A DNA stretch of 64,000 nucleotides from Anaerovibrio slackiae (lineage in GTDB: Bacteria; Bacillota; Negativicutes; Selenomonadales; Selenomonadaceae): assembly GCF_009695585.1 (NCBI RefSeq), contig NZ_VUNR01000010.1, positions 1 through 64,000 on the forward strand, in the 5' to 3' direction. Both the position numbers and the translations under genes were made by a program. Numbering within the stretch: the first letter of the stretch is position 1; each line of letters begins with the position of its first letter. This document shows, one piece after another, positions 1 to 64,000 of this stretch. The notes under the pieces are model-generated. The model did not search any database and was not told where the DNA came from. It saw only the letters and a list, made by a program, of their open reading frames with translations.

Positions 1-26
1 AACTGTTTGTCATGTTGTTTAGCCAT
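1..26 (-). CDS. Start of an unidentified gene, cut by the window edge
   Basis: Only eight codons (MAKQHDKQ) are inside the window, so the product cannot be named. The start is supported by a strong ribosome binding site, AGGAGGA on the minus strand at 34-40, seven bases before the ATG. It follows the radical-SAM gene in the same direction after about 78 bases and may be the next member of the same accessory cassette. Confidence 0.55.
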
Positions 27-47
27 TCTGAAATCCTCCTCAAGATA

Positions 48-64
48 GGTACATATATTGTACC
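48..64. promoter_or_regulatory. Palindrome upstream of the window-edge gene
   Basis: GGTACATATATTGTACC has perfect 5-bp arms around an AT-rich centre. It lies between the radical-SAM stop and the next start, where a promoter for the next gene would be expected. It could be an operator or a small hairpin. No regulator is identified. Confidence 0.3.
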
Positions 65-104
65 ATGTCATGAACTTATTTAGGATTTCTCATTTTGACT
101 TGTA

Positions 105-1055
105 CTATTTATATTCTAACTCCAAGTTATTTCTCAAATTTCTAATAGCAATCTCATAATAATTTGGTGCTACATATTTTGCTCCTTTTATAAAGCCGAC
201 TTCTTTTATTTCATCTATGATAGCATCAAAATCTTTAGATGCAAAGACATTATTATCCAACAATAACAAATGTCTTTTTTCTCCGAAACGCTCCCTTGTA
301 TCTTGTATTCGATTCAATAAAGGAATGTGAGATTTATATTCAGGTTCAAGTTTTGGCACAACACAGAATGCACAGTGATTAACACAGCCTCTTGTCATGT
401 AACCATAGTATCCATCATGTTCAGGATAAACATAATCTATCTCTTCCAATATAGAATAGTCTAATGGTAATTGCTCTATGATGATATCGTTGTCATCAAG
501 CTCTCCACCTTTGTCCAATAATCCTACGATAGGTTTGATGCCTGTTTCTTTTTCAATCTCTTCTGGGACAACAGAAGCGGCAATACCACCAACAAAAACT
601 TGACTTTCATCTTTACAAAACTGTTTGTAGTAATTTATCGCATCTACGGTTTTCTGCCAATAGAAGGTAAACAAAGTTGTTATGCAAACTCTATCCCACT
701 GTGGGTATTGCAAATACTTTTTCTGATGAAAATATTTTCTATATGCTTCCAGTGTTCTTTTTACTAGAGGATATTGAGAATATTTTAATAAACTGTCTAA
801 TTTCTGCTGCCCACCTTTTGTAATGTATTCTACAAGTTCGTCCCAAAGAGTGTTCCACCTTACTGTTGGCTCATTGTTGTTTAAATTTTCCAACAGTAAC
901 TTCATGGTTTCATTAATGGCAAAATCTTTATCTGTACCCTTGTAAAAAACTACTTCGTCCCCAAGCATTCTGTGATAAGTCGCCAATTTCATAAGACTTA
1001 ATGGTGGATATTTATTTTTATAGTTTGGTTCTATAAGTAGTATTTTACGTTTCAT
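105..1055 (-). CDS. Radical-SAM protein, apparently C-terminally short
   Basis: 316 aa. The N-terminus (KRKILLIEPNYKNKYPPLSL) resembles the start of B12-binding-type radical-SAM proteins. A CxxxCxxC iron-sulfur motif is at C224, C228 and C231 (TRGCVNHCAFC), which would ligate the 4Fe-4S cluster that cleaves S-adenosylmethionine. Only about 85 residues follow the motif, whereas a full radical-SAM barrel usually needs around 200, so the protein looks truncated or atypical. The start overlaps the stop of the upstream GHKL ATPase gene by 4 bases (ATGA), indicating translational coupling. The substrate is unknown. The AT-rich codon use matches the rest of the 1-8.3 kb island. Family call is fairly safe; role is not. 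Confidence 0.7.
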   Translation of the reverse strand: MKRKILLIEPNYKNKYPPLSLMKLATYHRMLGDEVVFYKGTDKDFAINETMKLLLENLNNNEPTVRWNTLWDELVEYITKGGQQKLDSLLKYSQYPLVKRTLEAYRKYFHQKKYLQYPQWDRVCITTLFTFYWQKTVDAINYYKQFCKDESQVFVGGIAASVVPEEIEKETGIKPIVGLLDKGGELDDNDIIIEQLPLDYSILEEIDYVYPEHDGYYGYMTRGCVNHCAFCVVPKLEPEYKSHIPLLNRIQDTRERFGEKRHLLLLDNNVFASKDFDAIIDEIKEVGFIKGAKYVAPNYYEIAIRNLRNNLELEYK

Positions 1056-2746
1056 CTGTTGTTCTTTAGCTCCTCATGTATTTTTCTTACCAAATCTGTT
1101 GCTTCTTCCGCAATCATATTTTTGTAAATTACATCATAAATTCTTGAAATGATTTTTCTTGTCTTTTTATCATAACAAGAAAGTTCTTCTGTTAAATATT
1201 TAGTTTTTTCTTTTTTATCTGTTGGTTGTGTAGTTGTGTATTTTTTTGAAGGATGTGTAGCTTTTGTAGCATTAGTAGTTGTGGTAGGATTTTCAGTTTC
1301 AGTAGAAGTATTTGTTTCATTGATAGTCTTGTAGGAACCAAAAGCTTCTTCAACTTTATCCATATCTACATTTTTGTCGCTCTTTATGGCATTGACAATT
1401 TTGGCTACGGCAGAGTTCTTATCTTTATTAGCTTTCGTGTTATACTTTTTTATTGTAGCTAACCCTTCCTTGGCTTTTTCTTTTGCTTTAGCCAATTCAG
1501 CTTCCATTTGGTTTTTGTTTTCAGGTGAAATAAATCTGGTTTGTAAACTTTCATTATACTTTTCTTGTAACTTTTCAGCTTTATCAATGTTGTTATAGCT
1601 ACTATTGATTTCACTACCGGCTTTATAAAGTTTTGACAAGCCTTTAAAATACTCTCTTAACGCATCTTCCAATTCTCTAACTTCTATTGTTTCATTAAAA
1701 TAATCTCTGCGGGCATTAGGACGCAACTTTGGCGAAATCGTATGAATTTCTCCCATAAAGTAACTGTTGCCTCTAGTTTCTTTAAAAAATTTTACCAAAG
1801 TAGTTTTATCGCCAATCTGAATATTAAACTGTCTTAATCTCAACCCTTTGTAAGGATTGCCCATATCGTTTATTGCCCCCTTGAAGGAAGAAATAGCATA
1901 CCAAATCCAAGCAATGGGGTTTCCTTTAGTGTCATATATGATATCGGTCTGTACGCCTTTTATGTCATCTAATCTCTTTTTTTCTTTGCCTGCCATCTTG
2001 TAAATGGCATTAGGATATTCTTTGGAAATATAGTTCAATTCACCATCTTGTCTTCTGATGCCTATATCATAACAATGAATAGGTGGAACTTCTTCATTGT
2101 TTTTTACAAAATTGTAAATTTCACTTCTGAATAGAAATGTTTTCTTAAAATCAACAGGGGCAACTTCTGAAATATACTGCTTTATATCCTTATAGTCAAG
2201 TAATTTATCATTTCCTTCTGTAATTCCAAGCATTTGAACTTCAAAGTAATGAGCATCTTCATCTGCTTCTTTTGCTTCATAAGTAATAATTTCGTCTAAA
2301 ATAGCTTCTGCTGACATATGATTTTTAGAATCCCAAAAGATTTCCTGTAGCCTTTTTGCGTTCCAAATCATTGTGGTTTCTACTTTTTCTCCACGGAAAC
2401 TTGTAATAAATCTAAGTTCATTACAATAACCAATGCCACCTAATCTGCCAATACCTCTAAAACCTTTATTTTGTCCCTGTACTTTTTCAGAATCAGCAAC
2501 GTCACCCAGGCGTTTTTCTACTTCTTTTACAGAAATACCATTAGCGTTATCTCTTATAAAAATATTACGTTTTTTTTCATCTATGGTAATGATAACTTCT
2601 AATTTTTCATCAGGAAAAGAGTTCTTCTCTTTAGCAACATCTATTTGGTCACAACTATTTTGCAAATACTCTCTGTAAACAATTCGTGAATCATCATACA
2701 TTGCCTGTGTCAGATTTTCCAAGACACCTTTGCCAATCTTGCTCAT
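1052..2746 (-). CDS. GHKL-type (MORC/Hsp90-like) ATPase
   Basis: 564 aa. The N-terminal 110 residues carry the Bergerat ATP-binding fold: N-box REYLQNSCDQID (E26, N30, D33), G1 box RDNANG (66-70), and a glycine-rich lid GFRGIGRLGGIGYC (95-108). This is the nucleotide-binding arrangement of Hsp90, MutL and MORC proteins rather than a sensor kinase; no His-kinase dimerisation domain is seen. The C-terminal part is charged and includes a low-complexity Thr/Asn stretch near residue 480. It lies 17 bases after the HerA-like gene and overlaps the radical-SAM gene by 4 bases, so these form one transcription unit. By analogy such ATPases act as DNA or protein clamps. A defence or DNA-repair role is an inference from its partners. 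Confidence 0.8.
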   Translation of the reverse strand: MSKIGKGVLENLTQAMYDDSRIVYREYLQNSCDQIDVAKEKNSFPDEKLEVIITIDEKKRNIFIRDNANGISVKEVEKRLGDVADSEKVQGQNKGFRGIGRLGGIGYCNELRFITSFRGEKVETTMIWNAKRLQEIFWDSKNHMSAEAILDEIITYEAKEADEDAHYFEVQMLGITEGNDKLLDYKDIKQYISEVAPVDFKKTFLFRSEIYNFVKNNEEVPPIHCYDIGIRRQDGELNYISKEYPNAIYKMAGKEKKRLDDIKGVQTDIIYDTKGNPIAWIWYAISSFKGAINDMGNPYKGLRLRQFNIQIGDKTTLVKFFKETRGNSYFMGEIHTISPKLRPNARRDYFNETIEVRELEDALREYFKGLSKLYKAGSEINSSYNNIDKAEKLQEKYNESLQTRFISPENKNQMEAELAKAKEKAKEGLATIKKYNTKANKDKNSAVAKIVNAIKSDKNVDMDKVEEAFGSYKTINETNTSTETENPTTTTNATKATHPSKKYTTTQPTDKKEKTKYLTEELSCYDKKTRKIISRIYDVIYKNMIAEEATDLVRKIHEELKNNR

Positions 2747-2763
2747 AAATATCTCTCCATCTT

Positions 2764-4473
2764 TTATTTAAACTGCTTGTAAATAGGTTCAGGGAATCGT
2801 ATTTTTAATAAAGAGTTAAAACAGAAACTTTGAATCATATATTGTCCTGGCTCTAAACGTGTCATCATGTTTTGATAAACCTTTGGTATATACTTGTAGT
2901 TTGACTTGGAAACTTCAATAGCGTTTGTCCTTCCATAAGCGAAAGAACCGCAGTTGCCTGAAACCCTATTGTGGATAGCACTCATAAACTGCTCTGCTCC
3001 GAACAAAACTACGCCTAAAGAACGGCCACGTTCTGCTACCTCTAAAATCTGGCGGCAAATAGGTGAATTTTTAGCACCTTCGGAAGGTGCATATTTGTTA
3101 AGCTCGTCCATAAAGATTATGATTCGAGAAGGTGGCTTTTTGCCATCCTTTGGTTCAGGTTTTACGCTAAGCTGATAATCCATAATTTCTCTAACTGTTG
3201 TACCGAAGACGAATGCTTGCATATCAGAATCGAGTTTTGCTATGTCAATTACATAAACATCATTAGCGTTAATGTTTTTTATCATATCGCCAATACGAGC
3301 TTCTCCATCTTGGGTTGAACCAAACAGAACATTATTAGAGATAGATTTTTTTATTAAACGATAGAATTTACGCCATGATAATACCGGAATTTCTTTATCC
3401 TTCTTGCTTGAACCTCCACCTGCTTCCTGCATGGATTCAACTTCATTTATGAAGCGGTGCCATTCTTGAATGTTTTTAAAACCACCCTGACCACTAATAA
3501 TGTAGTTAATAATGGAATCAATTGTCTGATTTGGGTCATCAATGTTAGAAAACATCATATCTAAGTTTTGTTTGTCTTTGTTGTAATCAAACTTGTACTC
3601 AAATGCCTTTTTCTGTGATTTTTGCCTTTTCAATCTTTCAGGTGGTACAAAGCTGTTTTTATGGTTATGGTCAGATGCAGGATAGAGGTAAGTTACGTTT
3701 TTAAATGCCTCTTGCGTTAAACCAAGATTTTCATACTTTTTCAAAACAGTTTTTCTGTCGCACATGCTTTGCTTAAAGTCATTCATTTCATCTATTGCCA
3801 AAAGGTCATTTCCTTTTACGTTAAAAGCAACAATTGCTACGCCGTTACTATCTTCATCTTCATCATCAATAGTATTTTCTGCATCAGCAATATATTTGTC
3901 CTGGATAGCTTTTAACAGAAACATAGCATAGGATGTTTTGGCAGCTAAGCCTGAAATGCCGCTAATATTCAAATGAGCCCCTTCTGGTCCAATCAAGAAG
4001 TCGGCACTCAAATGAACAGGTAAAATCTCTTTTTTGCCATGATTATCTTTATCGTGTACTTCCAAATAACCACATACAATAGGATTCTTTACTTTATTTA
4101 AGCCTAAAGCGGTGATAATTTCATCCTTGTTAGCCAAATATACCTTTGAGTTACTGATGACAGGAGAATCTATATTATGTGAATTTCCTACAACTTTTAC
4201 TTTGACATAGTTCATACCAATTCGATAAGTAGAATCTTCAATTTCTGTATCACCAAAGTCATTGGAAATAAAACTGCTCAAAAAGCTTGCGGAGTCAGTA
4301 ATATGAGAAATTTCTTCAATAACACCATAAGTTGTACTGTCATTTAAATGTTTAACTTTCACAACATCAAATGGGCGTAAAATGGTTTCAGGTTGTGTCC
4401 AAAAGTGAAAACTATCTATTGTAGTAGGAACTTTTTCTGTGGCAATAACTTTACCGATTGGTTTGTTTGGCAT
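2764..4473 (-). CDS. HerA-like DNA-translocase ATPase
   Basis: 569 aa. An N-terminal HAS-barrel-like region of about 150 residues is followed by a P-loop with variant sequence GISGLAAKT (172-180). A Walker B segment IIIFMDELNKYAP lies near residue 450, followed by ERGRSLGVVLFGAEQF, which matches the sensor/arginine region of the HerA-FtsK superfamily. HerA forms hexamers that pump DNA and normally partners the NurA nuclease. Here the gene lies 15 bases after the C-terminal half of a NurA-like gene. The first P-loop glycine context is unusual (LAAKT instead of SGKS/T) but keeps the Lys-Thr. Likely first intact gene of the cassette downstream of the IS insertion, so its expression may depend on the IS or a new promoter. 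Confidence 0.8.
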   Translation of the reverse strand: MPNKPIGKVIATEKVPTTIDSFHFWTQPETILRPFDVVKVKHLNDSTTYGVIEEISHITDSASFLSSFISNDFGDTEIEDSTYRIGMNYVKVKVVGNSHNIDSPVISNSKVYLANKDEIITALGLNKVKNPIVCGYLEVHDKDNHGKKEILPVHLSADFLIGPEGAHLNISGISGLAAKTSYAMFLLKAIQDKYIADAENTIDDEDEDSNGVAIVAFNVKGNDLLAIDEMNDFKQSMCDRKTVLKKYENLGLTQEAFKNVTYLYPASDHNHKNSFVPPERLKRQKSQKKAFEYKFDYNKDKQNLDMMFSNIDDPNQTIDSIINYIISGQGGFKNIQEWHRFINEVESMQEAGGGSSKKDKEIPVLSWRKFYRLIKKSISNNVLFGSTQDGEARIGDMIKNINANDVYVIDIAKLDSDMQAFVFGTTVREIMDYQLSVKPEPKDGKKPPSRIIIFMDELNKYAPSEGAKNSPICRQILEVAERGRSLGVVLFGAEQFMSAIHNRVSGNCGSFAYGRTNAIEVSKSNYKYIPKVYQNMMTRLEPGQYMIQSFCFNSLLKIRFPEPIYKQFK

Positions 4474-4488
4474 AACTATTCTCTCCCC

Positions 4489-5325
4489 TTAAAACAGTTT
4501 TAAAAAAGTATCATTAAAAATGTATTTACTTTTAGCAAATAATTCTGTCACATATACAGGATACAAGTGATTTGCCCATCTGCCATCTTTGCCATAAGCA
4601 ACAGGGTTTCTTTCCAACAAAAGCCATGCAGAAATTCTGTCTATAATCTCTGAATCTATGCCATCTTGTTTTTCATCTTCCTGAATAAGTTTTTCGATTT
4701 TTACAATACCATCGAAAACATTTTTTGTATATTTGCTATCTCTAAGTCTTAAATACCAAACACAGAAAGATACTCCTTCACCTGAAATTTTAGAGCGGTA
4801 ACAATAAGCAGGTGTTCTTTCGTTCTTTTTCAATCCTGCAACAATGCTGGAATTTGTACCTCCGCCCTTCACTTGACACATAGTTGGATTAAACGATTTA
4901 GAAACTCCAATAACATATTGGTACGCATTTTTCATTTTGGCATCCGTCAAATCCATACTTCTGTTATTGGTTGCCTTATATTCCAAGGAGCCATCTTTGA
5001 TTAAATACGCATCATCTCTTATTTTTCCCTCTTTTACTAATTTTAAAACTGCTTTTTTCTCTTGTTCAATCATATAATCTTGAATTTTTGCAATTCCTTT
5101 ATTTTCAAACTTTTCGCCCCTATCAAGATTATAGAGAAGGATATCGTCTAATTTTAAATTTCTCTTTGTTAAGTTTGTACTTTGGTTCAGTTTTCCTAAA
5201 AGTTTGGTTGCTTCGATATCTTTGTTAAACTCACTCGTATAATAAGTTTTGTAAGCAAGATATCCGCCTTGTATGCAAAACTTATTTTTCTTTTTACAAC
5301 TAAATATTTTTCTATGAAATTGGAT
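4489..5325 (-). pseudogene. C-terminal half of a NurA-like nuclease gene, split by IS110
   Basis: An open frame runs leftward from about 5334, but the first ATG is only at 5073. Residues upstream of that Met (for example KLDDILLYNLDRGEKFENKG) read as genuine protein, so the true start is missing. The half carries a second DGS-type acidic motif (AYLIKDGSLEYK), as expected for the C-terminal metal-binding part of NurA. The matching N-terminal half lies on the other side of the IS at 6943-7410, same strand. The last IS base against the gene is about 5326, within roughly 10 bases. Whether an internal start at 5073 makes a 194-aa fragment is unknown. Confidence 0.7.
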
Positions 5326-5394
5326 TTCCTGATGCTACAATAATCAAAGAGATTATGCGGCAAAGGCAACGTCTTTCACTCCTCGCAGCATCTT

Positions 5395-5545
5395 TGTATG
5401 ACTGCTTAATTAGCTTGACGCCTGCCTTAATCGTCAAATACTGCTTACACAGGTGTTGCAGCCCTGGGCGAGAGCACTACCAGCAAGCATTACTCTCACA
5501 GGTGACTGCTTATTAGCGAGGGTGCAGTCAGCGATTAAGATCAGG
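5395..5545 (+). ncRNA. Candidate IS110 bridge RNA region
   Basis: The non-coding left end contains two hairpins: TTGACG (5415-5420) pairing with CGTCAA (5432-5437), and TGACTGC (5503-5509) pairing with GCAGTCA (5524-5530) around a 14-base loop. A near-repeat GACTGCTTAATTAGC / GACTGCTTATTAGC occurs at 5400-5414 and 5504-5517. IS110-group elements are known to express a structured bridge RNA from the left end, with loops that pair with target and donor DNA. Position and structure fit; which loop is which was not resolved, and ends of the RNA are a guess. Confidence 0.45.
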
Positions 5546-5593
5546 ATAATCCTTGCCCATCATCCATCACTAGCCGGAAAGGTGGTGTTTACT

Positions 5594-6877
5594 TTGAAGA
5601 AGGCGGATCTTCTTTCTACTCTATTTGTCGGTATTGACATCAGCTCAAGGGAAAATGTTGTGGCCCTCATGGACTTTGAATCCACTAAGCCAATTGCATC
5701 TTTTGCAGTGCCCAATAATGAGCCAGGTGCCGAGAAAATGGCTAAGAAAATATCAGAGTTTTTTACACCTGAAAGTGGTCTTCGTAGACTTGTAATCAGC
5801 TTGGAATCTACATCCTTTTATGGAGTGCATATCGCCAATTACTTGTCTACATGCCGCATCCTTATGCCATTTCACACCGAAGTGTACTGTTTAAATCCTA
5901 AAAGTATTGCCAACTACAAGAAGTCCTATATTGGGCTTGGCAAAAACGACTACGTTGATGCATTCATCATTGCCGACTTTGCCCGTGTTGGCAGGATTAC
6001 TACTAAACCATGGCGCGGTTGCCAGTATCTCGCTTTGCAAAGGCTGACACGCCATCGCCTTCATCTGGTCAAAGCCCTTACAAGGGAAAAGACCTACATG
6101 CTCTCTAATATATTCCTCAAGTTCAGCGAATTTACCATGCTGGATGCAGAGGAGCAGCCATTCTCCAATGAGTTCGGAGCTACAGCATCTGCGGTTCTTA
6201 CCGAATTCCTCTCTACTGAAGAGATTGTTGACATGCCTATGGAAAAGCTTGTTGAATTCATCTGCGAGAAAGGCCGCAATAGATTTACAGATCCTCAGAA
6301 AACAGCCAATCTCTTGCAGGCAGCTGCAAGAAATTCCTATCGTCTGGATAAGTGTCTGTATGAGCCTCTTACAGTCGCAATCGCCTCATCCTTCACCATG
6401 ATCTCTACATACAATGCGGAAATCAAGAAGGTTAATAAGGCTATCGAAACAACCATTAAAGGGCTCAATCCAAATGCTTTCCTGTCGCTCCAGTCTATCC
6501 CTGGCGTTGGCCCGGTTATGGCTGCAGGAATCATGGCTGAAATCGGAGACATACACATTTTTAAATCTCAGGAATCGTTAGCCAAGTATGCTGGCCTGGT
6601 ATGGCGTGAAAACCAATCCGGTCAGTTCAAAGCTGATGATACACCCATGAGCAAGGCCGGTAACTCCTATCTTAGATATTATCTACTGGAAGCGACCAGC
6701 CATATTAGAATCCATTGCCCCGAATACGGGGAATATTACTCCAAGAAATACGCTGAGGTGAAAACCCATCAGCATAAACGTGCACTCGCTCTCACAGCTC
6801 GTAAAGCCATAAAGTTGATTTTTGGATTGCTGGCCAGGAATCAGCTCTACTCCAGAAACAGAGTAGGCCAAGCATAA
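5594..6877 (+). CDS. IS110-family transposase (DEDD/serine recombinase)
   Basis: 427 aa from a TTG start, chosen because GGAAAGGTGG lies at 5576-5585 about eight bases upstream; GTG codons at 5582 and 5585 are alternatives. The long in-frame extension to 5453 overlaps the candidate bridge RNA and looks non-coding. The N-terminal RuvC-like domain shows the family's acidic residues (VGIDIS, SLESTSFYG, KNDYVDAFIIADF). The C-terminal Transposase_20 part shows SIPGVGPVMAAGI and SKAGNSYLRYYL with the catalytic-type serine. The gene appears intact, so the element may still be active. Confidence 0.9.
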   Translation: MKKADLLSTLFVGIDISSRENVVALMDFESTKPIASFAVPNNEPGAEKMAKKISEFFTPESGLRRLVISLESTSFYGVHIANYLSTCRILMPFHTEVYCLNPKSIANYKKSYIGLGKNDYVDAFIIADFARVGRITTKPWRGCQYLALQRLTRHRLHLVKALTREKTYMLSNIFLKFSEFTMLDAEEQPFSNEFGATASAVLTEFLSTEEIVDMPMEKLVEFICEKGRNRFTDPQKTANLLQAAARNSYRLDKCLYEPLTVAIASSFTMISTYNAEIKKVNKAIETTIKGLNPNAFLSLQSIPGVGPVMAAGIMAEIGDIHIFKSQESLAKYAGLVWRENQSGQFKADDTPMSKAGNSYLRYYLLEATSHIRIHCPEYGEYYSKKYAEVKTHQHKRALALTARKAIKLIFGLLARNQLYSRNRVGQA

Positions 6878-6942
6878 TATTTACAAACATGCCTTTGGGA
6901 TTTTTGCTTATAATCCTGAAGGTTTGTTAAGTGCACTTTATT

Positions 6943-7410
6943 TCAAGAATTTGCTTCAAAAACTTTTGAGAAAACCTGTTGACATATTACCAGGTTGCTA
7001 ACAATGGCACCGGTCGGAATACAAATAACAAGTTTTCGTTCAAAAAACTCTGTCATCATTTTTTTATTAACACGTTTGCAACAGCTAATACCTACTTGTC
7101 CTGCCAATATTGGATAGACATTTTCTCTTAAAGCTATATCATCAATTTTGTAAGTGTGCCTTGACCCATCTAAAAAGTATTTGAACCATGACTCTTCTTG
7201 AGAATTCCGAAGTATTTCTACCAACCCTGTCAAATCTTTTGCCTTTTTTATATGCTCTGATTCGCCATATTCTTCCCATTCTACTTCCTGGTCAGAATCA
7301 TATTCTACTACTGAATTATTTTGAGTATCATAACAAAACTTGTGTGATTGATACCTCTTGCTATGAAGCTTTTTGGTGGCTTCTATAAATGTGTCCATAA
7401 CTCCATTCAT
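6943..7410 (-). pseudogene. N-terminal half of the NurA-like nuclease gene
   Basis: The open frame encodes 155 aa. It has a DGS motif (KYFLDGSRHTYKID, D81) followed by PILAGQVGISCC, which fits the N-terminal catalytic region of NurA 5'-3' nucleases that work with HerA. The frame ends at 6943 just inside the IS (last residues FEANS). The remainder of the protein continues at about 5325 on the far side. The ATG at 7410 has only a weak upstream purine stretch; a Met at residue 5 is an alternative. Naming rests on the two DGS motifs plus the adjacent HerA-like gene. Confidence 0.65.
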
Positions 7411-7861
7411 GTTCTGTGCCCCTTATATCCTATATATGTTCTTAGGTAAAAAGCTATAATAGACTTTTTTATTGTACTAACTCAATGATAATTTTAACAC
7501 GATTGCTTTGTAAGGTCACTTAATTTTTATTCTATGAAAAAATTTTTTCAGTAAAACTATGGGAAGTGTCAGTTTTTCTGTTGATGGCTTTACAGAAGTT
7601 ACGACATAAAAAGATTATAATTCGCCATCGACAGTTATCTTTATCTTATTAGTAGTACGTAGCAGTCAGATAGCATTTAGTGCTACGTGAGAGAGTATTT
7701 TTTAGCCTATAATAAGTTTATTATCTGGGTGATTTGGTTTATAATATTGACGTGAGAGCTTTGGAACGGTGCGGATTAGCTTACTGCAAAGAATATAGAT
7801 GAGGACATCGACTGTTGCAGGAAATAAGGAATTATTAGCTGTTAAAGAATGGGAATGAATA
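7411..7861. other. AT-rich intergenic region between divergent genes
   Basis: 450 bases without a convincing gene. The only clear structure is a perfect 8-bp inverted repeat, ACGTAGCA (7657-7664) and TGCTACGT (7681-7688), with a 16-base loop and a T-run shortly after (7697-7702), so it could be a weak terminator or an operator. Promoters for the leftward nuclease cassette and the rightward GIY-YIG gene should lie here. Confidence 0.4.
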
Positions 7862-8314
7862 ATGAGAAAACATACAATACGCATTAAATGGAGTTATCCA
7901 GTGCTTTTGGAGAATATCGATAATGCAAAGTTTAAGGAATATAATGGTGTATATGCGATTTCTCGTGTCTGGGGCGAGAAAACTTCTGAACCGCAGAAGG
8001 AGAAGCTTTTGTATATAGGCAAGACTGAGAGAAGCTTCGAACAGCGTATTTTTGAACATACCCAGTATAAACTGGCTGACAAGCGTGGAAATATGTATGT
8101 GCGTTTTGGTATTATACAGAATGAATTTCCCCCGGAGGTTTTGGATGACATTGAAAGTGCTTTGATATGTAGCTTACAGCCGGAATTGAATCGCTCCAAG
8201 ATAAAAGAGTACACATATAAGAGCGATTATTTTGTTTATATAATCAATGAAGGGTATAGAGGTGTCGATGTTATTGCCAAAGAGATTGATGCAAAGCTTC
8301 AATTTTATGAATAG
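7862..8314 (+). CDS. GIY-YIG-domain protein
   Basis: 150 aa. The GIY-YIG nuclease signatures are in order: GVYAIS (near residue 28), LLYIGKTERS, an arginine in EQRIFEH, the metal-binding-type glutamate in DDIESALI, and an asparagine in QPELN. The fold normally makes single-strand cuts in DNA using one metal ion. No extra DNA-binding domain is seen, so it is a stand-alone domain protein. Its AT-rich composition belongs to the upstream island, and it is the last gene before the GC-rich chromosome resumes. It could be part of the same defence or mobile cargo, or a lone selfish nuclease. Confidence 0.75.
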   Translation: MRKHTIRIKWSYPVLLENIDNAKFKEYNGVYAISRVWGEKTSEPQKEKLLYIGKTERSFEQRIFEHTQYKLADKRGNMYVRFGIIQNEFPPEVLDDIESALICSLQPELNRSKIKEYTYKSDYFVYIINEGYRGVDVIAKEIDAKLQFYE

Positions 8315-8408
8315 AGGTAAAATTCTGCGTAGATTTTAAGAATGCCTGTGATATGGATGGTGCACAGATGCTCCGGCATCGTATTAATAAAAGAAAAGGG
8401 GTGGCAAT

Positions 8409-9206
8409 GTGCTGAAAATAGCCATTGTGGAGGATGAGGAAATCATCCGCATGGGGCTGGCGTATACGGTAGACTGGCAGTCCATGGGGGCGCAGGTGGT
8501 TGGCGAGGCGGCAGATGGCCTGGAAGGGCTGGAGATAGTGGCGGCAGCCCGGCCTGATGTGGTGCTGACGGATATCAGGATGCCCCGCATGAACGGGCTG
8601 GATATGGCAAAGGTGCTGGCGGAGAAGCATCCGGCAGTCAAGGTGGTGTTCCTCACCAGCTATGCGGATTTTGAGTATGCCAGGCAGGCGGTGCGGCTGA
8701 ATGCCTGTGATTATCTCCTGAAGCCGGTGGATGAGGGGGAGCTGGCAAAGGTTTTGGCCAGGCTCCATGAGGAAATGGCACCCCGGGAGGCCGGGGGGCA
8801 TGGCGGCGGCGCAGATGATGCCGGGGCGGAGACGCTGGTGGACTGGCAGGAGCTTTTGGCACAGGAGGGGCTGAATGCCTATGTGCGGCAGGTGCTGGAG
8901 AAAATCCAGGTGGAATATGCCTCAAGGCTCAGCATAGAGGATTGTGCTGAGGCCATGCAGGTCAGTACCAGCTATCTGAGCCGCAAGCTGAAGGAGGTCA
9001 CCGGCCATACCTTTGGCACCCTTCTGGCAAGGTACAGGCTGCAGGAGGCGTTGAAGCTTCTGGATGATGGCAGGTACAAGGTCTACGAGGTGGCGGAGTA
9101 CACGGGCTTCGGGGAGTACAAGAATTTCTGCCAGGTGTTCAAGAAGTATTTGCAGGTATCTCCCAAGCGGTATATGCAGGAACGGGAGCTGAAATTGTCG
9201 AAATGA
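8409..9206 (+). CDS. Response regulator with AraC-type DNA-binding domain (YesN-like)
   Basis: 265 aa from a GTG start with AAAGGGGTGG just upstream. The N-terminal receiver domain has the acidic pair (VEDEE), phospho-acceptor D55 (VLTDIRMPRMNG), and the conserved threonine (FLTSY) and lysine (LLKPVD). The C-terminal 100 residues are a double helix-turn-helix of the AraC class (DCAEAMQVSTSYLSRKLK; VAEYTGFGEYKNFCQVFKK). No sensor kinase gene is adjacent. Three 11-base direct repeats spaced by 21 bases lie just downstream at 9229-9281, the spacing typical of AraC-family half-sites, so it may regulate the following phosphatase gene. Confidence 0.92.
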   Translation: MLKIAIVEDEEIIRMGLAYTVDWQSMGAQVVGEAADGLEGLEIVAAARPDVVLTDIRMPRMNGLDMAKVLAEKHPAVKVVFLTSYADFEYARQAVRLNACDYLLKPVDEGELAKVLARLHEEMAPREAGGHGGGADDAGAETLVDWQELLAQEGLNAYVRQVLEKIQVEYASRLSIEDCAEAMQVSTSYLSRKLKEVTGHTFGTLLARYRLQEALKLLDDGRYKVYEVAEYTGFGEYKNFCQVFKKYLQVSPKRYMQERELKLSK

Positions 9207-9228
9207 AAAGGGGCACCGGCATTGACTT

Positions 9229-9281
9229 GTGAAACAGTGTTGTATGATGGTAAAATAGTGGTATATATTTGTGGAATAGTG
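9229..9281. promoter_or_regulatory. Three phased direct repeats, candidate AraC-type binding sites
   Basis: GTGAAACAGTG (9229), GTAAAATAGTG (9250) and GTGGAATAGTG (9271) fit the consensus GTRRAAYAGTG without exception and start exactly 21 bases apart, two helical turns. They lie between an AraC-type response regulator gene and a HAD phosphatase gene. Binding by that regulator is an inference. Confidence 0.5.
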
Positions 9282-9359
9282 TACAATTGTGTACGCTTGT
9301 GAGAAAGTATGCTGTGGTCAAGCGAGCAGTTTGAGATTTAGTTTTTAGGAGGCAGTTTG

Positions 9360-10178
9360 ATGGGTAAATATAGTGATTATGTGCTGATTTCGGATATGGA
9401 TGGGACACTGCTCAACTCTAAGCGCGAGGTTTCCCAGGAGAATCGGGAGGCTTTGCGGCGCTTTACGGAGGGGGGCGGCAATTTCTGCGTTGCCACAGGC
9501 AGGACGCCGGAGGACACCCGTAAGTTTTTGCAGGGGATTGAGATAAATACCTCCTGCGTGTTTTTTAACGGAGCCATGCTCTATGACTACAGGCAGGATA
9601 AAATTACAAAGGCTGTGACCTTGCAGGGGCAGAAATGGCGTGATTTTGCGGCCTTTGTGGTGGAGAATTTCCCGGATTTGTGCACTCAGGTGTTTACGGC
9701 AGAGGTCTGCTATGTGGTCAGCCAGATTAATCTGGAAGACCCTTTGTGGGAGAAGGCTACTTATGAGCATATTTTCTGCCCATTGTCTGAGGTGACGGAC
9801 AAGGAATGGCTGAAAATCATGGTGCACGGTGAGCTGTCACTTATCCGCCAGATGGTGGCAGAGGCCAGGAAGATGGGCATGGACGAGATTTCCAACAACT
9901 TTTTTGCGGCGGATGTCTGCTATGAGTTTGTGGACAAGGAGGCTTCCAAGGGGCACATGCTGAAATACCTGCGCCAGCTGCCTGAGAACAGGGGCAGGAA
10001 GATTATTGCCCAGGGGGATTATGGCAACGATACCTACATGCTGCAGATGGCAGATACAGGCGTGGCCTCCGGCAACGCCCACGAGGATACCAAGGCAGCG
10101 GCAGATATTGTGGGGGTTACCTGTGATGAGCATCTGGCGGCATATGTTATCGGGCTGATAGACAGGGGCGAAATTTAA
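9360..10178 (+). CDS. HAD-superfamily (Cof-type) phosphatase
   Basis: 272 aa. ATG at 9360 is preceded by AGGAGG at 9347-9352. Motif I DMDGTLL with the nucleophilic Asp near the N-terminus, motif II-like VATGR, and motif IV GDYGNDTYML with later GNAHEDTKAAADIVG identify the Cof/class IIB HAD group, whose members dephosphorylate sugar phosphates or cofactors. The substrate cannot be read from sequence. The cap domain sits between motifs II and IV as usual and the length is normal. It may be controlled by the phased repeats in its upstream region. Confidence 0.9.
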   Translation: MGKYSDYVLISDMDGTLLNSKREVSQENREALRRFTEGGGNFCVATGRTPEDTRKFLQGIEINTSCVFFNGAMLYDYRQDKITKAVTLQGQKWRDFAAFVVENFPDLCTQVFTAEVCYVVSQINLEDPLWEKATYEHIFCPLSEVTDKEWLKIMVHGELSLIRQMVAEARKMGMDEISNNFFAADVCYEFVDKEASKGHMLKYLRQLPENRGRKIIAQGDYGNDTYMLQMADTGVASGNAHEDTKAAADIVGVTCDEHLAAYVIGLIDRGEI

Positions 10179-10272
10179 GTATTGGCTGCGGTGGAGCAGC
10201 TACAGAAAAAGTCTTTGCATGGTTCAATCTGAAAAAATTGGTGATAATCTGAAAACAATTTGAAAACAATTC

Positions 10273-10301
10273 TTGAATCATACGAAATCATAAGATATAA
10301 T
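10273..10301 (+). promoter_or_regulatory. Promoter of pheA-aroF
   Basis: TTGAAT (10273-10278) and TATAAT (10296-10301) are separated by 17 bases, a near-consensus sigma-70-type promoter about 80 bases before the pheA start. Confidence 0.7.
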
Positions 10302-10379
10302 ATAAGGTGCCTTAGTGCCAGTATCTTTTCGGGATGGCTGGCGGCAATAGCGCAGTAGTGTGTATGGGAGACATGTCAG

Positions 10380-11249
10380 ATGAGCAAGATGGGATTTTTG
10401 GGGCCTCCGGGCACCCACAGCGAAGCGGCGGCTATTTATTTGAACAGCCTGCTGCCGGTGCGTTATGAGCTGGTACCCTGCGGCAATATTTACGAGGCGA
10501 TTCATGCCGTGGAGCAGGGGGTACTGGATTCCTGCCTGGTGCCTGTGGAAAATTCCATTGAGGGCTCTATCAACATTACCCTGGATACCCTGGCTGGCAG
10601 CGACCATCTCTGCGTGGTGCGGGAGCTTATCTGGGGTGTGCACAACAACCTCATGGTGAAAAAAACAGAGGTTGAGGGGGTGCCTATCAGAAAGATTTTA
10701 TCCCATTCCCAGCCCTTGTCCCAGTGCAGGGATTTTATCCGCTGCAATTATCCTTTGGCAGAGCTGGAGGCAGTGGCAAGCACGGCAATGGCGGCAAAGC
10801 TGGTGGCCGAATCTGAGCCTTTGGATGGCTGGGCGGCTATCTGCACCAGGCGGGGCGGTGAACTGAACGGCCTGGTGCTGGTGGCAGCCAATATTGAGGA
10901 CAAGGACAACAACTGTACCCGGTTTTATCAGCTGGTCAGCAAGGACAAGCGGTCAAGGCTGGAGGATGATTATGGCAGGGCGGAGAAGTCACTGCTGATT
11001 TGCCAGATTGACGGCAAGGATGCCGGGCGGCTCTGTGAGATACTGATGGAGCTTGCCACCCGGGATGTGAACCTGACGAGGATTGAGTCCAGGCCTGCCC
11101 GGACCGGGCTGGGGGAGTATATCTTCTTTTTGGATGTGGAGATACCGAAGCGGCTGGAAAATCTGGAGGGAGCCCTGCAGGGCATCCGCCGCAAGAGCAT
11201 CTGGCTCCGGCAGCCGGGAGAGTTTCCTGTGTTCAGGGCCGCCAATTAA
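10380..11249 (+). CDS. pheA: Prephenate dehydratase
   Basis: 289 aa. Converts prephenate to phenylpyruvate in phenylalanine synthesis. The catalytic domain starts with GFLGPPGTHSEAAA and includes VPVENSIEGSINITLD, typical of the family. A C-terminal ACT domain (from about residue 200) carries the phenylalanine-binding ESRP motif (TRIESRPARTG), so feedback inhibition is expected. It is the monofunctional form, without a chorismate mutase domain. The aroF gene follows after 69 bases, forming an aromatic-amino-acid unit with the first enzyme of the pathway. Length is typical. Confidence 0.95.
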   Translation: MSKMGFLGPPGTHSEAAAIYLNSLLPVRYELVPCGNIYEAIHAVEQGVLDSCLVPVENSIEGSINITLDTLAGSDHLCVVRELIWGVHNNLMVKKTEVEGVPIRKILSHSQPLSQCRDFIRCNYPLAELEAVASTAMAAKLVAESEPLDGWAAICTRRGGELNGLVLVAANIEDKDNNCTRFYQLVSKDKRSRLEDDYGRAEKSLLICQIDGKDAGRLCEILMELATRDVNLTRIESRPARTGLGEYIFFLDVEIPKRLENLEGALQGIRRKSIWLRQPGEFPVFRAAN

Positions 11250-11318
11250 GAGGCATGTATATTTTGTTCCAAGGAACGGAGCCTGCTGCGGGCAGGCTGT
11301 GATAGAAAGGGGATTTTT

Positions 11319-12350
11319 ATGGTTGTTATTATGCATCCTGATGCAAGTGCAGAGAGTATCAAGGAAGTTATTGAGGCAGTGCAGGATTTGGGCCTGACTG
11401 CCAAGGTTATGGAGGGCGAGTCGCAGAAGATTGTAGGCGTTATCGGTGACAAGGCCAAGATGTGCTGCCTGAACGTGGAGTCCTTCAAGGGCGTGGAGAA
11501 GACGGTGAACATCTCCAAGAGCTACAAGCTGGTAAGCCGTGAGTTCCATCCGCAGCCTACCGTAATTGATGTGGACGGCATCAAAATAGGTGATGGCAGC
11601 CTGGTGGTTATGGCAGGTCCTTGTGCTGTTGAGTCCAAGGAGCAGCTCCTGGAGGCGGCTCAGATTGCCAAGGCCGGCGGTGCCCAGTTTATCCGCGGCG
11701 GTGCCTACAAGCCTAGGACTTCCCCTTATTCCTTCCAGGGACTGGAGGAGCTGGGATTGAAGTATCTGGCAGCTGCCCGTGAAGCAACCGGACTGAAGGT
11801 TGTTACCGAGGTTACCGAGGTGGAGGCAGTGCCGGTAGTTGCCGAGTATGCAGACGTGCTGCAGATTGGTGCCCGCAACATGCAGAACTTCCGCCTTTTG
11901 AAGGAAGTTGGCCGCATTGACAAGCCTGTTATGCTGAAGCGGGGCCTGTCCGCTACCCTGGATGAGTGGCTGAATGCAGCGGAGTACATCATGAGCGAGG
12001 GCAACAGCAAGGTTATTTTCTGCGAGCGTGGTATCCGTACCTATGAGACCTATACCAGAAATACCCTTGACCTGAGTGCTGTAGCTGCTATCAAGCATCT
12101 TTCCCATCTGCCGATTGTGGTGGATCCGAGCCATGGTACAGGCAAGTGGCGCATGGTGAAGCCTATGAGCATTGCAGCTGTGGCTGCCGGTGCAGACGGC
12201 CTGATTATTGAGATGCATCCAAATCCTGCCAAGGCATTGTCTGACGGGCCTCAGTCCCTGACGCCTGAGAGCTACAAGGATTTGATGCAGGATGTGCTGA
12301 AGCTGTCCAATTTCATGCATGAGTCCGGCATCAAGCCGCAGGAAATCTGA
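11319..12350 (+). CDS. aroF: 3-deoxy-7-phosphoheptulonate (DAHP) synthase
   Basis: 343 aa. Joins phosphoenolpyruvate and erythrose 4-phosphate, the first step of the shikimate pathway. An N-terminal ferredoxin-like regulatory domain of about 90 residues ([17 protein letters not shown]) precedes the TIM barrel with [29 protein letters not shown] and [11 protein letters not shown]. This is the type I-beta form found in Thermotoga and many Firmicutes. GAAAGGGG precedes the ATG. It follows pheA, so the two are probably cotranscribed from the promoter at 10273. Confidence 0.95.
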
Positions 12351-12391
12351 TATTCTGATATATTGATATTTTTGTAAGGTGGCCTCATATC

Positions 12392-13615
12392 ATGGAAGAT
12401 AGAAATCCCAAGGTAAAGAACCAACTGAATACAGCGGCTGATGAAAAAAAGCGCATAGAGGAGCTGTGGCAGAATATTGATTGCCGCAAGCTGCTGGCAC
12501 ATATGAGTCATGACCTGCGCTCTCCCCTCAGCAACGTGCTGGGACTGACGGAGCTGGCACGAAACAAGTCTGATGACAGGGAATATGTGGAGTATTGCCT
12601 GGAGAAAATTGATGCCTCTGCGCATTTTCTGATGGATATGCTGACGGATGTGCTGTATATTATCCGGCTGGAGGCAGGGGAGAATAACCTGCGCAAGAGC
12701 AGCGTTGATTTGAAGGAGTTTTTTAATTCCCTGAGCGATACTGCCAGGGCAATGGCATACGAAAAGCGGCTGAACTTTTTTGCTCATTTTGATGAGCAGA
12801 TTGTGCCGCTGGTGCGGACTGATGGCAGCCGTGTCCGTCAGGTGCTGCAAAATCTCCTGTCCAATGCGGTGAAATTCACGCCGCGCTTCGGCAGGGTGGA
12901 TTTTTCGGCGAAGCTGCTGGAAGCTGATAATGACAGGGTGCGCATCAGGTTTACAGTGAAGGATACGGGTGTAGGGATTGCTGATGAGCTGAAGGATATT
13001 ATCTTCCTGCCCCTGACTAAGGAATATCGCGGCAGTACCAACGTGTATGGCGGCTCCGGGCTGGGGCTGGCAATCTGCAAGCAGCTGGTTGACCGGCTGG
13101 GTGGTACGCTGGACTTTACCAGCAGCAAGGGAGACGGCTCAGAGTTCTGGGTGGTGCTGGATTTTGAGCTGGACAAGGCTGCCCTGCAAAGACAGTCCGA
13201 GGCTCCGGCGCAGGCGGTTGATTTTTCCGGGAAGTATGTGCTTTTGGCAGAGGATAACCACATCAACTGCGAGATTGTCAAAAGGCTGCTTACCCGTCGC
13301 GGCCTGACGGTGGAAACGGCTGAGAACGGTCAGGTGGCACTGAACAAGTACATGATGAATGCGCCCCGGACCTATGATTTGATCCTTATGGATGTGCGGA
13401 TGCCCTACATGGACGGCTTGAAGGCTGCCCGCATGATCAGGGCCTCCGGCAAGTCTGATGCTAAGACTATCCCGATTATGGCCATGACTGCCAATGCCTA
13501 TGAGGAGGATATTCAGCAGTCTATGGAGGCCGGTATGAATGCCCACCTGGTGAAGCCGGTGGAGCCTAGCGAGCTGTACCGGGCGGTGCAGAGGGCATTG
13601 AACGGCGAGCTGTAG
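12392..13615 (+). CDS. Soluble hybrid histidine kinase/response regulator
   Basis: 407 aa. There is no membrane segment or obvious sensor domain: after about 30 charged residues comes a HisKA domain with the phospho-accepting H40 (AHMSHDLRSPLSNVLG). An HATPase domain follows (N-box NLLSNAVKFTP, G1 DTGVGI, G2 GGSGLGLAIC). A C-terminal receiver domain has AEDN and LMDVRMPYMDG. Such short cytoplasmic hybrids usually receive signals through partners. It follows aroF after 41 bases, with a purine-rich AAGGTGG site before the ATG, and a terminator lies downstream at 13690. It is not adjacent to the AraC-type regulator at 8.4 kb, and pairing with it is unproven. Confidence 0.92.
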   Translation: MEDRNPKVKNQLNTAADEKKRIEELWQNIDCRKLLAHMSHDLRSPLSNVLGLTELARNKSDDREYVEYCLEKIDASAHFLMDMLTDVLYIIRLEAGENNLRKSSVDLKEFFNSLSDTARAMAYEKRLNFFAHFDEQIVPLVRTDGSRVRQVLQNLLSNAVKFTPRFGRVDFSAKLLEADNDRVRIRFTVKDTGVGIADELKDIIFLPLTKEYRGSTNVYGGSGLGLAICKQLVDRLGGTLDFTSSKGDGSEFWVVLDFELDKAALQRQSEAPAQAVDFSGKYVLLAEDNHINCEIVKRLLTRRGLTVETAENGQVALNKYMMNAPRTYDLILMDVRMPYMDGLKAARMIRASGKSDAKTIPIMAMTANAYEEDIQQSMEAGMNAHLVKPVEPSELYRAVQRALNGEL

Positions 13616-13689
13616 TATCTCCTGTGGTATGGGTGGTGTAATCAATCTGCCTGATTGGCAGCAGAGAAACAAATAAAATACGCGTGATA

Positions 13690-13747
13690 AGCAGGTATGA
13701 GACTGAGTATACTGAGTATATATCAGGCTTTGTACCTGCTTTTTTTG
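13690..13747 (+). terminator. Terminator after the hybrid kinase gene
   Basis: AAGCAGGTA (13690-13698) pairs with TACCTGCTT (13733-13741) and is followed directly by a T-run. The 34-base loop is long but the stem is perfect. Confidence 0.65.
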
Positions 13748-13769
13748 CATGTTTACATGAAAACATTAT

Positions 13770-13805
13770 ATGTGTCTTGTCACATGCAGGTTAAAGTGCT
13801 ATACT
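13770..13805 (+). promoter_or_regulatory. nad operon promoter with overlapping operator-like palindrome
   Basis: TTGTCA (13777-13782) and TATACT (13800-13805) have 17-base spacing. A palindrome ATGTG-TCTTGT-CACAT (13770-13785) covers the -35 box. The operon it serves ends with the niacin-responsive repressor gene niaR, so this is the natural candidate for the NiaR site; I have not compared it with a motif database. Confidence 0.6.
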
Positions 13806-13900
13806 GTTCATTGTATTTTGTGCATGTATCTGATGCATATATCTTATATGTATTGTATGTGCTATTGATGTGATGTGTGTTATATGTATTTTATATGCTG
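13806..13900. other. Degenerate TG/AT-rich leader before nadA
   Basis: About 95 bases made of loosely repeated words such as TGTATT, ATGTAT and GATGTG at roughly 10-base spacing. It has no open reading frame with a ribosome site. It forms the 5' leader of the nad transcript. Confidence 0.35.
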
Positions 13901-13927
13901 CCTGAGGGCAGCGGAAATGGGGACGAG

Positions 13928-14833
13928 ATGACAATTCAGGAAGAAATAAGGGCTTTGAAGGAGTCCAGGGATGCGGTTATCCTGGCGCACTACTATGTGG
14001 AGCCGGAGGTGCAGGAGCTGGCGGATTATGTAGGTGATTCCTTTTATCTGAGCAAGGTGGCGGCAGGGCTTCAGTGCAAGGTGCTGGTATTCTGCGGTGT
14101 TTCTTTTATGGGGGAGAGTGCCTGCCTTTTGAGCCCGGAGAAAGAGGTGCTGATGCCTGACCCGGCGGCGGACTGCCCTATGGCGCACATGGTGACTGAG
14201 GATGAGGTGCTGAAATACCGGGGCTATTATGATGACCTGGCCGTGGTGTGCTATATTAACTCCACTGCGGAAATCAAATCCTGGTCCGATGTATGCGTCA
14301 CCTCCGCCAATGCGGTGGATATTGTGCGCAGGCTGCCTCAGAAGAATATCTTGTTTATTCCTGACAAGAACCTGGGACGCTATGTGGCAGCCCAGGTGCC
14401 GGAGAAAAATGTCCTGCTGGTGAACGGCTGCTGCCCGGTGCATCAGGAAATGCAGCTGGCAGAATTGCAGGCTCTGAAGGAGGCGCATCCGGAGGCGGCT
14501 GTCTGCGTGCATCCTGAGTGCAATGAGGAGGTTACGGCATTGGCTGACTATGTGGGCTCAACCTCCGGGATTATTAAATTTGCTTCGGCAAGCAAGGGGC
14601 AGGAGTTTATTATCGGCACGGAGGTTGGCGTCCTCTATAAGCTGCAGGCAGAAAATCCTGACAAGCGGTTTTATTTTGTTGAGACCACTCCTATCTGCCG
14701 TGATATGAAGCTGGTTACCCTGGAAAAGGTGCTGGCGGTGCTGAAGGATGGCGGCAGCAGGGTGACAGTACCGGCGGAGCTGGCGGAAAAGGCGAAAAAG
14801 CCTCTGGAGCGGATGCTGGCACTGGCAAAATAA
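13928..14833 (+). CDS. nadA: Quinolinate synthase A
   Basis: 301 aa using the ATG at 13928, which follows GGGGA; an in-frame extension to 13877 would add a poorly supported 17 residues. NadA condenses iminoaspartate with dihydroxyacetone phosphate to quinolinate, using a 4Fe-4S cluster. The three cluster cysteines are visible in FCGVSFMGE, NGCCPVH and HPECNEEV, along with YVGSTSG and ETTPICRDMK. It is the first gene of nadA-nadB-nadC-niaR, the complete aspartate-to-NaMN route plus its regulator. Oxygen sensitivity fits an anaerobe. Confidence 0.95.
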   Translation: MTIQEEIRALKESRDAVILAHYYVEPEVQELADYVGDSFYLSKVAAGLQCKVLVFCGVSFMGESACLLSPEKEVLMPDPAADCPMAHMVTEDEVLKYRGYYDDLAVVCYINSTAEIKSWSDVCVTSANAVDIVRRLPQKNILFIPDKNLGRYVAAQVPEKNVLLVNGCCPVHQEMQLAELQALKEAHPEAAVCVHPECNEEVTALADYVGSTSGIIKFASASKGQEFIIGTEVGVLYKLQAENPDKRFYFVETTPICRDMKLVTLEKVLAVLKDGGSRVTVPAELAEKAKKPLERMLALAK

Positions 14834-14901
14834 TGAAAACCTAAAATAGTATGCAGTCAAAGGATATGCACAAGGATATGGCACAAGGAGACGGATTGTT
14901 C

Positions 14902-16086
14902 ATGGCAAAGGATATAAATGTTGATGTGGTAATTGCCGGTACAGGGGTGGCAGGGCTCTTTACAGCCCTGCACCTGCCTGCTGACAAAAGGGTGCTGATG
15001 ATTTGCAAGGAGGACATGGAAAGCTGCGATTCCATGCTGGCACAGGGAGGCATCTGCGTTCTGAAGGATGCTGAAGACTATGATGCCTTTTTTGAGGATA
15101 CCATGCGGGCAGGGCATTATGAGAACCGCAAGGAGAGCGTGGACATCATGATACGTTCCAGCCGAAATGTGATTGACCAGCTGCTGGAACTGGGTGTAAG
15201 ATTTAATAAGAATGAAGACGGCAGCCTGATGTATACCCGGGAGGGGGCCCACTCAAAGCCGCGCATCTGCTTTCACGAGGATGTGACTGGCAAGGAGATT
15301 ACGGAAACCTTGCAGCGCCGGGTGCAGGAGCTGCCCAATGTGGAAATCATGGAGTACACAGTCATGGAGGATATCCTGCTGCAGGATGGCTGCTGCGCAG
15401 GCCTGGTGGCAAGGGACAGCTCCGGCGATACCCTGCATATCCATGCCGGGGACACGGTGCTGGCCACTGGCGGCATCGGCGGCCTCTATGAGCACTCCAC
15501 CAATTTCCCTAGCCTGACGGGGGATGCCCTGGAGGTGGCCAAGGAGCATGATGTGGCACTGGAGCATCTTGACTATGTGCAGATTCATCCCACCAGCCTC
15601 TATACGGAGCATGATGGCAGGAGCTTTTTGATTTCCGAGTCTGCCCGGGGGGAAGGGGCGATTCTGCTGAATGGCAAGGGGGAGCGTTTTACGGACGAGC
15701 TGCAGCCAAGGGATGTGGTGTCCAAGGCCATTCAGGCGGAGATGGACAAGGAGGGCAGCCGCCATGTGTGGCTTTCCTTTGAGAATGTGCCGCAGGATGT
15801 TATCCTTGAGCATTTTCCCAATATCTACCGCACCTGCCTGGAGGAAGGCTATGATATTACCAAGGAGCCTATCCCGGTAGTGCCTGCCCAGCATTACTTT
15901 ATGGGGGGCATCCATGTGGACTCCGACTCCCGGACTACCATGGAGCATCTCTATGCGGTAGGGGAAACCAGCTGCAACGGCGTTCATGGCAGGAACCGCC
16001 TGGCCAGCAACAGCCTGCTGGAGAGTTTGGTTTTTGCCCAGCGGGCTGCAACAAAAATTGCTAGTGAAGGAAAGGATAGAAGATGA
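14902..16086 (+). CDS. nadB: L-aspartate oxidase, compact form
   Basis: About 394 aa from ATG 14902 (AAGGAG at 14885-14890); TTG 14896 or ATG 14851 are alternatives. FAD-dependent oxidation of L-aspartate to iminoaspartate. The FAD site (VVIAGTGVAGLFTALHL), the substrate/flavin segment SMLAQGGICVLK, HTREGAHS-like YTREGAHSKPRI, and C-terminal GVHGRNRLASNSLLES are all present. The protein stops right after the FAD fold, whereas many NadB proteins run to about 530 residues with an extra helical domain. It overlaps nadC by 4 bases (ATGA). Confidence 0.92.
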   Translation: MAKDINVDVVIAGTGVAGLFTALHLPADKRVLMICKEDMESCDSMLAQGGICVLKDAEDYDAFFEDTMRAGHYENRKESVDIMIRSSRNVIDQLLELGVRFNKNEDGSLMYTREGAHSKPRICFHEDVTGKEITETLQRRVQELPNVEIMEYTVMEDILLQDGCCAGLVARDSSGDTLHIHAGDTVLATGGIGGLYEHSTNFPSLTGDALEVAKEHDVALEHLDYVQIHPTSLYTEHDGRSFLISESARGEGAILLNGKGERFTDELQPRDVVSKAIQAEMDKEGSRHVWLSFENVPQDVILEHFPNIYRTCLEEGYDITKEPIPVVPAQHYFMGGIHVDSDSRTTMEHLYAVGETSCNGVHGRNRLASNSLLESLVFAQRAATKIASEGKDRR

Positions 16087-16940
16087 ACGATATAACTATG
16101 CTTTTGGCAGCTGACAGGTTTATTCGGCTGGCGCTGGAAGAAGATATAAACAGCGAGGATGTGACCACCAATGCTGTAATGCCTGAGTACAGGAAGGGGC
16201 AGGTGGAGCTGATTTGCAAGGAAGACGGCATTATTGCCGGGCTGCGGGTTTTTGAGCGTGTATTTAAGCTGCTGGATGGGAATACCGAAGTACGCTTTGA
16301 TGTGCAGGATGGCGACCGGGTAACCAAGGGGCAGCACATGGCAACTGTAGTGGGGGATATCCGCGTGCTGCTGTCCGGGGAGCGCACAGCCCTGAACTAC
16401 CTGCAGCGCATGAGCGGCATCGCCACCTACACCAGCAAGGTGGCAAAGCTTTTGGAAGGTACAAAGACCACTTTGCTGGATACCAGGAAAACCACCCCTT
16501 GCATGAGAATTTTTGAAAAATATGCCGTAACAGTTGGCGGCGGGGCAAATCATCGCTATAATTTATCTGACGGGGTTCTTTTGAAGGACAACCATATTGA
16601 TGCTGCCGGTGGCGTGAAGGCGGCTGTGCTGGCTGCCAAGGCATACGCCCCATTTGTCCGCAAGATTGAGGTGGAGACCGAGACCTTGGCGCAGGTGCAG
16701 GAGGCACTGGAAGCCGGGGCGGACATCATCATGCTGGACAACATGACCCCTGAGCTGATGGCAGAGGCGGTAAAGCTGATTGATGGCAGGGCAAAGACGG
16801 AGTGCTCCGGCAATATTACCAGGGAAAACATTGAGAAGATTACTGCTATAGGCGTGGACTACGTGTCCAGCGGCGCCCTGACCCATTCGGCACCAATTCT
16901 GGACATCAGCCTGAAGCATCTGAAAGCATTGGAGGAATAA
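16083..16940 (+). CDS. nadC: Nicotinate-nucleotide pyrophosphorylase (carboxylating)
   Basis: 285 aa. Converts quinolinate and PRPP to nicotinate mononucleotide. Diagnostic segments are EDINSEDVTTNA, RTALNYLQRMSGIAT, LDTRKTTPCMR with the PRPP/quinolinate-binding residues, GGGANHRYNLSDGVLLKDNH, and SGNITRENI. Starts within the nadB stop (ATGA overlap) and is followed after 3 bases by niaR, so the four genes are tightly coupled. Confidence 0.96.
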   Translation: MNDITMLLAADRFIRLALEEDINSEDVTTNAVMPEYRKGQVELICKEDGIIAGLRVFERVFKLLDGNTEVRFDVQDGDRVTKGQHMATVVGDIRVLLSGERTALNYLQRMSGIATYTSKVAKLLEGTKTTLLDTRKTTPCMRIFEKYAVTVGGGANHRYNLSDGVLLKDNHIDAAGGVKAAVLAAKAYAPFVRKIEVETETLAQVQEALEAGADIIMLDNMTPELMAEAVKLIDGRAKTECSGNITRENIEKITAIGVDYVSSGALTHSAPILDISLKHLKALEE

Positions 16941-16943
16941 GCT

Positions 16944-17480
16944 ATGATGAGCGGAGCAGAACGCAGAAAGAAAATATTGGAGATGATGCGCGAGGCCTCT
17001 GCTCCGCTTTCCGGCGGAGCCTTGGGGAAGGCCACCGGCGTCAGCCGTCAGGTGGTGGTGCAGGATATTGCCCTGCTGCGCACTGAGGGGCATCCTATCC
17101 TGGCTACGGCCAGGGGCTACATCCTTGACCAGCCCAAGCATGCGGTGCGCCGGTTCAAGACCCATCATGCCACGGAGCGGACGGAGGAGGAGCTTACCCT
17201 GATTGTGGATCTGGGGGGCTGCGTGCTGGATGTGATGGTCAACCATCGTGTCTACGGCAAGATTTCTGCGCCCCTGAATATCAAGAACCGCCGGGATGTG
17301 CAGCATTTTATGGAAAACCTGCGCACCGGCAAGTCCACGCCTTTGCTGAATGTGACCTCCGGGTATCATTTTCACAATGTGTCTGCTGACAGCGAGGAAA
17401 TCCTGGATGAGATTGAGGCGGCACTGAAGGAGCATAATTTTCTCAGCGAAATCTTCCCATACGAAATAGAAGCCATCTAA
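16944..17480 (+). CDS. niaR: Niacin-responsive repressor NiaR (3H domain)
   Basis: 178 aa. An N-terminal helix-turn-helix (LGKATGVSRQVVVQDIALLR) is followed by a 3H domain with histidines in FKTHHATERTEEE, VNHRVYGK and SGYHFHNVSADSE, which bind metal in this family. NiaR proteins repress NAD synthesis and niacin uptake when niacin is plentiful. Location as last gene of nadABC indicates autoregulation through the palindrome at 13770-13785. Confidence 0.92.
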   Translation: MMSGAERRKKILEMMREASAPLSGGALGKATGVSRQVVVQDIALLRTEGHPILATARGYILDQPKHAVRRFKTHHATERTEEELTLIVDLGGCVLDVMVNHRVYGKISAPLNIKNRRDVQHFMENLRTGKSTPLLNVTSGYHFHNVSADSEEILDEIEAALKEHNFLSEIFPYEIEAI

Positions 17481-17517
17481 GGCATTGTTCATTGCCCTGG
17501 ATAGCTTCTTGATAGTA

Positions 17518-17545
17518 TTGATAATCTATATAGTTTTTGTATAAT
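17518..17545 (+). promoter_or_regulatory. Promoter of small toxin-like gene
   Basis: TTGATA (17518-17523) and TATAAT (17540-17545) with 16-base spacing, about 65 bases before the small membrane peptide start. Confidence 0.5.
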
Positions 17546-17599
17546 ACTCCTTAGCAAGAGGTGTACCTATACGGTAGGCGGCAAATCCTGCCCCTGAAA

Positions 17600-17768
17600 G
17601 GGGGGCGCTATGTATGACTCTGTATGATTTTTTGTCACTGGTCTTTCTGGTGACGATTTGTATTGCAGCCATCAAAGCATAAGAAAACCGCCTAAATGCT
17701 TGCAGGCGTAGGCGGTTTCGTTGAAATAACCTATAGTCTTGGGGCTGCCGTCTATCGGTATGCCTCTT
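17600..17768 (-). ncRNA. Candidate antisense antitoxin RNA
   Basis: On the minus strand, TTGCAA (17804-17799) and TATAAT (17780-17775) with 18-base spacing form a promoter firing leftward into the 3' part of the peptide gene. The hairpin at 17686-17717 lies in the shared region. Convergent overlapping transcripts of this layout are typical of type I toxin-antitoxin loci. The RNA ends are guesses. Confidence 0.45.
17614..17682 (+). CDS. Small hydrophobic peptide, type I toxin-like (holin-like toxin family)
   Basis: 22 aa: starts MTLYDFLSLVFL and ends IAAIKA. It is one short membrane helix followed by a lysine, resembling the putative holin-like toxins of Firmicutes (M-x-x-Y-D/E-x-L-S-L start). 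AAAGGGGGG at 17598-17605 is a strong ribosome site eight bases before the ATG. The gene is enclosed by sequence that can fold on itself: 5' GGTGTACCTATACGGTAGGCGGCA and its approximate complement downstream (GCTGCCGTCTATCGGTATGCC, about 17743-17763). A GCCTA-rich hairpin (AACCGCCT / AGGCGGTT, 17686-17717) follows the stop. An antisense promoter faces it. The toxin role is inferred. Confidence 0.6.
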   Translation: MTLYDFLSLVFLVTICIAAIKA

Positions 17769-17881
17769 GTCTTTATTATATACTAGCAAGTGTTTTTTTT
17801 GCAAGATTTAATCCTGCCGGTCTTGTCAGGCATGGTATAATGGTTATACAAATAAATGCAAGTATAGGTTCAGGTGATGAT

Positions 17882-20230
17882 ATGTTTTTAGATGAATTGA
17901 AGGCCGGGGAGCGGGGACGGATTTTGGCCGTGGGGGGCGAGGGAGCCCTCCGCCAGCATTTTCTTGATATGGGCGTGGTGCCGGGTTCCAGGATTACGCT
18001 GGTGAAGTTTGCCCCTCTGGGGGACCCTATTGAGTTCCGCATCCATGACTACGAGCTGACACTCAGGGTGGATGATGCGAAGAAGATAACCATTGAGAAG
18101 ATAGAGCCGGAGCAGGAGCAGGCGGAAAAGCCAAGGGCTCACAAGTCTAGAAGCCACCATCCAGGCCTTGGTGAAGGTGGCAAATATCATGTGAAGCAGG
18201 GGGAAAATCCTCTGCCGGATGACCAGGTGCTGACCTTTGCCTTGGCGGGGAATCAGAACTGTGGCAAGACTACCCTTTTTAACCAGCTGACCGGCTCAAA
18301 CCAGCATGTGGGCAATTTCCCGGGGGTGACGGTGGATCAGAAAAGCGGCAGCATCCGGGGCCACAAGCTGACGAAGATTACGGATTTGCCGGGGATTTAT
18401 TCCATGTCCCCCTACACCGAGGAGGAGATTGTGTCCCGGCAGTTTATCCTGAGGGAGCAGCCTACAGGCATTATCAATATTGTGGATGCCACCAATATTG
18501 AGCGCAATCTGTACCTGACCTTGCAGCTGATTGAGCTGAACCGGCCCATGGTGCTGGCACTGAACATGATGGACGAGCTGACGGAAAACGGCGGCTCCGT
18601 GGATATTAACGCCATGGAGTCCATCCTGGGGATTCCCGTGGTGCCGATTTCCGCTGTCAGGGGAGAGGGCATTGAGGAGCTGGTGCAGCATGCACTCCAT
18701 GTGGCTCATTATCAGGAAACGCCGGGGCGCATGGACTTCTGCGATGCGGAGAGCCGGGGGGGCGCATTGCACCGCTGCCTGCACGGCATCATGCACCTGA
18801 TTGAGGACCATGCCGCCAAGGCGGAAATCCCGGTGCGCTTTGCGGCTACCAAAATCGTGGAGGGCGACAAGAGGATTATGGATGCCCTGCAGCTGGATTT
18901 GAATGAGCGGGATATGATTGAGCATATCATCTGCCAGATGGAGATGGAGGGGGGCCTGGACAGGGCGGCGGCTATTGCGGATATGCGGTTTTCCTTTATC
19001 AAGCAGCTGGCAAGGCGTTCTGTCAGGAAGGCCAAGGAAAGCCGCCAGCACGAAAGGAGCCGCCGCATTGACAAGGTGCTGACGGACAAGTACCTGGCCA
19101 TACCTTCTTTTGTGGCCATTATGAGCCTGGTGTTTTTCCTGACCTTCAATGTCATCGGAGCCTTTTTGCAGGATTTGCTGGCGGCTGGCATCGAAGCCTT
19201 GCAGGGGCAGGCGGATGAGCTGCTGGGGGTGCTGGAGGTCAATGCAGCCCTTAGGTCACTGGTGATTGACGGCATCTTTACCGGGGTGGGGACAGTGCTT
19301 TCCTTTTTGCCTATTGTGGTGACGCTGTTTTTCTTCCTATCCCTGCTGGAGGATACGGGCTATATGGCCAGGATTGCCTTTGTGATGGACAAGTGGCTGA
19401 GGAAAATCGGCCTGTCCGGGCGGAGCATCGTGCCTCTTTTGATTGGCTTTGGCTGCAGCGTGCCGGCCATCATGGCTACCCGTACCCTGCCATCCAAGCG
19501 GGACAGGCGCATGACGATTTTGCTGACGCCTTTTATGAGCTGTTCTGCCAAGCTGCCGATTTATGCTTTCTTTATTGCGGCATTTTTCGGGGAGTATGGT
19601 GCTATTCCCATGATTTTGCTGTATTTCGGGGGCATCCTGATGGGTATTTTGGCGGCATATCTGGGCAAGGTGACGAAGTTCAAGGGGGAGGCGGTGCCTT
19701 TCGTGATGGAGCTGCCAAACTATCGCATGCCCGGGATGCGGAATGTCATGCAGCTGCTGTGGGAAAAGGCCAGGGATTTTCTGGAACGTGCCTTTACGGT
19801 TATCTTTGTGGCCTGCGTCATTATCTGGTTCTTGCAGACCTTTGATTTCCGCCTGGACATGGTGGAAAATTCTGCTGACAGCATGCTGGCGGCCATTGCC
19901 GGGGTGATTGCCCCTGTATTTGCGCCGTTAGGCTTCGGGGACTGGCGGATTTCCACTGCGCTGATTTCCGGCTTTATGGCCAAGGAAAGCGTGGTATCCA
20001 CCCTGGGAGTGCTGTTCGGCACAAATTCGCTGGCGGAGAGCGTGCTGACGCCTCTGGCCGCGGCATCTCTTTTGACCTTCTGCCTGCTGTATACCCCCTG
20101 CGTGGCGGCCATCAGCGCGGTGAAGCGTGAGCTGGGGGCAGGCTGGGCCCTGTGGGTGGTGGCCTTCCAGTGCCTGGTGGCATGGCTGGCGGCCTTTGTG
20201 GTGCATGGTATCGGCACGTTGCTGCTGTAA
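17882..20230 (+). CDS. feoB: Ferrous iron transporter, FeoA-FeoB fusion
   Basis: 782 aa from ATG 17882. The first 75 residues (FLDELKAGERGRILAVGG, HFLDMGVVPGSRITLVKFAPLGDP) are an SH3-like FeoA domain. A charged linker leads to the FeoB G domain with G1 GNQNCGKTTLF, G2/G3 NFPGVTVDQ and DLPGIYSMSPYTEEE, and G4-like NMMD. Membrane helices with the two FeoB gate repeats follow, including GFGCSVPAIMATRT and LLYTPCVAAISA. Imports Fe(II) across the inner membrane. The open frame continues upstream to 17696 but that stretch is non-coding leader. A terminator shared with clpX follows. Confidence 0.95.
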   Translation: MFLDELKAGERGRILAVGGEGALRQHFLDMGVVPGSRITLVKFAPLGDPIEFRIHDYELTLRVDDAKKITIEKIEPEQEQAEKPRAHKSRSHHPGLGEGGKYHVKQGENPLPDDQVLTFALAGNQNCGKTTLFNQLTGSNQHVGNFPGVTVDQKSGSIRGHKLTKITDLPGIYSMSPYTEEEIVSRQFILREQPTGIINIVDATNIERNLYLTLQLIELNRPMVLALNMMDELTENGGSVDINAMESILGIPVVPISAVRGEGIEELVQHALHVAHYQETPGRMDFCDAESRGGALHRCLHGIMHLIEDHAAKAEIPVRFAATKIVEGDKRIMDALQLDLNERDMIEHIICQMEMEGGLDRAAAIADMRFSFIKQLARRSVRKAKESRQHERSRRIDKVLTDKYLAIPSFVAIMSLVFFLTFNVIGAFLQDLLAAGIEALQGQADELLGVLEVNAALRSLVIDGIFTGVGTVLSFLPIVVTLFFFLSLLEDTGYMARIAFVMDKWLRKIGLSGRSIVPLLIGFGCSVPAIMATRTLPSKRDRRMTILLTPFMSCSAKLPIYAFFIAAFFGEYGAIPMILLYFGGILMGILAAYLGKVTKFKGEAVPFVMELPNYRMPGMRNVMQLLWEKARDFLERAFTVIFVACVIIWFLQTFDFRLDMVENSADSMLAAIAGVIAPVFAPLGFGDWRISTALISGFMAKESVVSTLGVLFGTNSLAESVLTPLAAASLLTFCLLYTPCVAAISAVKRELGAGWALWVVAFQCLVAWLAAFVVHGIGTLLL

Positions 20231-20286
20231 AATATAAAAGCCGAAAATATATGTAAAAATAAAAGCGTACAATAAAAGCATACAAT

Positions 20287-20325
20287 AAAAGGCTGGTGCC
20301 CTCGTTGAAGGGGCATCAGCCTTTT
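20287..20325. terminator. Bidirectional terminator between feoB and clpX-like gene
   Basis: AAAAGGCTGGTGCCC pairs with GGGGCATCAGCCTTTT around a short loop; A- and T-runs on the two sides let it serve both converging genes. Confidence 0.8.
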
Positions 20326-20364
20326 GCTGTTTCATTTATTTTTTTTATCGCCCGGCAGGGAAAA

Positions 20365-21651
20365 TCAGATTTCCTCAACAGCAGGTGCTGTATGGTTGTT
20401 GATGCAGTCCTCGGTGATGGTCACCCGGCGCGGTGCATCGGAGCGTGGAATATCAAACATGATATCCAGCATGGTGTCCTCGATGATGCCCTTCAGGGAA
20501 CGGGCGCCGGTCTTTCTTTCAATGGCTTTCTTGGCCACGGCCCGGAGTGCCGCCTCATCAAACTCCAAATCAACCTTGTCCATCTCCATCAGCTTCTTGT
20601 ACTGCTTGACAGGGGCGTTGCGCGGCTCCGTGAGGATGCGCAGCAGGGCGTCCTCATCCAGGGTTTCCAGGGTGCAGATAACTGGCAGGCGGCCGATGAT
20701 TTCCGGGATGATGCCGAACTTCATCAAATCCTCCGGCGTTACCTGATGGATGAGCTGGTTGTACTCAGGCTTTTCGCTTTGTCCCTCAATCTTGGCGCCG
20801 AAGCCGATATTGGAGTCGGTTTTCTTTAGCCTCTTGGCGATGATTTTTTCGATGCCCACAAAGGCACCGCCTACGATAAAGAGGATGTTCTTGGTGTTGA
20901 CCTTGATGGTAGGCGCCTCCGGGTGCTTGCGCTGGCCCCGGGCGGTGAATTCTACCTCGTTGCCCTCCAGCATCTTCAGCAGGGCCTGCTGCACGCCCTC
21001 ATGGCCCGGGTCTGCCGTGATGGTGTTGTTCTCACCGGACTTGCGGGCAATTTTGTCGAACTCGTCCAGGTAGATGATGCCGTGCTCGCAGCGGCTTACA
21101 TCCTTGTTGGCGGCGTAGTAGAGGTTGCGGACTGCCACCTCCACATCGGAGCCTACAAAGCCTGCCTCGGTCAGGCTGGAAGCATCAGTAACGGCAAATG
21201 GGATATCCAGCCTCTTGGCCAGATGGGACAGGAGGGCGGTCTTGCCGCAGCCGGAAGGCCCCATGATGATGACGTTGGACTTCTCGATTTCGTCCAGCTC
21301 GTCATCCTTGTGGTCAAAGCCGTACTTCATGCGCTTGTAGTGGTTGTAGATAGCCACGGACAGGATTTTCTTTGCCCTGTCCTGGTTGATGATGTACTGG
21401 TCCAGGTAATCCTTTACCAGATGTGGCTTGATGTTGGCCATTTCCTGGTCGATGCTGGCGGCTGCCTCTACCTTCTGCTGGTCCTGCTGGTCAGCCTCAT
21501 GTGCCTCGATGGCGTGATAGATATCCTTGATGCAGTGGGCGCAGATGGCGAAATCAGAGCGCGGGTCGTAAATCGGCAAATCGTACTGTGACTTTGGCAC
21601 AATGCGGCGCTTGCAGAAGCTGCACTGGATTGCTGGTTCGTTGTTTGACAT
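20365..21651 (-). CDS. clpX: ClpX-like AAA+ unfoldase
   Basis: 428 aa. An N-terminal zinc-binding domain with CSFC (C10, C13) and CAHC is followed by the AAA+ domain: Walker A GPSGCGKTAL, the pore-type segment EAGFVGSDVE, Walker B IIYLDEFDKIA, and EGVQQALLKMLEGNEVEF. ClpX recognises and unfolds substrates for ClpP. No clpP is adjacent, and several usual ClpX strings are altered (GPSGCGKT for GPTGSGKT; FTARGQRKHP for the PPQGGRKHP type), so this may be a second, specialised paralogue. It is transcribed toward feoB and ends at a shared terminator. Confidence 0.85.
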   Translation of the reverse strand: MSNNEPAIQCSFCKRRIVPKSQYDLPIYDPRSDFAICAHCIKDIYHAIEAHEADQQDQQKVEAAASIDQEMANIKPHLVKDYLDQYIINQDRAKKILSVAIYNHYKRMKYGFDHKDDELDEIEKSNVIIMGPSGCGKTALLSHLAKRLDIPFAVTDASSLTEAGFVGSDVEVAVRNLYYAANKDVSRCEHGIIYLDEFDKIARKSGENNTITADPGHEGVQQALLKMLEGNEVEFTARGQRKHPEAPTIKVNTKNILFIVGGAFVGIEKIIAKRLKKTDSNIGFGAKIEGQSEKPEYNQLIHQVTPEDLMKFGIIPEIIGRLPVICTLETLDEDALLRILTEPRNAPVKQYKKLMEMDKVDLEFDEAALRAVAKKAIERKTGARSLKGIIEDTMLDIMFDIPRSDAPRRVTITEDCINNHTAPAVEEI

Positions 21652-21766
21652 AATCTGTTCCTCTCTATAAAAATTTGTTTTTCAGCTAATGGATGTGGTC
21701 ATATCCCCACCTTATATATTATGGTGTATATGGGCTAAATTTTCAAGATATTTTTCTAATAATCTG

Positions 21767-21795
21767 TTGCACCTGCGTGGCGGCTATGATATAAT
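21767..21795 (+). promoter_or_regulatory. rpmE promoter
   Basis: TTGCAC (21767-21772) and TATAAT (21790-21795) are separated by exactly 17 bases. Confidence 0.75.
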
Positions 21796-21802
21796 ATCAC
21801 AA

Positions 21803-21932
21803 GTCGGATTTTTCGATCCGCGAAGTTGATTATTTCGGCTTTGCCCCATTGAGGGAAGCTAAGTCGGACCAAGTCTTCGCAGAGAGGACTTGTAATACTC
21901 CCAAGAATGGGGAAAAGCGAGGTGTATAGATA
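21803..21932 (+). promoter_or_regulatory. Structured 5' leader of rpmE
   Basis: About 130 bases of leader. CCCCATT (about 21844-21850) pairs with AATGGGG (about 21906-21912), enclosing AAGTC/GACTT-type pairing. Ribosomal protein leaders often bind their own product; whether L31 binds this one is unknown. Confidence 0.4.
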
Positions 21933-22130
21933 ATGCAGAACGGTATTCATCCAGAGTATTTCGAGGCAAAGGTTGTCTGCGGCTGCGGCAATACTTTTAC
22001 TACCGGCTCCACCAAGGCTGAGCTGAGAGTTGATGTTTGCTCCAAGTGCCATCCTTTCTTCACCGGCCGTCAGCGTGATATTGCAGCTGGTGGACGTATT
22101 GAGAAGTTCAACAAGCGTTACGCAAAATAA
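21933..22130 (+). CDS. rpmE: Ribosomal protein L31 (zinc-binding form)
   Basis: 65 aa. Starts [20 protein letters not shown] and carries the CxC and CxxC zinc-binding cysteines ([17 protein letters not shown]), so it is the zinc-containing type, not the Zur-induced cysteine-free paralogue. Strong promoter and structured leader precede it, a terminator follows. In Firmicutes it commonly heads the prfA-prmC block, as here. Confidence 0.97.
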
Positions 22131-22138
22131 GAACTGGG

Positions 22139-22166
22139 GAGCAGGGCAGATGTCCTGCTCTTTTTT
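22139..22166 (+). terminator. rpmE terminator
   Basis: GAGCAGG-GCAGATGT-CCTGCTC hairpin followed by TTTTTT. Confidence 0.85.
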
Positions 22167-22314
22167 ACTATGTGGATTTACCCTTTTTCGATAGAGATTT
22201 TTCCTTTTTATGATTTTGACAGGCTAAGATACGATATAGATTAGTATAGGGCTGTGTTCTTTTTTGTTTAGTGACGAGCTATAAAAGGTTTATTGCGAAA
22301 GGTTTATATAGATT

Positions 22315-23208
22315 ATGGAAGAAAAGAAGATTACGATTGGCGGCCAGGCGGTTATTGAGGGCGTCATGATGCGGGGACCGGAGCTGGTGGCTACGGCAGT
22401 GAGAAATCCCCAGGGGCGCATTGAGCTGGAGGTAAAGCCGGTGAACTCCATTGCAGACCGGTACCCGATTTTTAAGAAGCCCATGCTGAGGGGCTGCGTG
22501 TCATTGTTTGAGTCACTGGTGATGGGCATCCGCTCCCTGGGATACTCGGCCCAGATGGCAGGGGAGGAGGATGAGCAGCTGACGGACAAGGAGCTGGCAG
22601 GCACCATGATTTTCGCCTTTGCCCTGGCGGCAGTGCTGTTTATCGCCATTCCTACGGGGGCGGCAAAGCTGTTTCATGTGATTACGGAGGACCCGGTGTT
22701 CCTGAATCTGATGGAAGGTTTTTTGCGGCTGTTTATTTTTATGGCATATATTTTTGCTATTTCCCGCATGAAGGATATTCAGAGGGTGTTCCAGTATCAC
22801 GGGGCGGAGCACAAGACTATCGCCTGCTTTGAGGCCGGGGAGGCATTGACCGTGGAGAATGTGGCAAGGCATACCAGGCTTCATAAAAGGTGCGGCACTT
22901 CCTTTTTGCTGATTGTCATGCTGGTGAGCATTTTTGTCTTTGCCTTTTTGGGCTGGCCGGACCTGGCGGAGAGGATTGCCAGCAGGATTATCCTCCTGCC
23001 GGTGGTGGCAGGGATTTCCTACGAGATAATCCGCTTTTCAGCCAATTCGGATAACTGCCTGCTGGGCTGGGCGGTGAAGCCGGGGCTGTGGCTGCAGAAG
23101 CTGACCACCAGGGAGCCGGAGCCGGAGATGATTGAGGTGGCTATCGAGTCTGCCAAGGCGGTGCTGCCGGAGGACAAAATACCGGCTGGGACGGGCTCCT
23201 ACAGATAG
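22315..23208 (+). CDS. DUF1385 (YqhQ-like) integral membrane protein
   Basis: 297 aa. The conserved N-terminal block IGGQAVIEGVMMRGPE and the central FQYHGAEHKTIACFEAGEALTVEN identify DUF1385. About four membrane segments are visible: 90-115 (IFAFALAAVLFIAIP), 130-150, 200-220 and 225-245. The biochemical role is not known. It sits between rpmE and prfA, a position it holds in many Firmicutes, suggesting a link with translation or membrane-protein handling. Confidence 0.9.
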   Translation: MEEKKITIGGQAVIEGVMMRGPELVATAVRNPQGRIELEVKPVNSIADRYPIFKKPMLRGCVSLFESLVMGIRSLGYSAQMAGEEDEQLTDKELAGTMIFAFALAAVLFIAIPTGAAKLFHVITEDPVFLNLMEGFLRLFIFMAYIFAISRMKDIQRVFQYHGAEHKTIACFEAGEALTVENVARHTRLHKRCGTSFLLIVMLVSIFVFAFLGWPDLAERIASRIILLPVVAGISYEIIRFSANSDNCLLGWAVKPGLWLQKLTTREPEPEMIEVAIESAKAVLPEDKIPAGTGSYR

Positions 23209-23307
23209 CAGCCCTAGATGATATTTGTGTGATTGTTTTGAGCAGTATTTTTGCGCAGGAGATTGTGATTTCATCAGCCGGATAGCTGGTGGGCAAGGGG
23301 AACAGAT

Positions 23308-24384
23308 ATGAACATGATTGATAAATTGCAGGCGGTGGAGGACAAGTTCCTGGAGCTGGAATCTTTGATAAGCGACCCCTCCGTGCTGGCGGATATGCCA
23401 AGGTGGCAGAGGTTCAACAGGGAGCATGCCGGGCTGGAGCCTATAGTGGCGGCATACCGGGAATACAAGGCTGTATGCAAGGCTATTGAGGACAGCAGGG
23501 CAATGCTGGATGAGGGCATCGAAGAAGATGATTTTCGCCACATGGTGGAGGAGGAGCTGGCAGAGCAGCGCAGCCGCAAGGAGCAGCTGGATAATGAGCT
23601 GCCGGTCTTGCTTTTGCCACGGGACCCTAACGATGACAAGAACGTAATCGTGGAAATCCGCGGCGGCGTAGGTGGCGAGGAAGCAGCACTTTTTGCGGGA
23701 GACCTTTTCCGCATGTACAGCCGTTATGCAGAGGCTCAGGGCTGGCGCGTCAGCATTCTTGACTCCAATCCTACGGAGATTGGCGGCTTCAAGGAGATTT
23801 CCTTTGCGGTGGAGGGAAATGGCGCCTATAGCAAGCTGAAATATGAGAGCGGCACTCACCGTGTTCAGCGTGTGCCTGTGACTGAGTCAGGGGGGCGCAT
23901 CCATACCTCGGCGGTGACGGTGGCTGTCCTGCCGGAGGCTGACGAGGTGGATGTGGATATCAAGGCGGAGGAGCTGCGCATTGACACCTATCGTGCCGGC
24001 GGTGCAGGCGGACAGTATGTCAACAAGACGGAGTCCGCCATCCGCATTACCCATCTGCCTACAGGCATTGTGGTGCAGTGCCAGGATGAAAAGTCCCAGC
24101 TGAAAAACAAGGAAAAGGCCATGCGGGTGCTCCGTGCCAGGGTTCTAGAGCAGGCGCAGCAGCAGCAGGCGGATGCCATTGCCGCTGACAGGAAGAGCCA
24201 GGTGGGCTCCGGCGACCGCAGCGAGCGCATCCGTACCTACAATTTTCCTCAGGGCAGGGTAACGGACCATCGTATCGGGCTGACCCTGCACAAGCTGGAT
24301 TTTGTGCTGAACGGGCAGCTGGATGAGCTTTTGAACGGGCTGATTACTGCCGACCAGGCAGAGAGATTGAAAAAGGTGCAGTAA
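23308..24384 (+). CDS. prfA: Peptide chain release factor 1
   Basis: 358 aa. The GGQ motif that triggers peptidyl-tRNA hydrolysis is in [16 protein letters not shown] (near residue 233). The stop-codon recognition region includes [18 protein letters not shown], containing the PxT-type recognition segment seen as PVTE. C-terminal [26 protein letters not shown] is typical. The prmC gene starts one base after the stop, a conserved pairing because PrmC methylates the GGQ glutamine. Confidence 0.97.
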
Positions 24385-24385
24385 G

Positions 24386-25318
24386 ATGGCTAATATGGCA
24401 GAGCGGAATGAAATTAAAGGTGACGGTGGGCAGCAGGAGGTCTGGACCATCGGCAGGATATTGAAGTGGACAGAGGGCTACTTTCAGAAGGCGGGGCTGG
24501 ACTCCCCACGGCTGGATGCGGAGGTGCTGCTTTCCCATGTGCTGAAGAAGGAGCGCATCTTTCTCTATGTGCATTTTGACCAGCCTATGGAGGCGGCAGA
24601 GCTGGCAGTCTACAAGGACTGCATCAAGCGCAGGGTGCAGCATCAGCCTGTGGCGTATATTACGGGGCACAAGGAGTTTATGGGGCTGGATTTCCGGGTG
24701 ACACCGGCAACCCTGATACCTCGCCCTGATACGGAAATTCTGGTGGAGGCAGTTCTCCAGCGGCTAAAGGCAGGCACGGAGGCAGAGGGGAGCATGATTG
24801 CAGATATCGGCACCGGCAGCGGTGCTATCTGCCTGTCCCTTTTGAATTATCTGCCCCGGCTGCAGGCTGTGACGGTGGATATTTCCCCGGAGGCTCTGGC
24901 AGTGGCAGAGGAAAATGCCAGGGAGCTGGGGCTTTCGGAGCGGGCTGAGTTTTTGCAGGGAGATATGCTGGTACCATTGAAGGAGCAGTCAGCAAGGTTC
25001 TCTGGCAGGCTGGCGGCGATAGTTTCCAATCCGCCTTATATTCCACGGGGGGATATTGCCGGGCTGGCGCCTGATGTGAGGGCTTTTGAGCCTATAGGGG
25101 CGCTGGATGGCGGTGAGGACGGGCTGGATTTTTATCGCAGGCTGCTGGCTGAGGGAGCAGAGTTTTTGCAGGGGGATGGCTTTTTGGCTATGGAAGCAGG
25201 TATTCATCAGGCGCAGCAGCTGAAGGCTCTGGCAGAGTCCCTTCCCCAGTGGGGCAGGTGCGAAATCATCAGGGATTTGGCCGGGATTGAAAGGGTTGTG
25301 GTGCTGTGGAAGAAGTAG
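24386..25318 (+). CDS. prmC: Release factor glutamine methyltransferase
   Basis: 310 aa. Methylates the GGQ glutamine of release factors using SAM. An N-terminal helical domain (LDSPRLDAEVLLSHVL) is followed by the Rossmann methyltransferase domain with motif I IADIGTGSGAICLSLL and catalytic NPPY in IVSNPPYIPRGD. An extra N-terminal stretch of about 20 residues precedes the usual start; a later Met is possible but no better ribosome site is seen. Adjacent to its substrate gene prfA. Confidence 0.95.
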   Translation: MANMAERNEIKGDGGQQEVWTIGRILKWTEGYFQKAGLDSPRLDAEVLLSHVLKKERIFLYVHFDQPMEAAELAVYKDCIKRRVQHQPVAYITGHKEFMGLDFRVTPATLIPRPDTEILVEAVLQRLKAGTEAEGSMIADIGTGSGAICLSLLNYLPRLQAVTVDISPEALAVAEENARELGLSERAEFLQGDMLVPLKEQSARFSGRLAAIVSNPPYIPRGDIAGLAPDVRAFEPIGALDGGEDGLDFYRRLLAEGAEFLQGDGFLAMEAGIHQAQQLKALAESLPQWGRCEIIRDLAGIERVVVLWKK

Positions 25319-25392
25319 CTGGCATATGGGCTGTTTTTTCAGAGGTGCACAGTTGGCGGTTATCGGTTGGCTGCTACGAGGTGATTTAGGTT

Positions 25393-26034
25393 ATGGAAAC
25401 GGAAATATTGCGGATAAGTGATGTAGTTAGGCAGCAGAGGGAGATAGCCCGGGCGGCGGAGCTTTTGCGGCAGGGGCAGCTGGTGGCATTTCCTACGGAA
25501 ACGGTGTATGGCATCGGAGCCCTGGGGCTGGACATGGCAGCTGTGGAAGCCCTGTATGAGGCGAAAAACCGCCCTGCCAGCAAGGCATTTTCCCTGCAGG
25601 TGGCGGATGTGAGCATGGTGCCGCAGGTGGCGGCCTATGTGCCCAGGTCTGCCAGGCTGCTGATGGAGAAATTCTGCCCGGGGCCCATCACGGTGGTACT
25701 GCCCAAGGCTGCCGCTGTACCCTATAAGGTGACAGGCGCCCGTGATACGGTGGGAGTCCGCATACCGGCCCACCCGGTGGCACTGGCATTATTGCAGGCT
25801 GTGGGGAAGCCTCTGGCTGTGCCCAGTGCCAATATTTCCGGCCATACCAGCCCATTATCTGCTAACGATGTGTATGCTGATATGGCTGGCAGGCTGCCCT
25901 TGATACTGGACGGTGGTACATGTCCTGTAGGTGTTGAGTCCACCATCGTGGACTGCACCGGCAGCAAAATAAAAATCCTGCGGCATGGCGCCATCAGCGA
26001 GGCTGAAATCAGGGCAGCAATAGAGGAAGTATAG
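25393..26034 (+). CDS. Threonylcarbamoyl-AMP synthase (Sua5/YrdC/YwlC family)
   Basis: 213 aa. Makes threonylcarbamoyl-AMP from threonine, bicarbonate and ATP for t6A37 tRNA modification. Family segments are VAFPTETVYGIGALGLD, KNRPASKAFSLQV, FCPGPITVVL, VGVRIPAHPVALALL and VPSANISGHTSPLSAND. The protein consists of the YrdC domain only, without the C-terminal Sua5 domain. Last gene of the rpmE-prfA-prmC block; followed by a strong bidirectional terminator. Confidence 0.94.
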   Translation: METEILRISDVVRQQREIARAAELLRQGQLVAFPTETVYGIGALGLDMAAVEALYEAKNRPASKAFSLQVADVSMVPQVAAYVPRSARLLMEKFCPGPITVVLPKAAAVPYKVTGARDTVGVRIPAHPVALALLQAVGKPLAVPSANISGHTSPLSANDVYADMAGRLPLILDGGTCPVGVESTIVDCTGSKIKILRHGAISEAEIRAAIEEV

Positions 26035-26080
26035 GCAATATAGGCAGTATAGTTCGATATCATTCTGGCCAAAAGAAAAA

Positions 26081-26139
26081 GAGGGCGGCTATCACAGACT
26101 TCTGGCTTTGCGAAGCCTGTGATAATGCCGCTCTCTTTT
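26081..26139. terminator. Strong bidirectional terminator
   Basis: A long stem (GAGGGCGGC, TATCACAG pairing with CTGTGATA, GCCGCTCTC) with CTTTT after it and AAAAGAAAAA before it. It separates the plus-strand sua5 gene from the converging double-glycine peptide genes. Confidence 0.85.
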
Positions 26140-26239
26140 CATGTTAGGTTGATTGGAATCAATATTATAAAATTCATTTGCCTTTGCGGGTTGCTTAGCT
26201 TAGCGTTGTTCAATTCAACTTAATTTAAGTTAATGTAAT

Positions 26240-26542
26240 TCAATTCATCCAGATAACATCCATCTGAGGATTTCTTTCTTTTCTCCTGGCAATAACGGCA
26301 TCTACCTTCTCTGCCGGGACACCGCTCATCTTGCCGGTGCAGATAGAAACGCTCATGGAGGAAACAGAACCGCCTGCCAGCAGTTTTTTGAAGGCATCGA
26401 TATTTCCTTGGCCGGAAACGTAGAACATATCAACCTTACCATCCTCGCGCTTCTTCAGAAAGGTAGCAGCGGCACCGCCTGTTACCATGTCCAGCTCATC
26501 ATCGTTCAGCATAGCATCTTTCTTTTCCATAGTCATTGTCAT
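26240..26542 (-). CDS. Double-glycine leader peptide 1 (bacteriocin-type precursor)
   Basis: 100 aa. The N-terminus MTMTMEKKDAMLNDDELDMV ends in TGG-A, a classic double-glycine export leader (L-x-x-x-E-L-x-x-V-x-G-G). It is normally cut by a C39-peptidase ABC exporter. About 75 residues remain after the GG, rich in charged and hydrophobic residues, with VDMFYVSG near the start and RNPQMDVIWMN at the end; there is one Cys only, arguing against a disulfide-bonded or lanthionine peptide. A homologous gene lies just upstream. No exporter is in the window, so the secretion partner must be elsewhere. Function is unknown. Confidence 0.7.
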   Translation of the reverse strand: MTMTMEKKDAMLNDDELDMVTGGAAATFLKKREDGKVDMFYVSGQGNIDAFKKLLAGGSVSSMSVSICTGKMSGVPAEKVDAVIARRKERNPQMDVIWMN

Positions 26543-26621
26543 CGCCTCTTTCTTTGTTTTTTAGCTATTGTCATTTTTGCAAGGAGATCTGTACTCTTTT
26601 TGCGTTGCAAAACTTTGGGTA

Positions 26622-26942
26622 TTAGGAAATCCATTCAAAGGTTACATTCGGGTTGCGCATCCTCATATTGCACATCATAGTATCGACCATATCGGCATCG
26701 ATGCTGAGCTGACTAGTGGTGCTTATTAAAAAAACATCGCTGGGGTAATTAGAATTGCCATTGAGGCCTTTACTGCTTAGTATTTTCTTAAGGGTATTGG
26801 TATTGTGGCTGCCGCGAACGATGAACATGTCTACTGTGCCGTTCGCGTTCTTCTTCAACAATGCGGTGTCAGCACCGCCTGTTACCATATCCAGCTCATC
26901 GTCAGTCAGCATAGCATTTTTCTTATCCATAGTCATTGTCAT
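26622..26942 (-). CDS. Double-glycine leader peptide 2, paralogue of the neighbour
   Basis: 106 aa. The leader (MTMTMDKKNAMLTDDELDMV, then TGG-A) is almost identical to that of the 26240 gene, and even the bases before the start (GAGGCGATGACA) match. The mature parts share LKK..G.VDMF.V.G..N and the ending R.RNP....W but are otherwise diverged. A leader conserved more strongly than the cargo is the usual pattern for secreted peptide families. The two genes run in tandem, 79 bases apart, toward the terminator at 26081. Confidence 0.7.
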   Translation of the reverse strand: MTMTMDKKNAMLTDDELDMVTGGADTALLKKNANGTVDMFIVRGSHNTNTLKKILSSKGLNGNSNYPSDVFLISTTSQLSIDADMVDTMMCNMRMRNPNVTFEWIS

Positions 26943-27165
26943 CGCCTCTTTTCCTGGTTAGTAGCTATCTATCTACTCATTTGTTGTTTTCTGGTCTTTG
27001 TCCTTTATACGCGGTAATGGGGGCTTCATTACAAAAAACGCAAAAAATTATAAACCTAAATTGCAATAAGAAAGTGAACATTGCGGTGTGTGACTGAGAA
27101 AGAGAGCCTTTAGTCCGGATGGCGTATTTTGCCATCTTGACTAAGGGCTTTTGGTTTATGAAAAA
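26943..27165. other. Intergenic region upstream of the peptide genes
   Basis: About 220 bases. It should contain the promoter of the peptide genes. A hairpin-like AGTCCGGATGGCGTATTTTGCCATCTTGACT (about 27112-27142) stands before the end of the converging-direction XRE gene and may act as its terminator. No small ORF is convincing. Confidence 0.3.
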
Positions 27166-27618
27166 TTACTCGGTGCAGCTGGTGGCTGGGGGGAGCTTAT
27201 TGAGCGTGCAGATGCGTGGTGCAGTCTCCTTGTGTGCTTCTGCAAGGCGCAGCTGTTCCCTGTATCCGGCAGCCAGCATCAGGGTTTTGCCCGGGCGGTC
27301 AAGGGAGTCAAAAAGCTCCGTAAGCTCCCGATGAGCTTCGTCCTTATCCGGCACAGCCTGATAAGGTGTGGTGCTGTTAATGATGTCGTGGTTATCGGAT
27401 TTTTGGCCGGAGACTGTTTCATTTTCGCCAGTCAGCAGCCATATCGGTGACACGCCTAAAAAAGCCGCAATTGCGACTATATACTTTGCAGGAGGATCAC
27501 TGCCACGGGATTTCCAGGAGGTAACGGTGCTGGGAGCAACATTTATACTGGCAGCAAGTGCCCGAAGCCGTGCGTTATCCTGTCCCATACGTTTAAAAAT
27601 GCGTTGACATATACTCAT
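27166..27618 (-). CDS. XRE/CI-type transcriptional repressor
   Basis: 150 aa. The N-terminal 70 residues form a CI-type helix-turn-helix (LRALAASINVAPSTVTSWKSRGSDPP ... IAAFLGVSPIWLLTGE, shown in two parts). The remainder is a short linker and tail with no LexA-type protease residues. It is divergent from the autotransporter gene; an ATACGCAATT / AATTGCGTAT inverted pair lies between them, one copy inside the autotransporter promoter. It probably represses that gene. It is not part of a recognisable prophage. Confidence 0.8.
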   Translation of the reverse strand: MSICQRIFKRMGQDNARLRALAASINVAPSTVTSWKSRGSDPPAKYIVAIAAFLGVSPIWLLTGENETVSGQKSDNHDIINSTTPYQAVPDKDEAHRELTELFDSLDRPGKTLMLAAGYREQLRLAEAHKETAPRICTLNKLPPATSCTE

Positions 27619-27685
27619 AATTGGTCACATCCTTGTAAAAAGCATGGAAAAACGCTGAATTTTCAATTATTTTTCATGTAGGGTA

Positions 27686-27714
27686 TTGAAAATATACGCA
27701 ATTGAGAGTATAAT
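27686..27714 (+). promoter_or_regulatory. Autotransporter promoter with embedded operator
   Basis: TTGAAA (27686-27691) and TATAAT (27709-27714) with 17-base spacing. ATACGCAATTGA (27694-27705) sits in the spacer. Confidence 0.6.
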
Positions 27715-27784
27715 AAACGCATAGTTGTTTAAAAGTTAAAATTTCATACGAAAATGCAAAAGGGATTGCGTTCATAACCCATCA

Positions 27785-27794
27785 AATTGCGTAT
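27785..27794. promoter_or_regulatory. Second operator half-site
   Basis: AATTGCGTAT is the exact inverted copy of ATACGCAATT at 27694-27703, about eight helical turns away. The pair suits binding of one repressor at both sites, perhaps with a DNA loop. Confidence 0.45.
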
Positions 27795-27865
27795 TTATTA
27801 TTATATCACAAAATGATTGGGTAAGTCCGCGTTACCGGAAAATAAGGTATGGGAGGATATTCAAT

Positions 27866-29998
27866 ATGAGGATGAAAAAGAGCAATAAGAAGCTGGCGGC
27901 TTTAGTTGGCTTGACATTAGGGTTTTATGCAGCTCATAGTGTTACCTTGTATGATGCGCCGTTAAATGATGGTTGGGGCATAAGTGTTGCTTGTGCAGAA
28001 GAAAGCGGTGGCGAAGGCAGCGGCGGTGAAGGCAGCGGCGGCGAAGGCAGCGGCGGCGAAGGCAGCGGCGGCGAAGGCAGCGGCGGTGAAGGCAGCGGCG
28101 GTGAAGGCAGCGGCGGTGAAGGCAGCGGCGGTGAAGGCAGCGGCGGTGAAGGCAGCGGCGGCGAAGGCAGCGGCGGTGAAGGCAGCGGCGGCGAAGGCAG
28201 CGGCGGTGAAGGCAGCGGCGGCGAAGGCAGCGGCGGTGAAGGCAGCGGCGGCGAAGGCAGCGGCGGTGAAGGCAGCGGCGGTGAAGGCAGCGGCGGCGAA
28301 GGCAGCGGCGGTGAAGGCAGCGGCGGTGAAGGCAGCGGCGGCGAAGGCAGCGGCGGCGAAGGCAGCGGCGGTGAAGGCAGCGGCGGCGAAGGCAGCGGCG
28401 GCGAAGGCAGCGGCGGCGAAGGCAGCGGCGGTGAAGGCAGCGGCGGCGAAGGCAGCGGCGGCGAAGGCAGCGGCGGTGAAGGCAGCGGCGGCGAAGGCAG
28501 CGGCGGTGAAGGCAGCGGCGGCGAAGGCAGCGGCGGCGAAGGCAGCGGCGGTGAAGGCAGCGGCGGTGAAGGCAGCGGCGGCGAAGGCAGCGGCGGCGAA
28601 GGCAGCGGCGGTGAAGGCAGCGGCGGTGAAGGCAGCGGCGGTGAAGGCAGCGGCGGCGAAGGCAGCGGCGGCGAAGGCAGCGGCGGTGAAGGCAGCGGCG
28701 GTGAAGGCAGCGGCGGTGAAGGCAGCGGCGGTGAAGGCAGCGAAAGCGGCATAGAGAGCGCAATTGCCGCAGCAGATGAGGTATTGCAGTCTGTGAGTGA
28801 AGCTGTTGGTGGTATAGTTGAGCTTGATGCAGTAAAAGTAGCTTCAGTTGATCCATTCAAGTCTGTTTTGCCAAATGCAAATGATATAGCAAAACTGCTA
28901 AACCCTAGCGCAGAGCAAATTGCAGAAATAAGCGCAGCACGGTCGGCATTGTTGGAAGCTCGTGCAGAGCTTGTGGCTTTTGTCAACAATAGCCGGGTAA
29001 GGATTTCTACGGAGGAAGCAGTACAGCAGATTGCTGAAATAGATGAAAGGCTGGATGCTCTTGATTTAGAAAAACAGGCAGCTAGAATAACTGCTGCTGT
29101 CCAGCAGGCAGGTAAAACTGCAGCTGCCCCTGGCGTAACTTCTGCCCGTGCCGCAACTGCCATCACCAACGTGCTGACAAACAACGTGGTGAACCGTACT
29201 GCGGAAATCCGTGGCTTTGCTTCCGCAGTTGATGAGGGACGCCCTGCTCCTGACAAGATGTGGTTCCAGTACAAGCATACCAACATGGATGTAGATGGCG
29301 GCGATGTTTATAACAAGTCCACCATTAACACCAACAACTTCCAGCTGGGTTATGATACCCAGATTGGCGAGAACGATTACCTGGGTGCTTATATCGGCAC
29401 TACTACTGGCAATGCAGATTTCAATGGCCCGGCTCAGAGTGGGCGCATTGATATTGACAACTCCTTTGACTTTGGTGTGTACGGTACTCATATGCTGCCG
29501 AATGACCAGTATATTGACTACATGATTCATACCGGCAAGTTTGACAGTGAGTATGACAGCAGCAAGTGGGGAACTACGGACACAGGTGCTATGCTGGGCT
29601 ACGGCGCAAAGATTTCCCAGAGCGACCGCCTGACTCTGAACCCTTACATCCAGCTGGCTTATGATAAGATTAGCGTGGATAGCTATACCACCAGGGTTGG
29701 CAACGTAATCAAGAGCGATGACAGCAACAACTGGACTGCTAAGCTGGGTGTAAACCTGATTGATGCCAGCGGATTGTATGGCGGTGTTGCTTATAGCAGG
29801 GGACTTTCCGGCAGCTACAATGCCTACATCAATGGCGTGGCTATGCCTACTAATGATTACAATGCCAACGTGCTGTACCTGAGTCTTGGCTACCGTGCAA
29901 GCATGGCAAAGAATGCAGTGCTTGACCTTTCCATGGAGAAAACATTCATGGATTACAAGGGATGGACTGCGGCAGGCAAGGTGAATTTCTACTTCTGA
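27866..29998 (+). CDS. Autotransporter-type surface protein with GSGGE repeat domain
   Basis: 710 aa from ATG 27866 (GGGAGGA eight bases upstream). A lysine-rich N-terminus and hydrophobic segment ([15 protein letters not shown]) form an export signal, likely cut near ACA-EE. Residues about 47-293 are some 48 uninterrupted GSGGE units. Next comes an alpha-helical stalk-like region rich in Ala/Glu (295-440), then a C-terminal outer-membrane barrel of about 265 residues with alternating strands and a terminal Phe (VNFYF), as in autotransporter beta-domains. The protein is thus expected on the outer membrane. Length variation in the repeat would not shift the frame. Divergent XRE repressor probably controls it. 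Passenger function unknown. Confidence 0.88.
28006..28743 (+). repeat. 15-base tandem repeat array, about 48 units
   Basis: Unit GGCAGCGGCGGYGAA, where only Y (T or C, a synonymous position) varies. From 28021 the units by fours read TCCC TTTT TCTC TCTC TTCT TCCT CCCT CCTC TCCT TCCT TTCC TTTT, showing duplicated 60-base blocks. No other substitution is seen in about 720 bases. Confidence 0.97.
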
Positions 29999-30040
29999 TA
30001 AGTGGTGTCCCAACTCCAAAAGGTAAGATGATTTTAGCAG

Positions 30041-30080
30041 AAAGCTTCTGTTTCCGTTTTGCGGAGGCAGGGGCTTTTTG
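30041..30080 (+). terminator. Autotransporter terminator
   Basis: AAGCTTCTG-TTTCCG pairs with CGGAGG-CAGGGGCTT, followed by TTTTT. Confidence 0.65.
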
Positions 30081-30140
30081 CATTAGCATAACCGTGCATT
30101 ATAGGATAAAAAATTACACAAAAAATCCTGCAATATCACA

Positions 30141-30340
30141 TTGCAGGACACAAACGTATTTGCTATAATAAAAATGGTGCTACCATAACGGTAGGCGGTT
30201 AGCCATCCTGAACACGATAATGATAGGCAAAGATATTAACGATAGACAGAAATAACCGCCGGACGCCAAACGAGTGGTTATTTTGACTAACATCGGGGGC
30301 TAACCGTCTACTGGTAGCACTTTCTCTATATCTATTATAA
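30141..30340. other. Second type I toxin-antitoxin-like locus, degenerate
   Basis: Matches the 17.5 kb locus in layout. Shared parts: GGTAGGCGGTTAGCC-like 5' flank (30190-30204), a stem AAATAACC / GGTTATTT after the ORF, and a 3' flank GGGGGCTAACCGTCTACTGG complementary to the 5' flank. A forward promoter TTGCAG (30141-30146) and TATAAT (30164-30169) has 17-base spacing. A reverse promoter (TATAAT at 30339-30334, TTGCAA upstream) faces it. The enclosed ORF (30220-30255) codes only MIGKDINDRQK, which looks like the charged tail of such a toxin without its membrane helix. Confidence 0.5.
30220..30255 (+). pseudogene. Toxin remnant ORF (11 aa)
   Basis: Eleven codons ending ..NDRQK-stop, polar throughout. 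It sits where the 22-aa membrane peptide sits in the 17.6 kb locus. The missing hydrophobic half suggests an internal deletion that disarmed the toxin while its flanking RNA signals remain. Confidence 0.35.
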
Positions 30341-30382
30341 AGACGGGGGTTATTTTTGCAAGGGGATTTTGAGGTGGTTGGC

Positions 30383-31207
30383 ATGAGGGGTATGATATTG
30401 CTGAACAGGGTGCTGGCAGGGCTGATAATTTGCGTATTTTTGCTGCCTGTTGCGTATTGCCGGGCAGGGGAAAGGGAAGAAGCGGCTATCAGGTATTTTA
30501 CGGCGGAGCCTGCCGGGCGGTACTATATGTATTCCTTTCTGCGTGAGAAGCTGAAGGGTGAGGAAGCTTTGCCGGAGGAGGAAGACAGGGTACGGCGGTT
30601 GCTGGAGAAGCTGATAACAGCGGCAATTAGCGTACATGAAATTTCAGGGAATGGGGAGAGCTGGCAAGGGGACAGTGAACCCTGGGTGCTGGTGACGCCC
30701 AACGAGAAGTTTAATGCCTACGCTTTGCCGGGGGGAATTTTTGTGGTGAACCGTGGCGTGCTGAATATTTTATCAGATGATGAGCTGGCAGTTATTCTGG
30801 CTCATGAGCTGGGGCATCAGGTGCTGGGGCATCCTGTGGCGGCCATGAAGCGTTCACCGCTGGCCTGCCGTTACCTGCGCCGGGCGGCAAAGGAGCTGGC
30901 AAAGGAACTGGCGGCAGAAGGGCAGGCAGGTGATGCGGAACCTGAAAATACGGAGCTGGCTAGAAAATCCGTAGAAGCCTTCTGGGAAGCGGTGCAGCTT
31001 TCTCATGTGCTGAAACGAGAGGAAAGGGAAGCAGATGAATGGGCGGCGCAGCTGATTGCCACCAGCGGCTTTGATGTATATGCGGCTGTCAATCTCTGGC
31101 CCTGGCTGGAGGAATTGTATGGCCCTGTGCCCAATGCCAGCAACCACCTGAGCTACAAGGAGCGCAGTAAAATATATGAAGCGGCAGGCCGGTATGTAGA
31201 GCAGTAA
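30383..31207 (+). CDS. M48-family metalloprotease, exported
   Basis: 274 aa from ATG 30383 (GAGGTGG five bases upstream). The first 30 residues hold a hydrophobic signal segment (LLNRVLAGLIICVFLLPVAY) ending near a Cys, so it may be a lipoprotein or anchored protein. The zinc motif HELGH lies in VILAHELGHQVLGH, with the third-ligand glutamate region REEREADEWAAQL, both typical of M48. It lacks the multiple membrane helices of HtpX and more resembles the periplasmic BepA/LoiP type, which fits a diderm cell. GC-rich codon use matches the core. Confidence 0.85.
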   Translation: MRGMILLNRVLAGLIICVFLLPVAYCRAGEREEAAIRYFTAEPAGRYYMYSFLREKLKGEEALPEEEDRVRRLLEKLITAAISVHEISGNGESWQGDSEPWVLVTPNEKFNAYALPGGIFVVNRGVLNILSDDELAVILAHELGHQVLGHPVAAMKRSPLACRYLRRAAKELAKELAAEGQAGDAEPENTELARKSVEAFWEAVQLSHVLKREEREADEWAAQLIATSGFDVYAAVNLWPWLEELYGPVPNASNHLSYKERSKIYEAAGRYVEQ

Positions 31208-31418
31208 GTGGTTTGCAATGATTTTTAGCTTATAAGCAAAATATTTCTGCACGCTTTCATTTTCTATGGTAAAATGGTATAGCATTTGTTGGAAGCACAA
31301 TTGTATTTTGACGGTTGCGTGGCAATATGCACATATTTCTTGTTTATTTTGCGATTTTGCCTGCCTATGCCTTTGACTATGCTTATGCTGGCTGGCAGGC
31401 TGGAAAGGGGATACTGTA

Positions 31419-31865
31419 GTGAAATTAGTGATTGGCTGCGACCACGGCGCGGTAGAGCTGAAGGATTCCGTGAAGAAGGTTCTGGCTGAGTTTGAGGATA
31501 TTAAGGTGGAGGATGTAGGCACATTTGACGGCAATTCCGTGGATTATCCTGATATTGCGGAGAAGGTCTGCGGCAAGGTTGCCAGCGGCGAGGCTGACAG
31601 GGGCATTGTGCTCTGCGGCACCGGCCTGGGGATTTCTATTGCTGCCAACAAGGTCAAGGGCATCAGGGCGGCTCTCTGCCATGATGTGTTCTCTGCCCGC
31701 ATGTCCCGTGAGCACAACGATGCCAACGTGCTGGCTATGGGGGGCAGGGTAATCGGCTTCGGGCCTGCCGGTGAGATTGTCCGCGTCTGGGTAACTACCG
31801 ATTTTTCCCATGAGGAACGCCATCAGCGCCGTATTGACAAGATGATGGCTTTGGAGAATAAGTGA
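31419..31865 (+). CDS. rpiB: Ribose-5-phosphate isomerase B
   Basis: 148 aa from a GTG start, GGAAAGGGG eight bases upstream. Interconverts ribose and ribulose 5-phosphate. CDHGAVELK at the start, VDYPDIAEKV, the catalytic-Cys segment IVLCGTGLGISIAANKVKGIRAAL (given in family order) and HNDANVLAMGGR are characteristic. First gene of rpiB-glyA-upp, a conserved Firmicute cluster tying pentose, one-carbon and pyrimidine salvage metabolism. Confidence 0.95.
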   Translation: MKLVIGCDHGAVELKDSVKKVLAEFEDIKVEDVGTFDGNSVDYPDIAEKVCGKVASGEADRGIVLCGTGLGISIAANKVKGIRAALCHDVFSARMSREHNDANVLAMGGRVIGFGPAGEIVRVWVTTDFSHEERHQRRIDKMMALENK

Positions 31866-31915
31866 TGTATTTTTTATGATATATTTAAGAGTGTATTTTA
31901 GGAGGATTTATTTAG

Positions 31916-33163
31916 ATGGCTTTGATGAATGATTTGAAAACCGTAGATCCTGAGGTGGCAGCAGCGATTGATGCGGAGCTGAACCGCCAGCGCAACAAGC
32001 TGGAGCTGATTGCTTCTGAGAATATTGTCAGCACGGCAGTAATGACTGCCCAGGGCAGCGTGCTGACCAACAAGTATGCCGAGGGTTATCCTGGCAAGCG
32101 TTATTATGGCGGCTGCGAGCATGTGGATGTGGTTGAGCAGCTGGCTATCGACCGGGCCAAGGAGCTGTTCGGTGCCGGGTATGCCAACGTGCAGCCTCAT
32201 TCCGGTGCCCAGGCCAATATGGCAGTTTTCTTTGCCCTGCTGACCCCTGGCGATACCGTTATGGGCATGAACCTGACTGATGGCGGCCATCTTACCCATG
32301 GTTCTCCTGTCAATATGTCCGGCAAGTATTTCAACATCGTGCCTTATGGCGTAAGTGCTGAGACTGAAGCCCTGGACTATGACGAGGTGCAGAGGATTGC
32401 GGAGGAGTGCAAGCCGAAGCTGATTGTGGCCGGTGCTTCTGCCTACGCCCGTACCATTGATTTCCCTCGCATGGCGGAAATCGCCCACAGTGTAGGCGCA
32501 TACCTCATGGTGGATATGGCGCATATTGCCGGCCTTGTGGCAGCTGGCTATCATCCGAGCCCTGTGCCTTATGCTGATGTGGTAACTACCACTACCCACA
32601 AGACTCTCCGTGGCCCTCGCGGCGGCCTCATCCTCTGCAAGGATGCTGAGTTTGGCCAGCAGTTCAACAAGGCTATCTTCCCTGGCATCCAGGGCGGCCC
32701 TCTCATGCACGTTATTGCAGGCAAGGCAGTAGCCTTGAAGGAAGCCCTCTCCCCTGAGTTCAAGGAGTATGCGGCCCAGATTATCAAGAATGCCAAGGCT
32801 TTGGCTGATACCCTGGCGGCAGACGGCTTCCGCATTGTTTCCGGCGGCACTGACAACCACCTGATGCTGGTTGACCTGACCAGCAAGAACATCACCGGCA
32901 AGGTGGCTCAGAACCTTTTGGATGAGGTGGGCATTACTGCCAACAAGAACACCATTCCATTTGAGAAGCTGAGCCCGTTCGTAACTAGCGGCATCCGTCT
33001 GGGCTCTCCTGCTTTGACCACCCGCGGCTTCAAAGAGGATGACATGGTAGAGGTTGCCAATATTATTGCCCTGGTGCTGGACAATCCTGAGGATGAGTCC
33101 GCCCGTGAGCAGGCACGTCAGCGTGTAGCGGCTCTCTGCGCCAAGTATCCTCTGTATGAGTAA
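31916..33163 (+). CDS. glyA: Serine hydroxymethyltransferase
   Basis: 415 aa. PLP enzyme converting serine and tetrahydrofolate to glycine and methylene-THF. The PLP lysine is in [15 protein letters not shown]; also seen are [33 protein letters not shown] and the C-terminal [20 protein letters not shown] precedes the ATG. A stable GC hairpin (33206-33237) lies after the stop. Confidence 0.97.
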
Positions 33164-33205
33164 ACAATCATAGTCGTTTGACATTAATATTTTGCATAAA
33201 TACCA

Positions 33206-33240
33206 GGCTGGGGGCGTGGAGATTTAGCCCCCGGCTTTGT
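33206..33240 (+). terminator. Hairpin after glyA
   Basis: GGGGGC pairs with GCCCCC, extended by flanking GGCT/GGCTTT; the T-run is short, so it may only partly terminate before upp. Confidence 0.5.
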
Positions 33241-33279
33241 AGTATGGTATGAAATTTTGACTTTGAAGGAGTGGTTGAA

Positions 33280-33918
33280 ATGGCAGATTTGAAGGTAACT
33301 GTGATTGATCATCCGCTGATTCAGCACAAGCTGACTATCATGCGCATGAAGGAGACCGGCACCAAGGATTTCCGCCAGCTGCTGGAGGAAATCAGCATGC
33401 TGATGACTTATGAAATCACCCGGGATTTTCCTTTGAAGGATGTGGAAATCGAGACTCCGATGGGCAAGTGCACAGGCAAGCAGCTGGCTGCCTCCCGAAA
33501 GGTGTGCGTGGTGCCTATCCTGCGTGCAGGGCTGGGGCTGCAGAGTGGCGTGGTAAACATGATTCCTACCGCCAAGGTAGGCCATATTGGCCTGTACCGT
33601 GACCCGGAGACACTGAAGCCGGTGGAGTATTACTGCAAGATGCCTAGCGATATTGCGGAGCGCACCATGCTGGTGGTGGACCCGATGCTGGCAACTGGCG
33701 GCTCCGCCTCGGCAGCTATTACCATGCTGAAGGAGAAGGGGGCGAAGAACCTTATTCTCATGTGCCTGGTGGCAGCACCGGAGGGTGTGCAGGTCATCAA
33801 TGAGGATCATCCTGATGTGCCTGTCTATGTGGCTGCGGTGGATGACCATCTGAATGACCATGGATATATCGTGCCGGGACTTGGTGATGCCGGTGATAGA
33901 ATCTTTGGAACAATCTAG
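33280..33918 (+). CDS. upp: Uracil phosphoribosyltransferase
   Basis: 212 aa from ATG 33280 (AAGGAG eight bases upstream; GTG 33271 is in frame but overlaps that site). Makes UMP from uracil and PRPP. The PRPP-binding loop [16 protein letters not shown] and the uracil-binding C-terminus [16 protein letters not shown] are clear, as is [16 protein letters not shown]. Its stop is followed within 3 bases by a long hairpin element. Confidence 0.97.
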
Positions 33919-33920
33919 GT

Positions 33921-34380
33921 GAATTTCAGTTTATACAGCGGTTGGCAGTTGCAAGTTTCGTCAGCCACTTCGCCCCCCTATTTCAGGCTTATTCGTAAAG
34001 CTGTATGGGGCACTATGGTAACAAATAATGTATGTGGTTCTGTCATTTTGTTTATATCTGTTCAGACAAAGAAAGGGATGAGTGAGGACAGTACCCATAG
34101 AAAACCTTTGTTGTACCTCGGTGCGCGGCGGGTGATATGCCGGTGGCATATCACCCAGCACAAGACAACTGCAATGCGTTGTCTTGTGCTGCGACTACGC
34201 AAGCCGTAGGCGTAGCAAGAGCTTAGCATCCGCTAGGTACAACTAGGAGCGCGAGCGTGTTTTCTATGGGTAGCTGTCCCGCTCAGCCCATTTTTAGTCT
34301 GAACAGAATCCACAAACTAACAAAACTTATCCGTTAATGTTCCAAAAGTCTCGTACCTTCACGACGATAAACTGAAATTT
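33921..34380 (+). repeat. Long-hairpin element, copy 1
   Basis: 460 bases bounded by a perfect 13-bp terminal inverted repeat, AATTTCAGTTTAT (33922-33934) and ATAAACTGAAATT (34367-34379). Inside is a 249-base imperfect hairpin (34058-34306). Its outer stem is CTGTTCAGAC/GTCTGAACAG and its inner stem TACCCATAGAAAAC (34092-34105) / GTTTTCTATGGGTA (34259-34272). The tip holds further hairpins: GGGTGATATGCC/GGCATATCACCC, AGCACAAGACAAC/GTTGTCTTGTGCT and CTACGC/GCGTAG. The element begins 3 bases after upp. Two related copies lie at 51.8-52.6 kb. It encodes no convincing protein. It may be a MITE-like repeat or a structured RNA. Confidence 0.85.
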
Positions 34381-34495
34381 ATATACTAATAACTATTCAT
34401 TTACGTCAATTTGTGTTAAAATGGGACATAAGAATAAAAAGCAATGCTTTTCAAGCAGGTTTTTGATAAGGGTTCAAAACAGGAGGGGTAAATTT

Positions 34496-35680
34496 ATGCA
34501 GAGCTTTGAGTATTATAGCCCGACAGAAATCATCTTTGGCAAGGGGGCCGAGGAAAAGACGGCAGAGAAGGTAAAGAAGCATGGCGGCAGCCGTGTGTTC
34601 ATAGTATATGGCGGCGGCAGCGTGGTCAAGAGCGGCCTTCTGGCAAGGCTCCAGAATCAGCTGGAAGCAGCCGGCATCCCTTATGACTCCATTGGCGGCG
34701 TGCAGCCGAATCCGCTGATGTCCCTGGCGAGAAAGGGCATACAGCAGGCACTGGAGTTCAAGGCTGATTTCATTCTGGCAGTAGGCGGCGGCAGCGTAAT
34801 CGACACATCCAAGGCTATTGCCCACGGCATTGCCGATCCTGAGGTGGATATCTGGGAGTATTGGAGCGGCAAGCGTCCTATTACCAAGACCACCCCTGTA
34901 GGCGTGGTGCTGACCATCTCCGCGGCAGGCAGCGAGACCAGCAACTCAGCTGTGCTGACCAATGACGAAATCGGCAAGAAGTGTGGTACCAACACGGATT
35001 TGAACCGCCCGCGCTTTGCCATCATGAATCCGGAGCTGACCTATACCCTGCCACCTTATCAGATTGCCTGCGGCACTGCCGATATTATCATGCACACCCT
35101 GGAGCGCTACATGACCCACACCGAGGGCAACAACTTTACTGACCGGGTGGCAGAGGAGCTCATCAAGAACGTGATGAAGTTCGGCAAAAAGGCACTGGCA
35201 AACCGCAAGGACTACGAGGCCATGAGCGAGCTGATGTGGTGCGGCAGCGTGTCCCATACTGGCTTTACCGGCCTGGGGCGTGTCATGGATTTCGCAGCCC
35301 ACAAGCTGGGCCATGAGCTGGGCGGCAAGTTCAACATCACCCACGGTGCTTCCCTGACCATTATGTGGCCTGCCTGGGCAAGGCATGTGTACATGGACAA
35401 GCCGGAGCGCTTCGCCCAGTTTGCAGAAAGGGTATGCGGCGTCAACTCCGGCACCGTGGAGGAACGTGCCCGTGCCGGTATCCGCACCATGGAGGAGTTC
35501 TTTAAGAACGACCTGGGGCTGCCGACCTGCTTCTCCGAGTCCGAAATCGGCGTGCAGGATGAGTCCGTGCTGGAATACCTGGCAGATATGTGCACTGGCG
35601 GCGGCAAGAACAAGGTTGCTAACTTCCGTCCTCTGGACAGGGAAAACTGCCTGGCTATCTACAGGGCTGCCAACCATTAA
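34496..35680 (+). CDS. Iron-containing alcohol dehydrogenase (butanol-dehydrogenase-like)
   Basis: 394 aa from ATG 34496 (AGGAGGGG upstream); the frame is open to 34421 but without support. NAD(P)H-dependent aldehyde/alcohol interconversion in fermentation. The nucleotide-binding AVGGGSVIDTSKAIAHG and metal-ligand histidines in AAHKLGHELGGKFNITHGASL identify the group III Fe-ADH family, closest in style to BdhA/YqdH. It stands alone, ending at a terminator shared with korC. Confidence 0.9.
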   Translation: MQSFEYYSPTEIIFGKGAEEKTAEKVKKHGGSRVFIVYGGGSVVKSGLLARLQNQLEAAGIPYDSIGGVQPNPLMSLARKGIQQALEFKADFILAVGGGSVIDTSKAIAHGIADPEVDIWEYWSGKRPITKTTPVGVVLTISAAGSETSNSAVLTNDEIGKKCGTNTDLNRPRFAIMNPELTYTLPPYQIACGTADIIMHTLERYMTHTEGNNFTDRVAEELIKNVMKFGKKALANRKDYEAMSELMWCGSVSHTGFTGLGRVMDFAAHKLGHELGGKFNITHGASLTIMWPAWARHVYMDKPERFAQFAERVCGVNSGTVEERARAGIRTMEEFFKNDLGLPTCFSESEIGVQDESVLEYLADMCTGGGKNKVANFRPLDRENCLAIYRAANH

Positions 35681-35787
35681 GCCATTTCCTTGCCTGAGAG
35701 GCAAATCTGACTGGCAGGGAGACTTGCCGATGATGCAAATTTGTCTGTGATGTGAAGGCTCAGTCTGGGCTTCTAATTTCTGGCAAT

Positions 35788-35846
35788 AAAAAACTCCGTT
35801 GTTTACCACAATCCTGAGGGAGGCAGGTAAATAGCGGAGTTTTTAT
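35788..35846. terminator. Bidirectional terminator, adh / korC
   Basis: AAAAACTCCG...TTTACC pairs with GGTAAA...CGGAGTTTTT; works for both converging genes. Confidence 0.8.
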
Positions 35847-35849
35847 TTT

Positions 35850-36374
35850 TTATTTTACAGCATCATAGCCCAGCTGCAATGCCTTCATGTTTGCCTCGAT
35901 GGTATGAGGCGGTACCCGGTGGGAAACGGCAGTCTTGACGGTTTCCAAATCTACCAGGCCGATGATTTTGGTCAGTACCCCCAGAGCCACGATGTTGGCA
36001 AAAAGGGACTTGCCAACCTGCTCAATGGCAATCTTGGTAATCGGCACCCGTACAATGTTCTTGAAGGCTGGCGGCTCAGGTACCAGGTCGGTGTCCAGCA
36101 CCAGGATGCCGTCCTCATGCAGGTCGCCATAATACTTGTCAGCAGCCTTCTGAGTCATGGCAAGCACCACATCAGGAGTCTTGACATGAGGATGATAGAT
36201 AGGGCCGTCATCGATGATGACCTCGGACTTGGAGGCACCGCCGCGAGCCTCCGGGCCGTAGGACTGGGACTGAACTGCTTCCTTGCCCTCTGCTACAGCA
36301 GCCTCGGCATAAATAATGGCAGCGGTGATAACACCCTGACCGCCGGAACCGGACAATCTAATCTGCTTTCTCAT
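35850..36374 (-). CDS. korC: 2-oxoacid:ferredoxin oxidoreductase, gamma subunit
   Basis: 174 aa. Gamma domain of 2-oxoglutarate-type oxidoreductases: RLSGSGGQGVITAAIIYAEA, QSYGPEARGGASKSEVI and C-terminal VPPHTIEANMKALQLGY. With KorA, KorB and KorD it oxidises a 2-oxoacid (probably 2-oxoglutarate) to the acyl-CoA while reducing ferredoxin. Its start overlaps the korB stop by one base. Last gene of korDABC. Confidence 0.92.
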   Translation of the reverse strand: MRKQIRLSGSGGQGVITAAIIYAEAAVAEGKEAVQSQSYGPEARGGASKSEVIIDDGPIYHPHVKTPDVVLAMTQKAADKYYGDLHEDGILVLDTDLVPEPPAFKNIVRVPITKIAIEQVGKSLFANIVALGVLTKIIGLVDLETVKTAVSHRVPPHTIEANMKALQLGYDAVK

Positions 36375-37195
36375 TACTTTGCACCTCCAGCTACTTCAAT
36401 TACATGGTCATAGGCAGTAGCGTAGTCCACGCCCTCCTCCTGATACAGGAGGCCGATAGGGAACTTGTCGCCGGTCTTCTTGTCCTCAGGCAGCTTGTCC
36501 CAGGCAGCCTTCATTACGGCATTGTCCCGCATCCACATCATCAGCTTGGCAGGGTCTGCCATCTTGTTCTTGCGGCCGAAGGCAGTAGGGCACTGCACCA
36601 TAGCCTCGATGAAGGAGAAGCCCTTGTTATCAAGGCCCCCGGCAATCATGTCGGTGAGATGCGGTACATGGTAGGCAGTGGAGCGTGCCACATAGGTAGC
36701 ACCGGCAGCCTCTGCCAGCTTGCAGGCATCAAAGGTCGGATCCACGGCACCATAAGGGGCGGTGGTGGCTTTCTTGCCGGTCGGGGTCATCGGGGATGCC
36801 TGGCCGCCGGTCATACCGTAGATGTTGTTGTTGAACAGGACTACGGTCAGGTCCACGTTGCGGCGGCAGCCGTGGATGAAGTGATTGCCGCCAATGGCGG
36901 TGCAGTCGCCGTCACCGGTGATGACGATGACGTTCAGCTCAGGGTTGGCCAGCTTGATGCCGGTGGCAAAAGGAATGGCACGGCCATGAGCGGTGTGCAG
37001 CGTATCAAAATCCATGTAGCCGGAAGCTCTGGAGGAGCAGCCGATACCGGAAACGATGATGGTCTTATCGCGGTCCAGCCCCTTTTTCTCAATGGCCTGG
37101 ACGATAGCTTTTGTGGCAATACCGTTACCACAGCCTGGACACCAGAGGTGTGGCAGGCGGTTCTGGCGAAAATACTGTTCAAAGGATCTTTCCAT
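36374..37195 (-). CDS. korB: 2-oxoacid:ferredoxin oxidoreductase, beta subunit (TPP)
   Basis: 273 aa. Thiamine-diphosphate subunit: HLWCPGCGNGIATKAI at the start, the TPP motif ITGDGDCTAIGGNHFIHGCRRN, and NNNIYGMTGGQASPMTPTG. The cysteine pair CPGC near the N-terminus is typical. The gene is end-to-end with korA (shared base) and korC. Confidence 0.94.
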   Translation of the reverse strand: MERSFEQYFRQNRLPHLWCPGCGNGIATKAIVQAIEKKGLDRDKTIIVSGIGCSSRASGYMDFDTLHTAHGRAIPFATGIKLANPELNVIVITGDGDCTAIGGNHFIHGCRRNVDLTVVLFNNNIYGMTGGQASPMTPTGKKATTAPYGAVDPTFDACKLAEAAGATYVARSTAYHVPHLTDMIAGGLDNKGFSFIEAMVQCPTAFGRKNKMADPAKLMMWMRDNAVMKAAWDKLPEDKKTGDKFPIGLLYQEEGVDYATAYDHVIEVAGGAK

Positions 37196-38343
37196 TATTT
37201 ATTACCTCCTGCAACAAGGTCTTCAATACCCTCAAGGATTTCCTCAGGCTCGAAGATAGTCATATCATACTTAGCGCAAAGCTCAACAGGGCACTGGCCG
37301 GCAGCGGCGCGCTCAACCTCGCCTACAATCTGGCCGTAGTTCAGCTCTGCCACCAGGATGCCCTTTACCTTTGCAGCCAGAGCCTTGATTGCCTTGTCAG
37401 CAAAAGGCCAGATGGTTACAAGGCGCACCATGCCCACCTTGATGCCCTTCTCACGGGCAGCCAGCACGGCCTCATAGGCGGTACGGGCGGTGCCACCGAA
37501 GGCAACAACTGCATACTCGGCATCTTCCATGCAGTATTCCTCTACATGGGTGATTTCGTCACGGGCGATATCAATCTTCTTGTGCATGCGGTCGATGGCC
37601 TCACGGGTAACCTTCGGGCTGCCTACAGGGAAGCCGGTTTCATCGTGGATAAGTCCGGTAACATGGATGTGGTAACCTTCGCCAAAGTCTGCGATATTCG
37701 GTACCAGGTCCTCCGCAGGGGCATATGGCTCATAGCCCTCGGCACGGGTCTTGTCCGGCTGGCGGCGAGGGTAAACCTCGATTTCCTCAGCAGATGGCAG
37801 CTCAACCTTCTCACGGAGATGTCCTACAATCTCGTCCATCAACAGGATAACAGGGGTGCGGAACCGCTCGGAGTAGTTCACTGCCATGACAGCGGTATCA
37901 AATGCCTCCCGGACGCTCCAAGGGGACAGGGCAATCATCGGATGGTCACCATGTGTGCCCCAGCGTGCCTGCATAACATCGCCCTGGGAAGGGGCAGTTG
38001 GCTGGCCGGTAGATGGACCCACACGCTGCACGTTGACGATAACGACAGGAATCTCCGCTGCTGCAGCGTAGCCAATCAGCTCCTGCTTCAGGGAAATGCC
38101 CGGGCCGGAGGAGGCAGTCAGAGACTTCTTGCCTGCCAAAGAAGCACCCAGCACAACGCCCATGCTGGCAATCTCGTCCTCCATCTGGACGAACTTGCCG
38201 CCAACCTGAGGCAGGAGCTTTGCCATGCCCTCGGCAATTTCTGTGGAAGGGGTAATAGGATAGCCGCCGAAGAAACGGACACCGGCTGCCAAAGCACCCT
38301 CGGCACATGCCTCATTACCCTGCATCAATCTAGCTTTACTCAT
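37195..38343 (-). CDS. korA: 2-oxoacid:ferredoxin oxidoreductase, alpha subunit
   Basis: 382 aa. Alpha subunit with GNEACAEGALAAGVRFFGGYPITPSTEIAE (beginning and end of the conserved block), MEDEIASMGVVLGASLAG, SSGPGISLKQE and VGPSTGQPTAPSQGD. Domain II ends with VAELNYGQIVGEVERAA. Overlaps korD by 4 bases. Exact 2-oxoacid preference is inferred from subunit layout, not proven. Confidence 0.94.
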   Translation of the reverse strand: MSKARLMQGNEACAEGALAAGVRFFGGYPITPSTEIAEGMAKLLPQVGGKFVQMEDEIASMGVVLGASLAGKKSLTASSGPGISLKQELIGYAAAAEIPVVIVNVQRVGPSTGQPTAPSQGDVMQARWGTHGDHPMIALSPWSVREAFDTAVMAVNYSERFRTPVILLMDEIVGHLREKVELPSAEEIEVYPRRQPDKTRAEGYEPYAPAEDLVPNIADFGEGYHIHVTGLIHDETGFPVGSPKVTREAIDRMHKKIDIARDEITHVEEYCMEDAEYAVVAFGGTARTAYEAVLAAREKGIKVGMVRLVTIWPFADKAIKALAAKVKGILVAELNYGQIVGEVERAAAGQCPVELCAKYDMTIFEPEEILEGIEDLVAGGNK

Positions 38344-38540
38344 TTTGCCACCTTCTTATCTACAAAAATCGCATAATCAGGGCAGCGCATCTCGCACTGG
38401 CCGCAGGCTATGCAGTCATCAGGATTTTCGATAACAACCTTGCCCAGCTCGGAAAGCCCCAGCACCTTTTTCGGGCAGAAGGCTACGCAGATGCCACAGC
38501 CCTTGCAGCGAGGCAGCTTTACCGTAATTTCAGAATTCAT
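38340..38540 (-). CDS. korD: 2-oxoacid:ferredoxin oxidoreductase, delta subunit (ferredoxin-like)
   Basis: 66 aa from ATG 38540, with GGAGGG six bases upstream; an upstream Met at 38567 adds nine unlikely residues. Two 4Fe-4S motifs: CKGCGICVAFCPKKV and CIACGQCEMRCPDY. It passes electrons from the TPP subunit to ferredoxin. First gene of the unit. Confidence 0.93.
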   Translation of the reverse strand: MNSEITVKLPRCKGCGICVAFCPKKVLGLSELGKVVIENPDDCIACGQCEMRCPDYAIFVDKKVAK

Positions 38541-38632
38541 ATCTGACCCTCCAATACACATACACAATATACATTACTCATACTAAAATGCGCATAAATA
38601 TGCACACAAGGTAAAGCAAAGCAAAAACACAC

Positions 38633-38677
38633 GAAGCAGTCCCAGCTTTTCGCCTTGCTAAAGCTGAGCACTGCTTC
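38633..38677. promoter_or_regulatory. Strong hairpin upstream of korD
   Basis: GAAGCAGT (38633-38640) pairs with ACTGCTTC (38670-38677), with an inner stem CAGCTTT/AAAGCTG. No T-run follows on either strand, so it is more likely a leader structure or binding site than a simple terminator. Confidence 0.4.
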
Positions 38678-38760
38678 ATTGCAAGAGCTATTATATCACT
38701 TTACAGTGGACTTGTGTAGTATTTTTTTGATATAAATTGGAAAAAGATAAAAGAATAATG

Positions 38761-38796
38761 TATACAAGCTATATTCATATTATTATGGCTTGTATA
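38761..38796. promoter_or_regulatory. 9-bp inverted repeat
   Basis: TATACAAGC (38761-38769) and GCTTGTATA (38788-38796) are perfect complements around an 18-base AT-rich centre. Possible operator; no regulator assigned. Confidence 0.35.
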
Positions 38797-38878
38797 TGAA
38801 AAAAGTTACACTTAAGCAGAAATCTTTTTCATGAAATATCTGGTGGCAGCTGTTGAAAATAAGGGAAATTTAAAGAGA

Positions 38879-38948
38879 ATAACATAAAGCAACACAAAAT
38901 GACATAGAATGACGTAACATGATGCGAAATGGCATAATATGACGCAAA
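38879..38948. repeat. Degenerate 10-base tandem repeats
   Basis: Seven consecutive 10-base units, the last five reading ATGACATAGA, ATGACGTAAC, ATGATGCGAA, ATGGCATAAT and ATGACGCAAA. The exact 10-base phasing puts each unit on the same DNA face. Located just before the cysK terminator. Confidence 0.6.
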
Positions 38949-38954
38949 ATAAGA

Positions 38955-38993
38955 AAACGCCGCCTGCCTTGCAGCAGTTGCGGCGTCTCCTGA
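38955..38993 (-). terminator. cysK terminator
   Basis: On the minus strand ACGCCGC...GCGGCGT with inner CTGC/GCAG pairing, followed by TTTTC. Confidence 0.75.
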
Positions 38994-39050
38994 TTGGTGA
39001 TTGTGTATATTTGGAGAGTATATTAAAAAAGTGAAAAGCTAAAAAATTAA

Positions 39051-39983
39051 TCAGTCGGCAAACAGGGAAGTTGAAAGGTAGCGGTCACCGGTATCCGGCA
39101 GCAGTGCTACGATGGTCTTGCCCTTGTTGGAAGGACGCTTGGCAAGCTCTACGGCGGCAGCCAGGGCTGCACCGGAGGAAATGCCGATCAGCACGCCCTC
39201 TGCCTGGGAGAACTGGCGGCCAAACTTGAAGGCGTCCTCGTTCTCGATAGGAATAACCTCGTCATAAATCTTGGTGTTCAGGGTGTCAGGCACGAAGCCC
39301 GCGCCGATGCCCTGAATCTTGTGCGGGCCGGCAGTGCCCTTGCTGAGTACAGGGGAGGTGGCAGGCTCTACAGCCACTACCTTAATCTCAGGGTTCTTGC
39401 TCTTGAGGAATTCGCCGGTGCCGCTGAGGGTACCGCCGGTACCTACGCCAGCTACGAAGAAGTCAATCTTGCCCTCGGTGTCCTCCCAGATTTCAGGGCC
39501 GGTAGTTGCCTTGTGAGTGGCAGGGTTGGCCTGATTGGTGAACTGGGACGGGATATAGGAATGAGGGATGGAAGCGGCAAGCTCCTCTGCCTTGGCAATG
39601 GCGCCCTTCATGCCCTGGGCACCGTCGGTCAGGACGATTTCTGCCCCGTATGCCTTCAAAAGGTTGCGGCGCTCCACGGACATGGTCTCAGGCATGGTGA
39701 GGATAGCTCTGTAGCCACGGGCTGCCGCCACGCTGGCCAGGCCGATGCCGGTGTTGCCGCTGGTAGGCTCGATGATGACGGAATCCTTGGTGAGCTTGCC
39801 CTCGGCCTCAGCCTTCTCAATCATGGCCTTGGCGATACGGTCCTTGACACTGCCTGCCGGGTTGAAATATTCCAGCTTTACCAGGATATCAGCCTCCAGG
39901 CCGTTGGCCTTGATAAAGTTATTGGCACGGAGCAGCGGAGTGCGCCCGATGAGTTCTGTTACGCTATTATATACCTTTGACAT
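39051..39983 (-). CDS. cysK: Cysteine synthase A (O-acetylserine sulfhydrylase)
   Basis: 310 aa. Forms cysteine from O-acetylserine and sulfide with PLP. The PLP lysine is in [38 protein letters not shown] and [14 protein letters not shown] bind PLP phosphate and substrate. Divergent from an Rrf2/CymR-like regulator gene with face-to-face promoters. In B. subtilis CysK also binds CymR to tune repression; a similar link is plausible here. Confidence 0.96.
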
Positions 39984-40043
39984 AAAAACATCTCCTTAAA
40001 TATTGTCCAATGCTTTATAAACATATATGATTGATATGCTTAT

Positions 40044-40072
40044 ATAATAAACTAGATTATCTACTTTGTCAA
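40044..40072 (-). promoter_or_regulatory. cysK promoter
   Basis: On the minus strand TTGACA (40072-40067) and TATTAT (40049-40044) with 17-base spacing. Confidence 0.75.
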
Positions 40073-40119
40073 TAGGTAATTGAAAAAATTTATAAAACAT
40101 ATTATTACTGTATGATATA

Positions 40120-40148
40120 TTGATTTTGTATGCCATTTTTGGTATCAT
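40120..40148 (+). promoter_or_regulatory. Promoter of the Rrf2-family regulator
   Basis: TTGATT (40120-40125) and TATCAT (40143-40148) with 17-base spacing, 41 bases before the start codon. Confidence 0.65.
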
Positions 40149-40189
40149 ATACTTGGTAAATCTGATAGCTTAGAAAGGATTGATTTTTC

Positions 40190-40636
40190 ATGCGTATTTC
40201 TGCAAAGGGCAGGTACGGGCTGGCGGCCATGGCACACCTGGCACTGAACTATAGTGGCGGAAGCCCGATTACTATTATCAGCATCTCTGAGAAGATGGGG
40301 ATTTCCAAGATTTACTTGGAGCAGGTCTTTGCGCTTCTGAAGCGTGGCGGCCTGGTGCTGTCTCTCAAGGGGTCCCAGGGTGGCTACCAGCTTTCCAGGG
40401 CCCCGAAGGACATTACGGCCTACGATATTCTCGCTTCTATAGAAACCTCCATGATGGAACCGGCGGACAAGACGGTGGCGGATACCCAGCCAAAGCTGGA
40501 AAATGCTTTGCAGGAGCTGGTATTTGACAGGCTGGATGATGCCATACGGGCATCCCTGGCGGAGGTAAACCTGGAGGACATCCTGCTGGATATTGAGAAG
40601 AACAGCTCCCCTGACCAGCTGATGTATTTTATTTAA
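40190..40636 (+). CDS. Rrf2-family regulator, CymR-like
   Basis: 148 aa. Winged helix start MRISAKGRYGLAAMAHLALN, recognition region ISKIYLEQVFALLKRGGLVL and wing SLKGSQGGYQLSRAP. The cluster-binding cysteines of IscR/NsrR are absent (no Cys in the protein), which fits CymR-type regulators that sense cysteine metabolism through CysK. Divergent from cysK. Likely represses cysK and itself; named operators not identified. Confidence 0.88.
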   Translation: MRISAKGRYGLAAMAHLALNYSGGSPITIISISEKMGISKIYLEQVFALLKRGGLVLSLKGSQGGYQLSRAPKDITAYDILASIETSMMEPADKTVADTQPKLENALQELVFDRLDDAIRASLAEVNLEDILLDIEKNSSPDQLMYFI

Positions 40637-40642
40637 TGGTAC

Positions 40643-40679
40643 AAAAAAGACCGGTGGCACGAAAGCCCCGGTCTTTTTG
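40643..40679. terminator. Terminator between rrf2-type gene and pgm
   Basis: AAAAAGACCGG pairs with CCGGTCTTTTT; symmetrical A/T runs suit both converging genes. Confidence 0.8.
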
Positions 40680-40738
40680 TATACGCACATGATGCTGCTG
40701 TGCGGTGCGGTTCTGCCCCTACGGGTATATTTGATTTA

Positions 40739-42424
40739 TCAGGAGAACAGCGGCTTCAAGGCAGCTGCCAGCTCATCCTTCTGTGCCTGTGCCTCCGCCA
40801 GGTCCTTGCCAAGGGTGGTGAAGTAGGTCTTGATTTTTGGCTCGGTGCCGGATGGGCGAACAATGGCGGTAGCGCCGCCCTCCAGCTCATAGAGCAGCAC
40901 ATTGGCAGGCGGCAGGCCGGTTTCCTCGGACTTCTTGAAGTCCACAGCCTTGGTTACCTTGTACTTGCCGATGGAGGCAGGCGGATTGCTCCGGAGCTCC
41001 GTCATGATGCCGGCCATCTTGTCCATGCCGGTGAGGCCAGGGAACTCGAAGCTGTCAATCTTGTTCAGGTAGCGGCCGTACTGGGTGTAGATTTCCTCCA
41101 GGCGCTGCTTGATGCTGGAGCCGGTTGCACGGTAGTAGGCTGCCATCTCGCAGATCAGCATGGATGCCACAACCGCATCCTTGTCGCGGACATAGGTACC
41201 GGCCAGATAGCCATAGCTCTCCTCAAAGCCAAAGATAAAGCGTTCCTCCTCGCCCTTCTTCTCCAGGCCCAGAATCTGGTCGCCAATCCATTTGAAGCCG
41301 GTGAGCACGCTGCGCAGCTCTACGCCATAATGCTCTGCCACAGCCTTGGCCAGCGGGGTAGATACCAGGGACATAACGGCTACAGGGTTCTTCGGCATGG
41401 TGCCCTTCTCGATGCGCCCTGCGCAGATGTAGTCCAGGAGCAGCACGCCCATCTCGTTGCCGGATACCAGCTCATAGGAGCCGTCAGGGCACTTCATGGC
41501 AATGCCCACCCGGTCAGCATCAGGGTCCGTAGCCAGCATCAGGTCAGCATCACATTCCTGCGCCAGCTTCAGGCCTGCCTCCAGGGCGGCATAAATCTCA
41601 GGATTCGGGTAGCTGCAGGTGGTGAAGTAGCCGTTAGGGTACTCCTGCTCAGGCACGATGGTAATATCGGTGATGCCGATATCCTTCAGCACCTGGGTAA
41701 CAGGCACCAGGCCGGAGCCGTTCAGCGGGCTGTACACCAGCTTCAGGCCGCTGGTCTTGGCAAGGCCCGGACGTACCTGCCGGGACTCAATTGCCTCGTA
41801 GAATGCCTTCTTGCAGTCATCCCCTACGAAGCGGATGAGGCCGTCTTCCACGCCCTGGGCAAAGGAAACCTGCTTGGCGCCATTCAGCACATCAATCTTC
41901 TGGATTTCCTCATACACGATATCCGCTGCCTGGTCAGGCATCTGGCAGCCGTCAGGTCCGTATGCCTTGTAGCCGTTGTACTTGGCAGGGTTGTGGGAGG
42001 CAGTCACCATGATACCGGCGTTGCAGTTGTAGTACCTGGTGGCAAAGGAAAGGGCAGGTACCGGCATGGCAGCATCATAGATGCGTACATTGATGCCGTT
42101 GGCAGCCAGCACCCCTGCGGCAGTCTTGGAGAAGACGTCGCTCTTGAGACGGGTGTCGTAGCTGATGGCCACGGTCTGGGTGCCGCCCTGGGTCTTTACC
42201 CAGTTGGCAAGGCCCTGGGTAGCCTGGGCTACCACATAGATGTTCATGCGGTTGGTACCGGCTCCCAGCACGCCACGGAGACCGGCCGTACCGAATTTCA
42301 GGGAAACCGCGAAGCGGTCCTTGATTTCCTCGTCGTTGCCCTCAATGCGCCTCAGCTCAGGGCTCAGGTCAGCATCAGCCAGGTCGGCTGCCAGCCAGCG
42401 TTTGTATTCTTCGTTGTACATCAT
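40739..42424 (-). CDS. Phosphoglucomutase/phosphomannomutase (PgcA-like)
   Basis: 561 aa. Interconverts glucose 1- and 6-phosphate, or mannose forms. The phosphoserine loop TASHNPAKYNGYKAYGPDG, metal loop ATDPDADRVGIA, sugar-binding GFEESYGYLAGTYVRDKD and phosphate-binding RPSGTEPKIKTYF are all intact. The extra length over bacterial ManB matches PgcA/PGM2-type enzymes. It stands alone between terminators. A second mutase of different subfamily is at 49.9 kb. Confidence 0.93.
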   Translation of the reverse strand: MMYNEEYKRWLAADLADADLSPELRRIEGNDEEIKDRFAVSLKFGTAGLRGVLGAGTNRMNIYVVAQATQGLANWVKTQGGTQTVAISYDTRLKSDVFSKTAAGVLAANGINVRIYDAAMPVPALSFATRYYNCNAGIMVTASHNPAKYNGYKAYGPDGCQMPDQAADIVYEEIQKIDVLNGAKQVSFAQGVEDGLIRFVGDDCKKAFYEAIESRQVRPGLAKTSGLKLVYSPLNGSGLVPVTQVLKDIGITDITIVPEQEYPNGYFTTCSYPNPEIYAALEAGLKLAQECDADLMLATDPDADRVGIAMKCPDGSYELVSGNEMGVLLLDYICAGRIEKGTMPKNPVAVMSLVSTPLAKAVAEHYGVELRSVLTGFKWIGDQILGLEKKGEEERFIFGFEESYGYLAGTYVRDKDAVVASMLICEMAAYYRATGSSIKQRLEEIYTQYGRYLNKIDSFEFPGLTGMDKMAGIMTELRSNPPASIGKYKVTKAVDFKKSEETGLPPANVLLYELEGGATAIVRPSGTEPKIKTYFTTLGKDLAEAQAQKDELAAALKPLFS

Positions 42425-42529
42425 ATAACCCCCTATTTATGCAAATATTGAAATACAGATTAGTCAGCCGATTATTTATATAACCCCATATAAAACCAGC
42501 CTATATATGTTTATAATTCGCAATAAAAT

Positions 42530-42580
42530 AAAAAAATCCTGCTTTTCCGCAAAAAATGTTGCGAAAAAACAGGATTTTTT
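42530..42580. terminator. Terminator between pgm region and dnaB
   Basis: AAAAAATCCTG...CGC pairs with GCG...CAGGATTTTTT. It ends the leftward dnaB operon and can read both ways. Confidence 0.75.
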
Positions 42581-42658
42581 GCACAGCCACCTGAAACAGG
42601 GGAGCCTTGCGCTTGTGGTTTGCTTCCAATTATTCCCGGCAGCTTTGAGAATGGCTGC

Positions 42659-44005
42659 TTATTGCATCTTTGACAGGTTGTCAAAGCGGGTATATGCCTT
42701 CTGGAAGAACAGCTTCACCGTGTCTACAGGGCCGTTGCGGTGCTTTGCCACAATGACCTCGGTAATGTTCTTGTTGGCGGTTTCCGGCTCATAGTAGTCC
42801 TCCCGGTACAGGAACATGACGATGTCCGCATCCTGCTCCAGGGAGCCGGACTCCCGCAGGTCGCTGAGCATTGGCCGCTTGATTTGCCGTGATTCCACGC
42901 CGCGGCTCAGCTGGGACAGGGCGATAATCGGCACGTTCAGCTCCCTGGCAAGGGATTTCAGGGAGCGGGAGATTTCGGCGATTTCCGCCTGGCGGTTGTC
43001 ACCGTTTCCCTTGCCGCTGCCCTGCATCAGCTGCAGATAGTCGATGATAATCAGGTCCAGCCCGTGCTGTGATTTCAGCCGCCGGGCCTTGGAGCGCAGC
43101 TCGTTCACCTGGATGCCTGCCGTATCATCGATGTAGAGGGGAGCCTTGCCGATAACCTCCGCCACCATCATCAGCTTGTGCCAGTCCTCGTCCGGAATAT
43201 CGCCGATGCGCACCTTCTGGGAGTCCAGGCTGGCCTCGGAGCAGAGCATGCGCTGCATGAGCTGTGTCTTGGACATTTCCAGGGAAAAGAACGCCACGGA
43301 CTTTTTTTCCCTGATGGCCACATTGGAGGCGATGTTCAGGGTAAAGGCAGTCTTGCCCATGCTGGGCCGGGCTGCCACCAGGATTAAATCCGAGGGCTGC
43401 AAGCCCGAGGTAAGCTTGTCCAGATCCGTAAACTCCGTAGGGATGCCAGTCAGGCCGCCCCTGGACTCATAGACGGTATTTATCTTGTCAATGCTTTCAA
43501 TAACGATTTGGTTTATGGGTGTAAAATCCCCGGACATGTGCCGGGAGGAAGCGTCCATAATCCGCTTTTCCGCCTTGTCTAAAATGGTAGGCACATCCTC
43601 CTCCCCATCAAATGCCATGGCGGTAATATCGCTGGCGGCGTTGATGAGGTTGCGGAGGTCTGCCTTTTCCCGGACGATGTTGGCATAGTAGGTCACGTTG
43701 GAGGCGGAGGGCACTGCGTTGGCAAGCCCGGCAATGAAGGCAGGGCCGCCTACCTTTTCCAGCAGGTTTTCCTTGTCCAGCTGCTCCGACAGGGTGACTA
43801 TGTCCACCGGCACGTTGTCGTTGGACAGCTTCAGCATGGTTTCAAAGACGATGCCGTGGGCATCCCGGTAAAAATCGCTGCGGTTCAGCAGCTCCGCTGC
43901 ATCCGCCACAGCGGATTTTTTCATCATCATGGAGCCGAGGACGGCCTGCTCCGCCTCAATATTGTTGGGCGGCACCATTTTCATTATGTCATCCTGAGTT
44001 GCCAA
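42659..44005 (-). CDS. dnaB: Replicative DNA helicase
   Basis: 448 aa. N-terminal helical domain (PPNNIEAEQAVLGSMM) and RecA-like motor with Walker A ARPSMGKTAFTLN, Walker B DLIIIDYLQLM and the conserved LSQLSRGVESR and DLRESGSLEQDADIV. Hexameric 5'-3' helicase of the replication fork. No intein. Follows lonB after 3 bases as last gene of a yybS-gdpP-rplI-lonB-dnaB operon. Confidence 0.97.
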   Translation of the reverse strand: MATQDDIMKMVPPNNIEAEQAVLGSMMMKKSAVADAAELLNRSDFYRDAHGIVFETMLKLSNDNVPVDIVTLSEQLDKENLLEKVGGPAFIAGLANAVPSASNVTYYANIVREKADLRNLINAASDITAMAFDGEEDVPTILDKAEKRIMDASSRHMSGDFTPINQIVIESIDKINTVYESRGGLTGIPTEFTDLDKLTSGLQPSDLILVAARPSMGKTAFTLNIASNVAIREKKSVAFFSLEMSKTQLMQRMLCSEASLDSQKVRIGDIPDEDWHKLMMVAEVIGKAPLYIDDTAGIQVNELRSKARRLKSQHGLDLIIIDYLQLMQGSGKGNGDNRQAEIAEISRSLKSLARELNVPIIALSQLSRGVESRQIKRPMLSDLRESGSLEQDADIVMFLYREDYYEPETANKNITEVIVAKHRNGPVDTVKLFFQKAYTRFDNLSKMQ

Positions 44006-44008
44006 CTG

Positions 44009-46117
44009 CTATTCCTCCTTTGCCAGTAGCAGGTCAAGAGCCTCCTGTGCCCTGCTGACCGGGAAAATCTCCAGCCCCAGATGGTGCTTCGGTATGTCCT
44101 TGGTGTTTTCGGACGGGATAATCAGGCGGCTGATGCCTGCCTGTTTGGCGCCATAGGCCTTTTCAAAGACGCCGCCCACAGGGCGTACCCTGCCCTGGAG
44201 GGAAATCTCCCCGGTAACGGCAGTATCCTGACGGATTGGCTGGCCTGTGATGGCGGAAATAATGGCGGTGAGGATGGCGGTACCGGCGCTGGGGCCGTCA
44301 ATATTGCCGCCGCCTACCACATTGATGTGCAAATCGTAGTCGTGAATGTCCTTGCCTGTCACCATGCGTACCACGGAGGCCGCGTTGAAAACTGAGTCCT
44401 TGGCCATGGATCCGGCAGTTTCGTTGAAGCGGACAGTGCCCTTGCCCTTTTCATGGGCTTCGAAGGCCACTGCCTCGATTTCGATGACGGAGCCCAGGAA
44501 GCCTGCTACCCCAAGGCCGAAGATATGCCCCACTTCGCACCTGTCAGAGGCTTTCTTGGTCACATAAGGGCTGAGGCGGCTGACCTGTGCCACCTTGTAG
44601 ATATCGGCACGCTCAATGACCACGCCGCTGGCAGCATTAGTGCTTTCAGCAGCTTTATCGCTATCGTTATCAGCAGCACCGGCACTTGCATCAGCATCAG
44701 TATCAGTATCAGCACCTGTAACTGCATCGGTATCAGTGTCAGTAGCTTTATCACCAGCCTCATCCTTGGTTGGCTGCTGGCTGCGCTCCAGGGCAAGGCT
44801 GTAGGCATCTGCCAGAATGTTGATGGCTTTGCGCCCCTCTATAGTATACTCGCTGATGAGCTTGGCAACTCCGTCACCCAGGGTTGCCGAGAGCCTCTTG
44901 GCCGCCCGTTGGACGATTTCCTCAATGTGCTGGGGCGTCAGGGGCTCAAAGTAAATCTCCGCACAGCGGGAGCGCAGGGCTGGATTGATGGAGGAGGAGT
45001 CACGGGTAGTGGCGCCAATCAGCACGAAATCAGCCGGTGCCCCTTCCTCAAAGAGCTTCCTGATGTACGGCGGCACCTTGTCATCTGTCGGGTCATAGTA
45101 GGCTGATTCGAAGAAGGCCCGCTTGTCCTCCAGCACTTTCAGAAGCTTGTTCTGCAGCATGACATCCATCTCGCCGATTTCATCAATAAAGAGAATGCCG
45201 CCATGGGCATCTGTTACCAGCCCCGGCTTCGGCTCCGGGATGCCGGTGTCCGCCAAATCCCGGCGGGCACCTTGATAAATCGGGTCATGGACGGAGCCCA
45301 GCAGGGGATTGGTCAAATCCCGTGGGTCCCACCGGAGGGTGGTGCCGTCCGTCTCCACGAAGGGGGCATCCTGCCGGAAGGGGGACAGGGGACGCTCCTT
45401 GGAGGCCTCAAGCACCAGCCTGGCGGCGGTGGTCTTGCCTACTCCCGGCGGCCCGTACAAAATCAGGTGCTGGGGATAAGGGGAGCTAAGCTTTGCCAAA
45501 AGGGAGGCAACGGCACGCTCCTGCCCTACGATGTCTTCCAGGCAGTCAGGCCGCAGAAGCTCCATGACGGACTGGGTAAGCTTGACCTTTTCCAGCTCCT
45601 CCAGCTTTTCCCTTTTCTGCTGCTCCATAGGGGTTTCGTAGCCCTTTTTTTCCTCTTTCAGTATCTGGCGGCGGATATCCTGCACATAGTCCTGATGGTT
45701 TTCCTCCAGCCGGTCAGCGATTTTCTGCTCCAGATCTGCTTCCAGGGACCGGCGTGCCAGAAGATCCGACATCTTTTCAATCAGCTGGTCCACAAGCCGG
45801 GGGATATCCTTTTCCTCCGGCACAGCCGTCAGGGTAGGATTGTCGTACATGATTTTTTGCAGCGCAAGGACACGCTCACCCTTGATAGGGGAGCGTATCA
45901 GCTGCAGTGCCTCCATCTTGCCGGCCTTGATGACCAGCTTGTCGGAGCCGTAGTATTCCACCATCAGGGAAAGAATCATGTCAATCTTGCGGTCCAGCTC
46001 ATCCTTGACGATAGCAGCGTCGCCCTCCGGCGTTGCCATATTCTGCACCGAAGCCCTGGGAGCCTTTCCCCTCTGGTCATTTCTCAGGTTAAAAAATTTG
46101 GAAAAGAAATTGTTCAT
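44009..46117 (-). CDS. lonB: ATP-dependent protease, LonB type
   Basis: 702 aa. After a helical N-terminal region come AAA+ motifs (Walker A YGPPGVGKTTAARL, Walker B GGILFIDEIGEMD) and a C-terminal Lon protease domain with the catalytic Ser in GGGNIDGPSAGTA and the Lys region GGVFEKAYGAKQAG. The N-terminal substrate domain of LonA is absent. A Thr/Asp-rich insert (about 440-485, many TD repeats) separates ATPase and protease parts, an unusual low-complexity acidic linker. LonB occurs in Firmicutes beside or apart from sporulation genes; no sporulation gene is here. Confidence 0.9.
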   Translation of the reverse strand: MNNFFSKFFNLRNDQRGKAPRASVQNMATPEGDAAIVKDELDRKIDMILSLMVEYYGSDKLVIKAGKMEALQLIRSPIKGERVLALQKIMYDNPTLTAVPEEKDIPRLVDQLIEKMSDLLARRSLEADLEQKIADRLEENHQDYVQDIRRQILKEEKKGYETPMEQQKREKLEELEKVKLTQSVMELLRPDCLEDIVGQERAVASLLAKLSSPYPQHLILYGPPGVGKTTAARLVLEASKERPLSPFRQDAPFVETDGTTLRWDPRDLTNPLLGSVHDPIYQGARRDLADTGIPEPKPGLVTDAHGGILFIDEIGEMDVMLQNKLLKVLEDKRAFFESAYYDPTDDKVPPYIRKLFEEGAPADFVLIGATTRDSSSINPALRSRCAEIYFEPLTPQHIEEIVQRAAKRLSATLGDGVAKLISEYTIEGRKAINILADAYSLALERSQQPTKDEAGDKATDTDTDAVTGADTDTDADASAGAADNDSDKAAESTNAASGVVIERADIYKVAQVSRLSPYVTKKASDRCEVGHIFGLGVAGFLGSVIEIEAVAFEAHEKGKGTVRFNETAGSMAKDSVFNAASVVRMVTGKDIHDYDLHINVVGGGNIDGPSAGTAILTAIISAITGQPIRQDTAVTGEISLQGRVRPVGGVFEKAYGAKQAGISRLIIPSENTKDIPKHHLGLEIFPVSRAQEALDLLLAKEE

Positions 46118-46563
46118 TAGTTAGCCACTACCTCAACCTTGATGGTGCTGGTGATTTCAGGATGTACCTTGATGACAGCCTCGTAGAGCCCCGGGCCGGT
46201 AATTTCGGACTTCAGGGCAATCTTGCGCTTGTCCATGTCGATGTTGTGCTGCTTTTTCAGCACATCGGATACATCCTTGCCGGTTACGGAGCCGAACAGC
46301 CTGCCGTTGGCACCCACCTTCACAGGGATTTTGACGGTCAGCTTGGCCAGCTGGGCTGCCATGAGCTTGGCCTCGTCATTGTCCTGGGCCTTCTTGCGGG
46401 CGGCGGAGCCAGCCTTTGCCTTTGCCACATTCAGGTTCTCGGCAGTTGCCTCCTGGGCAAATTTCTTCGGCAGCAGGAAATTTCTGCCGTAGCCCTCGGA
46501 AACCTCCACGATATCGCCTTTATTGCCTACTTTTTTAACATCCTGCAGAAGTATTACTTTCAT
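46117..46563 (-). CDS. rplI: Ribosomal protein L9
   Basis: 148 aa from ATG 46563, chosen because GAGGAG lies ten bases upstream; ATG 46572 is too close to it. N-domain KVILLQDVKKVGNKGDIVEV and the rRNA-binding GYGRNFLLPKKFAQ are typical, with the long helix and C-domain (GLYEAVIKVHPEITSTIKVEV). The 3' end of gdpP overlaps this gene's start by about 29 bases, and lonB begins at its stop. Confidence 0.96.
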   Translation of the reverse strand: MKVILLQDVKKVGNKGDIVEVSEGYGRNFLLPKKFAQEATAENLNVAKAKAGSAARKKAQDNDEAKLMAAQLAKLTVKIPVKVGANGRLFGSVTGKDVSDVLKKQHNIDMDKRKIALKSEITGPGLYEAVIKVHPEITSTIKVEVVAN

Positions 46564-48547
46564 CTTTCTCATTCTCCTCTATAAATAATTGTGTTGCCTT
46601 AATAACATTGTTGTAAACATCCTCAAGGGAGGTGCCGGTAATCTGGGCACCTGCCACATTCTGATGGCCGCCGCCGCCGAACTGCTCCATAATCACCTGC
46701 ACGTTGATGGCGCCTGTAGAGCGGGCACTGATGCCCACCGTATCAGGGGACAGCTGGAATACCACCATGCTGGCGTTGGCACCCTCGATGCGCAGCAGGG
46801 AGTCCGCTACCTGGGCGGCAATCACCTGTATATTCGGCAGCTCATCAGCACATTTGGTAATAATCAGGCCGTTTGGCAGCATCTGCGCCCTGGCCTTGGT
46901 TTTTGCCTTGGCCTGCTCCGTCTCAAAGTCAGAGCGGAACATCTGCCGTACCACGATAGGGTCGGCACCGCAGCGGCGCAGGTAGGCAGCCGCGTCAAAG
47001 GTGCGGACGCCGGTCTGTACCGCAAAGTTCTTGGTATCCACCAGGATGCCTGCATAGAGGGCGGTAGCCTCCAGCCTTGGCAGGTTCATATCCTCGTTGA
47101 AATAGTATAGAAGCTCTGTTACCAGCTCGCTGGTGGAGCTGGTGGCAGGCTCGCTGTAGGTCAGCCTGGCATTTTTGATAAAGTTGGAGCTGCGGCGGTG
47201 ATGGTCGATGACCACAATATCCTTGATGCGGTCAAGAAGGTCAGGGGAAGCCGTCAGGTGGGGGATATGGGTATCCACCACGAACAGCACCGGCTTTTCC
47301 GCCGTGATATTGATCAGGCGGCTGGCAGGCAGGAACAGCTCACTATAACCCTCCTTTGCCTTCAGCCCCTCTGTGAACTTGCTGATGCCAGTGTTGAAAT
47401 CGCTGAGGATGATGTGCACCGGCTTTTTCAGCTGCCTTGCCATGCGGGACACGCCCAGGGCAGCCCCCAGGGCATCAAAGTCCTCATTCTGGTGCCCCAT
47501 GATAAATACTTCATCGGACTCCTGAATGATTTCGTGGATGGAATTGGAAATAATCCGCGCCTTGACACGGGTGTATTTCTCCACCGCCTTGGTCTTGCCG
47601 CCGTAGAAGTTGGTCTTGCCCCGCTGCAGCACGGCAACCTGGTCACCGCCTCTGCCCAGGGCCATTTCCAGCATGGAGTAGGCCTTGCCACCCAGCTGGT
47701 TGATGGTCTGGCTCTCAGCCACGGCAACGCCAATGCTGAGGGTGACAGACAGGTGCCGCACCGGGTTTTGCAGGGTGCGCACCTTGTCCAGGATGTCGAA
47801 CTTTTCCTCCAGTGCCGTGTCCAGGTTGCGCTGCTCCATGACGACGATGTACAAATCGTCGGAAACCTTGCGCAGAAAGCCCTCCAGATGGTTTACCCAG
47901 TCGGTGATGGCCTTGTTGGTCTCAAAAATCAGGCTGTTCTGCTCCGTATCGTTCAGCCCCTGCAGTACGTCATTGTAGTTGTCAATCTGTACATACATGA
48001 GGGTGGTACGGGAGTCAGCGTGGATGCGCTTCAAAATCTCCAGGGCGGAGGCATCCTGAATGTACAGTGCCATCAGGCCGCAGGCACTCTCCTTGGTGGC
48101 CACAGGCCTGTGAATGGTATGGTAATGGATGTTTTCGTGGACGAAGACCAGGGTGCCGGTGCGTCCCCAGATGGTCTCCAAATCCAGCTCCGGCCAGAAA
48201 TCCGACACCGCCATATTGTAGGCAGGCTCCGTATCAATGTGCTTTTCCAGCTCCTTGTTGAACCACTGCACCCTGCCGGCCTGGTCCGTCATCAGGATAA
48301 TCTGGGGCATCTGCTCCAGGGCGTAGTTGGCAACGCTGTTGACGTTGCTGATGACCGTGTGGCAGTAATGGTCGAATTCCTCGCTGCGGCACAGGCAGCG
48401 CTCCCGGGCAAAGAACAGCAGGCAGAGCCATACCACTCCTGCCACGGTGCCGACAAATAGATTGTAAAAAGCCAGGATACCTGTCAGGATAAGGGCTGCA
48501 AAGAGAATGAAGCAGATATCCAGCCAGGCATTTAAGTTACGCGGCAT
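46535..48547 (-). CDS. gdpP: Cyclic-di-AMP phosphodiesterase GdpP
   Basis: 670 aa. Two N-terminal membrane helices (residues 8-50), a PAS-like region, a degenerate GGDEF domain (the active motif is replaced; LGRGGDQVAVLQ region), then DHH and DHHA1 domains with VIDHHRRSSNF, FVVDTHIPH, and C-terminal FGGGGHQNVAGAQ. It hydrolyses c-di-AMP, which controls potassium and osmotic balance. Conserved operon neighbours yybS and rplI support the call. Confidence 0.94.
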   Translation of the reverse strand: MPRNLNAWLDICFILFAALILTGILAFYNLFVGTVAGVVWLCLLFFARERCLCRSEEFDHYCHTVISNVNSVANYALEQMPQIILMTDQAGRVQWFNKELEKHIDTEPAYNMAVSDFWPELDLETIWGRTGTLVFVHENIHYHTIHRPVATKESACGLMALYIQDASALEILKRIHADSRTTLMYVQIDNYNDVLQGLNDTEQNSLIFETNKAITDWVNHLEGFLRKVSDDLYIVVMEQRNLDTALEEKFDILDKVRTLQNPVRHLSVTLSIGVAVAESQTINQLGGKAYSMLEMALGRGGDQVAVLQRGKTNFYGGKTKAVEKYTRVKARIISNSIHEIIQESDEVFIMGHQNEDFDALGAALGVSRMARQLKKPVHIILSDFNTGISKFTEGLKAKEGYSELFLPASRLINITAEKPVLFVVDTHIPHLTASPDLLDRIKDIVVIDHHRRSSNFIKNARLTYSEPATSSTSELVTELLYYFNEDMNLPRLEATALYAGILVDTKNFAVQTGVRTFDAAAYLRRCGADPIVVRQMFRSDFETEQAKAKTKARAQMLPNGLIITKCADELPNIQVIAAQVADSLLRIEGANASMVVFQLSPDTVGISARSTGAINVQVIMEQFGGGGHQNVAGAQITGTSLEDVYNNVIKATQLFIEENEKDESNTSAGC

Positions 48548-48702
48548 AATATTACCTCTCGTTTTCTAAGTCACTCTAAGTCACTTTAGTCGCGTGACAC
48601 AAAGTATAACCATTTATCCCCTGCTCCGCCTGCCCTCCGCCATTAGCCATTTATTAGCCGTTGGCAGGCAGACATCAGCAAGCAGTGAGCTGCTATTGGC
48701 TG

Positions 48703-49659
48703 TCAGCTGCGCCTGAAACGCTTGCGGTAGTCAAAGAGCATATCGAACAGGCCGCAGACTGCCAGTATCTGGGAAATGGCGCCATTCAGGAAGACGAACA
48801 GCACGATGAGCCAGAACAGCCAGCGGCTGATGAGGTTTCTGGCAAAGCTGCTGATGACGGCTGTCCCCTGGATAAAGCCGGCCAGGGTGGACAGCACATA
48901 GGCGTTTAGGGATACCTGCTGCAAGATTTCTATTTCCCTGGTGCTGCCCCAGTAGAGCCCCACCAGGGAGAAGCCGAAGATGTAGAGGATAGCCTTTGGC
49001 AGATGCCAGTCGTCAAACTCCGGCAAGGTGGTAACGTGGTGCCCCAGGCGGCGCAGCACCTTGCCCCCTACGGCAAAATTCAGCCAGGCGGTAATCATGC
49101 CGCTCAGCAGGAAGACTACCGGCAGCAGCAGGGTGACATATTCCATTGCCTCCATGAACTGTTTTTTGGTCTGTTCCAGCTCGCTGGCAGACATGCCCAG
49201 GGACTCGTACATCTGAAAGGCGGCTCCGGCAGCCTCCTTCATGCTCTCCACCTGCTCCGCCATAGCCAGGGGATTGATGCCGGTAATGAGCATGGTGAGC
49301 CCTGCGGTCAGGAACACGCCCACTAGTGATGCCACAATGCCGTAGAGCAGGATGCGGGCGGCGGACAGCCCCTTGTAAAAGCCGTAGCCCAGGGCAAGGC
49401 TTGGAGGTCCGAAGGCCGCCACCATGTGCACGGCACTCATAGGGGAAATCAGGATGGTCATGATGATGGCGGCGGCAGCCACGCTCAGCACGCCGTATTG
49501 CATGCCGTGCCGCACAATCAGCACGATGATGGGCAGCGGCCACAAAAGGGTGGCGGCGATGCCCACGATAGGCAGGTACACCGCCATCAGCGCCATGATG
49601 ACAGTAATAGCCACCAAAAGGCCGCTTTCCGTAGTTGATTTTACTTTAAAGCTTCGCAT
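48703..49659 (-). CDS. DUF2232 (YybS-like) membrane protein
   Basis: 318 aa with about eight membrane segments (for example ITVIMALMAVYLPIVGIAAT and LLPVVFLLSGMITAWLNFAV). Belongs to the YybS group, which precedes gdpP-rplI in Firmicutes. Function unknown; topology recalls small-molecule transporters. Divergent from the phosphomannomutase gene, with about 250 bases between for both promoters. Confidence 0.85.
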   Translation of the reverse strand: MRSFKVKSTTESGLLVAITVIMALMAVYLPIVGIAATLLWPLPIIVLIVRHGMQYGVLSVAAAAIIMTILISPMSAVHMVAAFGPPSLALGYGFYKGLSAARILLYGIVASLVGVFLTAGLTMLITGINPLAMAEQVESMKEAAGAAFQMYESLGMSASELEQTKKQFMEAMEYVTLLLPVVFLLSGMITAWLNFAVGGKVLRRLGHHVTTLPEFDDWHLPKAILYIFGFSLVGLYWGSTREIEILQQVSLNAYVLSTLAGFIQGTAVISSFARNLISRWLFWLIVLFVFLNGAISQILAVCGLFDMLFDYRKRFRRS

Positions 49660-49907
49660 ATATTTCGTGTTTCTCCTTTAATCAAATATAAGTCGAATAT
49701 AATCGAAATTGCTTAATTAAGACATTATAGCACTTTATGGGCGTTATGGCTAGATGGGAAGTCATTATAGCAAGAGTATGTTTGTGATTTGCCCATAGGC
49801 TGAAAACATAAATGTAATGTATTCGTTGATGAAAATACCATAACCATGTATAATTCATAATAGAATTGTTTTGTTAGGCGAGTATGCGAGAGGAGTTTTG
49901 ATTTCAT

Positions 49908-51422
49908 ATGACAGAAAAAGAACTGATGAAGCTGCAAAATGGCAGCGATGTGCGTGGCATTGCCCTGGAGGGGGTAGAGGGCGAGGCGGTGAACCTGCGC
50001 CCGGAGGCGGCCAACCTGATTGCCGCCGCCTTTGTGAAATTTTTGGCCAAGAAGCTGGGGAAGGCAGCCGGTGAGCTGAAAATCGCGGTGGGGCATGACT
50101 CCCGCCTGTCGGCCACCAGCCTGAAGGAAGCGGCTTTGCAGGGCATCCTGGCGGAGGGGGCACAGGCTTTTGACTGCCGCATGGCTTCCACTCCTGCCAT
50201 GTTCATGTCCATTGTCTTCCCGGAAACGCAGATGGACGGCTCAATCATGATTACTGCCAGCCATTTGCCGTTTAACCGCAACGGCCTGAAGTTCTTCACC
50301 GCAGATGGCGGCCTTGAAAAGGAGAACATCATCGAGCTGTTGCAGACGGCGGCAGGGCTTGAGGAAAGGAGTGCCGACCTGGGGCTGGCAAAGCCTCTGG
50401 CACTGATTGATATTTATGCGGCCAGCCTCTGCGAGAAAATCCGTCAGGGCATTAATAGCAGCGATAACTATGAAAAGCCTCTTTCCGGCATGCACATTGT
50501 GGTGGATGCTGGCAATGGCGCCGGGGGCTTCTTTGCCGGCAAGGTGCTGGCGGAGCTGGGGGCTGATACTTCCGGCAGCCTTTACCTGGAGCCGGACGGC
50601 AGCTTCCCGAACCACATCCCGAACCCTGAGAATCAGGCGGCCATGGATGCTATCAAGGGAGCAGTGCTGGCGAGCAGGGCAGACCTGGGCATTATCTTTG
50701 ATACGGATGTGGACCGCATGAGCGCGGTGCTGCCGGACGGCCAGCAGATTAGCCGCAATGCTTTGATTGCCATGATGGCAGCTATTCTTGCCCCTGATTA
50801 TCCGGGCAGCACCATCATCACTGACTCCGTAACCTCTGACGAGCTGGCGGATTTCCTGGAGAATAAGCTGCAGCTGAAGCACCATCGCTACATGCGGGGC
50901 TACAAGAACGTCATCAACGAGTGCATCCGCCTGAACAAGGCAGGTACTGTATCACCTCTGGCCATCGAGACCTCCGGCCACGGTGCCCTCAGTGAGAATT
51001 ATTACCTTGACGATGGCGCCTATCTGGCAGTGAAGCTTCTGATTGCTGCGGCCAAGGCACGGCAGGAGGGCAAGGTGCTGGCAGATTTGGTGGCAGACTT
51101 GAAGCACCCTGCGGAGGAAAAGGAGTACCGCCTGAAAATCAAGGGGGTGGAGGAATTCCGGAGCTACGGCAAGAATGTGCTGGCTGAGTTCGAGAAGCGT
51201 GCCAAGGCCCAGGGCATCCAGATGGCTGTGCCGTCCTATGAGGGCATCCGCCTGGTGTTCCCGGGGGAGGGCTGGGTTCTCCTGCGCATGTCCCTGCATG
51301 ACCCGAATATGCCGATGAACATGGAGAGCCAGCAGGCAGGCGGCTGCGCCAAGCTGACGGAGAAGGTCAAGGCACTGGTGGAGGGCTTCGAGCACCTTGA
51401 CATCAGCGTGCTGGGTGGCTGA
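49908..51422 (+). CDS. Phosphomannomutase/phosphoglucomutase (ManB-like)
   Basis: 504 aa. The phosphoserine loop is TASHLPFNRNGLKF (Leu replacing the usual Asn), metal loop FDTDVDRMSAV, and SGHGALSENYYLDDGAY binds the sugar. Acts in nucleotide-sugar supply for surface glycans. Distinct from the 561-aa PgcA-like enzyme at 40.7 kb, so the organism has two mutase classes in this window. A purine-rich GCGAGAGGAG site lies before the ATG. Confidence 0.88.
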   Translation: MTEKELMKLQNGSDVRGIALEGVEGEAVNLRPEAANLIAAAFVKFLAKKLGKAAGELKIAVGHDSRLSATSLKEAALQGILAEGAQAFDCRMASTPAMFMSIVFPETQMDGSIMITASHLPFNRNGLKFFTADGGLEKENIIELLQTAAGLEERSADLGLAKPLALIDIYAASLCEKIRQGINSSDNYEKPLSGMHIVVDAGNGAGGFFAGKVLAELGADTSGSLYLEPDGSFPNHIPNPENQAAMDAIKGAVLASRADLGIIFDTDVDRMSAVLPDGQQISRNALIAMMAAILAPDYPGSTIITDSVTSDELADFLENKLQLKHHRYMRGYKNVINECIRLNKAGTVSPLAIETSGHGALSENYYLDDGAYLAVKLLIAAAKARQEGKVLADLVADLKHPAEEKEYRLKIKGVEEFRSYGKNVLAEFEKRAKAQGIQMAVPSYEGIRLVFPGEGWVLLRMSLHDPNMPMNMESQQAGGCAKLTEKVKALVEGFEHLDISVLGG

Positions 51423-51496
51423 TAGCAGCTAGCTGCATACTGTGTACAGTTAATGAACTAATGTGTATACATGCGTGAAAAATTGTGAAAAAATTG

Positions 51497-51525
51497 TTGT
51501 ACAATTAGGGCTTTTGTAGTATAAT
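51497..51525 (+). promoter_or_regulatory. Promoter before the chemoreceptor remnant
   Basis: TTGTAC (51497-51502) and TATAAT (51520-51525) with 17-base spacing. Confidence 0.7.
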
Positions 51526-51556
51526 ATCGCCATCGGTTATATGTAAGTGAGTGACT

Positions 51557-51594
51557 AAGGCAGTCTGGAAGCTTTGCTTCCCGGCTGCCTTTTT
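51557..51594 (+). terminator. Hairpin terminator in the leader of the chemoreceptor remnant
   Basis: AAGGCAG and GGAAGC pair with GCTTCC and CTGCCTT, followed by TTTT. It begins only about 25 bases after the expected transcript start, so the promoter at 51497 would give a short RNA unless read-through is regulated. Confidence 0.7.
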
Positions 51595-51633
51595 AGTTAC
51601 AGGAGAAGGTTGTTTGGCGAGGGAGGCCTGTAT

Positions 51634-51825
51634 ATGAAGCTGAAACAAAAATTTACTTTGCTGGCATTGATAGTAGGCATTATAGTTCTGCTGGTGTCCG
51701 CCATCGGATTTTATACTGCCTATACCAATCTGAAAGAGGATGTGGAGTAGGAGCTGTCCATGACCATGGCAGGACAGGCAGGGGTGCTGGCAAGGAAGTC
51801 TGCGGTGAACAAGTTCCGTGTATAA
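51634..51825 (+). pseudogene. Methyl-accepting chemotaxis protein remnant
   Basis: The ATG after GGGAGGCC opens a typical chemoreceptor N-terminus: a charged start MKLKQKFTLL, membrane helix (LIVGIIVLLVSAIGFYTAY), then NLKEDVE and an amber stop at 51748. The same frame continues with ELSMTMAGQAGVLARKSAV, again protein-like, to a second stop at 51823. Six bases later the hairpin element begins. The sensor and signalling domains are gone. So the gene has both a nonsense mutation and a 3' deletion next to the element. Confidence 0.75.
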
Positions 51826-51830
51826 ATGAG

Positions 51831-52214
51831 AAATTTCAGTTTATCGTCGTGAAGGTACGAGACTTTTGGAACATTAACGGATAAGTTTTGTTAGTTTGTG
51901 GATTCTGTTCAGACTAAAAATGGGCTGAGCGGGACAGCTACCCATAGAAAACACGCTCTCGCTCCTAGTTGTGCCTCGCGTTACTAACATTCATCTATCG
52001 CCTGCGGCTCTGATGAATGAAGTAACGAGGCACAACAAAGGTTTTCTATGGGTACTGTCCTCACTCATCCCTTTCTTTGTCTGAACAGATATAAACAAAA
52101 TGACAGAACCACATACATTATTTGTTACCATAGTGCCCCTACAGCTTTACGAATAAGCCTGAAATAGGGGGGGGAGTGGCTGACGAAACTTGCAACTGCC
52201 AACCGCTGTATAAA
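51831..52214 (-). repeat. Long-hairpin element, copy 2 (inverted relative to copy 1)
   Basis: Begins with AAATTTCAGTTTAT (51831-51844) and runs as the reverse complement of copy 1 almost base for base outside the tip. The hairpin spans 51905-52088 with CTGTTCAGAC/GTCTGAACAG and the CCCATAGAAAAC / GTTTTCTATGGG inner stem. The tip is a different hairpin: GTTGTGCCTCG (51968-51978) pairs with CGAGGCACAAC (52026-52036), with GTTACT/AGTAAC inside. The far terminal repeat is cut at ATAAAC, where copy 3 follows. Confidence 0.85.
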
Positions 52215-52640
52215 CGTACAGTGCAAACAACTCTGCTCATAATAGCAGGTTGCCTTGCATAGTTGTTGGCAGTATCAGGTCTCGCCAGCCTTCTAGCCCC
52301 CTATTTCAGGCTTGCTCGTAAAGTCAGATTGATTACCTTGGTAGCGTACAGCAGAGTATAGTTGATAACTATGTGCATATCTGTTAAGACACAAAGAGGG
52401 ACAGGTGCGGCATGTACCCAAAGAAAACCTTGAGTGCAGCCTCGCTTCTTAGCGAGTGCGAGCGTAAGCGACGCAGGAGCTTAGAAGCGCGAGGCTGTGC
52501 TAAGAGCGAGAGCGAGTTTTCTATGGGTACTGCCGCTACCTGTCCCTTTATAATGTCTGAACAGAATCCACGAAATATCAAACTACATCATCAGTATATG
52601 CACGAAGTAACGAATAACCACTACGACAAACTGAAATTTT
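52215..52640 (+). repeat. Long-hairpin element, copy 3
   Basis: Same orientation as copy 1 but more diverged. Recognisable parts are CCCCTATTTCAGGCTTGCTCGTAAAG, CTGTTAAGAC (52381-52390) / GTCTGAACAG (52555-52564), AGGGACAGGT/ACCTGTCCCT and GTTTTCTATGGGTA. The tip hairpin is again unique: AGCCTCGCTTCT pairs with AGAAGCGCGAGGCT. The right terminal repeat CAAACTGAAATTTT ends exactly at the stop of the converging MATE gene. Confidence 0.75.
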
Positions 52641-53977
52641 CACAAACTTTGCATCCATATTTTCTTTTTGAACACAATAACAGTCACCAGCAGCCGCACG
52701 GCTTCCTCCAGTGACAGAATGAAGTACACATACGGTATCGGCAGGTTCAGCACGAAGGCGGAGAGATAGCCCAGTGGCACGCCGAAAATCCAGGTGCCCA
52801 TCAGGTCAATCCACATGATCAGCTTTGTCTTGCCGCCGCTGCGGACGATGCCGCCCCCAAGAATCATGTTCAGCACCTTGATAGGCGCCACCAGGGCAAA
52901 GGCAAGCAGGATATCGCTGGCAATTTTTTTTGTGACATCCTCCACCGCGTAAATATCCACATAGAAGGATTTGGCAGCTATCAGCAGGGCGGACAGGAGA
53001 ATGGCACCTCGGAGCCCGTACCAGACCAGTTTTTTTGCATTGCCATAAGCCTCATCATAATCCCTCTTGCCCAGGGATTTGCCTATCAGGATGCCTGCCG
53101 CCTGGGAAAGACCGCTCAGGGCGCCGATCATCAGTCCCTGAATCGGGTTGGTCAGTGTCATGGCGGCACAGGCGATGGTGCCCATGTGGCCGTAGATGGA
53201 GGCATAGACATTTTCCCCCAGGCTCCACATGAATTCCGTTACCAGTATAGGCAGCAGCATCCAGATGTACTGCCGGTAGCCCTCCGCGCCAAGGCTGAGG
53301 GAAAAGTGGAAGCTGCCACCGGTTTTGCGGTAGCTCATCAGGAAGGCCCCCAGAATCAGCAGAAAATTGGCCAGCTGTGCCATGACGGTGGCAATGGCGG
53401 CACCATCCACGCCCATAGGGGCAAAGCCCAGCTTGCCGAAGATGAGGACGTAGTTGAGGCCGGTGTTGACGATAGCTGCCACGATGCTGGCATAGAGGGG
53501 CAGGGATGCCCTTTCCATGCAGCGGAGCATGGTGGACAGCAGGATGGCGCCGGCCATAGGCAGGAAGGTAAAGGCAATCAGCCGGAGATAGGAAGCGGCA
53601 ACGGCACACATGGCGGCATCCTCCGTATAGATGCTCATGATGTGCCCGGGTACGCCCAGGCAGGCGGCGGTGAAGCCCAGTGCCAGCAGGATGGCGGCGG
53701 CCAGATTGACGGAAAGGCTCCTGTCCACCTGCGCCTGCTCCCCCTTGCCCATGTACTGGGCAATCATGATGCCGGCAACCACGGCGATGGCAGATACCAC
53801 CACCTGATAGATAGAAGAAAATTTCCCTGCCAGCCCTACGGCAGCAATGCTGACGCTGCCCAGCTGGCCGATCATGATCTGGTCGATAATGCTGAATGAG
53901 GATTGCAGCATGCATTGCAGGGCCACCGGGACGGCAATGCTGAGGACGGTCTTTATAAAGGCATGGTTTGTACCCAT
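52640..53977 (-). CDS. MATE-family efflux transporter
   Basis: 445 aa with about 12 membrane helices in two six-helix halves. The MatE starts are visible (IAVPVALQCMLQSSFSIIDQIMIGQLG; second half near LLPILVTEFMWSLGENVYASI, shown in part). Sodium- or proton-coupled export of drugs or metabolites across the inner membrane. The stop codon overlaps the end of the copy 3 hairpin element. A LacI-type regulator gene lies upstream in the same direction, 80 bases away, and may control it. Confidence 0.9.
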   Translation of the reverse strand: MGTNHAFIKTVLSIAVPVALQCMLQSSFSIIDQIMIGQLGSVSIAAVGLAGKFSSIYQVVVSAIAVVAGIMIAQYMGKGEQAQVDRSLSVNLAAAILLALGFTAACLGVPGHIMSIYTEDAAMCAVAASYLRLIAFTFLPMAGAILLSTMLRCMERASLPLYASIVAAIVNTGLNYVLIFGKLGFAPMGVDGAAIATVMAQLANFLLILGAFLMSYRKTGGSFHFSLSLGAEGYRQYIWMLLPILVTEFMWSLGENVYASIYGHMGTIACAAMTLTNPIQGLMIGALSGLSQAAGILIGKSLGKRDYDEAYGNAKKLVWYGLRGAILLSALLIAAKSFYVDIYAVEDVTKKIASDILLAFALVAPIKVLNMILGGGIVRSGGKTKLIMWIDLMGTWIFGVPLGYLSAFVLNLPIPYVYFILSLEEAVRLLVTVIVFKKKIWMQSL

Positions 53978-54056
53978 TGAAAATCACTCCCTTAATTTTA
54001 TGGTTATATTTTAAAATAGGATATGATAAAATGCAATAGGTTAAACGCATAACCCT

Positions 54057-55157
54057 TTATAAAATTCGATTTAATTGCTTAGATATTTTGCAAGGTGCAG
54101 TGCTGTCACGCAGCACCAGCTGCACGGGCAACATGCCTGGCTGCTGGAAGGGAGTGCCCTGCTTCAGCTCCCTGAGTGCCAGCAGGGCACTGGCGGCACG
54201 GCTGGCGGCATCCTGCCGCACAGTGGTCAGGGCAGGCACGAGCTGCTGGCAGATGGGAGTATCGTCAAAGCCTATAATGGACACATCCCGGGGCACTGCT
54301 ACGCCCTTTTCCTGCAAAAACTGCATGAAGTCGATGGCATAATAATCTGACACGGCAAAGACGGCAGTGTGCTTCCTGATGAACTGGAAGTGCTGCTCAT
54401 AAAATGTGCGGCGCAGCTCCTTCTGCATGGGAATCAGCAGCAAGTCCGTATTTTCTGCCCCGAAGCCTTCCAGAAAGCCCCGGATACGCTGGGCATCCAT
54501 GCAGATTTCGTTGTCAGACAGGCACAGCGCCAGCTGATGCCCAAGGCCTTTTAGGTGCCTGCCGGCCTGCAGCCCTCCGTCGTAGTTGTCGATGGTCAGG
54601 TTGCAGAGCCGTGCAGCGGCAGCGTTGTCAGAATCGTTAATGCTGTCAATTTCGTTAGCGGCATTAGTACCGTTAATTTCATCAGCAGCGTTTTCGAAAA
54701 AGCCGTCATAAACCACAAAGGGGATGTGCATGAACTGACGGAGCTCCAGGTATTCTTCCTGGCAGAAACCGATGATGACCATGCCCTCCATGTTCCACAT
54801 AGATGCGAATTTGACAACATCAGAAAGCCGGGTAGTGGTTTTCACCATCATGAAGTAGCCGGATTTTTCGATTTCGATGGACAGGGCGTTCAGGGAAGCG
54901 GACACGAAGGGGTCCTCCAGCACATGCCCTTCGTACTTGCCGTGGTTGTTGATGACGATGCCGATGATGCGCGAATCGTTCTGTGCCAGTAGCAGCCCTG
55001 CCATGCTGGGGATGTACTGCCTTTCCTCCAGCAGCTTCTGCACCCTCTTGACTGTGGCGTCGGAAATCCTTTTTGTCTTGCCGTGAATGACGTTGGAAAC
55101 TGTTGCCGTGCTGACACCCAGCTCCCTGGCAATATCTACAATGCGTACTCTCTGCAT
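54057..55157 (-). CDS. LacI-family transcriptional regulator
   Basis: 366 aa from ATG 55157 (GAAAGGCGG upstream; the in-frame Met at 55223 adds 22 unsupported residues). HTH and hinge: VRIVDIARELGVSTATVSNV and QYIPSMAGLLLAQ. A periplasmic-binding-protein-like sensor domain follows, ending in SIIGFDDTPICQQLVPALTT. A low-complexity insert rich in NAADEIN/NEIDS repeats (about residues 165-190) interrupts the sensor domain. The ligand is unknown. Most likely regulates the MATE gene and itself. Confidence 0.9.
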   Translation of the reverse strand: MQRVRIVDIARELGVSTATVSNVIHGKTKRISDATVKRVQKLLEERQYIPSMAGLLLAQNDSRIIGIVINNHGKYEGHVLEDPFVSASLNALSIEIEKSGYFMMVKTTTRLSDVVKFASMWNMEGMVIIGFCQEEYLELRQFMHIPFVVYDGFFENAADEINGTNAANEIDSINDSDNAAAARLCNLTIDNYDGGLQAGRHLKGLGHQLALCLSDNEICMDAQRIRGFLEGFGAENTDLLLIPMQKELRRTFYEQHFQFIRKHTAVFAVSDYYAIDFMQFLQEKGVAVPRDVSIIGFDDTPICQQLVPALTTVRQDAASRAASALLALRELKQGTPFQQPGMLPVQLVLRDSTAPCKISKQLNRIL

Positions 55158-55247
55158 ATCTTTACCGCCTTTCGGATTTTTCATTTTTGATTTTATTTTA
55201 TAGGCAGGAATAATTTTCTGCAAGAGGCGGTTGCGGGGCGGAATTCA

Positions 55248-55277
55248 TTGACACAACTGCTCTATACATGCTATGAT
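55248..55277 (+). promoter_or_regulatory. purA promoter
   Basis: TTGACA (55248-55253) and TATGAT (55272-55277), 18-base spacing. The leader to purA is about 195 bases long and contains TGCCT/AGGCA-type pairs. Confidence 0.65.
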
Positions 55278-55477
55278 ATATGAGTACATTAATGAGATGA
55301 AATATTTTATACTTGGGGCAAGGATTGCCTGAGTCTTTTTTTGATGCATTTCAGGAAAAGGCGTTAAAAAATGTTTTAGGGAGCTGTCCTGCAAGATGGC
55401 AGGGCATGGCTCTGGTACAAGGGTTGCCTGGTATTGCGGCCGGGCGGCTTCATAGAAAAACGAGGGGAGACTGCTGT

Positions 55478-56764
55478 ATGTCAGCTGTTGTAGTTTTGGG
55501 CACCCAGTGGGGTGACGAAGGTAAGGGTAAAATCGTAGATTATCTGGCACAGAAGGCTGAGACTGTTGTCCGCTATCAGGGCGGCAGCAATGCCGGCCAT
55601 ACTGTTGCCGTTGATGGCACGGAGTACAAGCTGCGCCTGATGCCGTCCGGCATTCTTTACAAGGGTACTTTGTGCGTGGTGGGCAATGGTGTTGCCTTTA
55701 ACCCGAAGGTTATGCTGCAGGAAATGGACGGCATGATTGAGAAGGGCATCGATGTCAGCGGCATCCGCATCAGCAACCGCGCCCATGTGGTTCTGCCGTA
55801 CCACTGCGAGATGGACGGCTACATCGAGGAGCTGAAGGGTGACAACAAGGTAGGTACGACCAAGAACGGCATCGGTCCGTGCTATGCCGACCGTGACCAC
55901 CGCATCGGCATCCGTGTCTGCGATTTCATTGACAAGGAAGAATTTGCCAAGCGGCTGAAGGAAAACCTGGAGCTGAAGAATCAGGAGATTGTGAAGCTGT
56001 ACGGCAAGGAGCCGATGGATTATGAGTCCATGCTGAAGGAGTATGAGGGCTATGCAGATCGCCTGCGCCCTTATGTATGCGACACCATCGCATTGCTCCA
56101 TGACGAAATCAAGGCTGACAGGAAAATCCTCTTTGAGGGTGCCCAGGCAACCATGCTTGATATTGACTACGGTACATATCCGTATGTTACCGCTTCCCAT
56201 CCTATTTCCGGCGGCATCGGCGTAGGTGCAGGTGTTGCGCCTCGTGATATCGACAAGGTTGTAGGCGTGGTAAAGGCGTACTGCACCCGTGTCGGCGAGG
56301 GCCCATTCCCTACGGAGCAGCTTAATGAGATTGGCGACAAAATCCGCGATGCCGGTCATGAGTATGGCACTGTAACAGGCCGTCCGCGCCGTACCGGCTG
56401 GCTGGATGCCTGCGTTGTGCGCTATGCAGGTATGCTGTCCGGTATTGATTACATGGCTATCACCCGTCTTGACATCCTTGATTGCATGGATGAAATCAAG
56501 ATGTGCGTGGCCTACAAGTACAAGGGCGAAATCCTCAACGAGATTCCGGCTTCCCTGAAGGTGCTGGCAGAGGTTGAGCCTGTATATGAGACCTTTGAGG
56601 GCTGGAAGACCGATATCAGCGGCATCCGCACCTATGAGGAGCTGCCTGAGAAGGCCCGCATCTACCTGGAGCGCATGGCAGAGGTTACCGGCATTGACCT
56701 GGGCATTGTGTCCGTAGGGCCGAACCGCGACCAGACCATCGTTCTGGCTAAGGATTTATTCTAA
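55478..56764 (+). CDS. purA: Adenylosuccinate synthetase
   Basis: 428 aa from ATG 55478 (GAGGGGA upstream); the longer frame to 55313 covers only leader. GTP-dependent joining of IMP and aspartate on the way to AMP. The P-loop and catalytic region VVLGTQWGDEGKGKIVDYLA (start), GGSNAGHTVAVDG, TTKNGIGPCYADRD, EGAQATMLDIDYGTYPYVT and GRPRRTGWLD are all intact. Monocistronic, with its own promoter and terminator. Confidence 0.97.
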   Translation: MSAVVVLGTQWGDEGKGKIVDYLAQKAETVVRYQGGSNAGHTVAVDGTEYKLRLMPSGILYKGTLCVVGNGVAFNPKVMLQEMDGMIEKGIDVSGIRISNRAHVVLPYHCEMDGYIEELKGDNKVGTTKNGIGPCYADRDHRIGIRVCDFIDKEEFAKRLKENLELKNQEIVKLYGKEPMDYESMLKEYEGYADRLRPYVCDTIALLHDEIKADRKILFEGAQATMLDIDYGTYPYVTASHPISGGIGVGAGVAPRDIDKVVGVVKAYCTRVGEGPFPTEQLNEIGDKIRDAGHEYGTVTGRPRRTGWLDACVVRYAGMLSGIDYMAITRLDILDCMDEIKMCVAYKYKGEILNEIPASLKVLAEVEPVYETFEGWKTDISGIRTYEELPEKARIYLERMAEVTGIDLGIVSVGPNRDQTIVLAKDLF

Positions 56765-56770
56765 AAGTTT

Positions 56771-56811
56771 AGGGGTTATCATCTTGAGTAAAAAGATGGT
56801 AGCCCCTTTTG
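56771..56811 (+). terminator. purA terminator
   Basis: AGGGGTTATCATCTT pairs with AAGATGGTAGCCCCT and TTTT follows. Confidence 0.85.
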
Positions 56812-56940
56812 TATGTATTGCATGTCTATTATGCGTATATGGCATGTATACCATGTGTGTATTGTGTGAATTGTAAGTGTTACGTGCATTACGTGTGTTA
56901 AATGTTTGTAACATTGTGTGTTTTTTTATGTGTATTAGGA
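56812..56940. other. TG-rich degenerate spacer before sufC
   Basis: About 130 bases composed of words like ATGTGTGTATT, GCATGT and TACGTG recurring at roughly 10-base intervals, similar in style to the leader before nadA. No ORF or clear promoter hexamers could be defined. Confidence 0.35.
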
Positions 56941-56953
56941 GAAGTAGATTATT

Positions 56954-57706
56954 ATGCTGGAATTAAAGAATGTCACCTACACAGTTGCAGATGGCAATGC
57001 TGGCAAGAATATTATTGACCACATGAATCTGGTTATTCCTGATGGCAAATTTGTGGTCATCACAGGGCCAAATGGCGGTGGCAAGTCCACCCTGGCCAGG
57101 ACTATCATGGGCATCAACCCCATTACTGAGGGGCAGATTGTGTTTGACGGCGAGGATATTACGGAGAAAAACATCACGGAGCGGGCTAAGCTGGGCATCA
57201 GCTTTGCCTTTCAGCAGCCAGTGCATTTCAAGGGCATCAAGGTGATTGACCTTTTGCGGCTGGCTACCGGCACCAACCTGTCCGTGGCAAAGGCATGTGA
57301 GTACCTTTCCCGGGTAGGGCTGTGCGCCAAGGAGTACATTCAGCGTGAGGTAAATTCCTCCCTGTCCGGCGGCGAGCTGAAGCGTATTGAGATTGCCACC
57401 GTGCTGGCACGGGGAACGAAGTTTTCCATCTTTGACGAGCCGGAGGCAGGCATCGACATTTGGAGCTTTCAGAACCTGATTCAGGTGTTTGAGAATATCC
57501 GTGAGACGGTGCAGGGAACGGTGCTGATTATTTCTCATCAGGAGCGCATCCTGAATATTGCTGATGAGATTGTGGTGATTGAGAACGGCAGGGTGGCAAA
57601 GCAGGGGCCGAAGGATGAAATCCTGCCGGAGCTGCTGGGAACTGCCTCCGCTGTGAATGCTGCTTGCAGCAAGCTGGCACCGGAAAGGAGGAGCGCAATA
57701 TGCTAG
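56954..57706 (+). CDS. sufC: Fe-S cluster assembly ATPase SufC
   Basis: 250 aa. ABC ATPase with Walker A GPNGGGKSTLAR, signature LSGGELKRIEI and Walker B FSIFDEPEAGID, the last being typical of SufC. It drives cluster assembly on SufB-type scaffolds. Stop overlaps the sufB start by 7 bases. No sufS, sufU or sufD follows. Confidence 0.93.
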   Translation: MLELKNVTYTVADGNAGKNIIDHMNLVIPDGKFVVITGPNGGGKSTLARTIMGINPITEGQIVFDGEDITEKNITERAKLGISFAFQQPVHFKGIKVIDLLRLATGTNLSVAKACEYLSRVGLCAKEYIQREVNSSLSGGELKRIEIATVLARGTKFSIFDEPEAGIDIWSFQNLIQVFENIRETVQGTVLIISHQERILNIADEIVVIENGRVAKQGPKDEILPELLGTASAVNAACSKLAPERRSAIC

Positions 57707-58623
57707 ACAAAATCCAGATGCAGATGCTGACCGAGGTGGCTGACCTGCACGGCGTGCCGGAGGGGGCGTACAATATCCGCGTCAACGGCGAAAAGGCAGG
57801 GCGCAATACCACTGCCAACATCGACATTGCTACCAAGACTGACGGCAAGAGCGGTATTGATATCCGCATCAAGCCGGGCACAAAGAACGAGAGCGTCCAT
57901 ATCCCGGTGGTGCTCAGTGAAAGCGGCATCAAAGAAACCGTGTACAATGATTTTTACATTGGCGAGGATTCCGACGTGGTTATCGTGGCTGGCTGCGGCA
58001 TCCATAATTGCGGCAACCAGGATTCCCAGCATGATGGCGTGCACCGCTTCTTTGTGGGCAAAAATGCCAAAATCCGCTACGTGGAGAAGCACTACGGCGA
58101 GGGAGACGGCAGCGGCAAGCGCATCCTGAATCCTGTCACCGAGGTGTACCAGGAGGCTGGCAGCTATGTGGACATGGAAATGGTGCAGATAAAAGGGGTG
58201 GACAACACCCATCGCATCACCAGGGCGGAGCTGGCAGAAGGGGCTACTATGATTGTCCATGAACGCCTGATGACTCACGGGGAGCAGGTTGCTACCAGCG
58301 TATACGAGGTAGCATTGAATGGGGAGGGCTCCAGCACGGATGTGATTTCCCGTTCCGTGGCCAAGGACACCTCCGAGCAGGTCTTTGAGGCGGCTATCGT
58401 GGGCAACAGCGTATGCAGCGGCCATGCGGAGTGCGATGCCATCATCATGGACAAGGCTCATGTGGTGGCTGTGCCGAAGCTGGATGCCAGGAATGTGGAT
58501 GCCGCCCTTATCCATGAGGCGGCTATCGGCAAGATTGCCGGGGACCAGCTCATAAAGCTCATGTCCCTGGGGCTTACCGAGGCAGAGGCGGAGGAGCAGA
58601 TTATCGGCGGCTTCCTCAGATAA
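57700..58623 (+). CDS. sufB: Short SufB/SufD-type scaffold protein
   Basis: 307 aa from ATG 57700 (AAAGGAGGAG just upstream). The beta-helix core of the SufB/D family is present: DVVIVAGCGIHNCGNQDSQHDG, SISRSVAKD-like VISRSVAKDTSEQVFEA, and the C-terminal ALIHEAAIGKIAGDQLIKLMSLGLTEAEAEE (split here only in description). It is far shorter than standard SufB (about 470) and pairs with SufC alone, matching the minimal SufCB (SMS-type) systems of archaea and anaerobic bacteria. A bidirectional terminator follows. Confidence 0.88.
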   Translation: MLDKIQMQMLTEVADLHGVPEGAYNIRVNGEKAGRNTTANIDIATKTDGKSGIDIRIKPGTKNESVHIPVVLSESGIKETVYNDFYIGEDSDVVIVAGCGIHNCGNQDSQHDGVHRFFVGKNAKIRYVEKHYGEGDGSGKRILNPVTEVYQEAGSYVDMEMVQIKGVDNTHRITRAELAEGATMIVHERLMTHGEQVATSVYEVALNGEGSSTDVISRSVAKDTSEQVFEAAIVGNSVCSGHAECDAIIMDKAHVVAVPKLDARNVDAALIHEAAIGKIAGDQLIKLMSLGLTEAEAEEQIIGGFLR

Positions 58624-58684
58624 GCAGATTTTGCCGGATAATAAAACGTGCAGTAATTGGATATGCCTGACAGGCAGATAAAAT

Positions 58685-58764
58685 AAAAATACCTCTATGG
58701 CAGATGGCAGGCAGCTGGCGCATAGTGCGCGGAAAGCTTGCAGTCTTCATAGAGGTATTTTTAT
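58685..58764. terminator. Bidirectional terminator, sufB / EamA
   Basis: AAAAATACCTCTATG pairs with CATAGAGGTATTTTT across a 50-base loop with further pairing. Confidence 0.7.
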
Positions 58765-58786
58765 ATTATTTCGTTAATGTTGTGTG

Positions 58787-59683
58787 TCATGCTTTTCTTT
58801 TGCCGCGGTACTGGGAAATCACCAGGCCTCCCAGGGTTAGCACGATGCCCAGTGCCGACATAGGCGTAATCTGCTCATCCAGGACGATGATGGAGGTGAC
58901 TACCGTAATGACAGGCACCATGTAGATGTAGATGCTGGTCTGGATAGCCCCGATCATCTTGACGGCATAGTTCCAGGTGACGAAGCACAGGGCTGAGGCA
59001 CCCAGCCCCAGGAACAGCAGATTCAGCAGGTAGGCAGGCTCCTGCAAGGGGAGCAAACTCCAGCTGCAATCAAAAAAGAGCAATGACGGCAGCATAAAGA
59101 GAATACCGTAGAAAAATATCCGCCTGGTCATGACAATGGTGTTGTAGCCGTAATTGCCGATGCCCTTGGTGATGACGGCATAAAATGCCCAGGCAAGGGC
59201 TGCCAGCAGGGCAAGTATATCACCTACAGGGTTCAGCTGCAGCTCGGCACCGTTGAAGCTGATGAGGAAAATGCCGGACAGTGCCACAAGAAAGCCGAAG
59301 AAAAACTTTTTGTTGATGGCATCCTCGTCCATATGGGCAAAATATGCCACGATGGCGGTGAAGCACGGCGCGATGGAGGTGATTACCCCTACGTTGGAAG
59401 CCATGGTGTAGGTCAGGGCGATATTTTCCAGCAGGTAGTAGAGGCAGATGCCGCACAGCCCTGCCGCGGCAAATACCAGCTCCTGCCGCAGGCTGGTTCC
59501 CTTCAGCGGCTTCGGATAGATGATGGTCAGGGCAATCAGCCCCATGAGAAAGCGGAAAAAGAGAATTTCCACCGGCTGGTATGCTTCCAGCAGTATCTTG
59601 GTGGAGACAAAGGTGGTGCCCCAGAGAATTATCGTCAGGATGGCAGCCAGATGCCCCAGTTTTTGTGTATGTGTCATAGTCAT
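58787..59683 (-). CDS. EamA/DMT-family transporter
   Basis: 298 aa with ten membrane helices in two EamA repeats: the first begins LAAILTIILWGTTFVSTKILLE (N-terminal), the second near LLAALAWAFYAVITKGIG. C-terminal VVTSIIVLDEQITPMSALGIV is typical. Likely metabolite or amino-acid exporter; substrate unknown. Single gene. Confidence 0.88.
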   Translation of the reverse strand: MTMTHTQKLGHLAAILTIILWGTTFVSTKILLEAYQPVEILFFRFLMGLIALTIIYPKPLKGTSLRQELVFAAAGLCGICLYYLLENIALTYTMASNVGVITSIAPCFTAIVAYFAHMDEDAINKKFFFGFLVALSGIFLISFNGAELQLNPVGDILALLAALAWAFYAVITKGIGNYGYNTIVMTRRIFFYGILFMLPSLLFFDCSWSLLPLQEPAYLLNLLFLGLGASALCFVTWNYAVKMIGAIQTSIYIYMVPVITVVTSIIVLDEQITPMSALGIVLTLGGLVISQYRGKRKA

Positions 59684-59909
59684 CCCCCTAGCAATTTATT
59701 ATGCTGTGCACAGCTTTTTTGTAAAAAATTTTTCTTTTATGTAAATAATCACTTATTAATTTTTAGTTATATAGCATAATGACACATTATAACATTAAAG
59801 GGCGAAAAAACAATGGGAAATATTATTTATCTTTTTAGTAGTATTTCTTTTTCCTATGAATTATAATTTATATGGAAGGTAAACGGATGCGGAAGGGGCG
59901 ATAAGCTGC
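59684..59909. other. Divergent AT-rich intergenic region
   Basis: 225 bases between divergent EamA and GH18 genes. Very AT-rich with several TATAAT-like words (for example near 59787 and 59860); promoters for both genes are expected but not uniquely assignable. Confidence 0.3.
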
Positions 59910-60944
59910 ATGAAAAAGGCGGTAATAGCGGTATTTATGGTGGTGCTGCTGTGGGCGAATACGGCTTTGGCGGCAGGGCAGTTAAGTGTGCTGTGGGACT
60001 GGCAGGCACCGGGGGAAAAGTCCGGCAGGCTGGCAGAGCAGCCACGGCTGCCAGGGGTAAATGTACTGTCCCCCAGCTGGTTCATCATTGCCAATGAAAA
60101 GGGGAAAATCAAGGATAAGAAGGGCAATGCCAGCCTGGATTATGTCAGGCAGGCTCATGAGCGGGGCTATCAGGTCTGGGCATTGATTACCAACGACTTC
60201 AACCCGGATATGACGAAAAAGCTTCTGGCGAGCCCTATGGGCAGGGAAAATGCCGTCAGGGAAATGAAGTCATTGGCGAAAAAATACCAGCTGGACGGCA
60301 TCAACATCGACTTTGAAAATATTCATCCTGAGGACAGGGACAGGCTGACGGACTTCGTGGGGGAAATCAGCAGGGCACTTCAGGCGGAGGGGCTGACTGT
60401 CTCCATGGACATTACCATTCCCAGCAGCTCCGGCATGTGGTCCCGCTGCTACGACCGCAGGGCATTGGCGGAGCAGGTGGACTACCTGATGCTGATGGCA
60501 TACGATGAGCACAGCGCGGCCTCCACGGTCAGCGGTTCCGTGGCCTCCTTGGGCTGGGTGGAAAAGGGCATCATGGCAACCCTGGCGGAAGGAGTGCCGC
60601 CCAGGAAGCTGCTTCTTGGCATGCCCCTGTATATGCGCATCTGGCAGGAGGACATAAAGACCGGCAAGGCAAAGGGCAAAACTTTGTCCATGTCCCAGGC
60701 GGAGCAAATGATTGCAGACAGGGGACTGGCGCCTGTGTGGCTGCCCGAGGCAGGCCAGTATTATTTTGAGTACGCGGAAGGAAAGAGCCGCTATCGGGTG
60801 TGGCAGGAGAACCGCCGCTCCCTGGCACTGAAGGCATCACTGGTCAGCCGCTATGACCTGGCTGGCGGTGCTTACTGGCGCAGTACCCTGGAAACGCCAG
60901 ATGTGTGGGAGACGCTGGCGCAGGTTATGGCAGCAGGCAGATAA
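59910..60944 (+). CDS. Secreted GH18-type glycosidase
   Basis: 344 aa. A signal peptide (KKAVIAVFMVVLLWANTALA) directs export. The GH18 catalytic signature DGINIDFENI gives the D-x-D-x-E set with the acid/base glutamate, and DYLMLMAYDEH and LLLGMPLYMRIW are further family segments. Closest in style to spore/cell-wall YaaH-like and SpoIIGA-era glycosidases acting on N-acetylglucosamine polymers, but with no LysM domain. Probably peptidoglycan-related in the periplasm. Confidence 0.88.
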   Translation: MKKAVIAVFMVVLLWANTALAAGQLSVLWDWQAPGEKSGRLAEQPRLPGVNVLSPSWFIIANEKGKIKDKKGNASLDYVRQAHERGYQVWALITNDFNPDMTKKLLASPMGRENAVREMKSLAKKYQLDGINIDFENIHPEDRDRLTDFVGEISRALQAEGLTVSMDITIPSSSGMWSRCYDRRALAEQVDYLMLMAYDEHSAASTVSGSVASLGWVEKGIMATLAEGVPPRKLLLGMPLYMRIWQEDIKTGKAKGKTLSMSQAEQMIADRGLAPVWLPEAGQYYFEYAEGKSRYRVWQENRRSLALKASLVSRYDLAGGAYWRSTLETPDVWETLAQVMAAGR

Positions 60945-60994
60945 AGGTAGGAAGCCTGGCGAAATGGTGCAGAAATGCACATGATTGTAAATAA

Positions 60995-61022
60995 TTGTAC
61001 ATAATTGAATATAAGCTATAAT
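60995..61022 (+). promoter_or_regulatory. Promoter upstream of the pst operon
   Basis: TTGTAC (60995-61000) and TATAAT (61017-61022) with 16-base spacing. It lies before, not after, the hairpin at 61035. Confidence 0.5.
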
Positions 61023-61034
61023 TAATGAATGTAT

Positions 61035-61082
61035 TCCTCCGGGAAAATGGGCGCAGAAGCTTGTTTCCCCGGGGGATTTTTG
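61035..61082 (+). terminator. Terminator hairpin between GH18 and pstS
   Basis: TCCTCCGGGAAA pairs approximately with TTTCCCCGGGGGA, followed by TTTTT. It ends the GH18 transcript or attenuates the transcript from 60995. Confidence 0.7.
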
Positions 61083-61201
61083 TATACATAGATATTTACA
61101 TTTTTTTTACAAAAACAGGCAGATGGACTTTACATTTGCGTATTAATATATAGCCATGTTCAGAGAAATCCGTAAATGTTATTGAAGGAGAGTGCAAGGA
61201 A

Positions 61202-62047
61202 ATGAAGAACATGAAGAAATTATTTTCAGTTTTATTATCAGTAATGATGCTGGGGCTTTTGGCGGCCGGCTGTGGCAGTGACAAGGGCGGCAGCAGCTCC
61301 GGGCTGGCTGGCGCGGTGTCCACCAACGGTTCCACCTCCATGGAGAAGGTTATCGGCATCCTGTCCGAGAAGTTTATGGAGGATAACAAGGGCGTTACCA
61401 TTACCTATGATGCTTCCGGTTCCGGTACCGGCATCGAGGCAGTAAGCAAGGGCTCCACTGATATCGGCCTTTCCTCCCGTGCCCTGAAGGACAGCGAGAA
61501 GGCAAAGGGCTTGAAGGAGACCACTGTGGCACTGGATGGCATCGCCATTATCGTCAATGAGAAGTGCCCGGTAGATGACCTGAAGGTTGAGGATGTGGCT
61601 GCCCTGTTCAACGGCGAGGCTGCTGACTGGAGCAAGTTTGGCAGCAATGCCGGCAAGGTTGCAGCTATTGGCCGTGAGGCTGGTTCCGGCACCCGTGATG
61701 GCTTTGAGTCCATCACCAAGACCAAGGACAAGTGCAAGCTGGCTCAGGAGCTGACCTCCACCGGCGCCGTAATTGAGGCTGTCAAGAACAGCGAGGCTGC
61801 CATCGGCTATGCTTCCTTTGCTTCTGTAGAAAACCAGAAGGGCATCAAGGTTCTGAAGGTTAATGGCGTGGAGTGCAGCGAGGAGAATATTTCCAATGGC
61901 AAGTATGTTATCCAGCGTCCGTTCAACCTGATTACCAAGGAAGGTGCACAGCTCAGCGAGGCTGCCCAGGCTTTCTTTGACTTCATGACTTCCAAGGCAG
62001 CTGCCGAGCTGATTGTTCAGGCTGGTGCAGTACCAACTGCTAAATAA
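61202..62047 (+). CDS. pstS: Phosphate-binding lipoprotein
   Basis: 281 aa. A signal peptide ends in the lipobox LLAAGC, so it is a lipid-anchored periplasmic binding protein. Mature-part motifs NGSTSMEKVIG, YDASGSGTGIEAV, GREAGSGTRDGFE and AIGYASF place it in the PstS family that binds phosphate through Ser/Thr/Arg. First gene of pstSCAB. Regulation by a PhoB-like factor is likely but no clear box was found. Confidence 0.95.
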   Translation: MKNMKKLFSVLLSVMMLGLLAAGCGSDKGGSSSGLAGAVSTNGSTSMEKVIGILSEKFMEDNKGVTITYDASGSGTGIEAVSKGSTDIGLSSRALKDSEKAKGLKETTVALDGIAIIVNEKCPVDDLKVEDVAALFNGEAADWSKFGSNAGKVAAIGREAGSGTRDGFESITKTKDKCKLAQELTSTGAVIEAVKNSEAAIGYASFASVENQKGIKVLKVNGVECSEENISNGKYVIQRPFNLITKEGAQLSEAAQAFFDFMTSKAAAELIVQAGAVPTAK

Positions 62048-62078
62048 GCAGGCTTTTAGTAAAGAGGTCTGATATATC

Positions 62079-62969
62079 ATGAAGAATAAAACCAAATGGC
62101 AGGAAATGACTGAAAAGGGCATAAACGCAGTGTTTATGCTGTGCGGTATCGTGGCAGTAGGCTTCGTGCTGTGCATCACGATACATCTGGTAATTGCCGG
62201 CCTGCCAGCAATTGTAAAGATAGGTATTCCGGAGTTTATCTTCGGTACCACATGGCAGCCAACTGCCTCTACGGTGGAGCCATCCTTTGGCATCCTTCCC
62301 TTTATACTCACCAGCATCTATGGTACGGCAGGTGCCGTGCTGATAGGTGTACCCGTTGGCCTTCTGACAGCTATTTTCCTGTCCAAGGCTGCTCCTCCAA
62401 AGTTTGCCAGGGTTATTCATACTGCGGTGGAGCTGTTGGCTGGCATTCCCTCTGTTGTCTACGGCCTTGTAGGCATGATTATACTTGTTCCAGGCATCCA
62501 GGGGATGTTTTCCTTATCCTCTGGTGCCACCCTTCTGGCAGCCATTATTGTGCTGACCATCATGATTTTACCGTCAATAATCAACGTATCTGAGACTGCA
62601 CTGAAGGCAGTACCCAGAGAGTACGAGGAAGCCTCTATGGCCCTGGGGGCAACCGAGATGGAAACATTTTTCAGGGTCAGTGTACCGGCTGCCAAGAGCG
62701 GTATCGCGGCAGCCGTGGTTCTGGGAGTAGGCCGTGCTATCGGTGAAGCTATGGCGATTATCATGGTTTCTGGAAACGTGGCTAACATGCCGGGGCTGCT
62801 GGAATCTGTGCGGTTTATGACTACGGCAATCGCCTCTGAGATGTCATACGCCGCCGCAGGTTCCCTGCAGCATCAGGCACTGTTTTCCATCGGGCTGGTG
62901 CTGTTCCTGTTCATTATGATGATTAATGTGTTCCTGAATGTATTTGTCAAGGGAAGGAAGGTGGCGTAG
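62079..62969 (+). CDS. pstC: Phosphate ABC transporter permease PstC
   Basis: 296 aa with six membrane helices. The permease loop EASMALGATEMETFFRVSVPAAKSGIAA (start and end of the EAA block) and VYGLVGMIILVP are typical. Follows pstS by 31 bases and abuts pstA. Confidence 0.95.
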   Translation: MKNKTKWQEMTEKGINAVFMLCGIVAVGFVLCITIHLVIAGLPAIVKIGIPEFIFGTTWQPTASTVEPSFGILPFILTSIYGTAGAVLIGVPVGLLTAIFLSKAAPPKFARVIHTAVELLAGIPSVVYGLVGMIILVPGIQGMFSLSSGATLLAAIIVLTIMILPSIINVSETALKAVPREYEEASMALGATEMETFFRVSVPAAKSGIAAAVVLGVGRAIGEAMAIIMVSGNVANMPGLLESVRFMTTAIASEMSYAAAGSLQHQALFSIGLVLFLFIMMINVFLNVFVKGRKVA

Positions 62970-62970
62970 G

Positions 62971-63861
62971 ATGGAAAATGCGGCTGTGAGCCGGGCGGCC
63001 ATCCCTGATAGCAGTATCGCGGGCTTTTCCCGGCGGAAGCTGTGGAATCAGGGGGCGAGATGCCTGATCTGGGCCAGTGCTATTTTTACCTGCCTGCTGC
63101 TGGCCTTTATTATCGGCTATATTTTTTACCGGGGTGTGCCGTACCTGTCCTGGGAGCTTCTGACCAGCCAGAGCAGCTATGTGAAAAAGACCATCGGTAT
63201 TCTGCCGAATTTGCTGAATACCTTGTATATCATATTGGTGGCTATGGCGGTGGTACTGCCTTTGGGCACAGGAGCTGCCATCTACCTGACGGAGTACGCT
63301 TCCAACAAAAAGCTGGTGAACCTGATTGAGTTTGCGGCAGAGGCATTGACCGGCATTCCATCCATTATCTTCGGTCTTGCGGGCATGGTGCTGTTTTCCG
63401 AGATGTTCGGCTTGAAGCAGGGTATTCTGGCTGGCGGCCTGACACTGGTAATGATGATTTTGCCGGTGATTGTCCGCACCACTCAGGAGAGCCTCAAGAC
63501 CGTGCCTAACGCTTATCGGGAGGGTGCCCTTGCCATGGGTGCCAGCAAGTGGCACATGGTGCGCACCGTGGTGCTGCCTAATGCTATTGACGGCATTGTG
63601 ACAGGCTGCATTCTTTCCGTAGGGCGCATTGTGGGCGAGTCGGCAGCACTTTTGTTTACGGCAGGCTTTGGCCTGGTGCTGAACGATTTCATAACGGCAC
63701 TGGAATCTTCCTCTGCTACCCTGACAGTGGCGCTTTATGTCTATGCCAGCGAGCGTGGCGAGACCAGCGTGGCATTTGCTATCGCGGTAATTCTCATGAC
63801 GCTGACGCTGCTTCTGAATTTCTCTGCCAACATGGCAGCCAAGAAGCTGAAAAATGTGTAA
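62971..63861 (+). CDS. pstA: Phosphate ABC transporter permease PstA
   Basis: 296 aa from ATG 62971, one base after the pstC stop (an in-frame Met at 62938 would overlap pstC). Six helices, with IPSIIFGLAGMVLFSE and the EAA loop REGALAMGASKWHMVRTVVLP. Forms the channel with PstC. Confidence 0.95.
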   Translation: MENAAVSRAAIPDSSIAGFSRRKLWNQGARCLIWASAIFTCLLLAFIIGYIFYRGVPYLSWELLTSQSSYVKKTIGILPNLLNTLYIILVAMAVVLPLGTGAAIYLTEYASNKKLVNLIEFAAEALTGIPSIIFGLAGMVLFSEMFGLKQGILAGGLTLVMMILPVIVRTTQESLKTVPNAYREGALAMGASKWHMVRTVVLPNAIDGIVTGCILSVGRIVGESAALLFTAGFGLVLNDFITALESSSATLTVALYVYASERGETSVAFAIAVILMTLTLLLNFSANMAAKKLKNV

Positions 63862-63889
63862 TGATGTATAAACAATAAAGGATAATTTT

Positions 63890-64000
63890 ATGGATACGAT
63901 AATGGAAGTCAAGGACTTGAACCTGTGGTATGGTGACCACCACGCCCTCCATGATATAAGCGTGGATATCCCCAAGAACCAGATTACAGCACTGATTGGC
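63890..64000 (+). CDS. pstB: Phosphate ABC transporter ATPase PstB, N-terminal part
   Basis: 37 codons remain before the window ends: VKDLNLWYGDHHALHDISVD and ITALIG, where the Walker A motif is just starting. Position after pstA and the NLWYG motif make the call safe. Confidence 0.92.
   Translation, partial: MDTIMEVKDLNLWYGDHHALHDISVDIPKNQITALIG

What the first reader, a model, noticed from the sequence alone, without database searches (positions are those of the whole stretch)
1..7410. HerA / NurA-like / GHKL ATPase / radical-SAM cassette, possible undescribed defence or repair system
HerA-NurA pairs are known DNA-processing machines and occur in phage defence. Adding a MORC/Hsp90-like GHKL ATPase and a radical-SAM protein in one tightly coupled operon (4-17 base gaps or overlaps) on an AT-rich island is a combination I do not recognise as a named system. 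At least one more gene follows beyond the window.
Basis: partly seen in the sequence, partly recalled or inferred. Interest (0 to 1): 0.75.

Follow-up and report, generated by a model that had tools for sequence, protein, structure and literature searches.

The report
Unnamed HerA–NurA–GHKL–radical-SAM defence cassette
A four-gene cassette found intact in many unrelated bacteria looks like an unnamed system for attacking foreign DNA; it joins a DNA-pumping nuclease to a chaperone-like ATPase and a radical enzyme that also turn up beside three other defence machines, and the copy seen here has been broken by two jumping genes.

Summary
On the minus strand the window holds NurA-like, HerA, GHKL ATPase and radical-SAM (rSAM) genes with 15, 17 and -4 bp spacing. 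The copy is dead: a multi-copy IS110 element splits NurA, and a second multi-copy element truncates rSAM at the contig end. The 'further gene' beyond the window is not supported. Sister genomes lack the cassette at this site.

Of 81 related HerA loci with room, 80 carry all four genes on one strand, across more than ten phyla. None of the four matched a named PADLOC system, and no paper in the open library describes the set.

Neighbouring DNA methylases are nearly absent, and the three Pbe+rSAM genomes have no dndC anywhere.

Best reading: a mobile restriction-type defence system in which HerA–NurA destroys DNA and rSAM–GHKL is a portable module, possibly marking self DNA. Defence about 0.85; DNA modification by rSAM about 0.4. 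No function was tested.

The parts
6943..7410 (-). NurA-like nuclease, N-terminal part (interrupted gene; last few residues come from the IS)
   Evidence: Same cluster as the 380-450 aa NurA-like proteins of relatives; DGSR motif
4489..5331 (-). NurA-like nuclease, C-terminal part; frame open from the IS edge to the stop (annotated ORF 4489-5073)
   Evidence: Translation without stops; KDGSLEY motif; alignment of intact relatives
5331..6945 (+). IS110-family insertion element (transposase ORF 5453-6877) inside the NurA gene; ends approximate
   Evidence: DEDD_Tnp_IS110 2.6e-25 and Transposase_20 2.5e-22; element ends recur at 11 other places, many at contig ends; no terminal inverted repeats found
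2764..4473 (-). HerA hexameric DNA-translocase ATPase (569 aa, apparently intact)
   Evidence: E 4e-54 to 7f6d HerA; invariant GISGLAxKTS and DELNK motifs
1052..2746 (-). GHKL (Hsp90-like) ATPase, 564 aa, apparently intact
   Evidence: HATPase_c_3 in relatives; HtpG 2.6e-10; AF2 model pLDDT 88, Foldseek Hsp90/TRAP1/HtpG about 6e-16
105..1055 (-). Radical-SAM protein, front half only (homologous to about window 125; last residues come from an inserted element)
   Evidence: TRGCVNHCAFC motif and Radical_SAM 4.8e-5; full-length relatives about 600-680 aa; truncation
1..124 (.). End of a second multi-copy insertion element that truncates the rSAM gene; contig end
   Evidence: 98-100% identical copies at C12, C65, C15

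Best explanation
The cassette is a decayed copy of a widespread, horizontally moving, four-gene system that acts against invading DNA. HerA forms a hexameric pump that feeds double-stranded DNA into a NurA dimer, which degrades it; this is inferred from the solved HerA-NurA complexes. The GHKL protein (Hsp90-like N and middle domains plus a helical tail) and the radical-SAM enzyme (Rossmann/B12-like domain plus a CxxxCxxC barrel, closest in fold to TsrM, MgmA and MiaB/RimO) form a second, portable module. That module is also used by Pbe-type, DISARM-type and SNF2-ParB-DGQHR systems. The most likely job of rSAM is to place a chemical mark on host DNA, or on a partner that identifies host DNA, taking the place that DndACDE or a methylase has in related systems. 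GHKL would be an ATP-driven clamp or switch that loads or licenses the nuclease. Shown: gene set, order, conservation, exchange of partners, decay of this copy. Inferred: nuclease action, defence (about 0.85), marking by rSAM (about 0.4).
For: 80/81 HerA loci with room carry all four genes on one strand. Pairwise distances of the four proteins correlate at 0.86-0.95, null maximum 0.24 (species relatedness contributes). HerA is the DrHerA type. Patchy: 20 of 300 genomes of the class. Two same-genus genomes (about 90% identical flank) lack it at this site, homology ending at about window 7660. Flanks contain AbiE, AbiL, AriA-like, integrase, resolvase and relaxase genes, more than control regions. 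rSAM-GHKL with PbeA 4e-218, PbeC 2e-188, dnd_assoc_4 and DGQHR 2e-53; with DrmA 3e-161 and DrmB 1e-52; with SNF2, ParB_N, DndB. One rSAM clade (100/100) mixes Pbe, DISARM and SNF2-ParB partners. No dndC above E 1e-5 in the three Pbe+rSAM genomes. Methylase motifs in only about 6 of 113 loci. CxC-DndE (Pbe) systems were already proposed to accept modifications other than phosphorothioate (PMC10853773).
Against: No function was tested. NurA identity rests on weak profile matches plus motifs. No DNA-recognition domain was identified in rSAM, and its substrate could be protein, RNA or a nucleotide. Foldseek matches are fold-level (TM 0.3-0.5). PT made by non-DndC routes was not excluded. The methylase scan was by motif only. 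Defence enrichment in flanks is modest and the control is small. HerA-NurA also has a repair role in archaea and Deinococcus.
Confidence: 0.55

Rival explanations
1. Defence without DNA marking: GHKL (alone or with rSAM) senses infection; rSAM makes a small antiviral molecule, as prokaryotic viperins do, or modifies a protein; HerA-NurA or the swapped module executes.
For: rSAM-GHKL is shared by different executor modules, as a sensor would be. Nucleotide-cyclase-like plus GHKL pairs occur beside some loci. Pbe was reported to act without detected DNA cleavage (PMC6459918).
Against: Partner modules (Pbe/DndE, DISARM DrmAB, DGQHR/ParB) are ones known to work beside DNA modification enzymes, and none was found here. 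The rSAM fold matches B12-fold methyl/methylthio-transferases; viperin was not among the listed best matches.
Confidence: 0.35
2. A DNA-repair operon: HerA-NurA end resection assisted by GHKL and rSAM, serving the host chromosome.
For: HerA is closest to D. radiodurans HerA, implicated in end resection; distant HerA relatives on plasmids sit with SbcCD-type genes.
Against: Patchy presence, absence from sister genomes at the site, decay by IS elements, defence and mobility neighbours, and replacement of HerA-NurA by Pbe, DISARM or SNF2-ParB modules.
Confidence: 0.08
3. A chance cluster of unrelated genes on a decaying AT-rich island.
For: This copy is broken twice and lies at a contig end.
Against: 80 of 81 related loci keep the same set, with conserved order and a few nested insertions.
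Confidence: 0.01

Closest known systems
HerA-NurA pair (Deinococcus / archaea; PDB 7f6d; PMC12977600)
   Same: HerA of the same type (E 4e-54), adjacent NurA-like nuclease, likely the same pump-plus-nuclease machine
   Different: Known pairs act alone or with Mre11-Rad50/SbcCD; here they are tied to GHKL and rSAM, and SbcCD was not seen in the cassette
Sir2-HerA and HerA-DUF4297 defence systems
   Same: HerA ATPase hexamer coupled to an effector in defence
   Different: Effector is NurA-like, no Sir2 or DUF4297; two further conserved genes
PbeABCD / CxC-DndE systems with phosphorothioation (PMC6459918, PMC10853773)
   Same: Some rSAM-GHKL pairs stand next to PbeA, PbeC, a PbeD/DndE-like gene and DGQHR
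   Different: The window cassette has no Pbe genes; rSAM+GHKL is not part of described Pbe and no dndC was found in the three genomes that have both
DISARM
   Same: One provirus contig (L178) carries DrmA and DrmB followed by rSAM and GHKL
   Different: Window cassette has no Drm genes; no methylase seen in L178
Menshen (NsnABC)
   Same: NsnB-like (5.6e-60) and NsnC-like (1.7e-4) genes are nested in the operon of some Bacteroidota
   Different: Accessory insertions only; absent from the window

Membership tests
HerA-NurA end-processing pair | HerA-type hexameric ATPase | tested here: met
   4.3e-54 to 7f6d HerA; conserved P-loop-like and DELNK motifs
HerA-NurA end-processing pair | NurA nuclease next to HerA | tested here: inconclusive
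   Motifs invariant, hhalign 90.8%, but direct match to 7f6d NurA only E 0.015-0.32 and no Pfam NurA hit. In the window the gene is split.
HerA-NurA end-processing pair | Linkage to Mre11-Rad50 / SbcCD | tested here: not met
   No SbcCD in the cassette; SbcCD is found with distant HerA relatives
Sir2-HerA / HerA-DUF4297 defence | Sir2 or DUF4297 partner | tested here: not met
   No such Pfam/PADLOC hit in the operon proteins
PbeABCD / Dnd | PbeA and PbeC (and DndE-like PbeD) present | tested here: not met
   Absent from the window; present beside other rSAM-GHKL pairs L197, L198, L213
PbeABCD / Dnd | DndC for phosphorothioation in the genome | tested here: not met
   None in G317, G469, G610 at E<=1e-5; only a weak sub-cut-off hit in G000
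DISARM | DrmA and DrmB | tested here: not met
   Not in the window; present in L178 with rSAM-GHKL
Radical SAM superfamily | CxxxCxxC cluster motif in a SAM barrel | tested here: met
   Motif Cys invariant in 47/47 and in 26 further sequences; Foldseek TsrM 1.7e-8, MiaB 2.3e-6. The window copy keeps the motif but is truncated.
GHKL ATPases | N, G1 and G2 boxes (E..xN..D, DNxxG, GFRGIGRL) | tested here: met
   Invariant in 48 sequences; Hsp90 fold

The most novel reading that the evidence does not exclude
The rSAM-GHKL pair is a new class of DNA-modification module: a radical-SAM enzyme of the B12/methylthiotransferase fold marks host DNA, and interchangeable restriction modules (HerA-NurA, Pbe, DISARM DrmAB, SNF2-ParB) destroy unmarked DNA. 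This would be a restriction-modification superfamily using radical chemistry instead of methylases or phosphorothioation.
Probability: 0.35. Interest if true: 0.93.

Novelty: new variant of a known kind. Interest (0 to 1): 0.74.

Why it matters
It gives a widespread HerA–NurA lineage a defence setting and exposes a portable rSAM–GHKL module that links four otherwise separate DNA-targeting systems. If rSAM marks DNA, it would add a new chemistry to restriction–modification and would explain how Pbe and DISARM-like loci work without dndC or a methylase. LC-MS of DNA from existing strains (for example Novosphingobium aromaticivorans carrying pNL1) could test this directly.

Tried and rejected
Single-sequence search of viral contigs with window HerA found nothing; the alignment found five, so it is not mainly a phage gene. 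PDB sequence search with the rSAM profile found nothing. The missing back half of rSAM was sought in the whole genome and not found. Inverted repeats at the IS110 ends: none, as usual for IS110. A methylase as hidden modification partner: rejected by motif scan, after discounting NPPF matches inside rSAM itself. Menshen membership considered because of NsnB/NsnC hits, rejected as nested accessory genes. A paper likely to be relevant (CxC ABC ATPase survey, NAR 2020) is not held, so prior mention of rSAM there cannot be excluded. L034 showed no HerA in my ORF calls although one search shows an open HerA frame there; treated as an ORF-caller artefact.

Full report
What is there. The window starts at the end of contig C2 of a 3.0 Mb genome that belongs to the same genus as G109. 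G109's contig has the length of Anaerovibrio lipolyticus An883, so the host is an Anaerovibrio relative (Selenomonadaceae). On the minus strand lie NurA-like, HerA, GHKL and radical-SAM genes with gaps of 15, 17 and -4 bp, on a stretch of 32–36% GC against about 50–56% beyond it.

The copy is broken. An IS110 element (transposase 5453–6877 +) lies inside NurA; both NurA parts are open up to the element. The element ends occur at 11 other places, mostly contig ends. The rSAM ORF of 316 aa is the front half of a protein of about 600–680 aa; window 1–124 is the end of another repeated element, and the rest of rSAM is not in the assembly.

Identity of the parts. The HerA profile matches D. radiodurans HerA (7f6d) at 4e-54. 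NurA matches its 7f6d partner only weakly (0.015; 0.32 with a broader alignment), but has invariant DG(S)R and KDG(S)L motifs and aligns by hhalign (90.8%) with SbcCD-linked NurA-like proteins. The GHKL protein has all ATP-site boxes invariant; its AF2 model (pLDDT 88) matches Hsp90, TRAP1 and HtpG. The rSAM model, made from a full-length relative because the window copy is truncated (pLDDT 92.8), matches TsrM, MgmA, MiaB, AprD4 and RimO, that is a Rossmann/B12-like domain plus SAM barrel. The three cluster cysteines are invariant.

Conservation. Of 300 genomes in the class, 20 have the HerA. A collection scan found 346 relatives in 84,980 species genomes; the best 80 include Bacillota, Bacteroidota, Planctomycetota, Spirochaetota, Deferribacterota, Ignavibacteriota, Thermodesulfobacteriota, Lentisphaerota, Cloacimonadota and, as metagenome bins, Patescibacteria, Aminicenantes, a Gastranaerophilales bacterium and a Woesearchaeote. 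Of 81 loci with enough flanking DNA, 80 have all four genes on one strand (maps). Distances between the four proteins correlate at 0.86–0.95; shared species history contributes to this.

Mobility and context. In two genomes of the same genus the flank is about 90% identical up to window about 7660; there a sensor-kinase gene stands where the cassette is. Genes flanking the cassette elsewhere include AbiE, AbiL, AriA-like, Schlafen AlbA_2, integrases, resolvases and relaxases; random regions of the same genomes gave mostly single generic hits. This enrichment is modest. Some Bacteroidota carry NsnB/NsnC-like (Menshen) genes inside the operon.

The unexpected result. The rSAM–GHKL pair also lives without HerA–NurA. 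In G317, G469 and G610 rSAM follows a PbeA–PbeC–dnd_assoc_4 set, with GHKL in G317 and G610 (none was called in G469) and DGQHR in G317. In provirus contig L178 the pair follows DISARM DrmA and DrmB and a NERD–UvrD protein. In L180, L181, L183–L186 and plasmids of Rhizobium it stands with an SNF2 helicase, ParB_N proteins and DGQHR/DndB; on plasmids of Novosphingobium and Bradyrhizobium the DGQHR–rSAM–GHKL core is present. In a rSAM tree, one clade with 100/100 support contains Pbe, DISARM and SNF2–ParB partners, and HerA–NurA partners need at least two changes. Partners have thus been exchanged.

Mechanism. HerA–NurA is inferred to translocate and degrade double-stranded DNA from solved complexes (PMC12977600, which itself suggests an antiviral role). 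For rSAM–GHKL, the partner modules are those that in known systems stand beside a DNA-marking enzyme. Here methylase motifs are nearly absent and dndC is absent from the three Pbe+rSAM genomes. Rakesh et al. (PMC10853773) already argued that DndDE-type cores recruit modifications other than phosphorothioate; in the held text 'radical SAM' occurs only in a discussion of DndC. The simplest reading is that rSAM supplies the mark and GHKL acts as an ATP-driven clamp or switch. A sensor or small-molecule role for rSAM–GHKL remains almost as likely.

Literature. No held paper combines HerA, NurA and GHKL, or NurA and radical SAM as a system. Subscription papers and preprints are not held, so novelty is limited to this library and PADLOC 2023. 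The full-length rSAM was not run against PADLOC; the truncated window protein was.

Verdict.

Noticed in passing
L090, L100, L117, L124 (between GHKL and rSAM): A second GHKL ATPase (about 550 aa, weak MzaB-like hit) plus a protein of about 330-375 aa without Pfam or PADLOC match is nested in the operon.
   Followed up: partly
L061:15195-17423, L069:15163-17443, L176:5726-7990; also L073, L078, L081: A pair of a protein of about 250 aa resembling a nucleotide cyclase (by eye, no Pfam hit) and another GHKL ATPase stands next to rSAM; possibly a separate small system.
   Followed up: partly
L092, L105, L108, L115, L126: NsnB/NsnC-like (Menshen) genes inside the operon, in four of the five between two GHKL copies.
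   Followed up: partly
L215:11322-14843, L216:3135-6643, L217:3221-6665: PIN-like domain protein plus ATP-binding protein repeatedly next to the DGQHR-rSAM-GHKL core on alphaproteobacterial plasmids.
   Followed up: no
L174:6251-7936, L175:6361-7926, L179:5654-7957: rSAM relatives paired only with a ParB-like or DGQHR protein, without GHKL, in provirus contigs.
   Followed up: partly
window 7862-8314 +: Small GIY-YIG-like gene next to the insertion point, conserved in one sister genome (L231).
   Followed up: partly
window 8409-9206 +; L231:8573-10099: A response regulator whose sensor-kinase neighbour in sister genomes is missing on this side of the cassette.
   Followed up: partly
window 28001-29000: A 1 kb stretch with 68% GC and very strong strand bias (GC skew 0.37, AT skew 0.42), unlike the rest of the window.
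   Followed up: no
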